Shown here: piece by piece, positions 1 through 33,287 of the stretch
How the letters are laid out: every line of letters begins with the position of its first letter
Position numbering within the stretch: position 1 is the first letter of the stretch
Assembly: GCA_944385765.1 (NCBI GenBank)
Contig: CALWYL010000021.1
Location: 1 to 33,287 of the forward strand
From: an uncultured Oscillospiraceae bacterium
GTDB lineage: Bacteria > Bacillota > Clostridia > Oscillospirales > Oscillospiraceae
DNA length: 33,287 bases
Reading direction: 5' to 3'
Program-made: the position numbers and the translations under genes
Notes under the pieces: generated by a model
Seen by the model: only the letters and a program-made list of their open reading frames with translations
The model's database searches: none
What the model was told of the DNA's origin: nothing

Positions 1-47
1 CGTATTCAGCTTGGGAAGCTGATGTTCTGCCATTGAACTACACCCGC
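1..47 (-). tRNA. tRNA-Gly (anticodon CCC), 3' part beyond window
   Basis: The minus strand folds as the 5' two thirds of a tRNA. The acceptor strand GCGGGTG occupies 47-41, the D-stem is GTTC/GAAC, and the anticodon stem TCAGC/GCTGA encloses the 7-base loop TTCCCAA, giving anticodon CCC at 15-13. That anticodon reads GGG, hence glycine. The variable loop, T arm and 3' acceptor strand lie outside the window. A good promoter sits just upstream. Confidence 0.9.
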
Positions 48-58
48 AATGCCTGCAT

Positions 59-87
59 AGTATACCACACCTCGCGCGGCAATGCAA
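59..87 (-). promoter_or_regulatory. sigma-A promoter of tRNA-Gly
   Basis: On the minus strand, TTGCAT (87-82) is followed by a 17-base spacer and TATACT (64-59). Transcription would start near 52, about 5 bases before the mature tRNA 5' end. The tRNA therefore need not depend on readthrough from the isocitrate dehydrogenase operon. Confidence 0.7.
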
Positions 88-105
88 GCAAAATTTGCGT
101 CCCTT

Positions 106-1116
106 TTACCCGGCCATCTCCACTATCACCGCGTCGGCAAATTCGCTTGTGCCCAGGCCGCCTCCCAGGTCATATGTCACCTTCACGCCGCCCCTGAGCA
201 GCGCGAGCACCGCGCCCTCTATACGTCCGGCCGCCTCCGTCTCGCCGAGATGCCTGAGCATCATGGCGGCCGAGAGTATGAGCGCCGTGGGGTTGGCGTC
301 GTTTTTGCCCGCGTGTTTGGGGGCGCTGCCGTGCACCGCCTCGAAGATGGCGCAGTCCGCGCCGATATTCGCGCTGGGGGCCAGCCCGATTCCCCCCACC
401 AGCCCGGCGCAGAGGTCGGACATGATGTCCCCGTACAGATTGGGCAGCACCAGGACGTCGTAGGCCTCCGGCCGCTGCACCACGTGCATGCAGGCCGCGT
501 CCACGATCTCGTCCGTGAACTCAATCTGCGGATACTCCTCCGCCACGGCTCTCACCGTGTCCAGGAACAGGCCGTCCGTGCACTTCATGATGTTCGCCTT
601 GTGTATGGCCGTCACCTTGTGCCGGCCGTTGCGCAGCGCGTAGTCGAAGGCATAGCGGGCAATGCGCTCCGAGCCCCTGCGGGTTATCAGCTTGATGCTC
701 TCGGCGGCGTAATCGCCTATCATGTGCTCTATCCCCGCGTAGAGATCCTCCGTGTTCTCCCGCACCACCACCAGGTCCACGCCCTCATAGCGGCTCTGCA
801 CCCCGGGGAAGGTCCTCACCGGCCTCACGTTGGCGTAGAGGTCGAATTTCTTCCTCAGCGCCACGTTCACGCTGCGGAAGCCGGACCCCACGGGCGTGGT
901 TATGGGCCCCTTCAGGGCCACCCGGTCGCGCGCCACGGACTCAATGGTCCTCTCGGGCAGAGGCGTGCCCTCGCGGGCCATCTGCGCCTCGCCGGCCTCC
1001 TCCACATGCCAGTCTATCTGCGCGCCCGAGGCGTCCACCACGCGGCGCGCCGCCAGGGACACCTCCGGACCTATCCCGTCCCCGGGTATCAGCGTAACTC
1101 TGTGCACAGCTCCCAT
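106..1116 (-). CDS. Isocitrate dehydrogenase, NAD-type (IDH/IPMDH family)
   Basis: Beta-decarboxylating dehydrogenase of 336 residues. It most likely oxidises isocitrate to 2-oxoglutarate with NAD+. It begins with the family signature [13 protein letters not shown]. The substrate loop [19 protein letters not shown] (about residues 83-101) has the SxNxxLR pattern of isocitrate-specific enzymes. DAACMHVV, the LYGDIMSD metal-binding segment and [15 protein letters not shown] (cofactor site) are all present. The start ATG at 1116 has GGGGGAG 6 bases upstream. It is the last gene of the operon, 27 bases after aconitase. Isopropylmalate or homoisocitrate dehydrogenase are alternatives, but the neighbours favour isocitrate. 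No intrinsic terminator is visible before the tRNA promoter downstream. Confidence 0.88.
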
Positions 1117-1143
1117 CTTCTGTCTCCCCCATCTCGAATATAC

Positions 1144-3072
1144 TTATTTTCCGCTCTCCCGCGTGTAGTTGAGCAGCCCTCCTGCCAGCAGTATGTCGCG
1201 CTGCCGCTCCGATATCTCCAGCTTCAGCGCCACCTCCCGCCCGCCTATCGCGGCCGTGAGGGCCTTTCCGCCGGCCGCCTCTCGTATCTGCTCCGGCGCC
1301 GCGTGTATCAGCACTTCTTCCCCCTCGGCCGCCGCCTCATAGTCCGCGTCCGAGGTGAACTCCAGCGGCAGTATGCCGTTGTTTATCAGGTTAGCCCTGT
1401 GTATCCTGGCGAAGCTCTTGGCCAGCACGGCCTTCACTCCCAGATAGAGCGGCGCCAGCGCCGCGTGTTCCCGGCTGGAGCCCTGTCCGTAGTTGGCCCC
1501 GCCCACTATGAATCCCACTCCGGCGGCCTTGGCCCTCTCCGGGAAGGCCGGGTCGCAGGGCGTGAGGCAGTAGTCCGCCAGATATGGCACGTTGGAGCGG
1601 AAGGGCAGCAGCTTGGCGTTTGAGGGCATGATGTGGTCGGTGGTGATGTTGTCCCCCACCTTTATCAGCACCGGGCCAGAGAGCTCCTCCGCCGGCGGCG
1701 CGGCCTGGGGGAACGGCTTTATATTGGGCCCGCGCACGACCTCGACATCCGAGCTGTCTTCCACCGGCGGTATGAGCATCCCATCGTCTATGTCGAAGAG
1801 CTCCGGCACGTCGTAGGGCGCCTCTCCCCCGTCCCAGCTCTGCGGGTCGGTCAATACCCCCGTCACCGCGGAGACTGCCGCCGCCTCCGGGCTCACCAGA
1901 TACACCTTTGCCGACGGCGTCCCGCTGCGCCCGTAGAAGTTGCGGTTGAAAGTGCGCAGGCTCACCGCGTCCGTCGCCGGCGCCTGCCCCATGCCTATGC
2001 AGGGCCCGCAGGCGCACTCCAGTATCCTGGCCCCGGCCGTGACCATCCTGGCCAGCGCGCCGTTGGAGGCCAGCGCCCTCAGCACCTGCCGCGAGCCCGG
2101 CGAGATGGTCAGGCTCACATTGGGCGCCACGTGTTTGCCCGCAAGTATGCCGGCCACCCGCATCATGTCGCAGAAGGAGGAGTTCGTGCAGCTGCCGATG
2201 CACACCTGGTCCACCTTGATTCCCGCGATGGAGGATATCTCCGCCACGTTGTCCGGGCTGTGCGGCTGCGCCGCCATGGGGCGCAGCGCGGAGAGGTCCA
2301 CCACTATCTCCTCGTCATACCCGGCGTCGGGGTCGGCCTTGAGCTCTCTCCACGCCCCGGCCCTGCCCCGCGCGGCGAAGAACTCCCTGGTCCTCCTGTC
2401 GCTGGGGAACACCGAGGTCGTGGCGCCCAGCTCCGCGCCCATATTGGCTATGGTCGCCCGCTCCGGCACGCTCAGGGACTCCAGCCCCTCTCCGGCGTAC
2501 TCCATCACCTTGCCCACGCCGCCCTTGACGCTCAGCCGCCTGAGTATCTCCAGGATAACGTCCTTGGCGGACACCATGGGCTTCAGCCTTCCCGTCAGCA
2601 GCACCCGGCAGACTTTGGGCATCGTCAGGTAATACGCCCCGCCGCCCATGGCCACAGCCACGTCCAGTCCGCCGGCGCCGATGGCCAGCATGCCGGCCGC
2701 GCCGCAGGTCGGCGTGTGGCTGTCGGAGCCCAGCAGGGTCTCCCCCGGGGCTGAGAAGCGCTCCAGATGCACCTGGTGGCATATGCCGTTCCCCGGCCTG
2801 GAGAACCATATTCCGTGCTTCGCGGCCACCGTCTGTATGTACCGGTGGTCGTCCGCGTTCTCAAAGCCCGACTGCAGCATGTTGTGGTCGATATAGGCCA
2901 CCGAGCGCTTGGTCCTCACCCGGTCTATGCCCATGGCCTCGAACTGCAGATAGGCCATGGTCCCCGTGGAGTCCTGGGTGAGTGTCTGGTCTATCCTGAT
3001 GGCGATTTCCTCTCCGGCTCTCATCTCCCCGCTCACCAGGTGCTCGCCTATTATCTTCTCCGTGATGTTCAT
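1144..3072 (-). CDS. Aconitate hydratase (monomeric, about 640-residue type)
   Basis: Isomerises citrate to isocitrate through cis-aconitate using a [4Fe-4S] cluster. The protein has 642 residues, as in the short putative-aconitase subfamily, and is shorter than the roughly 900-residue AcnA enzymes. Cluster ligands are visible as Cys295 in GSCTNSS and Cys355/Cys358 in ECACGPCIGMG. GSDSHT (115-120) and the C-terminal swivel-domain segment GGANYGQGSSREHAA are intact. The ATG at 3072 overlaps the stop of the upstream citrate synthase by 4 bases (ATGA), indicating translational coupling. A 3-isopropylmalate dehydratase is unlikely because large and small domains are in one chain and the neighbours are TCA enzymes. 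Confidence 0.92.
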   Translation of the reverse strand: MNITEKIIGEHLVSGEMRAGEEIAIRIDQTLTQDSTGTMAYLQFEAMGIDRVRTKRSVAYIDHNMLQSGFENADDHRYIQTVAAKHGIWFSRPGNGICHQVHLERFSAPGETLLGSDSHTPTCGAAGMLAIGAGGLDVAVAMGGGAYYLTMPKVCRVLLTGRLKPMVSAKDVILEILRRLSVKGGVGKVMEYAGEGLESLSVPERATIANMGAELGATTSVFPSDRRTREFFAARGRAGAWRELKADPDAGYDEEIVVDLSALRPMAAQPHSPDNVAEISSIAGIKVDQVCIGSCTNSSFCDMMRVAGILAGKHVAPNVSLTISPGSRQVLRALASNGALARMVTAGARILECACGPCIGMGQAPATDAVSLRTFNRNFYGRSGTPSAKVYLVSPEAAAVSAVTGVLTDPQSWDGGEAPYDVPELFDIDDGMLIPPVEDSSDVEVVRGPNIKPFPQAAPPAEELSGPVLIKVGDNITTDHIMPSNAKLLPFRSNVPYLADYCLTPCDPAFPERAKAAGVGFIVGGANYGQGSSREHAALAPLYLGVKAVLAKSFARIHRANLINNGILPLEFTSDADYEAAAEGEEVLIHAAPEQIREAAGGKALTAAIGGREVALKLEISERQRDILLAGGLLNYTRESGK

Positions 3073-4427
3073 GCCTCGCCGCCTCCTCTTATCCTCTCAT
3101 ATTCCTCCGCCAGCTCGCCGGGGCCTATATTGGTCACCCGCCCGCTCTCGTACTGCTCATCCACCCAGGCCTTCAGGGCCAGCACATCCCCGTCGCCCTT
3201 GTCCACCCTGTGTCCCAGGTGGCGCGAGAGCCACACGGCTATCCCGGCCGCCCCCGAATTCTTGGATATCGTCACCCGGGGAGGGCTGTTGAGTATCTTC
3301 TGTGTGTCAAATATGTTGTATATCTCCTCGTCCTTCAGCAGTCCGTCGGCGTGTATGCCGGCCTGCGTGGTGTTGAAGTCCCTCCCCACAAAGGGCGTGT
3401 TATCCGGTATGTGATAGCCTATGACTCTCTCAAAGTAGTCCGCTATCTCCCTTATCACCGTGGGGTCCATGCCGTCCATGCTGCCCTTGAGCTGGGCGTA
3501 CTCCATCACCATGGCCTCCAGCGGCGTGTTGCCCGTCCGCTCGCCTATTCCCAGCAGCGAGCAGTTCACGCTCGAGGCCCCGTACAGCCAGGCCGTGGCC
3601 GAGTTGGCCACCGCCTTGTAGAAGTCGTTGTGCCCGTGCCACTCCAGCAGCTCGGAGGGAAATCCCCCGTAGTTCCTCAGCCCGTACACTATCCCCGCCA
3701 CGCTCCGCGGCAGCGAGGCCCCGGCGTACGGCACTCCGTATCCCATGGTGTCGCAGGCCCGTATCTTTATCGGCATCCCGCTCTCGCCCATCAGCTCGCT
3801 GATGGCGTGCGCGAAGGGCACCACGAAGCCGTAGAAGTCCGCCCGGGTGATGTCCTCGAAGTGGCAGCGCGGGTGTATGCCCGCGTCCAGCGCGTCCTTT
3901 ATCACGGCCAGATAGCCGTCCATGGCCTGCCGCCTGGTCTTTTTCAGCTTTTTGTATATGTGGTAGTCCGAGCAGCTCACCAGTATGCCGCACTCCCGCA
4001 GCCCCAGCCCCCTGGCCAGCTTGAAGTCCTCCCTGGTGGCCCTTATCCAGCCCGTTATCTCCGGGAACTCATACCCCAGCTCCTGGCAGCGCCTCAGCGC
4101 CTCCCGGTCCCTCTCGCTGTAGAGGAAGAACTCCGACTGCCGGATGATTCCCCGCGGCCCGCCCAGCCTGTGCAGCAGCTTGAAGATGTCCACTATCTGT
4201 CCCGGCTCATAGGGCGCGCGGCTCTGCTGCCCGTCGCGGAAGGTCGTATCCGTTATCCATATGTGCTCCGGCATGGCCGCCGGCGTCAGGCGGAAGTTGA
4301 AGGTGCACTTCGGCACCTCCTCATAGGGGAACATGTCCCTGTAGAGGTTCCCCTCCGCCCTGTCCTGGAGGCTGTACTTGTACTCGCACTCCATGAGCAC
4401 ATTTTTTTCCCGGTTCAACTCTATCAT
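3069..4427 (-). CDS. Probable Re-citrate synthase (homocitrate/isopropylmalate synthase family)
   Basis: DRE-TIM metallolyase of 452 residues. It condenses acetyl-CoA with a 2-oxoacid. The sequence has TDTTFRDGQQSR for metal and substrate binding, the EWHGHNDF histidine pair, and LLGIGERTGN. Anaerobic clostridia such as Clostridium kluyveri use a member of this family as Re-face-specific citrate synthase. Placement directly before aconitase and isocitrate dehydrogenase argues for citrate rather than isopropylmalate or homocitrate. An upstream in-frame ATG at 4526 is rejected because a near-consensus promoter lies between it and 4427. The ATG at 4427 has GGGAGG 7 bases upstream. Isopropylmalate synthase is the main alternative product. 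Confidence 0.8.
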   Translation of the reverse strand: MIELNREKNVLMECEYKYSLQDRAEGNLYRDMFPYEEVPKCTFNFRLTPAAMPEHIWITDTTFRDGQQSRAPYEPGQIVDIFKLLHRLGGPRGIIRQSEFFLYSERDREALRRCQELGYEFPEITGWIRATREDFKLARGLGLRECGILVSCSDYHIYKKLKKTRRQAMDGYLAVIKDALDAGIHPRCHFEDITRADFYGFVVPFAHAISELMGESGMPIKIRACDTMGYGVPYAGASLPRSVAGIVYGLRNYGGFPSELLEWHGHNDFYKAVANSATAWLYGASSVNCSLLGIGERTGNTPLEAMVMEYAQLKGSMDGMDPTVIREIADYFERVIGYHIPDNTPFVGRDFNTTQAGIHADGLLKDEEIYNIFDTQKILNSPPRVTISKNSGAAGIAVWLSRHLGHRVDKGDGDVLALKAWVDEQYESGRVTNIGPGELAEEYERIRGGGEA

Positions 4428-4450
4428 CGCTCGGCCTCCCAACAGCGCTT

Positions 4451-4485
4451 TTAGTGCATTATAACACAGAAAATGAATTCTGCAA
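4451..4485 (-). promoter_or_regulatory. sigma-A promoter of citrate synthase-aconitase-IDH operon
   Basis: Minus strand TTGCAG (4485-4480), 16-base spacer, TATAAT (4463-4458). Predicted transcription start is near 4451, giving a leader of about 24 bases before the citrate synthase start. The AT-rich stretch 4441-4560 around it contrasts with the GC-rich genes. I see no other gene in 4428-4604. Confidence 0.75.
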
Positions 4486-4604
4486 TATTTATTTTTGCAT
4501 TTAAGCTCGCTGTCAGGCTTATACATGCGCTATTAACAGATGTTCTGCAATTTTAAATATCATTTCCTGCATTTCTTCCCATATCTCCGCCCCATTTCCC
4601 GCCC

Positions 4605-4634
4605 TTGCTAAAACTCCCGCGCAGGTGGTATTAT
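4605..4634 (+). promoter_or_regulatory. sigma-A promoter of acyltransferase gene
   Basis: TTGCTA (4605-4610), 18-base spacer, TATTAT (4629-4634). Transcription would begin close to the AAGGAGG ribosome binding site at 4641, so the leader is extremely short. Confidence 0.55.
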
Positions 4635-4655
4635 AGTTAAAAGGAGGTGATGGCC

Positions 4656-5930
4656 TTGGCCACTGTCTCGACGCCCTGGTACCGCATGGACAACGCCAGC
4701 GTCATGTACTCCGCCATCCAGCGTGAGGACTACTCCGCCATATACCGCTTTTCCGCCTTCATGGACCGCGAGGTGGACCCCGCCGCGCTGCAGCGCGCGG
4801 TGGACCGGGCCATGCCCCGTTTTCCGGGCTTTGCCGTGCGCATACGCCGGGGCTTTTTCTGGCACTACTTCGAGCCCAATCCCTCCCCCGGCCCCTTTGT
4901 GAGAGAGGACTCGGCGGATTTCTGCCGCCCCGTGCGCTTCGGGGAGGACAACGGCTGGCTGGTCCGCTTCCTCCACTACGGCCGCCGCATCTCCCTGGAG
5001 GTGTTCCACGCCGTGGCCGACGGCGCCGGGGCCCTGGTGTTCTTCCGCGCCCTGCTGGCCGAATACCTGCGCCAGCTGGGCGAGGACATCCCCGCCGGCT
5101 GCGCCGTCGACCTCGATTCCCCTCCCAGTCCAGGCGAGCTGGAGGACGCCTACCTCCGCCACGCCGGCCGCGTCTCCCGCAGCTTCACGCAGGTAAAACG
5201 GGCGTATCAGGACCTGGGCACGCCGGAGCCCTTTTACACCTTCAACGTCACCATGGGCTTCGTCCCCATAGCCCAGCTCAAGGAGCGCGCCTCCGCCCTC
5301 GGCGGCACCGTCACCGAGTATCTCTCCGCCGTGCTCATAAAGCTCCTGCTGGAGAAGCAGCGCCAGGAGCGCGTCCACCGCCAGCGCCCGGTGGCCCTGG
5401 GCATACCGGTAAATCTGCGCCCCTATTTCCCCACCGAGACGCTGAGGAACTTCATAATGACCGTCCAGGTCTCCGCCGACCCCCGCCTGGGGGACTACAG
5501 CCTCCCCGAGCTGGTGAGCCTGGTCCGCTGCCAGATGCGCCTCTATGCCACTCCGCAGAACCTGCGCGCGGTGATGACCCGGGGCGTAAAGCTGCAATAC
5601 AACCCCCTGCTGCAGCTCATCCCCAGCGTACTGAAGAACCCCATCATGCTCCGCAGTTACCGCACCAGCGGCGTGCGGCCCTATACGGCCACCTTCACCA
5701 ACCCCGGCTATTTCGCTCTGCCCCCGGAGATGTCCGCGCACATAGAGCACATGGAGGTCATCCTGGGCCAGGCCGCCGTCGCGCGCCCCCACATCTCCGC
5801 CATCGGCTATGGCGGCACCATGGAAATAACCTTCTCCGGCACCCAGCAGGAGAACGACCTGGAGCGGGAATTCTTCCGTTACCTTGTGCGCGAGGGCATG
5901 CATGTCCGCGTCGAGAGCACCAGAGGCTGA
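4656..5930 (+). CDS. Condensation-domain-like acyltransferase (alcohol acetyltransferase-like)
   Basis: Soluble protein of about 424 residues with the fold-defining HxxxDG active-site motif in FHAVADGAG (about His118-Asp122). This is the signature of CoA-dependent acyltransferases and nonribosomal peptide condensation domains. The second half has an ALGIPVNLRPYF segment, which in this superfamily lines the active-site tunnel. No signal peptide or membrane segment is seen. The substrate is unknown; related proteins are annotated as alcohol acetyltransferases or hypothetical. Start choice: AAGGAGG (4641-4647) is ideally spaced for TTG at 4656 and too close for ATG at 4650, so either is possible. 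The stop is 16 bases before the zinc-ribbon membrane protein, so the two are probably co-transcribed and work together. Confidence 0.7.
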   Translation: MATVSTPWYRMDNASVMYSAIQREDYSAIYRFSAFMDREVDPAALQRAVDRAMPRFPGFAVRIRRGFFWHYFEPNPSPGPFVREDSADFCRPVRFGEDNGWLVRFLHYGRRISLEVFHAVADGAGALVFFRALLAEYLRQLGEDIPAGCAVDLDSPPSPGELEDAYLRHAGRVSRSFTQVKRAYQDLGTPEPFYTFNVTMGFVPIAQLKERASALGGTVTEYLSAVLIKLLLEKQRQERVHRQRPVALGIPVNLRPYFPTETLRNFIMTVQVSADPRLGDYSLPELVSLVRCQMRLYATPQNLRAVMTRGVKLQYNPLLQLIPSVLKNPIMLRSYRTSGVRPYTATFTNPGYFALPPEMSAHIEHMEVILGQAAVARPHISAIGYGGTMEITFSGTQQENDLEREFFRYLVREGMHVRVESTRG

Positions 5931-5946
5931 ATAAAGGAGTTAAAGC

Positions 5947-6651
5947 ATGTCTTACTGTGTCAACTGCGGCGTCGAGCTCGGCGCCGGCGCCGGGAGCTGC
6001 CCCCTCTGCCACACCCCGGTGCAGAACCCCCACGCCGTCCCCGACAATGATGCCCCGCCCTTCTTCCCCACGCGGCACGAGGGCGTGGAGCCCGTCTCCC
6101 GCCGCATGGCCGGGCTGCTGCTCAGCTCCATGCTGGCCTCGGTGGCGCTCTGCTGCGGCATATTGAACCTGCTCTTCTACCGCGAGCTCTGGTGGTCCTT
6201 CTTCCCGGGCGGCGCGGCGGTCATGCTCTGGGTGTGGTTCGCCATGCCCCTGCTCTTCCGCCGGCTCAGCGCCTGGTGCCGCCTCACGCTCGACACCCTG
6301 GCCATAGGCGTCTATGTGCTGCTGATAGCCCTGGCCGTCCACGGCCTGGACTGGTATCTGCGTCTGGCCGTGCCCATGCTGCTCTGCGCGGTCTGCGTCT
6401 GCCCCACGGTCATCTGGGTGGTGCGCTACCGCCGTCTCTCCATCCTGTCCTCGGCCATACTGGTGCTGCTCACCGCCGGTTTCCTGGCCGCCGCCGTCGA
6501 GCTCTTCTGCGACCTCTATCTGCGCGGCGTCTGGCGCCCCGGCTGGTCGCTGATAGTGCTCATCTCCTGCGTGGGGCTCTGCATACCCCTCATCGTGATT
6601 CGCCGCGTCCCCTCCCTGCGCGAGGAGGCGCGCCGCCGCTTCCACGTCTGA
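5947..6651 (+). CDS. Zinc-ribbon multipass membrane protein (DUF6320-like)
   Basis: Protein of 234 residues. The N-terminus is a zinc ribbon with two CxxC pairs (YCVNCG near residues 3-8 and SCPLCH near residues 18-23). The remainder holds about six hydrophobic segments (roughly 55-76, 81-103, 113-131, 137-157, 163-187 and 199-217). From memory this matches a family annotated DUF6320, often found beside condensation-like acyltransferases; its function is not known to me. AAAGGAG precedes the ATG at 5947. It is 16 bases downstream of the acyltransferase and followed by a strong terminator, so the two form a two-gene operon. A role anchoring or regulating the acyltransferase at the membrane is inference only. 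Confidence 0.7.
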   Translation: MSYCVNCGVELGAGAGSCPLCHTPVQNPHAVPDNDAPPFFPTRHEGVEPVSRRMAGLLLSSMLASVALCCGILNLLFYRELWWSFFPGGAAVMLWVWFAMPLLFRRLSAWCRLTLDTLAIGVYVLLIALAVHGLDWYLRLAVPMLLCAVCVCPTVIWVVRYRRLSILSSAILVLLTAGFLAAAVELFCDLYLRGVWRPGWSLIVLISCVGLCIPLIVIRRVPSLREEARRRFHV

Positions 6652-6673
6652 GCCGAGCCCGCCCCAATTGACA

Positions 6674-6709
6674 GTCCGCCCGCGGAAAACTCTCCGCGGG
6701 CGGACTTTT
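6674..6709 (+). terminator. Intrinsic terminator after acyltransferase operon
   Basis: Perfect 12-bp stem GTCCGCCCGCGG / CCGCGGGCGGAC (6674-6685 and 6694-6705) with an 8-base loop and TTTT after it. It also separates this operon from the convergent ogt gene. The opposite strand lacks a T-run after the stem. Confidence 0.85.
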
Positions 6710-6723
6710 GACATATCCCCTGT

Positions 6724-7215
6724 TCAGGCGGGCGAGGCCTCGTGGCGCAGCAGCCAGCTCTTGCGCTCCACACCCCCGGCATAGCCGGTCAGCGAGCCGC
6801 CCGCGCCCAGCACCCTGTGGCAGGGTATGACGATGGATATGGGGTTGTGCCCCACAGCCCCGCCCACGGCCCTGGCCGGGCAGCGCGCCCCCCGCCGCGC
6901 GGAGAGCTCGTCCGCCAGCGCGCCGTAGGTGCTCGTCTCCCCGTAGGGTATCTCCAGCAGCAGCTCCCAGACCGCGCGCCGGAACTCCGTCCCCTCCGGG
7001 GCCAGCCGCAACTCCGCCGCCGGGGGCCTCTCGCCACGGAAATAGGCGTCCAGCCACCCGCGCGCGGCGGCCAGCGCCCCATCCTCCCCCGGTACGAGCT
7101 CATACCCCGCGCCGAAGTACTTCTGCCCCTCAATCCAGAGCCCTTTGAGCGCTCCGCCCTCCGCCGCCAGGGTCAGTTTTCCCAGCGGCGAGATGTATTC
7201 CGCCGTCAACAGCAC
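6724..7215 (-). CDS. ogt: Methylated-DNA--protein-cysteine methyltransferase
   Basis: Suicide repair enzyme that moves an alkyl group from O6-alkylguanine to its own cysteine. The active-site motif IPCHRVLG and the downstream GSLTGYAGG loop are intact. The helix-turn-helix region contains RAVWELLLEIPYGETSTYG. The GTG start at 7215 gives 163 residues, normal for the family, with GGGGGGA 5 bases upstream. An in-frame ATG at 7272 is less likely because translation would run through a GC-rich terminator hairpin. It follows alaS and the HIT gene on the same strand. The terminator between HIT and ogt suggests ogt is expressed at a low level by readthrough. Confidence 0.92.
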   Translation of the reverse strand: MLLTAEYISPLGKLTLAAEGGALKGLWIEGQKYFGAGYELVPGEDGALAAARGWLDAYFRGERPPAAELRLAPEGTEFRRAVWELLLEIPYGETSTYGALADELSARRGARCPARAVGGAVGHNPISIVIPCHRVLGAGGSLTGYAGGVERKSWLLRHEASPA

Positions 7216-7240
7216 GTCTGTCCCCCCTGTGATAAGCTGC

Positions 7241-7267
7241 AAAAGGGGGCCGCCCCCGGCGGCCCCC
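7241..7267 (-). terminator. Intrinsic terminator between HIT gene and ogt
   Basis: Minus-strand stem GGGGGCCGC / GCGGCCCCC (7267-7259 and 7253-7245), 5-base loop, then TTTT (7244-7241). It begins 7 bases after the HIT stop codon. Confidence 0.75.
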
Positions 7268-7273
7268 CTCATC

Positions 7274-7618
7274 TCACACCAGTTTGTCGCTCATGTCCGC
7301 CCCGGCCAGGATGTGGAAGTGCAGGTGCGGCACGGTCTGCCCGGCCACCGCCCCGGAGTTTGTTATCACGCGGAAGCCCTCCGCGAGCCCCTCCTGGGCC
7401 GCTATCTTCGCTATCACCTCAAAGCAGTGCGCCACAACGGCGCTGTTCTCCGCCGTTATCTGCGCGGCGGAGTCCGCCGCGTGCTCTTTGGGTATCACCA
7501 GTATGTGTACCGGGGCCTGCGGGTTTATGTCGCGGAAGGCCAGCACCTGCTCGTCCTCATACACCTTGTTTGAGGGTATCTCCCCCGCGGCTATCTTGCA
7601 GAAAAGGCAGTCATTCAT
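7274..7618 (-). CDS. HIT-family nucleotide-binding protein (HinT-like)
   Basis: Histidine-triad hydrolase/transferase of 114 residues acting on purine nucleoside phosphoramidates or aminoacyl-adenylates. The triad is visible as HLHFHILAG near the C-terminus. The N-terminal CLFCKI cysteine pair is the usual zinc-binding site of bacterial and archaeal HinT. The length is typical. The GGAGG upstream overlaps the end of alaS, and the gap is 12 bases, so it is co-transcribed with alaS. HinT proteins hydrolyse aminoacyl-AMP released by tRNA synthetases, which makes the pairing sensible (inference). Confidence 0.93.
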   Translation of the reverse strand: MNDCLFCKIAAGEIPSNKVYEDEQVLAFRDINPQAPVHILVIPKEHAADSAAQITAENSAVVAHCFEVIAKIAAQEGLAEGFRVITNSGAVAGQTVPHLHFHILAGADMSDKLV

Positions 7619-7630
7619 GTCCGTTCCTCC

Positions 7631-10285
7631 TCAGTCCTGTTTTATCAGTCCCAGCTTGATGGCCACGAAGTTGTCCACCATGGCCAGGGCGTTGTCCAGC
7701 ATATATACGTCCTTGCCGCCGCCCATGGCGCTGTCCGGCTTGCCGCCGCCCTTGCCGCCGGTGAGCGCGGTCACCTGGCGGATGAGGTCCCCGGCCTTCA
7801 CGCCCTTGGCCACGGCCTCCTTGCCGCAGACGGCGAGGAAGGTTATCTTGTCCTCCCCGGATACGGAGGCCAGCACGGCCACCACGGAGGGCTCCCTGTC
7901 GCGCAGGAAGTCGCCCATGCGCCTCATGTCCTCCGCCCCCGCCTCCGGCAGGGTGGCAGTCACTATCTTCAGCTCTCCCACGGACTTGGCCGAGGCCAAA
8001 AAGCCGTCTATCTCTCCGGAGCGCAGCTTGTCCTGCAGCGCCTCCACCCGCCTGTGCAGTTCGCGCAGGTCGTTCATCGCGCTCCTGGCCTTCTCCACCA
8101 CGTCAAAGGGCGAACTCTTGAGCACGTTGGCCATCTCCAGCAGCCGCCGGTTGTTCTCCTCGTTCTCGCGGAAGAACTCCACGCCGGTCACCGCCTCAAT
8201 ACGCCTCACGCCGCTGGCCACGGAGAACTCGCTCTCTATCCTGAAGGGCCCCACCTTGGCCGTGTTGTCCACATGCGTTCCGCCGCAGAGCTCGCTGGAG
8301 AAGCCGCCCATGGTCACCACGCGCACGCGCTCGCCGTACTTCTCCCCGAACAGGGCCTGCGCCCCCAGGCTCCTGGCCTCGTCCAGGCCCATTTCCCGGG
8401 TAATGACGCCGTCCCCCTCGAGTATCTCCATGTTCACTATGCGGGCCACGGAGAGCAGCTCCTCCCCCGTCATGGCGGAGAAGTGCGTGAAGTCAAATCT
8501 CAGCCTGTCCGGCTCCACCAGCGAGCCGGCCTGGTGCACATGGTCGCCCAGCACCCTGCGCAGCGCGGCGTGCAGCAGGTGCGTGGCGCTGTGCGCCCTC
8601 ATTATGGCCCGGCGCCTGTCCGCGTCCACCGTGGCGGTCACGTGCTCGCCCAGCCGCAGCGAGCCGCGCTCCATGCGCCCGCTGTGCAGGTACTTGCCGC
8701 CCTTGGTGCGCTGCACGTCCGTGACCCTGAACAGGGCCCCGCTCTCCGCGGCGATGACGCCGTGGTCGGCCACCTGTCCGCCCATCTCGGCATAAAACGG
8801 CGTCTTGTCGAGCACCACTGAGCCCTCCGCGCCCTCGCCCAGCTCACCGGAGAGCTCCCCGGCGGCTATCAGCGCCTCCACCGTGCCGCCGTCGGTCAGC
8901 GTGTCATAGCCCGTGAAGGCCGTGGGCACGTTGTCCAGGCCCAGGTCCAGCCCGCTCCAGCCGCTTATCTCGCCGCGGGCCGCCCGCGCCCTCTCGCGCT
9001 GCTCGTCCATCAGGGCGTTAAAGCCCTCCGTATCCGCAGTCATGCCGGCGTCGGAGAGTATGTCCTCCGTGAGGTCGAGCGGGAAGCCGTAGGTGTCGTA
9101 GAGCCGGAAGGCGTCCGCGCCGGGGAGCACGCTCTCCCCTCTGCCGCGCAGCCCCTCCACCAGCTCGGAGAGTATCCTCATCCCGCCGTCTATCGTGCGC
9201 CCGAAGTTCTCCTCCTCGGTCTTGATGACGCGTGTGATAAAGTTCTGCTTGTCCGCCAGGTCGGGATAGGCCGTGGCATTCTCATGTATCACGGTCTCGC
9301 AGACCTTGTACAGGAAGGGCTCGTTCACGCCCAGCAGCTTGCCGTGGCGGGCTGCCCGCCTCAGCAATCGGCGCAGGACGTAGCCGCGCCCCTCGTTGGA
9401 GGGCAGCACGCCGTCGCCTATGAGGAAGGTGGCGCTCCTGATGTGGTCGGTTATCACGCGCAGGGAGACGTCCGCCCGGGGGCTCTCGCCGTAGTGCGCG
9501 CCGGTCAGCTCGCTCACCTTGTGGGTGATGTTCATCACGGTGTCCACGTCAAAGAGGCTGTTCACGTCCTGGCAGACGCAGGCCAGGCGCTCCAGGCCCA
9601 TGCCTGTGTCTATGTTCTTGCTGGCCAGCTCGGTGTAGTGCCCCTGCCCGTCGCTGTTGAACTGGGAAAAGACGTTGTTCCAGACCTCGATGTACCGGTC
9701 GCAGTCGCAGCCCACGGTGCAGGTGGGCTTGCCGCAGCCGTACTTCTCCCCGCGGTCGTAGTAGACCTCGCTGCAGGGCCCGCAGGCCCCCGAGCCGTGC
9801 TCCCAGAAGTTGTCCTCGCGCCCGAAGCGGAAGATGCGCTCCGGCGCAATGCCTATCTCGTCGCGCCAGATGGCGAAGGCCTCGTCGTCGTCCTCGAACA
9901 CGCTGGGGTAGAGCCTGTCGGGGTCCATGCCCACCCAATCCGGGCTGGTGAGGAACTCCCAGCACCAGGCTATGGCCTCGTGCTTGAAGTAGTCGCCGAA
10001 CGAGAAGTTGCCCAGCATCTCAAAGAAAGTGCCGTGGCGGGCGGTCTTGCCTATGTTCTCTATGTCGCCCGTGCGCACGCACTTCTGGCAGGTGCATATG
10101 CGGCGGCGCGGCGGGGTCTGCTCGCCGGTGAAGTAGGGCTTCATGGGCGCCATGCCCGAGTTTATCAGCAGCAGCGACGGGTCGTTCTGCGGCACCAGCG
10201 AAAAGCTGGGCAGCCTCAGATGCCCCTTTGTCTCAAAAAAGCTGAGGAACATCTCCCGCAGCTCGTTAAGTCCGAATGCCTTCAT
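7631..10285 (-). CDS. alaS: Alanyl-tRNA synthetase
   Basis: Class II synthetase of 884 residues that charges tRNA-Ala and edits mischarged Ser/Gly. The N-terminal catalytic core shows INSGMAPMKPYF, KTARHGTFFEMLGNFSFGDY and a cysteine-rich insert near residues 185-195. The editing domain has HSATHLLH (about 563) and CGGTHVDNT (about 666), which together form the zinc site. The C-terminal GGGKPDSAMGGG segment of the DHHA1 domain closes the protein. GGAGGA is 5 bases upstream of the ATG. The leader is only about 35 bases, so there is no T-box riboswitch here, although T-boxes are common upstream of synthetase genes in this phylum. Confidence 0.97.
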   Translation of the reverse strand: MKAFGLNELREMFLSFFETKGHLRLPSFSLVPQNDPSLLLINSGMAPMKPYFTGEQTPPRRRICTCQKCVRTGDIENIGKTARHGTFFEMLGNFSFGDYFKHEAIAWCWEFLTSPDWVGMDPDRLYPSVFEDDDEAFAIWRDEIGIAPERIFRFGREDNFWEHGSGACGPCSEVYYDRGEKYGCGKPTCTVGCDCDRYIEVWNNVFSQFNSDGQGHYTELASKNIDTGMGLERLACVCQDVNSLFDVDTVMNITHKVSELTGAHYGESPRADVSLRVITDHIRSATFLIGDGVLPSNEGRGYVLRRLLRRAARHGKLLGVNEPFLYKVCETVIHENATAYPDLADKQNFITRVIKTEEENFGRTIDGGMRILSELVEGLRGRGESVLPGADAFRLYDTYGFPLDLTEDILSDAGMTADTEGFNALMDEQRERARAARGEISGWSGLDLGLDNVPTAFTGYDTLTDGGTVEALIAAGELSGELGEGAEGSVVLDKTPFYAEMGGQVADHGVIAAESGALFRVTDVQRTKGGKYLHSGRMERGSLRLGEHVTATVDADRRRAIMRAHSATHLLHAALRRVLGDHVHQAGSLVEPDRLRFDFTHFSAMTGEELLSVARIVNMEILEGDGVITREMGLDEARSLGAQALFGEKYGERVRVVTMGGFSSELCGGTHVDNTAKVGPFRIESEFSVASGVRRIEAVTGVEFFRENEENNRRLLEMANVLKSSPFDVVEKARSAMNDLRELHRRVEALQDKLRSGEIDGFLASAKSVGELKIVTATLPEAGAEDMRRMGDFLRDREPSVVAVLASVSGEDKITFLAVCGKEAVAKGVKAGDLIRQVTALTGGKGGGKPDSAMGGGKDVYMLDNALAMVDNFVAIKLGLIKQD

Positions 10286-10326
10286 TCTCTCTCCTCCATA
10301 CCTGCTTTGTGCATTTGCGTTTAATT

Positions 10327-10355
10327 ATAATATACGTTTGCGGCCCTCAAGTCAA
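10327..10355 (-). promoter_or_regulatory. sigma-A promoter of alaS
   Basis: Minus strand TTGACT (10355-10350), 17-base spacer, TATTAT (10332-10327). Predicted start is near 10320. It drives alaS and the HIT gene and is divergent to the LysR promoter about 75 bases away. Confidence 0.78.
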
Positions 10356-10427
10356 GAGCGCGCGGGCCAACGCCGCCCTCCGGAGCGAAATTTTCACCCT
10401 CCGGGTGTAGATATTTCCCCCGCGCTG

Positions 10428-10436
10428 TGTTATGAT
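10428..10436 (+). promoter_or_regulatory. Extended -10 promoter of LysR gene
   Basis: TGTTATGAT (10428-10436) is an extended -10; no good -35 is seen. A small palindrome CACCC-TCC-GGGTG at 10395-10407, just upstream, could be an operator, but in this GC-rich DNA it may be chance. Confidence 0.5.
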
Positions 10437-10457
10437 TTGTATAAGGGGGTGAAGAGC

Positions 10458-11384
10458 ATGGAGCTCAGGGTGCTGCGCTATTTCCTCACCGTGGCGCAGG
10501 AGGAGAGCATCACCCGCGCGGCCGCCGTGCTGCACCTGACCCAGCCCACCCTCAGCCGCCAGCTCACACAGCTGGAGCAGGAGCTGGGCGTGCGCCTCTT
10601 TGAGCGCGGGTCCCGGCGCATTTCCCTCACCGGAGAGGGTATGCTGCTCAAGCGCCGGGCGGAGGAGCTCCTGTCCCTCGCCGGCAGGACGGAGCGCGAG
10701 CTCTCCGGCGGCCCCGGGCAGCTGGAGGGCGAGATAAGCCTCGGCTGCGGCGAGCTGGAGTCCGTCAGGCTGCTCGCCGGGCTGATGCGCGGCTTCTCCG
10801 AACTCCACCCCGGCGTGCGCTTCGAGCTCTTCAGCGCCACCGCCGACGTGATACGCCTCCGCATGGACCGAGGCCTCACCGACATCGGCCTTCTCCTGGA
10901 GCCCGTGGGCATGGAGAAGTACGACTTCATCCGCCTGGGCGTCCGCGAGCGCTGGGTGGCCGTCATGCGCCCGGACGACCCCCTCGCCTCCCTGGAGAGC
11001 GTCGCCGCCTCGGACCCGGTCTCCCGCCCGCTGATAACGGCCATGCGCGAGGCCGTGCGCAGCGAGCTCGCCAGCTGGTTCGGCGACTTTTTCCCCCGGC
11101 TGGATATCCGCTGCACCGTCAATCTGAGCACCAACGCCGCCGTCCTCGCCCGTCAGGGCTATGGCGTCTGCCTGGTGGTGGAGGGCTCCCTCCCGTATCT
11201 GGACCCCCGGGAGCTCGTCTGCCGCCCCCTCTCCCCTCCGCTCAGCTCCACCTCCGTGCTCGCCTGGAAGCGCGGAGCCCCCCAGAGCCCCGCCGTGTCC
11301 CGCTTCATTGAGCACATAAAATGCTCCCTGAGCATGGGTTCGCATGATAAACAGGCATTGGACATGTCCTCGGCCCCGCCGTAA
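10458..11384 (+). CDS. LysR-family transcriptional regulator
   Basis: Regulator of 308 residues. The N-terminal winged helix-turn-helix (residues 1-60) carries the classic ESITRAAAVLHLTQPTLSRQ segment. The remainder (about 90-295) is a periplasmic-binding-like effector domain. The ATG at 10458 has AAGGGGGTG upstream and gives the normal family length; the reading frame stays open further upstream without a ribosome binding site. It lies on the same strand as, and 81 bases before, a carboxymuconolactone-decarboxylase-like gene and an aldo/keto reductase. It is therefore a candidate activator of that pair or co-transcribed with it. The effector is unknown. Confidence 0.93.
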   Translation: MELRVLRYFLTVAQEESITRAAAVLHLTQPTLSRQLTQLEQELGVRLFERGSRRISLTGEGMLLKRRAEELLSLAGRTERELSGGPGQLEGEISLGCGELESVRLLAGLMRGFSELHPGVRFELFSATADVIRLRMDRGLTDIGLLLEPVGMEKYDFIRLGVRERWVAVMRPDDPLASLESVAASDPVSRPLITAMREAVRSELASWFGDFFPRLDIRCTVNLSTNAAVLARQGYGVCLVVEGSLPYLDPRELVCRPLSPPLSSTSVLAWKRGAPQSPAVSRFIEHIKCSLSMGSHDKQALDMSSAPP

Positions 11385-11387
11385 AAT
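11358..11387 (+). promoter_or_regulatory. Possible promoter of CMD-AKR pair
   Basis: TTGGAC (11358-11363), 18-base spacer, TAAAAT (11382-11387). The -10 overlaps the LysR stop codon. If real, the two enzymes have their own start near 11394 in addition to any readthrough from lysR. Confidence 0.4.
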
Positions 11388-11465
11388 ATATTTGCCGCGG
11401 TCAGGGCAGTTCCGGCGTCGTGAACAGCCCGCCCGCGGCCCAATACTTTTGCGAGGTGCTTTAAA

Positions 11466-12224
11466 ATGGACAGAATTAAGGCCTGTGAAGAGAAATTCGC
11501 CGCCCTCTTCGGCGGCAAGCCCAATTCCGGCGAGGGGAATGACCCTGAGCTGATGCAGATACTGCAGCGCCTCATCTTCGGCGAGATAAGCTACACCGGC
11601 CCCCTGGACGACAGGATGCGCGAGCTCATCACCTGCGTCGTCCTCTCAACCTGCCAGTGCCTCCCCCAGCTCAAGGCGCACACAGCCGCCGCGCTCAACG
11701 CCGGCGTCTCCCCTCTGGAGCTGCGCGAGGCCATCTACTCCTGCATGCCCTTCATCGGCTGCCCCCGCACGCTCAACGCCGTCTCCGCCATGGACGAGGC
11801 CCTCTCCGCGCGCGGCATCGCCCTCCCGCTGGAGGGCGCGTCCCGCGTGAGCGAGGATGAGCGCCTCGCCGAGGGCCGCAGGATACAGGAGGCCATCTAC
11901 GGCACGGAGATAAGGGATGAGTTCGCCTCCCTCCCCCGGCCCTTCGACCAGGAGCTGCCCGACGTGCTCAGCGGCTGGCTCTTCGGCGACTTCTACACCC
12001 GCGGCGTGCTCGACGGCAGGACGCGCGAGCTGCTCTCGCTGGTCGTCCTGGCCGCCCTGGGCGCGGACAGGCAGCTCCCGGCGCACGTCTTCGGATGCCT
12101 GAAATCCGGCTGTACGGCCGAGGAGGTTTACACCGCCCTGCTGCACGCCCTGCCCTACATGGGCTTCCCCCTCGGTGTCAACGCAATACGCGCCGCCCGG
12201 TCGGTGATATCCCCGGACGGCTGA
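11466..12224 (+). CDS. Carboxymuconolactone decarboxylase-like (AhpD-fold) protein, two repeats
   Basis: Protein of 252 residues made of two related CMD/AhpD-fold repeats. The first is near residues 48-105 (RELITCVVL through FIGCPRTLNAV) and the second near 178-240 (RELLSLVVL through YMGFPLGVNAI). The first repeat has cysteines near the usual active-site helix (TCQCLPQLKAH), but neither repeat shows a clean CxxC, so classical AhpD peroxidase activity is doubtful. GAGGTG precedes the ATG. It is 13 bases upstream of an iron-sulfur aldo/keto reductase. Such pairs are common in anaerobes, and a redox role is likely, but the substrate cannot be read from the sequence. Confidence 0.88.
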   Translation: MDRIKACEEKFAALFGGKPNSGEGNDPELMQILQRLIFGEISYTGPLDDRMRELITCVVLSTCQCLPQLKAHTAAALNAGVSPLELREAIYSCMPFIGCPRTLNAVSAMDEALSARGIALPLEGASRVSEDERLAEGRRIQEAIYGTEIRDEFASLPRPFDQELPDVLSGWLFGDFYTRGVLDGRTRELLSLVVLAALGADRQLPAHVFGCLKSGCTAEEVYTALLHALPYMGFPLGVNAIRAARSVISPDG

Positions 12225-12237
12225 ATGGAGGATATGA

Positions 12238-13350
12238 ATGGACAAATATCTCGGTGAATCCGTACCCAAGCTCGGCTTCGGCCTCATGCGTCTGCCCCAG
12301 GACGGCGACAGGATAGACGTCCCCCAGGTCTCCGCCATGGCCGACCTCTTCCTGGAGAGCGGTTTCCGCTACTTCGACAGCTCCTGGGCCTACCCCGGCT
12401 CCGAGGAGGCCTTCCGCGAGGCTGTGGCCAGCCGCCACCCGCGCGAGAGCTACCTGTTCGCCACCAAATGTCCCGTGTGGATGGCCCGGGACCGCGACGC
12501 CGCCCACGAGATGTTCAGCACCTCTCTGGAGCGCAGCGGCGCCGGCTACTTCGACTTCTACCTCATGCACAACCTGGGCGAGCACCGCACGAAGTACTTC
12601 GATGAGTACGGCATGTGGGATTTCGTCCGCCGGCAGAAGGAGCGCGGCCTCATACGCCACATCGGCTTCTCCTTCCACGACAAGGCCTCCGTGCTCGACC
12701 AGATACTCACCGCCCACCCCGAGGTGGAGTTCGTCCAGCTGCAGCTCAACTACGCCGACTGGGAAAACAGCGCCGTGGAGTCCCGCAAGTGCCACGAGAC
12801 GGCCCGCCGCCACGGCAAGAGCGTGGTGGTCATGGAGCCCGTGAAGGGCGGGCTGCTCGCCCGCCTGCCCCAGAGCGCCGTGGACATCCTCAAGTCCCTG
12901 CGCCCGGACATGTCCATCCCCTCCTGGGGCATCCGCTTCGCCGCCTCCCTGGACGGCATAATCACCGTCCTCTCCGGCATGTCCAGCCTGGAGCAGATGC
13001 GCGACAACATCTCCTACATGAAGTCCTTCGAGCCCCTGGGCCCGGAGGAGCTCTCCGCGCTCGACAAGGTCCGCGCCATCCTCGCCGGGTTCCGCTCCAT
13101 CCCCTGCACCTCCTGCCGCTACTGCGTGGAGGTCTGCCCCCAGGCCATCCCGGTGCCCAATATCCTGGAGGCCCTGAACATAAACGACATGTACGGCAAC
13201 AACGAGACCGCCCGCGGGCGCTACCGCGTGGCCGTCATGGGCCGCAGCTCCGCCTCCGACTGCCTCAAGTGCGGCCGCTGTGAGGAGGCCTGCCCCCAGC
13301 ACATAGAGATACGCTCCCATCTGGAGCGCGCCGTAAGCGAACTGGCGTAA
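12238..13350 (+). CDS. Aldo/keto reductase with C-terminal two-[4Fe-4S] ferredoxin domain
   Basis: Protein of 370 residues. The N-terminal TIM barrel (1-270) has the full aldo/keto reductase tetrad: Asp47 and Tyr52 (FDSSWAY), Lys77 (ATKCP) and His111 (LMHNL). The C-terminus carries two ferredoxin-like cysteine sets, Cys290/293/296/300 (CTSCRYCVEVCP) and Cys342/345/348/352 (CLKCGRCEEACP). Electrons can thus pass between iron-sulfur clusters and an NAD(P)-dependent carbonyl reaction. GGAGGA precedes the ATG. It is the last gene of the LysR-CMD-AKR cassette and ends at a strong terminator. The physiological substrate is unknown. Confidence 0.93.
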   Translation: MDKYLGESVPKLGFGLMRLPQDGDRIDVPQVSAMADLFLESGFRYFDSSWAYPGSEEAFREAVASRHPRESYLFATKCPVWMARDRDAAHEMFSTSLERSGAGYFDFYLMHNLGEHRTKYFDEYGMWDFVRRQKERGLIRHIGFSFHDKASVLDQILTAHPEVEFVQLQLNYADWENSAVESRKCHETARRHGKSVVVMEPVKGGLLARLPQSAVDILKSLRPDMSIPSWGIRFAASLDGIITVLSGMSSLEQMRDNISYMKSFEPLGPEELSALDKVRAILAGFRSIPCTSCRYCVEVCPQAIPVPNILEALNINDMYGNNETARGRYRVAVMGRSSASDCLKCGRCEEACPQHIEIRSHLERAVSELA

Positions 13351-13364
13351 GGTCAAAAAAGAGC

Positions 13365-13391
13365 AAGGCGGGCCGTCAGGCCCGCCTTTTT
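13365..13391 (+). terminator. Intrinsic terminator, probably bidirectional
   Basis: 10-bp stem AAGGCGGGCC / GGCCCGCCTT (13365-13374 and 13379-13388) with loop GTCA and a T-run continuing to 13391. On the minus strand the same stem is followed after a few bases by TTTTTT, so it can also end the convergent CBS-protein transcript. Confidence 0.85.
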
Positions 13392-13406
13392 GCAGTCGCC
13401 GCCGCG

Positions 13407-13844
13407 TCAGATTACCGCGGTCTTTTCCTCCGGTTCCGTCTCTATCCCCGCCTTCCCGGCGAGATACTTTATCACCGCGCGGCGCGTCAGTATGCCGCAG
13501 AGTATGCCTCGCACGTCCACTATGGGCACGAAGTTCTGGCTCATGATGGCGGAGATGACCTCCGACTCGTCGGCGTCTATGCCCAGCGGCGGGCAGAAGT
13601 CGCGGCGCACTATGTCCTTTATCTGTCTGAGCTCGTAGTCTTTGGGGTCGGTGGAGCCCACGGAGACCAGCAGCCGCAGGAAGTCGCCCTCCGTCACCGT
13701 GCCCACGTATGTCCCTCCCGCGTCGAGCACGGGTATGGCCGTGTAGCCCTGGCGCCTTATCAGCTCCATCCCCCGGCGGATTGAGCTCTCCTCGTGCACA
13801 AAGGCGGTGAGTACTTTGGGGATCATGATTTTAGCAATGTTCAT
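13407..13844 (-). CDS. CBS-pair protein, DarB/CbpB-like (possible c-di-AMP receptor)
   Basis: Stand-alone tandem CBS-domain (Bateman) protein of 145 residues, with repeats near 8-62 and 72-130. It resembles Bacillus subtilis DarB (YkuL) and Listeria CbpB, known c-di-AMP-binding CBS proteins. The shared hallmarks are GYTAIPVLD in the first repeat and GILTRRAVIKYL near the C-terminus. In those species the apo-protein activates the (p)ppGpp synthetase Rel. Ligand identity here is inferred from resemblance only. The ribosome binding site is weak (GGTGA 4 bases before ATG), and a short upstream ORF with a strong site overlaps the start, suggesting coupled translation. It has its own promoter. Confidence 0.85.
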   Translation of the reverse strand: MNIAKIMIPKVLTAFVHEESSIRRGMELIRRQGYTAIPVLDAGGTYVGTVTEGDFLRLLVSVGSTDPKDYELRQIKDIVRRDFCPPLGIDADESEVISAIMSQNFVPIVDVRGILCGILTRRAVIKYLAGKAGIETEPEEKTAVI

Positions 13845-13890
13845 TTTTCACCGGCCGCCGCGGGAAGGCTCCCGCCCTCCCGGCGGTCAT
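13831..13890 (-). CDS. Candidate 19-residue leader peptide overlapping the CBS gene start
   Basis: An ATG at 13890, preceded at 9 bases by GGAGG, opens a 19-codon frame (begins MTAGRAGAF, ends VKNEHC) that stops with TAA at 13833-13831. This is just inside the CBS gene, in another frame. Its ribosome binding site is better than that of the CBS gene. A GC-rich hairpin (arms around 13852-13863 and 13877-13886) lies within it. It may re-initiate or unfold translation of the CBS gene, or it may not be translated at all. Confidence 0.3.
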   Translation of the reverse strand: MTAGRAGAFPRRPVKNEHC

Positions 13891-13923
13891 GCCTAAAGAC
13901 CTCCAGTCCGCTGTTATATTTAT

Positions 13924-13952
13924 ACTATATCACTCCGCGCCCACGAGTGCAA
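13924..13952 (-). promoter_or_regulatory. sigma-A promoter of CBS-pair gene
   Basis: Minus strand TTGCAC (13952-13947), 17-base spacer, TATAGT (13929-13924). Predicted start is near 13917, giving a leader of about 73 bases that contains the candidate leader peptide. Confidence 0.7.
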
Positions 13953-14063
13953 GCGCCCTGACATTCTTCGCGCAAATTCGACAAAACCATGTTGCAAACG
14001 CTGTCAATAATGTCAATAACTCTCTCCACGCGGCCTTTCTCGCGCACTTTGCGCACTCCGCGC

Positions 14064-14092
14064 TTGTTTTTGGCCCCGCCGTGTGAGATAAT
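14064..14092 (+). promoter_or_regulatory. sigma-A promoter of CoA-transferase gene
   Basis: TTGTTT (14064-14069), 17-base spacer, GATAAT (14087-14092). Just upstream, the AT-richer DNA at 14003-14023 holds two tandem TGTCAATAA motifs of unknown meaning. I see no gene between the CBS promoter and this one. Confidence 0.6.
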
Positions 14093-14130
14093 GGATAAAA
14101 CCTGGAATAAAGCGATTGGAGGACGAACCC

Positions 14131-15465
14131 ATGGATTTCATGGCCGAATACCGCAGCAAGCTGGGCACCCCCGCCGAGGCCGCCGCCCTGGTCCGCAGCG
14201 GCGACTGGGTGGAGTACGGCAGCGGCATCACCTTCGCCGCCCTCTGTGACGAGGCCCTGGCCGCGAGGCGCGACGAGCTCACAGACGTCAAGATACACGG
14301 GCTGCTGATTTACGGCCCCATAAGAGCCGTGGAGTGCGACCCCTCCGGCGAGCACTTCACCTACAGTTCCTGGCACTGCTCCGCCTACGAGCGCCGCCTC
14401 ATCGACCAGGGCCGGGCCTATTTCAACCCCATGGTATTCCGCAACCTGGACTGGTACTACCGCGAGAACATCAGCTCAGACGTGGCCTTCATCCAGGCCG
14501 CCCCCATGGACAAGCACGGCTATTTCAACCTCTCCATCGCCTCCGGCACCGCTCTGGCCATGGTCGGCCGCTGCCGCCGGATTGTCGTCGAGGTCAACGA
14601 GCGCCTCCCCCGGCTGTACGGAGCCTGGGGCGAGAGCCTGCACATCTCCGACGTGGCCATGGTCGTTGAGGGGGACACCGCGCCCGTGCCGCAGGTGCCC
14701 TCGCGCGCCCCGTCCCCGGAGGATGTCGCCATCGCCGGCCACCTCATCCCCTATCTGGTGGACGGAGCCACGCTCCAGCTGGGCATCGGCGGCACGCCCG
14801 ACGCCCTGGGCTCCATCATCGCCAACAGCGACTTGAAGGACCTCGGCATGCACACCGAGCTGTGCGGCGACGGCTTCCTCGACCTCTACCGGGCCGGCAA
14901 GCTGACCAACCGCCGCAAGGGCCTCTTCCCCGGCAAGGGCGTACTCTCCATCGCCATCGGCACCCAGCAGCTCTACGACTGGCTGGATGAGAACCCGGGC
15001 ATAATCATCATGCCCATATCCTATGTCAACGACCCCTACGTCATATCCCGCATGGACAATTTCATCAGCATCAACAGCTGCGTCTCCGTGGACCTCTACG
15101 GCCAGATAAGCTCCGAGAGCGCCGGCCTGCGCCAGATAAGCGGCACCGGCGGCCAGCTGGACTTTCTCACCGGCGCCTCCATGAGCCGCGGCGGCAGGTC
15201 CTTCATCTGCGTGGCCTCCTCCCGCGTGGGCGCCGACGGCGTGCGCCGCAGCAACATAGTCCCCCACTTCAGCGGCGACATCATCACCTCCCCCCGCTCC
15301 CAGGCCTATTACATAGCCACGGAGAACGGCGTCGCCAACCTCGCCGGCCGCAGCACCTGGGAGCGCGCGGAGAGCCTCATCTCCCTGGCCCACCCCCAGT
15401 TCCGCGACGAGCTCGTGAAGGCCGCGGAGGAGCAGCACATCTGGCGCCGCTCCAACCGCCGCTGA
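14131..15465 (+). CDS. Acetyl-CoA hydrolase/transferase family, butyrate-type CoA-transferase
   Basis: Class I CoA-transferase of 444 residues. It likely moves CoA between an acyl-CoA (butyryl- or 4-hydroxybutyryl-CoA) and acetate. The catalytic glutamate is Glu243 in GMHTELCGDG. The CoA-binding glycine loop LQLGIGGTPDALG (about 215-227) and the family stretch SGTGGQLDFLTGASMSRGG are intact. The ATG at 14131 has GGAGG 8 bases upstream; the in-frame TTG at 14116 would overlap that site and is rejected. It is monocistronic with its own promoter. The butyryl-CoA:acetate and 4-hydroxybutyrate enzymes of gut clostridia are close relatives, and the sequence alone does not separate these from propionyl-type enzymes. 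Confidence 0.88.
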   Translation: MDFMAEYRSKLGTPAEAAALVRSGDWVEYGSGITFAALCDEALAARRDELTDVKIHGLLIYGPIRAVECDPSGEHFTYSSWHCSAYERRLIDQGRAYFNPMVFRNLDWYYRENISSDVAFIQAAPMDKHGYFNLSIASGTALAMVGRCRRIVVEVNERLPRLYGAWGESLHISDVAMVVEGDTAPVPQVPSRAPSPEDVAIAGHLIPYLVDGATLQLGIGGTPDALGSIIANSDLKDLGMHTELCGDGFLDLYRAGKLTNRRKGLFPGKGVLSIAIGTQQLYDWLDENPGIIIMPISYVNDPYVISRMDNFISINSCVSVDLYGQISSESAGLRQISGTGGQLDFLTGASMSRGGRSFICVASSRVGADGVRRSNIVPHFSGDIITSPRSQAYYIATENGVANLAGRSTWERAESLISLAHPQFRDELVKAAEEQHIWRRSNRR

Positions 15466-15489
15466 GCGCCCATACGCCCATATAACGCC

Positions 15490-15515
15490 AGCCGGCGGGA
15501 ACACTCCCGCCGGCT
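15490..15515. other. Hairpin between convergent CoA-transferase and GH13 genes
   Basis: Perfect 11-bp stem AGCCGGCGGGA / TCCCGCCGGCT with loop ACAC. Neither strand has a T-run after it, so it is not a canonical intrinsic terminator. It may still end or protect the 3' ends of both converging transcripts. Confidence 0.5.
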
Positions 15516-15519
15516 GAAC

Positions 15520-16827
15520 TCATATTGCCCTGTAAAAGCCCCAGGAATAGGGCGGCAGCTCCAGCGCTCCCCGCATCTCCACCTCGCGCCCGCCGGCGAG
15601 CTCCCTCAGCCGGTCGCAGCCCGCGTCGAAATGCGCGGCGTAAGGCTGTGAGTCCGCGTTCACCGCCACGAACACCCTCTCGCCCTCCGCCTCCCGGCGG
15701 AAGACGCACTGCCTGTTCGTCAGCACGATGTCCTGGAAATCCCCCCGCCTGAGCGCCGCGCTGCCGTTCCAGGCCGCGGCCATGGCGGCTATGTCCCCCG
15801 TGAGGGAGTTCCACTGCGGCCTCTCTATCTCCGGCCTCAGCGCCCGGTCGCCCTCGCGCTTGTCGCCCTGCACCCCCCACTCGCTGCCGTAATATACGCA
15901 GGGTATGCCCGGCATGCCGAACATCAGCGCGTATATCAGCGGCAGATGCCGCGGCTCGTTGAGTATGCTGGCCGCCCGGGTGACGTCGTGGTTGTCCGCG
16001 AAGGAGAACAGGTGCTTTCCCCTGTAGAGCGTCCAGTACTCCGGCCCGAACTGCCGCTTCAGGCTGTGGACTATCTCGAAGAGGTTCATGGAATTCAGGC
16101 TGGAATAGAGCCCCTTGTAGCACTCGTAGTTGGTGCAGCTGTGCAGCATCTCGCCGTTGACCCACTGGTTGTAGTCCCCGTGCAGCGTCTCCCCCAGCAG
16201 GAAAAACTCCGGCGATATCTCCTCTGCCAGCCCCCTCAGCCGCCTGAGGAAGTCCCGGTCCAGGCAGTAGGCCACGTCCAGCCTCAGCCCGTCTATGCCG
16301 AACTCCTCCCGCCAGCGGCGCACGCAGGAGAATATGTAGTCCACCACGGCCGGATTCCGCAGGTTGAGCTTCACCAGCTCGTAGTGCCCCTCCCAGCCCT
16401 CGTACCAGAAGCCGTCGTCATAGCCGCTGTTGCCGTTGAAGTCGATGTGGAACCAGTCCTTATACGGAGAGTCCCACTTCCGCTCCCGCACGTCCCTGAA
16501 GGCCCAGAAGCCCCGCCCCACGTGGTTGAACACCCCGTCGAGGATTACGCGCAGCCCCCTCTCCCTCAGGGCCGAGCAGACCTGCGCCAGGTCCCCGTTC
16601 GTGCCCAGCCGGCAGTCCACGCGCGCGTAGTCGCGCGTGTCGTAGCCGTGCGCGTCGCTCTCGAATACCGGCCCCAGGTACACGCCCCTGGCCCCCAGGC
16701 GGGCTATGTGCTCCGCCCAGTCGGCGATGCGCAGTATCCTGTGCGATAGCTGCCCGTCGTTCTCCGCCGGCGCCCCGCAGAGCCCCAGCGGGTAGATGTG
16801 ATAGAATACGCTGTCAAAAGCCCACAT
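15520..16827 (-). CDS. GH13 alpha-amylase-family glycosidase, cytoplasmic
   Basis: Alpha-glucan-active enzyme of 435 residues with no signal peptide, so it probably works on imported maltodextrins or stored glycogen. The four GH13 regions are present: I, D97 to H102 (DGVFNH); II, DGLRLDVA with nucleophile Asp184; III, LLGET with acid/base Glu213; IV, FADNHD with Asp281. The catalytic barrel runs to about residue 360, followed by a small beta domain. AGGAGG lies 6 bases before the ATG. The leader contains a promoter followed by an intrinsic terminator ending just before the ribosome binding site, so expression is probably conditional. Linkage specificity cannot be assigned. Confidence 0.92.
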   Translation of the reverse strand: MWAFDSVFYHIYPLGLCGAPAENDGQLSHRILRIADWAEHIARLGARGVYLGPVFESDAHGYDTRDYARVDCRLGTNGDLAQVCSALRERGLRVILDGVFNHVGRGFWAFRDVRERKWDSPYKDWFHIDFNGNSGYDDGFWYEGWEGHYELVKLNLRNPAVVDYIFSCVRRWREEFGIDGLRLDVAYCLDRDFLRRLRGLAEEISPEFFLLGETLHGDYNQWVNGEMLHSCTNYECYKGLYSSLNSMNLFEIVHSLKRQFGPEYWTLYRGKHLFSFADNHDVTRAASILNEPRHLPLIYALMFGMPGIPCVYYGSEWGVQGDKREGDRALRPEIERPQWNSLTGDIAAMAAAWNGSAALRRGDFQDIVLTNRQCVFRREAEGERVFVAVNADSQPYAAHFDAGCDRLRELAGGREVEMRGALELPPYSWGFYRAI

Positions 16828-16839
16828 ATCTTCCTCCTG

Positions 16840-16867
16840 AAAAAAGGCTCCCCCAGGCGGAGGAGCC
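16840..16867 (-). terminator. Leader terminator (candidate attenuator) of the GH13 gene
   Basis: Minus-strand stem GGCTCC / GGAGCC (16867-16862 and 16851-16846), extended by two inner pairs past a mismatch, followed by TTTTTT (16845-16840). It lies between the GH13 promoter and its AGGAGG, one base upstream of the latter. It could equally be the terminator of the upstream spoVAC transcript. Confidence 0.7.
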
Positions 16868-16880
16868 CCTGCTGCGGTCT

Positions 16881-16909
16881 ATTATAATCGGGATACTTAA
16901 CATTATCAA
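16881..16909 (-). promoter_or_regulatory. sigma-A promoter of GH13 gene
   Basis: Minus strand TTGATA (16909-16904), 17-base spacer, TATAAT (16886-16881). Predicted start is near 16874, giving a leader of about 47 bases that is mostly terminator hairpin. Confidence 0.75.
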
Positions 16910-16929
16910 CCCGCACTTTTCCATTTCTG

Positions 16930-17367
16930 TCAAACGGCGCCCAGGGCCCAGAGCGCTATGCCGCACAGCACGCTGGCCGTCACGCCATATACTATCACCG
17001 GCCCCGCTATGAGGAACATCTTGGCCGCCATGCCGGTTATCAGCCCCTCGCTCTTGAATTCCAGCGCCGGGCTGGCCACGGCGTTGGCAAAGCCCGTTAT
17101 CGGCACCAGCGAGCCCGCCCCGCCTATCTTGGCTATCTTGTCATACACGCCCAGCCCCGTGAGCAGCGCGCCCAGGAATATCAGCGTCATCGAGCAGGCC
17201 GTGGCCGCGTCCCGCTCCGCCAGGCCCATGCGGGCCCAGCCCTCGGTTATCAGCTGCCCCAGCGCGCATATGGTCCCGCCCACCGCGAAGGCCCGGGCCA
17301 TATCCGCCCCCAGGTGCGATTTGGGCGATTTTTGCCTCACATATTCCGCGTATTGTTCCTTGGACAT
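16930..17367 (-). CDS. spoVAC: Stage V sporulation protein AC
   Basis: Integral membrane protein of 145 residues with about four hydrophobic segments. It is recognised by GSLVPITGFANAV, SPALEFKSEG and the nearby KMFLIAGPVIVYG stretch, hallmarks of SpoVAC. The SpoVA channel moves dipicolinic acid into the forespore and out on germination. The start is ATG at 17367; a TTG two codons earlier is possible. No ribosome binding site is visible: a terminator T-run ends 4 bases before the ATG. The usual partners spoVAD and spoVAE are not adjacent; the next gene is a glycosidase. Forespore-specific transcription is expected, but no convincing sigma-G promoter was found. Confidence 0.9.
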   Translation of the reverse strand: MSKEQYAEYVRQKSPKSHLGADMARAFAVGGTICALGQLITEGWARMGLAERDAATACSMTLIFLGALLTGLGVYDKIAKIGGAGSLVPITGFANAVASPALEFKSEGLITGMAAKMFLIAGPVIVYGVTASVLCGIALWALGAV

Positions 17368-17371
17368 CTTC

Positions 17372-17408
17372 AAAAAAATCAGCTCCCACGCCTAGCTTGC
17401 GCGGGAGC
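17372..17408 (-). terminator. Intrinsic terminator between the unknown acidic protein gene and spoVAC
   Basis: Minus-strand stem GCTCCCGCGC / GCGTGGGAGC (10 bp with one G-U), loop of 7, then TGA and TTTTTTT (17378-17372). On the plus strand the stem is followed by CGCC and TTTTT, so it may work both ways. It abuts the spoVAC start codon. Confidence 0.75.
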
Positions 17409-17423
17409 CGCCTTTTTATGCAC

Positions 17424-17831
17424 TCAGATATCTATAGTCAGGTTGTCTATGCCGTTGGCCTCGAACTCGTTGATATACTCATCCATCCTGTTGGTGAGCT
17501 CCGTCATGTCCTCCGGGTCCGTGTCCTCCAGATGCATGTCGCGCCGCGCGAGCTCCTCGGCCAGTATCTCAAAAAAGACCGCGTCCTCATAGTCGGCTAT
17601 CGCCTCGTGTATGCCGCCGTCCTCATAGGCCTTGGAGGGGAACGTGTGCCCGTACCAGGTCGTGTACAGCTCGCTCATCCCCAGCCTGGCGCACTGGGCG
17701 AACATCTTCTCCTGCAGGTTGTCGTAGTCCTCGAAGCGGTCGTTGCCGCGCGTGGAGTTCAGCACCCAGTTCCCAATGTACACCATGTCCAGCAAGCGCC
17801 GGAACTCCTTCTCGCTGAGCTCTATATTCAT
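17424..17831 (-). CDS. Conserved-looking acidic protein of unknown function
   Basis: Soluble protein of 135 residues, strongly acidic, with no signal peptide, membrane segment or cysteine cluster. I do not recognise a named family. It opens with MNIELSEKEFRRLLDMVYIGNWVLNS minus its last few residues as a helical block rich in aromatic residues, has a central ELYTTWYGHTF segment, and ends in a very acidic helical region with EDTDPEDM. It is clearly a real gene: GGAGG lies 8 bases before the ATG, a good promoter precedes it and a terminator follows. It is transcribed alone between rpsU and spoVAC. Confidence 0.8.
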   Translation of the reverse strand: MNIELSEKEFRRLLDMVYIGNWVLNSTRGNDRFEDYDNLQEKMFAQCARLGMSELYTTWYGHTFPSKAYEDGGIHEAIADYEDAVFFEILAEELARRDMHLEDTDPEDMTELTNRMDEYINEFEANGIDNLTIDI

Positions 17832-17861
17832 CTTCCAGACCTCCTGTCTGTGAGTGCCTTC

Positions 17862-17890
17862 ATTATAGCAGTATATGCCGTAAAATCCAA
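17862..17890 (-). promoter_or_regulatory. sigma-A promoter of the unknown acidic protein gene
   Basis: Minus strand TTGGAT (17890-17885), 17-base spacer, TATAAT (17867-17862). Predicted start is near 17855, about 24 bases before the ATG. Confidence 0.75.
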
Positions 17891-17902
17891 GCTGCTAAAT
17901 GT

Positions 17903-17932
17903 AAAAATTCCCCCGCCCTCTGCGGGCGGGGG
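17903..17932 (-). terminator. Intrinsic terminator of rpsU
   Basis: Minus-strand 9-bp stem CCCCCGCCC / GGGCGGGGG (17932-17924 and 17918-17910), 5-base loop, then AA and TTTTT (17907-17903). It is 17 bases after the rpsU stop. Confidence 0.85.
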
Positions 17933-17949
17933 TGCCGTGGCGTCAAAAA

Positions 17950-18135
17950 TCAATAGTAACGCTTGTTCTTGTTCTTGCGCGCGGCCTCGGACTTCTTGCG
18001 GCGCTTGACGCTGGGGCTCTGGTAATACTCCTTCTTCCTCAGGTCAGCCATGACGCCTGCCTTGGCGCAGCTCCTCTTGAAGCGCTTAAGAGCGTTATCA
18101 AGCGACTCGTTCTCCTTGACGTAGATCTCCGACAT
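17950..18135 (-). CDS. rpsU: 30S ribosomal protein S21
   Basis: Basic ribosomal protein of 61 residues from the small subunit. It begins [19 protein letters not shown], has the [19 protein letters not shown] segment typical of S21, and ends in a lysine/arginine-rich tail (KNKNKRYY). The ATG at 18135 follows a strong GGAGGGAGGG. It has its own consensus promoter and terminator, so it is monocistronic, although no terminator separates it from leuS upstream. Its 74-base leader has a small hairpin CAAAG/CTTTG (18151-18164) next to the ribosome binding site and a near-palindrome at 18168-18181, possible sites of autoregulation. Confidence 0.96.
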
Positions 18136-18215
18136 TTTATTCCCTCCCTCCAAAGACGCCTTTGTAGGGGTCAATTAACCCTTTCAGCAGCGACGCATCA
18201 GCGCCGCCTCTTAAC

Positions 18216-18244
18216 ATTATAAGTTTTCTTCAGCCCGATGTCAA
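18216..18244 (-). promoter_or_regulatory. Consensus sigma-A promoter of rpsU
   Basis: Minus strand TTGACA (18244-18239), 17-base spacer, TATAAT (18221-18216): a full consensus match starting only 8 bases after the leuS stop. Predicted start is near 18209. Confidence 0.88.
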
Positions 18245-18251
18245 GTAAAAC

Positions 18252-20798
18252 TCACTTGGCCGGCTTGACGATTATATTTACCAGCTTGTTTTTGACGACT
18301 ATCGTCTTCACGACCTGCATCCCGTCGGTGAACTTCTTCACCCTGGGCTCCGCCATGGCGGCCTCCACGGCCGCGCCGTCCTCGCAGTCGGCGGGCACCA
18401 CCACGGTGGCGCGCAGCTTGCCGTTCACCTGCACGGCAAGCTCCTTCTCGTCGTCCAGCGTCTTGGCCAGGTCGTATACGGGCCACCGGGCCGTGGAGGC
18501 GATGCCCTCGAAGCCCTGTATCTCCCAGAGCTCCTCGGCCATGTGCGGCGCGAAGGGGCTGAGCAGGGCCAGCAGGGCCTTGATGTCCCCGCGGGAGGGC
18601 GCCGACTCGTAGAACTTGTTCACCAGCGTCATCATGCAGGCGATGGCGGTGTTGAACTTCATGCTCTCTATGTCCTCGCCCACCTTCTTGATGGTCCGGT
18701 GCACCTCTTTCTCATTGGCGGCGGAGTACTCCTCTCCGCCCTCTATGCGCTTCTCCGCCAGGGCCCAGATGCGGTCCAGGAAGCGCTTGCAGCCCTTGAC
18801 GGCGCTGGGGTTCCAGGGCGCTGCCTTCTCGAAGTCGCCGATGAACATGATGTAGAGCCTCAGCGTGTCCGCCCCGAACTCCTTGATGACGCTGTCCGGG
18901 TTGACCACGTTGCCCAGCGACTTGCTCATCTTGACGATGGGGTGCTCGGCCATCTCGCCGTACTTGTGCACCAGGTACTCCCTGGCCTTCTCCTCGCTGC
19001 CCTGCTCGGCTATGAGCCGGGCCCTCTCCTCGTCGGAGAGGTTGGACCAGTTGTGCGGGTTGAGGCCGAGTATCATGCCGTGGCTGGTGCGCTTGGCGTA
19101 GGGCTCCTTTGTGGGCACCACGCCGATGTCGTAGAGGAACTTGTGCCAGAAGCGGCTGTAGAGCAGGTGCAGCGTGGTGTGCTCCATGCCTCCGTTGTAC
19201 CAGTCCACGGGACTCCAGTAGTCCAGCGCATCCTTGCCGGCGAGGGCCGTGTCGTTCTCGGGGTCCATGTAGCGCAGGAAGTACCAGCAGCTGCCCGCCC
19301 ACTGGGGCATGGTGTCCGTCTCACGCCTGGCCGGTCCGCCGCACTTGGGGCAGGTGGTGTTCACCCAGTCGGTCATCTTGCTCAGGGGGCTCTCGCCGTT
19401 GTCCGTGGTCTCGTAGCTCTCCACGTCCGGCAGCAGCAGGGGCAGCTCGCTCTCGTCTATCGGCTGCCAGCCGCACTTCTCGCAGTACACCAGGGGGATG
19501 GGCTCTCCCCAGTACCTCTGGCGGGAAAAGACCCAGTCACGCAGCTTGTAGTTCACCTGGCTGCGGCCCACGCCCTTCTCCTCCAGCCACCTGACCATGG
19601 TGGGGATGGCGTCCTTCACGCTCATGCCGTTGAGGAAGCCGGAGTTGACCATGATGGCGTTCTCGTCCTTGCTTATCCAGGCCTCCTTGGTGATGTCCCC
19701 GCCCTTGACGACCTCGATGATGGGCAGGTCAAAGGCCTTGGCGAACTCCCAGTCGCGCTGGTCGTGGCCCGGGACGGCCATGATGGCGCCCGTGCCGTAG
19801 CTGGCCAGCACGTAGTCGGAGATGAATATCGGTATCTCGGTCCCGGTGACCGGGTTTATGGCGTCCACGCCCTCGAGCGCCACGCCGGTCTTGTCCTTGT
19901 TGAGCTCGGTGCGCTCCATGTCGGATTTGGCCGCGGCCGCCGCCTGGTATCTCCTCACCTCATCGGGGTTCCTGATGACGCCGCTCTCGAGCCAGCTCTT
20001 CACCAGCTCATGCTCCGGCGAGAGCACCATGTAGGTGGCGCCGAAGAGCGTGTCGCAGCGGGTGGTGAACACCTTTATCACATCCCCGGAAGTGGCCTTG
20101 AAGTCCACCTCCGCGCCGGTGGAGCGGCCTATCCAGTTGCGCTGCTGTATCTTCACGCGCTCGATGTAGTCCACGTCGTCCAGGTCGTCTATGAGCCTCT
20201 GGGCGTAGGCCGTTATCCGCAGCATCCACTGGCTCTTCTCCTTGCGCACCACGGGCGCGCCGCAGCGCTCGCAGACGCCCTCCACGACCTCCTCGTTGGC
20301 GAGGACGCACTTGCAGCTGGTGCACCAGTTCACGGGCATGCTGGCCTTGTAGGCCAGGCCGTGCTTGTACATCTGCAGGAAAATCCACTGTGTCCACTTG
20401 TAGTACTTGGGGTCCGTGGTGTCCACCACGCGGTCCCAGTCAAAGCTGTAGCCCAGCATCTGCAGCTGCCTGGTGAAGCGCTCTATGTTCCGCTTGGTGA
20501 CGTCTCGCGGATGCATGTGGTTCGCGATGGCGTAGTTCTCGGTGGGCAGGCCGAAAGCGTCAAAGCCTATCGGGAACAGGACGTTCTCGCCCTCCATCCT
20601 CCTCTTGCGGGCCACGATGTCCATCGCGGTGTAGGGCCGCGGGTGCCCCACGTGCAGTCCCTCGCCCGAGGGATAGGGGAACTCTATCAGCGGGAAGAAC
20701 TTCTTCCGCGTGTCGTCGCCCGTGACCGCGGCGAAGGTCTTGTGCTCCAGCCAGTAATTCTGCCACTTTTTCTCGATGCGCGAAAAATCGTAAGCCAT
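18252..20798 (-). CDS. leuS: Leucyl-tRNA synthetase
   Basis: Class I synthetase of 848 residues charging tRNA-Leu, with post-transfer editing. The HIGH motif is HVGH near residue 48 and the KMSKS motif is KMSKSLGN near 621. The CP1 editing domain lies roughly between residues 220 and 415 and contains the threonine-rich [13 protein letters not shown] and [13 protein letters not shown] motifs. Cysteine pairs (CEKCG, CPKCG) mark zinc-binding inserts. It is the last gene of the smc-to-leuS operon, 62 bases after rsfS. No T-box leader is seen in that gap, so its supply seems tied to operon transcription. GGGAGAGG precedes the ATG. Confidence 0.97.
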
Positions 20799-20860
20799 AT
20801 TGCTATACCTCTCCCTTTAAATCAAATGCTGTCCGTCTGCCCCTTTGACCTGAGCGCGCC

Positions 20861-21226
20861 TCAGGCCGTAGGGCCCGGAAGGGCTGAGAGGTCCACCACC
20901 TCGGCGTCGCTCCAGAGGTGCTCCAGGTTGTAGAACTCGCGCGCCTCCTTCTGGAACACGTGCACGATTACGCAGCCGAAGTCCAGCAGTATCCAGTCCC
21001 CTCCGCGGTAGCCCTCGCGCCTCAGCGGGGGCTCTCCCAGCTCGGACAGGGCCTTGTCGCACTCGTCGGTGAGCGTCTTCACGTGCGTCGAGCTCGTGGC
21101 CGTGCAGAGCACGAAGTAGTCGGCCAGCACGGTCAGGGAAGTCGTGTGCAGCACTTTGATGTCTTTGGCCATTTTGGCGTCCAGCGCCCTGGCGGCCGCG
21201 GCGGCTATCTCCAGCGGTGTCAACAT
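20861..21226 (-). CDS. rsfS: Ribosome silencing factor RsfS
   Basis: Protein of 121 residues that binds uL14 on the 50S subunit and blocks subunit joining in starved or stationary cells. The family core is present: KVLHTTSLTVLADYFVLCTA, GYRGGDWILLDFG and VIVHVFQKEAREFYNLEHLW minus its end. The ATG at 21226 follows GGGAGAG. It sits between the LCP gene (27-base gap) and leuS (62-base gap), as in many Firmicutes, where rsfS follows nadD-yqeK. Confidence 0.95.
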   Translation of the reverse strand: MLTPLEIAAAAARALDAKMAKDIKVLHTTSLTVLADYFVLCTATSSTHVKTLTDECDKALSELGEPPLRREGYRGGDWILLDFGCVIVHVFQKEAREFYNLEHLWSDAEVVDLSALPGPTA

Positions 21227-21253
21227 TTGGCTCTCCCTCTCCCTTATCAGTTA

Positions 21254-22645
21254 TCAGTAGTAGTATCCGTAAAAATGCGTCTCCCCGCCGGCCACATAGC
21301 CCTGGGTGGTGTCGAAGGTGGCGCCGTTGTCAAATGTGGCTATCATGTCCACGTTCTCTCTGGTTATCGGCACGGTGAAGGGGTTGAAGTACTCGTTCAC
21401 CATCTCCAGCCACTCGTCGATATAGGGCACAACATAGCTCTCGCCGTAGACCGTGCCGTCAGGTTTGCCGGGCAGGGTCATGAAACTGATGTCCTCGGAG
21501 GACAGCTTGAGGAATTCGGCGGCAAAATAGGCTATGTTCCCCATGTTGAGGTCGGTGTCCACACTGTCCATCACTATCTCGTATATCTTCGGCAGGTTGG
21601 TTATATTGCCCAGGCTCAGCGTCTGGGAGGCCAGGGCCATCAGCAGCTTCTGCTGGAACTCTATGCGCTCGATGTCGCCGCGCAGATAGGTCTGCGAGCC
21701 GTCGTTGGACATGCGGAAGCGCATGGCGTTGACAAAGTTGGCCCCGTCCAGCAGCTGGTATCCGGCCTTGATGTGTATGCTGACCGGCGGGTTCTGGTCC
21801 GGCGCGTCCCAGTCCATGTCAAAGGGGATGTCGTAGTACACGCCACCCAGCGCGTCCACGATTTCCTCCACCACCTGTATCTCCACTATGGCGTAGCAGT
21901 CCACCGGGTAGCCCAGCAGGTCCTTCACCACGTCCAGCAGGGCGGAGATGCCGTCGCCGCCGTTGTTGACGCTGGAGGGATAGGCCTGGTTCATCTTCTT
22001 GTGCAGGTTGTCGATGTTCACCAGCGTGTCACGGGGGATGTTCACCAGGTTCAGCTTGCCCGCCGCTATGTCGAACATGCCTATGATGTTGGTGTCCGTG
22101 TGCAGCCCCTCGCGGTCCAGGCCGCTTATCACAAAGGTGTACACGCCGTCGCGCCGGTTGTTCGCGTCTATGACGTCCGGCTCCACGGCGGCCACGCCGT
22201 TGTCCGTGGGCGGCGCGGTCTCCGCCACATTGTCCGGGTCCTTCGTCCCGATGTCGGGCGGCTTCATCCAGGCCCTGACGCCGGCGTACACGCCCACGCC
22301 CAGCACCAGCAGCACGGCCAGCGTCACCGCCAGCCGTTTGACCCACTTGTGCGAGGACTTGCGCTCCTCGCGGGACACGTAGTCGTCCGCCGAGAACCGC
22401 TGCTGAGGCTCGGCGGCATAGCTGGTGCCGCTGCCGCTCTCATAGCCGGAGCTGTTCTCCGCCCTGCGGGCCTGTCTCTCCCGCCTCTCTGCCCGCTCCC
22501 GGCGCTCCTCCTCGTAATAGTCCAGCTCCACTCTGGCGGAGCGCTCTTCCTCTATATGGTTCCCGCCCGCCGGGCGGCTCTCCTGCCTGTGCTTGTTGTT
22601 GGCCGCGTGCCGGCCTTTTTTGCCGTTTCCGCCGTAGAGATGCAT
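21254..22645 (-). CDS. LytR-CpsA-Psr (LCP) family cell-wall glycopolymer ligase
   Basis: Single-pass membrane protein of 463 residues. A long, charged cytoplasmic tail (1-103, very rich in Glu/Arg) is followed by a membrane helix (about 104-125) and an extracellular LCP domain (about 165-400). The core motifs are TDTNIIGMFD and LVNIPRDTLVNI, with the phosphate- and metal-binding Asp/Arg residues. LCP enzymes attach teichoic acids or polysaccharides to peptidoglycan from undecaprenyl carriers. Its ATG overlaps the nadD-yqeK stop by one base (TAATG), so translation is coupled. An LCP gene between yqeK and rsfS is a recurring clostridial arrangement. Confidence 0.92.
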   Translation of the reverse strand: MHLYGGNGKKGRHAANNKHRQESRPAGGNHIEEERSARVELDYYEEERRERAERRERQARRAENSSGYESGSGTSYAAEPQQRFSADDYVSREERKSSHKWVKRLAVTLAVLLVLGVGVYAGVRAWMKPPDIGTKDPDNVAETAPPTDNGVAAVEPDVIDANNRRDGVYTFVISGLDREGLHTDTNIIGMFDIAAGKLNLVNIPRDTLVNIDNLHKKMNQAYPSSVNNGGDGISALLDVVKDLLGYPVDCYAIVEIQVVEEIVDALGGVYYDIPFDMDWDAPDQNPPVSIHIKAGYQLLDGANFVNAMRFRMSNDGSQTYLRGDIERIEFQQKLLMALASQTLSLGNITNLPKIYEIVMDSVDTDLNMGNIAYFAAEFLKLSSEDISFMTLPGKPDGTVYGESYVVPYIDEWLEMVNEYFNPFTVPITRENVDMIATFDNGATFDTTQGYVAGGETHFYGYYY

Positions 22646-23814
22646 TATCGCGTTTCTTCCTTTCTGAGAGAGAGAAGTGCGTTTACAGACGCCGTATGCG
22701 GCTCCATGCCCTTTTCCCGCAGCTCCTCGAGGCTCATCTCCAGCCCCAGTATCATGGCCGCGTCCAGGTCCTCATAAGCCGCGCGCCTCAGCTCGTCCAC
22801 GCCCGGGAAATCGCGCGTGGGCTCGATGTAGTCCGCCATGTAGATTATCTTCTCGAGCAGCGTCATCCCCGGCCTGGCCGTGGTGTGCCAGCGTATGGCC
22901 CCGTAGACCCGCTCGTCCACGCCGAACAGGTCCCTGGCCACCGCCGCGCCGGTCACGGCGTGCGTGAGCTTGAGGTTCCTGCGCTCGAATTTGTCGAATA
23001 CTATACCATATTTCTCCGCCAATAGCAACTGTTCCGGCATACTCAGCTTCTTGGTTATATCGTGCAATATGCCGGCCTCGGCCGCCTCGTCCGGGTCCTC
23101 GCCCCAGCGCGCGGCCAGTTTTACGGCCTCGCTCTCGCAGCCGAGCACATGCTCCACCCGGGAGGCCTTCAGCCAGGGCCTCACCTGTTCCCTCAGCCAG
23201 GGCAGCGACGGCCTGGCGCCGTAGTCCCTCTTGCGGATTATCCGCGCGTAGACCTCGCCGTCCAGCACGTCGTCCCCCCGCCTCGAGCGCAGCAGCCCGC
23301 GCGTTTCGGAGCTGGACATGGGCATGGGCGCGGCGCCCAGTATGTCTATCCTGGCGCCGTAGCGGGAACACAGGCGCTCCGCCGCGGCATGCAGCTCAGC
23401 CGCCTCGCCCTCCACGCGGCTGACCACGGCGAGGCGGCAGTTTTTCAGCAGCCACTCCGCCTCGTGCCACTGCTCAAAGCTCAAGAGCATGTCGGATCCC
23501 ATCACCAGCGCCAGCTCCCAGCCGGGGTACAGCCCCATGAGCTCGCGCACGGTGTCCGAGGTGTAGCTGTTGCCCCCGCGCTCGAGCTCCAGGGCCGAGA
23601 CCTCCGCCCACTCGCAGTCCTGGAAGGCTAGCCTGGTCAGCTCCAGCCTCTCGCGGGCGTCCGGGCTGCCCTCGGCCATCGCCTTGTGCGGCGGCACGGA
23701 GGCCGGCATCACCAGGAACTTCTCCGGCCTCAGCGCCTCATGGGCCAGCGCGGCGGCCCGCACATGCGCCGGATGCGGGGGGTTGAAGCTGCCGCCGTAC
23801 ACCGCCAGCATCAT
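22645..23814 (-). CDS. NadD-YqeK fusion: nicotinate-nucleotide adenylyltransferase plus HD-domain Ap4A hydrolase
   Basis: Protein of 389 residues that joins two normally separate neighbours. Residues 1-195 are NadD: GGSFNPPHPAH carries the nucleotidyltransferase HxxH motif, and SSSETRGLLR is the second ATP motif. It makes deamido-NAD from nicotinate mononucleotide. Residues 205-385 are a YqeK-type HD phosphohydrolase, with His222, His251-Asp252, His285, His310 and Asp328 as metal ligands; YqeK cleaves diadenosine tetraphosphate. There is no internal stop or start with a ribosome binding site between the halves. It overlaps yhbY by 4 bases and the LCP gene by one. Fusions of these two are known in some bacteria. 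Confidence 0.93.
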   Translation of the reverse strand: MMLAVYGGSFNPPHPAHVRAAALAHEALRPEKFLVMPASVPPHKAMAEGSPDARERLELTRLAFQDCEWAEVSALELERGGNSYTSDTVRELMGLYPGWELALVMGSDMLLSFEQWHEAEWLLKNCRLAVVSRVEGEAAELHAAAERLCSRYGARIDILGAAPMPMSSSETRGLLRSRRGDDVLDGEVYARIIRKRDYGARPSLPWLREQVRPWLKASRVEHVLGCESEAVKLAARWGEDPDEAAEAGILHDITKKLSMPEQLLLAEKYGIVFDKFERRNLKLTHAVTGAAVARDLFGVDERVYGAIRWHTTARPGMTLLEKIIYMADYIEPTRDFPGVDELRRAAYEDLDAAMILGLEMSLEELREKGMEPHTASVNALLSLRKEETR

Positions 23815-24119
23815 CTCTTCTTCGCCGCCTTCGGCAGCTCTATCCTGGGGTTCGTCTCATTGCGCTTATAGAGGACGAACTTGCTGCCTATCACCTGCAC
23901 CTGTTCGGCCCTGCAGCGCTCGGAGAGCACCTCGCAGGCCTCGCGCGCGGAGAGCAGGGAGTTCTCCAGCACCCTGCCCTTCACCAGCTCGCGGGCCCTC
24001 AGCGCGTCGGACATGGCGGCGGCCGTGTTCTCGGTTATCCCGTCCTTGCCTATCTGCAAAATGGTGTCCTCCCGGGCGGCGAGCGAACGCAGATAGGCCC
24101 TCTGCTTACTTGTCAGCAT
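23811..24119 (-). CDS. yhbY: YhbY family CRM-domain RNA-binding protein
   Basis: Protein of 102 residues that binds pre-50S ribosomal particles. Its single CRM domain shows the family pattern LTSKQRAYLRSLA at the start, IGKDGIT in the GxxG loop, and QVIGSKFVLYKRN at the end. It overlaps rdgB by 14 bases upstream and nadD-yqeK by 4 bases downstream, so translation is coupled throughout this part of the operon. Confidence 0.93.
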   Translation of the reverse strand: MLTSKQRAYLRSLAAREDTILQIGKDGITENTAAAMSDALRARELVKGRVLENSLLSAREACEVLSERCRAEQVQVIGSKFVLYKRNETNPRIELPKAAKKR

Positions 24120-24705
24120 GGCAATACTCCTTCAGCACCCGGGCGAACTCGCGCAGCGCGCGCCCCCGGTGGGATATGACGTTTTTCTCCTCCATGCTCA
24201 TCTCCGACATGGTGCGCGTCCCGCCCTCCGGTATGAACATGCAGTCGTAGCCGAAGCCGTTTTCGCCCCTCATACAGGTGGCGATGGAGCCCTCGCAGGT
24301 GCCCCGGGCCCTCAGCACGTCGCCGTTGGGGAACACGCAGCATATGGCTGAGACGAAGCGGGCGGTCCGATGTTCCACTCCCTGCAGATTTTTCATCAAA
24401 AGCTCCCGGCGGTCGGCGTCCGTGTCCTGGGGGTTGCCCGTGTAGCGCGCGCTGTGCACTCCCGGGGCCCCGCCCAGGGCGTCCACCTCCAGCCCCGAGT
24501 CGTCGCTCACGGCCGGCAATCCGGTGGCCCTCATGGCAGCCTCCGCCTTGAGAAAGGCATTCTCCTCGAACGTCTCCCCGGTCTCATCCACCTCGAAGTG
24601 GCAGCCCGCCTCGCTCTGCGGCACAACCTCTATTCCCGTGCCCTCGAGTATCTTGGCGAACTCCGCCACCTTGTTTTTGTTGTTCGATGCCAGTATGAGT
24701 TTCAT
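24106..24705 (-). CDS. rdgB: XTP/dITP diphosphatase (RdgB/HAM1 family)
   Basis: House-cleaning pyrophosphatase of 199 residues that removes deaminated purine nucleotides (ITP, XTP) from the pool. Family motifs are complete: ILASNNKNKVAEF at the start, FEENAFLKAEAA, the catalytic SDDSGLEVDALGGAPGVHSA minus its tail near 67-85, GFGYDCMFIPEG, and ISHRGRAL. It overlaps ftsY by 4 bases and yhbY by 14. Confidence 0.96.
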   Translation of the reverse strand: MKLILASNNKNKVAEFAKILEGTGIEVVPQSEAGCHFEVDETGETFEENAFLKAEAAMRATGLPAVSDDSGLEVDALGGAPGVHSARYTGNPQDTDADRRELLMKNLQGVEHRTARFVSAICCVFPNGDVLRARGTCEGSIATCMRGENGFGYDCMFIPEGGTRTMSEMSMEEKNVISHRGRALREFARVLKEYCHADK

Positions 24706-25598
24706 GACAGCAGCGCCTCCGCAAATGATTTCGGCTCAAAGGCCATCAGGTCGTCCACTCCCTCGCCCACGCCCACGAACTTCACGGGCAGGCCCATCTC
24801 CTCCGCTATGGCAAAGACTATGCCGCCCTTGGCGGTCCCGTCGAGCTTGGTGAGCACGATGCCCGTTATGTCCGCCGCCTCGGCGAACTGCTTGGCCTGT
24901 ATCAGCCCGTTCTGCCCGGTGGTGGCGTCCACCACCATCAGCGTCTCAATGTCCGCCTCCGGCAGCTCGCGGGAGATTATGCGCCTCATTTTCGAGAGCT
25001 CGTTCATCAGGTTGGCCTTGTTGTGCAGCCGCCCCGCCGTGTCGATTATCAGCACTTCCGCCCCTCTGGCCTTGGCGGCGGCTATGCCGTCGAACACCAC
25101 AGATGCCGGGTCGGAGCCCTCTCCGTGCTTGACTATGCCGCAGCCGGCCCTCTCCGCCCAGACGGTCAGCTGCTCTGCCGCCGCCGCGCGGAAGGTGTCC
25201 GCCGCCGCCAGCAGCACCTTTTTGCCCTCCGCGGAATATTTGGCGGCCAGCTTGCCTATGGTCGTGGTCTTGCCCACGCCGTTCACGCCCACCATCAGTA
25301 TCACCGAGGGCTTTGTCTCCAGCCTGAGCTCAAAGCTCCCCACCTCCAGGGCCTCGGCGAGTATGTCCACCAGCGCCGCGCGCACCTCGTCCTGCCCGCG
25401 CAGCGACTCGCTCCTCACCTTCTCGCGCAGCCGCCCCACGGCCTTCTCCGCCGTGGCGGCGCCCGCGTCGGCGATTATCAGCGCCTCCTCCAGCTCGTCG
25501 TAGAACTCCTCGTTCTCCCCGGAGAACTCCGCGAAGAGCCCGCCCATCTGCCGTCGGGTCTTTTCCAGGCCCTGCTTTATCTTGTCAAAGAACCCCAT
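24702..25598 (-). CDS. ftsY: Signal recognition particle receptor FtsY
   Basis: SRP GTPase of 298 residues that docks ribosome-nascent chain complexes at the membrane translocon. The N domain is residues 1-95 and the G domain follows. The P-loop is GVNGVGKT at 104-111, with DTAGRLHNKANL and TKLDGTAKGG for guanine and Mg binding. It lacks the long acidic A domain of Escherichia coli FtsY, normal for Firmicutes; the N-terminal amphipathic helix MGFFDKIKQGLEK probably contacts lipids. Its ATG follows the smc stop without a gap (TAAATG), and the GAGGTGG site lies inside smc. Confidence 0.97.
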   Translation of the reverse strand: MGFFDKIKQGLEKTRRQMGGLFAEFSGENEEFYDELEEALIIADAGAATAEKAVGRLREKVRSESLRGQDEVRAALVDILAEALEVGSFELRLETKPSVILMVGVNGVGKTTTIGKLAAKYSAEGKKVLLAAADTFRAAAAEQLTVWAERAGCGIVKHGEGSDPASVVFDGIAAAKARGAEVLIIDTAGRLHNKANLMNELSKMRRIISRELPEADIETLMVVDATTGQNGLIQAKQFAEAADITGIVLTKLDGTAKGGIVFAIAEEMGLPVKFVGVGEGVDDLMAFEPKSFAEALLS

Positions 25599-28500
25599 TT
25601 AAGAATCCACCTCGTCTATGTGTTTCCCGGCCTCGGAGAGGTCGAGCTCTATCACCTTGGACACGCCCTTCTCCTGCATGGTCACGCCGTAGAGCTCGTC
25701 CGCCTCCTCCATGGTGCCGCGCCTGTGCGTTATGACGACAAACTGCGTCCTGCCGGAGATGCGCCTCATGTGCGAGGCGAAGCGGTTGACGTTCGCCTCG
25801 TCCAGCGCGGCCTCTATCTCGTCCATCACGCAGAAGGGCGTGGGCCTTATCTTGATGATGGCGAAGTAGAGCGCTATGGCCACAAAGGCCATCTCCCCGC
25901 CGGAGAGCAGCGTGAGCGTGGTCAGGGCCTTGCCGGGGGGCTGTACCCTGATGTCTATGTCGCAGCTGAGCACATCGCCCTCGCCCTCCATGACCAGCTC
26001 GGCCTTTCCCCCGCCGAACAGCTCGGTGAATGTGGCGGCGAAGCTCTCGTTTATCGCCGCGAACTCCCTGGTGAATATGGCCTTCATCTGCCCCGTCACT
26101 TCGGAGATTATACCCAAAAGTTCGGCTTTTGCCCCCTCCACGTCGTCTCTCTGGGCGGCGAGGAACTCATAGCGCTCGCTGACGCGCGCGTACTCGTCTA
26201 TGGCCCCCAGGTTGGGGTTGCCCAGGGCGCCCATGTCCCGCCTGAGCTCGGCGATTCTCCGGTTGGCCCTGGCCGGGCTCTCTATGGGCTTTCTCACGGC
26301 CTCCGCCGCGCTGTGGCTGAGGCCGTAGCCGTCCCAGAGCTTATCTATCAGCTGCCTCTCCTCCATCTCGGCGGAGAGCTTCTTCTGCTCCAGCCGGGCG
26401 GCGTTGCGCTCGGCGTCGAGTATGGCGCCGTTTTTCTCCTGCGCGGCCTTGTCGGTGCGCGTGCGCTCGCCCTCCACCTCCAGGCGCTTGTTCACGGCCT
26501 CTGAGATGGCGGCCTTTATGGCCTCTATCTCGGCGGCGGCCTCCTTCAGCCTCTCCTCCCGGCCCTTCAGCTCGCGCAGGTAGCTCTCGCGGGCGGCCTC
26601 TATGTCCGCCAGCGCCCGCTCCCGCGTCTCCCGGTCCCCGGTCAGGGAGCGGCGCAGCAGCTCCAGCTGTTCGGCCGAGCTCTCCACAGCCCGCCGCTCC
26701 GCGCTCAGCGAGGAGCGCTCGCTCTTTATCTCCTGCAGCTCGTCCGTGGCCACCGAGAGCTCATATCTGGCGGAGGCCAGCTCCCGCTTGAGCTTCTCCG
26801 CCCGCTCCGAGAGCTCGTCCCTCCGCCGGGCCAGCTCTCCCCTCTGGGCCTGCAGCCGCTCCAGCTCCGAGCGGCGTGAGAGTATGCCGGCCTTCTTGGC
26901 CGAGCTGCCGCCGGTCATCGAGCCGCCGGAGTGTATCAGCTGCCCGTCCAGCGTAACTATCCTCGCGCGGCCGCGCGAGCGGCGGGAGATGGCTATGGCC
27001 TCCGTCAGCGTCTCCGCCACCAGGGTCCTGCCCAGCAGGTTCTCGATTATCTCCCTGTACCTCGCGTCATAGCTCACCAGGTCCGACGCCAGCCCCAGGC
27101 AGCCCTCGTCCTCGCCCGGCACCTGTTCCAGCCTCCCGCCGCGTATGACGTCCAGCGGCAGGAAGGTGGCCCGTCCGGCGTCGCGGCGCTTTAGCAGCTC
27201 TATGGCCCTCTTGGCGTCGTCCTGGGTGTCCACCACCAGGTTCTGTATGGCCGCCCCCAGCGCCGTCTCTATGGCCAGGGCGTACTCCCCGTCTGTCCTC
27301 ACCAGGTCCGCCACGGAGCCGTGCACGCCCCTCAGCGCTCCGTGGCGCGCCTCGCGTATCACGGTGCGCACCGCGTTCCCGAAGCCCTCGTATTCCTTCT
27401 CCATCTCCGAGAGCATGGAGATGCGCGAGTCCGCGCTGCGCAGCTCCACAATCTGCCGGGTCAGCTCCTCGTTGGCCTCTGCGGCGTCCCGCTCGCGGTT
27501 TTCTATGCGCATCCTGTGCCCGTCGATGACATTCTGCGCGGAGCTCTCCCCCTCCGCGAGCTCCTTCAGCCTGAAGTCTATCTCGCGGACGCGCTCCCGC
27601 CGCTCCTCTATCTGCGCTGCCAGCGCGCTGGAGCGCTCCTCCTGCTCGCTCATCTCGCCCGCCATGCGCTCGGCGCTCTTTTGGCTGTTCTCGATGTTGG
27701 TGCGCAGCACCGCCGCCTCCGATTCCAGCATGGCGGCCCTGGCCTCGGCCGCGGACAGCTTTTTCCTCTCCGCCTCGGCCTCCAGGTCCTTTTGGCGCAT
27801 GCGCTCCGTCAATGTCTCGCTGCGGCCGTAGAGCGCCTCCAGCTCCCTCTTGGCGGCCGCCACCGCGTCCCTGGCGGCGGCGTAGTCGTTCTCCAGGGTG
27901 TCGGACTGCTCGCGCAGCCTGTCCAGGCTGTCCATCCACAGGCTGACCTCTGCCTCGCGCAGCTCGTCGCGCAGCGCCAGGTACTTCCTGGCCGTCTCCG
28001 CCTGCTCGCGCAGCGGGCCCACCTGCAGTTCCAGCTCGCCAATCTTGTCGTTTATGCGCAGCAGGTTCTCGTCCGTCCTGGCCAGGCGGCGCTCCGCCTC
28101 CTCCTTGCGGTAGCGGAAGCGGGATATGCCCGCGGCCTCCTCCAGCACCTCGCGCCTCTCGGCGCTCTTGCCGCTGATTATCTCGGAGATGCGCCCCTGC
28201 CCGATTATCGAGTAGCCGTCGCGCCCCAGCCCGGTGTCCATCAGCAGCTCGTTGACGTCCCTCAGCCTGACCTGCTCGCGGTTGATGTAGTACTCGCTCT
28301 CGCCGCTCCTGTAGTAGCGCCGGGTGATGGTCACCTCCTCGGCGTCGCACTCGAGTATGCCGTCGGAGTTGTCTATGACCAGCGACACCTGGGCGAAGCC
28401 CATGGCCGGCCTCTTGGCCGTGCCGCCGAAGATGACGTCCTGCATCTTCCCGCCCCTGAGCGTCTTGGAGCTCTGCTCGCCCATCACCCAGAGTATGGCG

Positions 28501-28634
28501 TCGGAAATATTAGATTTTCCGGAGCCGTTCGGCCCCACGATGGCGGTTATGTCCCTCCGGAACTCCAGCCTGGTCTTGTCCGGGAAGGACTTGAACCCCT
28601 GTATCTCCAGCGCCCTCAGGTACGTAGGTATCAC
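25599..28634 (-). CDS. smc: Chromosome segregation protein SMC, with short coiled-coil arms
   Basis: ABC-type ATPase of the condensin complex that organises and separates chromosomes. The head is built from Walker A GPNGSGKSN (Lys40), the signature LSGGEMAF (910-917) and Walker B FCVMDEIEAALDEAN with Glu939. The hinge spans about 411-575 (EGFGNAV to GGSMTGG), flanked by charged coiled coils. Total length is 1011 residues; Bacillus subtilis SMC has 1186. Comparing fixed motifs, about 90 residues are missing from each arm. The signature reads LSGGEM rather than the usual LSGGER/K. The start is GTG at 28634 with GAGG upstream. It is first in an eight-gene operon. Confidence 0.96.
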   Translation of the reverse strand: MIPTYLRALEIQGFKSFPDKTRLEFRRDITAIVGPNGSGKSNISDAILWVMGEQSSKTLRGGKMQDVIFGGTAKRPAMGFAQVSLVIDNSDGILECDAEEVTITRRYYRSGESEYYINREQVRLRDVNELLMDTGLGRDGYSIIGQGRISEIISGKSAERREVLEEAAGISRFRYRKEEAERRLARTDENLLRINDKIGELELQVGPLREQAETARKYLALRDELREAEVSLWMDSLDRLREQSDTLENDYAAARDAVAAAKRELEALYGRSETLTERMRQKDLEAEAERKKLSAAEARAAMLESEAAVLRTNIENSQKSAERMAGEMSEQEERSSALAAQIEERRERVREIDFRLKELAEGESSAQNVIDGHRMRIENRERDAAEANEELTRQIVELRSADSRISMLSEMEKEYEGFGNAVRTVIREARHGALRGVHGSVADLVRTDGEYALAIETALGAAIQNLVVDTQDDAKRAIELLKRRDAGRATFLPLDVIRGGRLEQVPGEDEGCLGLASDLVSYDARYREIIENLLGRTLVAETLTEAIAISRRSRGRARIVTLDGQLIHSGGSMTGGSSAKKAGILSRRSELERLQAQRGELARRRDELSERAEKLKRELASARYELSVATDELQEIKSERSSLSAERRAVESSAEQLELLRRSLTGDRETRERALADIEAARESYLRELKGREERLKEAAAEIEAIKAAISEAVNKRLEVEGERTRTDKAAQEKNGAILDAERNAARLEQKKLSAEMEERQLIDKLWDGYGLSHSAAEAVRKPIESPARANRRIAELRRDMGALGNPNLGAIDEYARVSERYEFLAAQRDDVEGAKAELLGIISEVTGQMKAIFTREFAAINESFAATFTELFGGGKAELVMEGEGDVLSCDIDIRVQPPGKALTTLTLLSGGEMAFVAIALYFAIIKIRPTPFCVMDEIEAALDEANVNRFASHMRRISGRTQFVVITHRRGTMEEADELYGVTMQEKGVSKVIELDLSEAGKHIDEVDS

Positions 28635-28709
28635 TCTTCCTCACTCGTTGTCACGCTCTGCCGCCCTCCCTGCCGGGCTCATCCCCGGCGGGAACTGACA
28701 TAGCGTTTA

Positions 28710-28738
28710 ATTGTACCACACCATATACCGTTTTTCAA
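28710..28738 (-). promoter_or_regulatory. sigma-A promoter of the smc-to-leuS operon
   Basis: Minus strand TTGAAA (28738-28733), 17-base spacer, TACAAT (28715-28710). Predicted start is near 28703. It is divergent from the GTPase-NYN promoter; the GC-rich 28741-28860 between them holds no gene that I can see. Confidence 0.75.
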
Positions 28739-28861
28739 GCGTAAAAGCCCCTCCCCGTGCCCAAACTTGCGCCGCCGCGCAAAAAAACGCCCGGGCCGCC
28801 CCGGACGGTCCATAATACATATCCCCGCTCCGCCCGCGGCGCGGGCCGCCAGCTCCACCTG

Positions 28862-28890
28862 TGGAAATCCTCTCTCCCCTGTGGTATAAT
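28862..28890 (+). promoter_or_regulatory. sigma-A promoter of the GTPase-NYN fusion gene
   Basis: TGGAAA (28862-28867), 17-base spacer, TATAAT (28885-28890) preceded by TGG (extended -10). CCTGTGG occurs twice, at 28858-28864 and 28878-28884, straddling the two promoter elements 20 bases apart. The leader is about 30 bases, too short for the leader-peptide attenuator found before mobile tet(M) genes. Confidence 0.7.
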
Positions 28891-28925
28891 GCGCTCAGCA
28901 TCTGACACGCGAGGGGAACTACACG

Positions 28926-31538
28926 ATGAAACGTCTGGTCATCGGCATACTGGCCCATGTGGACTCCGGCAAGACCACGCTCAGCGAGGCCCTGCTCTAC
29001 CGCTCCGGCGCCCTGCGCAAACTGGGGCGCGTGGACCACCGCGACGCCTTTTTGGACACCGACGCGCTCGAGCGCTCCCGGGGCATCACCATATTCTCCA
29101 AGCAGGCCCTGCTCAGGCTGCCGGAAGCCGAGCTGACGCTGCTGGACACCCCCGGCCACGTGGATTTCTCCGCCGAGGCGGAGCGGGCGCTGCAGGTGAT
29201 GGACTACGCCATCCTGGTCGTCAGCGGCACGGACGGGGTGCAGAGCCACACGGAGACGCTCTGGCGTCTGCTGGAGCGCTATCGCGTGCCCGTCTTCATC
29301 TTCGTGAACAAGCTGGACCTGGCGGGCGCGGACCGCTCCGCGCGCCTGTCCGAGCTCAGGGCGCGCTTCGGCTCCGGCTGCGTGGACCTCTCCGCCCCTG
29401 ACAGCGCCGACGACCTCGCGCTGTGCAGCGAGGAGCTCTTCGAGGCCATAACCTCCGGCCGCGCGCCCACGGACGCCCAGCTGGCCGCCGCCATATCCGC
29501 GCGCGGCCTCTTCCCCTGCTTTTTCGGCGCGGCGCTCAAGCTGGAGGGCGTGGACGAGCTGCTCGGCGCCCTCGGCCGCTATACCGAGCCCCTGCCCCCG
29601 CGCGGGGAATTCGGCGCGCGCATCTTCAAGGTCACCCGCGCCGAGGGCGGCGAGCGCCTCACCTGGCTCAAGGTCACCGGCGGCGAGCTGCGCGTCAAGT
29701 CCGAGTTGGAGTCGCGCCCGGACGCCCGCGCCGCCTGGCGCGGCAAGGCCGACCAGCTCCGGCTCTATTCCGGGCCCAAATATCAGCTTCTCAGCAGCGC
29801 CCTCCCCGGCACGGTCTGCGCCGTCACCGGCCTCGACTCGTCCTATGCCGGCGAGGGCCTGGGCTTTGAGCCGGACGCCGCCGCCCCCACGCTGGAGCCC
29901 GTCCTCGGCTACCATGTGCTGCTGCCCTCCGGCTGCGACGTGACCGCCGCCCTGCGCCAGCTGCGCGAGCTGGAGCAGGAGGACCCCCTGCTGCACGTCG
30001 TCTGGGACGAGCGCCTGGGCGAGGTGCAGCTGCAGCTGATGGGGGAGGTGCAGCTGGAGGTCCTGCAGAGCCTCATAGAGCGCCGTTTCGGCCTCAGGGT
30101 GGGCTTCGACGAGGGCGGTATTTTATATAAGGAGACCATCAACACCCGCGTGGAGGGCATGGGCCACTTCGAGCCCCTGCGCCACTACGCGGAGGTGCAT
30201 CTCATACTTGAGCCCGGCGAGCCCGGCAGCGGCGTGCAGCTGGCCGCCTCCTGCCCCACCGATTCCCTGGCCGCCAACTGGCAGCGCCTGGTGCTCACGC
30301 ACCTGGCGGAGAGGACCCACGTGGGCCCCCTCACCGGCTCGCCGCTCACCGACGTGAAGATAACCCTGGCCGCCGGCCGCGCGCACATAAAGCACACGGA
30401 GGGCGGGGACTTCCGCCAGGCCACCTACCGCGCCGTGCGCCAGGGCCTGCGCACCGCCCAGGCCCGCGGCGGCTGCGTGCTGCTCGAGCCCTGGTACGAT
30501 TTCACCCTGATTGTCCCCCAGGAGGCCCTGGGCCGGGCCCTGGCCGACATGCCCCGCCTCAGTGCCGAGTTCGCTCCCCCCGAGACCTCGGGCGGCATGG
30601 CGGCGCTCAGCGGTCGGGCGCCCGTGTCCGCCCTGCGCGGCTATGGGCGCGAGGTGTCCGCCTACACCCGCGGCCGCGGCCAGCTCAGCTGCCTCCCCGG
30701 CGGCTACGCCCCCTGCCACAACGCCGAAGAGGTCGTCGCCGCCTCCGGCTACGACGCCGACGCCGACACGGCCAACACCGCCGACTCGGTGTTCTGCAGC
30801 CACGGCGCCGGCGTGGTCGTCCGCTGGGACGAGGCGCCCTCGCGCATGCACATCCCCGGCGTCCTCTCCCGGGGCGAGCGCCTGGAGCGCGCCGCCAACG
30901 CGGAGGCGGAGGCCCCTGCCTCCCGCTCCGCCCGCGCCGAGGCCTACCGCGCCGCCCTGGCGGCCGACAAGGAGCTGATGGCCATCTTCGAGCGCACCTA
31001 TGGCCCCATCCGCCGCGACGCCGCGCAGGCCATGCGCCCGGTGGAAAAGCGCCCGCGCCCGGAGAGCTCCGCGCCCCGCCGCCCTGCCGCCCCCCGGCCC
31101 GAGGGCCCGGAGCACCTGCTGGTGGACGGCTACAACGTCATCTTCGCCTGGGACGAGCTCAAAAAGCTGGCCGAGGGCAATCTGGACGCCGCGCGCCAGC
31201 GCCTGATGGACATACTGTGCAACTACGCCGGCTACCGCCGCTGCGTGCCCATACTGGTGTTCGACGCCTATAAGGTCAAGGGCGGGGAGCGCGAGGTGGA
31301 GCGCTATCACAACCTGTACGTCGTCTACACCAAGGAGGCGGAGACGGCCGACATGTATATAGAAAAGGCCACGCACGAGATAGCCCGCCGCTACCGCACG
31401 CGCGTCGTCACCTCGGACACCACGGAGCAGCTGATAATCCTGGGCAACGGCGCCCTGCGCGTCTCCTCCCAGGCCTTTGAGGAAGAGGTCCGCGCCACCG
31501 AATCCGAAATCCGCACCCTCCTGGCAAACAGCACCTGA
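28926..31538 (+). CDS. Tet(M)/EF-G-like ribosomal GTPase fused to Rae1/YacP-type NYN endoribonuclease
   Basis: Fusion protein of 870 residues. Residues 1-225 form a translational GTPase domain: G1 AHVDSGKTT (10-18), G2 RGITI (52-56), G3 DTPGH (74-78), G4 NKLD (128-131). Domains II-V follow to about 640, with EF-G/Tet(M)-type EPWYDFTLIVP and RGYGREVSAYTRGRG. After an Ala/Pro/Arg-rich linker (about 650-728, containing ELMAIFERTYGPI), residues 729-865 are an NYN nuclease very like Bacillus subtilis YacP/Rae1: LLVDGYNVI (Asp733), ILVFDAYKVKG (Asp780), KEAETADMYIEK (Asp809) and TSDTTEQ (Asp831). Rae1 cleaves mRNA in the ribosomal A site; Tet(M) relatives bind the same region. The ATG at 28926 follows GAGGGGA. 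Tetracycline resistance is possible but not shown. Confidence 0.93.
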   Translation: MKRLVIGILAHVDSGKTTLSEALLYRSGALRKLGRVDHRDAFLDTDALERSRGITIFSKQALLRLPEAELTLLDTPGHVDFSAEAERALQVMDYAILVVSGTDGVQSHTETLWRLLERYRVPVFIFVNKLDLAGADRSARLSELRARFGSGCVDLSAPDSADDLALCSEELFEAITSGRAPTDAQLAAAISARGLFPCFFGAALKLEGVDELLGALGRYTEPLPPRGEFGARIFKVTRAEGGERLTWLKVTGGELRVKSELESRPDARAAWRGKADQLRLYSGPKYQLLSSALPGTVCAVTGLDSSYAGEGLGFEPDAAAPTLEPVLGYHVLLPSGCDVTAALRQLRELEQEDPLLHVVWDERLGEVQLQLMGEVQLEVLQSLIERRFGLRVGFDEGGILYKETINTRVEGMGHFEPLRHYAEVHLILEPGEPGSGVQLAASCPTDSLAANWQRLVLTHLAERTHVGPLTGSPLTDVKITLAAGRAHIKHTEGGDFRQATYRAVRQGLRTAQARGGCVLLEPWYDFTLIVPQEALGRALADMPRLSAEFAPPETSGGMAALSGRAPVSALRGYGREVSAYTRGRGQLSCLPGGYAPCHNAEEVVAASGYDADADTANTADSVFCSHGAGVVVRWDEAPSRMHIPGVLSRGERLERAANAEAEAPASRSARAEAYRAALAADKELMAIFERTYGPIRRDAAQAMRPVEKRPRPESSAPRRPAAPRPEGPEHLLVDGYNVIFAWDELKKLAEGNLDAARQRLMDILCNYAGYRRCVPILVFDAYKVKGGEREVERYHNLYVVYTKEAETADMYIEKATHEIARRYRTRVVTSDTTEQLIILGNGALRVSSQAFEEEVRATESEIRTLLANST

Positions 31539-31564
31539 AGCGGCCCCCCGGATAGTTCCCTTCA

Positions 31565-31606
31565 CACACGTGCGATGAGTCCCGGCTCATCGCACGTGTG
31601 CTTTTT
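31565..31606 (+). terminator. Strong intrinsic terminator of the GTPase-NYN gene
   Basis: Perfect 15-bp stem CACACGTGCGATGAG / CTCATCGCACGTGTG (31565-31579 and 31586-31600), loop TCCCGG, then C and TTTTT. It isolates the fusion gene from the XRE-sigma genes downstream. Confidence 0.92.
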
Positions 31607-31687
31607 CACGTTTCCGCGCCCACCTTTTCGCCCAAATGCTCAAAACCTCTCTCCGGAAATGTCTAGTTTTCACAAATCCGGCTAATT

Positions 31688-31784
31688 ATATTTATAAAGG
31701 CATTTATGCCTTTCAAATCCATTATCAAAAATCTTTCCGTGGTTTAGTATATTTAAAAAGGTGCTTTTGCCCTCTCAATACATT
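31688..31784 (+). repeat. Two related 36-bp repeats with internal palindrome (candidate operators)
   Basis: Copies at 31688-31723 and 31749-31784, 61 bp apart, match at 26 of 36 positions and share ATATTTA, AAAGG, TTGCC-like and CAT cores. Copy 1 contains the perfect palindrome AAAGGCAT-TT-ATGCCTTT (31697-31714). Copy 2 has a degraded version. They lie in an AT-rich spacer (31607-31804) directly before an XRE regulator. The likely role is operator sites for that regulator, or transcript hairpins. Confidence 0.5.
31722..31750 (+). promoter_or_regulatory. Possible promoter of the XRE-sigma operon
   Basis: TTATCA (31722-31727), 17-base spacer, TAGTAT (31745-31750), each 4 of 6 to consensus. It lies between the two repeats, and the second repeat overlaps its downstream edge. 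Alternatives in this AT-rich stretch are possible. Confidence 0.35.
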
Positions 31785-31804
31785 TTTGGAAAGAGTTCAC
31801 TGTA

Positions 31805-32161
31805 ATGGAAATTGATTACGCAGAGATTGGCCGCAACATCCGCGAGCATCGGCGCCGTTGTGGCATGAAGCAGAAGGAGCTGGCCGAGCTTATCAACGTC
31901 TCCGACCAGCACATCAGCCACATCGAGAACGGCTACACCAAGCTGAGCCTGGTCACCCTGGTGGCCATATGCAATGTGCTGGAGGTGGACTGCAACACCA
32001 TCCTGGGCACCAGCCTGGAGGGCGCCCAGCACACGGCCCTCCAGAACCGGCTGATAAATACCATCTCGACAATGGATACGCCCAAGCTCAAGCTGCTCTC
32101 GGATTTCTGCAAGACGCTCTCGCGGTACGAGGTAGAGACCGCGATAAAGTATAAGAAATAG
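31805..32161 (+). CDS. XRE-family helix-turn-helix regulator
   Basis: Protein of 118 residues. The N-terminal HTH_3 domain (about 8-62) shows IREHRRRCGMKQKELAELI, then VSDQHISHIENG as the recognition helix region. The C-terminal 50 residues are helical, as in SinR/Xre-like regulators with a dimerisation tail. GGAAAG lies 11 bases before the ATG, a loose ribosome binding site. Base composition is lower in GC than upstream genes. It precedes an ECF-like sigma factor by 38 bases, and the two are probably co-transcribed; it may repress the unit through the upstream repeats. Confidence 0.92.
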   Translation: MEIDYAEIGRNIREHRRRCGMKQKELAELINVSDQHISHIENGYTKLSLVTLVAICNVLEVDCNTILGTSLEGAQHTALQNRLINTISTMDTPKLKLLSDFCKTLSRYEVETAIKYKK

Positions 32162-32199
32162 ATATCAACTGCGGAGAAAAGGAGAAAGAGTGGTGTTTT

Positions 32200-32670
32200 A
32201 TGGTAGAAGAAGATTTCATCGGGAAACTGTATCTTGAGCTGTACGAGACCATGTTCAGCATGGCTTTCCACAAATTGCACGATGAGGAGCGGATTCAGGA
32301 GGTCATCCAGGAGACCTTTCTCTTCGCCATGTACCGCCGCGAGGAGCTGGAGCATCACCCCAATCCACAGGGCTGGCTCATGAACACCTTAAAATTCATG
32401 ATTTCCAATGAACGTCGCAGGGCCGTGAACACACGTGTCGTCTGCGACGAATCCATATATGACTATCCCGCCGCCGTCCCTGAAGAGCCCCTCGAGGACT
32501 CTCTGCCCATCGGCCTCACCGAGGGTGAGCGGAACATCCTCATCTGGCGCTTCGAGCGCCAGCTCAGCCACCGCGAAATGGCCGCCCTGCTCTCCATCAC
32601 GGAAGTGAATTGCCGCAACCGCCTCTCCCGCGCGCTCAAGAAGTGCCGCAAGCTGCTCGGCTATCCCTGA
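32200..32670 (+). CDS. ECF-like RNA polymerase sigma factor
   Basis: Sigma factor of 156 residues with only regions 2 and 4. Region 2 spans about 5-70 (FSMAFHKLHDEERIQEVIQ, then FLFAMYRREE and the GWLMNTLKFMISNERRR segment). Region 4 spans about 102-152 (LTEGERNILIWRF, then LSHREMAALLSITEVNCRNR as the helix-turn-helix). The ATG at 32200 is the in-frame start; AAAGGAG lies rather far upstream (about 15 bases). It is followed after 75 bases by a single-pass membrane protein, the usual place for an anti-sigma factor. Confidence 0.88.
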   Translation: MVEEDFIGKLYLELYETMFSMAFHKLHDEERIQEVIQETFLFAMYRREELEHHPNPQGWLMNTLKFMISNERRRAVNTRVVCDESIYDYPAAVPEEPLEDSLPIGLTEGERNILIWRFERQLSHREMAALLSITEVNCRNRLSRALKKCRKLLGYP

Positions 32671-32691
32671 AAAATATTTTTTATCCGCGTG

Positions 32692-32732
32692 TTACGAACA
32701 CCTTCTCTGACTACATAATAAATCAGAAGGTG
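32692..32732 (+). promoter_or_regulatory. Possible promoter and inverted repeat before the membrane protein gene
   Basis: TTACGA (32692-32697), 16-base spacer, CATAAT (32714-32719) could be a promoter. An inverted repeat CACCTTCTCTGA (32699-32710) / TCAGAAGGTG (32723-32732), with a 2-base bulge, surrounds the -10 and ends just before the AAAGGAGG site. It could be an operator or an RNA hairpin controlling translation. Confidence 0.4.
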
Positions 32733-32745
32733 AAAGGAGGTATAC

Positions 32746-33287
32746 ATGCGTAATCCTTCTGTGGGGCGCAGTAACGCCCACCCAAGACCCGAGGATTTGG
32801 GCCGTATGACGACTGCCGAGCTCCGCGACGCTCTGGAGAGCGCTCTCGACTCGATGGGAGAGGACGGGTACGACGACTCCGTTGTCTCCGCCTATCTCGA
32901 CGAGCTGAACCGCAGGGAGCCCGTCCCCCAGCATCCGAGCGCCCAGAAGTCGTACGATGCGTTCAAACAAAAGCTCTCCGCCATCATACCGGACAGTGGC
33001 GGGGGCCGTTCCCCATTTCGGGCGAGGCGCGCCGGCGCGCGCCGCATACTCAGGACCGGGCTGGTTGCCGCCGTGATTGTGGCCGTGTGCCTGCTCGTCG
33101 GCGTGATGGCCGCCCAGGCCGCGGGAGTGGATATCTTAGGTACTCTGGCCCGCTGGACCGACAGCGTGTTCACCTTCGGAGAGATTTACGAACCGGAATC
33201 GGATCCCTCCGGCGAACCCGGCCTGTCCTCCACCGCCATAGACACCATAGAGTCCTACCTGCCCAACGTACCTCCTGAATTCACCGC
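32746..33287 (+). CDS. Probable membrane anti-sigma factor or sigma-linked protein, 3' end beyond window
   Basis: Open frame with no stop before the window edge, so only the first 180 codons are visible. AAAGGAGG lies 6 bases upstream of the ATG. Residues 1-102 are soluble and include an acidic helical stretch (TTAELRDALESALDSMG) and a YDAFKQKL segment. One membrane helix runs from about 103 to 126 (ILRTGLVAAVIVAVCLLVGV). The part after it starts GVDILGTLARWTDSVFTFG, a segment I associate with membrane proteins encoded beside ECF-like sigma factors in gut clostridia. The order cytoplasmic domain, one helix, extracellular domain fits an anti-sigma factor, but no canonical zinc-binding HxxxCxxC is present. 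Confidence 0.7.
   Translation, partial: MRNPSVGRSNAHPRPEDLGRMTTAELRDALESALDSMGEDGYDDSVVSAYLDELNRREPVPQHPSAQKSYDAFKQKLSAIIPDSGGGRSPFRARRAGARRILRTGLVAAVIVAVCLLVGVMAAQAAGVDILGTLARWTDSVFTFGEIYEPESDPSGEPGLSSTAIDTIESYLPNVPPEFT

Follow-up and report, generated by a model that had tools for sequence, protein, structure and literature searches.

Gene organization and domain architecture

The window, that is, the whole 33,287-nucleotide stretch analysed from an uncultured Oscillospiraceae bacterium, carries on its forward strand a single uninterrupted open reading frame at positions 28926 to 31538, which runs from ATG to stop and encodes a protein of 870 residues. From the N terminus, the protein comprises a five-domain EF-G/Tet-like GTPase (residues 4 to 599), a C-terminal module (residues 609 to 642), a linker, and an NYN nuclease domain (residues 731 to 864). 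The features of the gene and its surroundings are as follows.

28862..28890, forward strand: promoter-like site TGGAAA-17-TATAAT with extended TG (consensus match only; 2 in the region against 0.4 expected)
28926..31538, forward strand: complete fusion gene, 870 aa (open reading frame and Pfam)
28935..29588, forward strand: G domain (GTP-binding), residues 4 to 221 (Pfam PF00009 GTP_EFTU, E 4e-46)
28953..28976, forward strand: P-loop AHVDSGKT, residues 10 to 17 (Lys16 kept in 121/121 fusions and 24/24 unfused proteins)
29145..29159, forward strand: G3 motif DTPGH with the catalytic His78 (His78 kept in 121/121 fusions and 24/24 unfused proteins)
29952..30104, forward strand: EF-G-like domain III, residues 343 to 393 (Pfam PF14492 EFG_III)
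30120..30461, forward strand: EF-G-like domain IV, residues 399 to 512 (Pfam PF03764 EFG_IV)
30384..30416, forward strand: domain IV tip loop HxKHTEGGDFR, residues 487 to 497 (replaces YSPVSTPADFR of TetM; Lys489 at the Pro509 position)
30477..30722, forward strand: EF-G-like domain V, residues 518 to 599 (Pfam PF00679 EFG_C)
30750..30851, forward strand: subfamily-specific C-terminal module YDxxxDxxNxxxSVFCxHGAGxxVxWDxxxxxMH, residues 609 to 642 (conservation; unfused GTPases stop right after it)
30861..31001, forward strand: linker helices, residues 646 to 662 and 667 to 692, including the motif ELxxIFERTYG (structure model and conservation)
31002..31115, forward strand: flexible linker part, residues 693 to 730, with disordered core 697 to 720 (pLDDT <50 at 697 to 720)
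31116..31517, forward strand: NYN_YacP (Rae1-type) nuclease domain, residues 731 to 864 (Pfam E 9e-47; structure match 5mq8)
31125..31127, forward strand: Asp734 (121/121 fusions, 29/29 stand-alone YacP)
31263..31265, forward strand: Asp780 (121/121 fusions, 29/29 stand-alone YacP)
31350..31352, forward strand: Asp809 (121/121 fusions, 29/29 stand-alone YacP)
31416..31418, forward strand: Asp831 (121/121 fusions, 29/29 stand-alone YacP)
31565..31600, forward strand: strong terminator-like hairpin of 16 pairs followed by CTTTTT (sequence scan)

An earlier note on this DNA had described a GTPase continuing without a break into a complete NYN nuclease, and the single 870-residue frame, the Pfam domains and the structure matches bear this out. 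The nuclease domain scored 159.5 bits against a curated Pfam cut-off of 24.6 for NYN_YacP. The solved structures nearest by sequence were TetO, TetM and EF-G for the first part of the protein and YacP (5mq8/5mq9) for residues 731 to 863. An AlphaFold2 model built on a 109-sequence alignment of fusions reached a mean pLDDT of 90.9, with disorder limited to residues 697 to 720, and a Foldseek search with the predicted structure matched EF-G/EF-2 across approximately 690 columns. In the model, the linker of the window protein consists of two helices and about 24 disordered residues; in the set of fusions, the distance from His642 to the nuclease ranges from 68 to 134 residues (median, 79) and the linker is poorly conserved. 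The same frame recurs in hundreds of genomes that are independent of each other, which excludes both chance and an assembly error. Long antisense frames (429 and 480 aa) lie opposite the fusion at 28707-31565 on the reverse strand; they are not genes and are explained by the 71% G+C content of the fusion gene.

The −10 element of the promoter-like site ends 35 nt ahead of the ATG, and the gene has a ribosome-binding-site-like sequence, AGGGGAA. Given its own promoter-like and terminator-like sites, the fusion gene probably forms a transcript of its own. With 35 nt from the promoter-like site to the start codon, a tet(M)-type leader peptide or attenuator does not fit, and a search for a regulatory RNA or attenuator upstream of the gene gave no Rfam match there. 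The gene is flanked by smc/ftsY on one side and by genes for an HTH regulator and a sigma factor on the other. The latter pair lies just past the terminator (31805-32670), with the gene for a small HTH regulator of the Cro/C1 type ahead of that for an ECF-like sigma factor, and resembles a cassette that is unrelated or belongs to a mobile element. Among the genes flanking 143 loci, no conserved operon partner was found; the commonest flanking clusters were generic ABC transporters and response regulators in variable positions.

Distribution and conservation of the fusion

The distribution was evaluated in a census of 293 genomes spread across Clostridia, the class of the window, each at least 90% complete. 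NYN_YacP was present in 192 of them, and the GTPase subfamily, as detected with a model of domains IV and V plus the C-terminal module, in 123. Frame length divided the latter into 103 genomes with the fusion, which is the spread that the earlier note had left to a domain search, and 20 with an unfused GTPase, a class defined by GTPase frames of 624 to 729 aa or ended by the contig end. The GTPase was less frequent in a phylum-wide sample (21 of 299 genomes).

Both halves of the protein are complete and strictly conserved. Invariant residues of the 121 complete fusions include Lys16 and His78 in the GTPase and Asp734, Asn737, Asp780, Asp809, Glu813, Ser830, Asp831 and Gln835 in the nuclease, and a check for loss of nuclease residues among these homologs revealed none. 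All four acidic residues named in the earlier note are thus present, and its numbering was correct for Asp780, Asp809 and Asp831; the residue that it called Asp733 is Asp734. For the tip of domain IV, 80 loci had been retrieved by motif patterns within that domain and are biased for its motif; in the bias-free subset (n = 78), Thr491 was found in 78/78, His490 in 76/78 and Lys489 in 70/78 sequences. The nearest named relative is that of Gemmiger formicilis, which is 66% identical in the GTPase columns and 77% identical in the NYN domain.

Within the window's own family (G013-G036), any YacP was found in 11 of 24 genomes and the fusion was missing from 13 of 24, which indicates that it is dispensable; it is patchily lost there. 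In one complete genome (G246, L076:4044-6764), the GTPase part of the fusion frame contains one in-frame stop, and this copy is either a pseudogene or a sequencing error. A phage origin was also considered, as two records named 'Bacteriophage sp.' (MT835563, our L233, and MT835514) carry the fusion, and was rejected: in MT835563, which is marked UNVERIFIED, the flanks are bacterial, with genes for prolyl-tRNA synthetase and a carbohydrate kinase, and this record is probably mislabelled host DNA.

Patchy presence within the family, together with the fact that ribosome-dependent mRNases are a known toxin theme, would fit an immunity or self-poisoning device, either for phage defence or as a toxin-like ribosome-dependent mRNase. 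We consider this highly improbable, since no PADLOC defence family matches the fusion at E 0.001, its surroundings contain no antitoxin or defence neighbourhood, and it occurs in a third of the class with its halves apparently inherited together.

The fusion takes the place of stand-alone yacP

The genome of the window (97% complete) has exactly one YacP, which is the fusion. A check for a separate yacP beside a decayed fusion nuclease found none in this genome, and all four aspartates of the fusion are intact. In the census, a stand-alone yacP was absent from 102 of the 103 fusion genomes and present in 89 of the 190 others (Fisher P = 5e-20, a nominal value that ignores the relatedness of genomes), a strongly positive outcome of the check suggested in the earlier note, whether genomes with the fusion lack a separate copy. 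Only G339 carries both. Apparent second YacP copies in G177, G230 and G264 were discarded as partial matches under the cut-off. Among the 89 YacP genomes without the fusion, all 58 for which frames were listed had frames of stand-alone size, and in the phylum sample a second YacP copy was found in none of the approximately 16 fusion genomes listed. The fused and stand-alone forms alternate between genomes inside several families (e.g., f42, f43, f48 and f67). With a stand-alone yacP in just 1 of 103 fusion genomes, the fusion is these bacteria's only YacP/Rae1-family protein. As far as could be checked, this exclusion of yacP by the fusion is new.

The Rae1 of Bacillus subtilis has about 170 aa, is not joined to another protein, and its gene is co-transcribed with yacO. 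The B. subtilis protein (5mq8/5mq9) and the fusion share an NYN_YacP domain with all four aspartates; in contrast, the nuclease studied here forms the C terminus of a GTPase, in frame, and has no yacO-like neighbourhood. Rae1 is a ribosome-dependent endonuclease that cuts mRNA in the A site, with translation-dependent mRNA activity (PMC10100781, PMC6613710).

The GTPase lies outside the tetracycline resistance family by sequence criteria

The architecture had been described earlier by Atkinson 2015 (PMC4342817) in ten clostridial species, with the same domain arrangement and in the same bacterial class, and the gene of the window is a further member of this known, uncharacterised kind. The earlier note had stated that no functional description was known: the architecture itself had already been published, and a functional or experimental study was still not found in our literature search, which did not extend to the primary Rae1 papers, so that further mentions are possible. 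Atkinson 2015 filed these proteins as Tet resistance proteins and proposed a role in antibiotic resistance, whereas here about a third of the Clostridia genomes carry them, and their GTPase falls outside the resistance family by the NCBI cut-offs.

Under the resistance proposal, the protein would belong to the tetracycline ribosomal protection proteins, with the extra RNase domain enhancing or altering the resistance. The fusion does share with TetM/TetO a five-domain EF-G-like GTPase with intact G motifs, tet_protect and Otr(A) are the families that it matches best, and RefSeq labels some members 'TetM/TetW/TetO/TetS family'. Nevertheless, the matches are under all NCBI cut-offs. On the NCBIfam tet_protect model the fusion GTPase scored 355 bits, roughly half of the cut-off of 775, where a real TetM reached 879 and unfused relatives 380 and 427; its identity to TetM/TetW is 28 to 31%. 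TetM displaces tetracycline via Pro509, which sits at the tip of loop 3 in domain IV (PMC7456112, PMC8161019), and this position is Lys489 in the fusion, with proline in 0 of 145 relatives. Compared with TetM/TetO, the fusion has a rebuilt domain IV tip, another C-terminal module and an attached nuclease. Moreover, most members are chromosomal in a neighbourhood that is not conserved, the plasmid cases are few and on megaplasmids, and the window gene lacks the room for a leader peptide. Taken together, we regard the resistance proposal as improbable, and the suggestion of the earlier note that the GTPase is Tet(M)-like in function, acting on drug-bound ribosomes, is not supported, given the scores below the NCBI cut-offs and the missing drug-displacing Pro509.

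Nor does the GTPase score as an EF-G. EF-G and the EF-G-like PRK12740 proteins have the fold and domain order in common with the fusion, but the fusion fails both cut-offs (230 bits on the EF-G model TIGR00484, against a cut-off of 659), and the window's genome has separate genes for each, a normal EF-G (L234) and a PRK12740-type relative. The latter (L235, G000:C77:2602-4386) belongs to subfamily PRK12740.1-5 and reaches the contig end. The tip HxKHTEGGDFR and the C-terminal module are common to fused and unfused members. From these comparisons, the GTPase is best classified as a distinct subfamily outside the tetracycline ribosomal protection family, a separation that is new as far as could be checked.

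Proteins lacking Pro509 are nonetheless named as TetM/TetW/TetO/TetS family in RefSeq/PLSDB, as in an Agathobacter rectalis plasmid (L080:5980-8781) and Ligilactobacillus salivarius megaplasmid records; this naming likely over-calls resistance genes.

Unfused relatives and history of the fusion

Unfused GTPases end immediately after the C-terminal module (residue 642), which suggests that the fusion arose by adding a linker and a nuclease to an already complete GTPase end. The unfused GTPase of an L. salivarius megaplasmid (L078) has 48.5% identity to the fusion and the same domain IV motif and module; like those of the 20 Clostridia genomes, it stops right after the module, without a nuclease. 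The gene (L078:5529-7920) is in divergent orientation beside a second rpsN (S14) and a gene putatively for metal homeostasis, with transposase genes on either side.

In the GTPase tree, 23 unfused clostridial-type proteins cluster together (SH-aLRT 90), as a sister group to the fused ones, which make up the rest. The unfused L. salivarius protein sits among the fused ones with weak support, a placement that would mean that it lost the nuclease secondarily. A single clade was not rejected for the fused GTPases (p-AU 0.47) or for the fused NYN domains (p-AU 0.57). A single ancient fusion followed by mostly joint inheritance is the simplest reading of these trees, although not proven.

Of the 20 Clostridia genomes with an unfused GTPase, 13 have a separate yacP and 7 have no YacP at all (G234, G343, G084, G087, G113, G127 and G259). 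A strong co-occurrence of the unfused GTPase with stand-alone yacP was tested and did not emerge: the association is weak (13/89 versus 7/101; P = 0.10), indicating that the GTPase and Rae1 are not obligate partners. The genomes with an unfused GTPase and zero YacP imply that the GTPase must also serve some function where Rae1 is absent.

A GTPase role of its own is also what would be expected if the fusion tied together two independent activities, with the GTPase as a translocation- or assembly-type factor and the NYN domain maturing or degrading rRNA or tRNA, with no cutting of mRNA in the A site. The substrates first proposed for NYN domains were rRNA/tRNA (cited in PMC4342817), and the linker is long and poorly conserved. 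Against this, stand-alone Rae1 is replaced nearly one for one by the fusion, the NYN core of the fusion is indistinguishable from stand-alone YacP in its conserved residues, and a translation-dependent mRNA activity has been demonstrated for Rae1 (PMC10100781, PMC6613710). We therefore consider two independent activities rather unlikely.

Putative mechanism and implications

The sequence evidence points to the fusion as a putative means of bringing an mRNA cutter to ribosomes, not a resistance variant. GTPase-assisted, ribosome-dependent cutting of mRNA by the fusion is, in our assessment, evenly poised between true and false. We infer ribosome binding, an mRNA substrate, cutting in the A site and coupling to GTP hydrolysis; a role in ribosome surveillance is the best available guess and is helped by the replacement of stand-alone Rae1 by the fusion.

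EF-G-like GTPases occupy the neighbouring factor site and place domain IV in the A site. In a protein that joins the two, the GTPase could recruit the nuclease to ribosomes that have an empty A site. The gene product would then be a chromosomal, single-gene translation factor, in which the host's Rae1 is covalently joined to a dedicated EF-G-like GTPase. In its GTP form, the GTPase would dock at the factor site when a ribosome has stalled with its A site empty, and the domain IV tip (HxKHTEGGDFR) would probe the decoding centre. Hydrolysis of GTP would pull domain IV back, and the NYN domain, on its helical and partly disordered linker, would then enter at or near the A site and cut the mRNA, as free Rae1 does in B. 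subtilis. If domain IV and the nuclease were to act in the A site at once, a steric problem would arise, as both claim the same space. Since both cannot fill the A site, the cut must follow the withdrawal of domain IV or lie elsewhere on the mRNA; judging from the structure model, the linker would permit such a movement of the NYN domain. Against the model, Rae1 of B. subtilis functions with no GTPase of this kind. In addition, the window's genome encodes tmRNA and RqcH, and the fusion is thus not its sole rescue system.

A more specific version, in which the unrecognised subfamily of translational GTPases is a loading factor for Rae1 that locates stalled ribosomes, uses GTP to clear or test the A site and passes the mRNA to the tethered nuclease, is possible, and we put it forward tentatively. 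In eukaryotic no-go decay, stalled ribosomes are the target of an endonuclease and of a rescue complex that contains a GTPase. If the GTPase is a loading factor, the fusion would be a bacterial counterpart of that pathway in logic, not in ancestry, and the unfused GTPase would play this part for a separate Rae1 or for some other nuclease.

The reclassification of the GTPase matters even if the proposed mechanism is wrong, and resistance-gene counts of the gut microbiome can be inflated by the tetracycline-resistance names that RefSeq gives to some members of this subfamily, which lacks the defining Pro509. If the mechanism is right, the entry of Rae1 into the A site would become directly accessible, since the delivery factor and the nuclease lie in one chain, and about a third of Clostridia, common gut species included, would run a GTP-driven, ribosome-linked mRNA decay machine.
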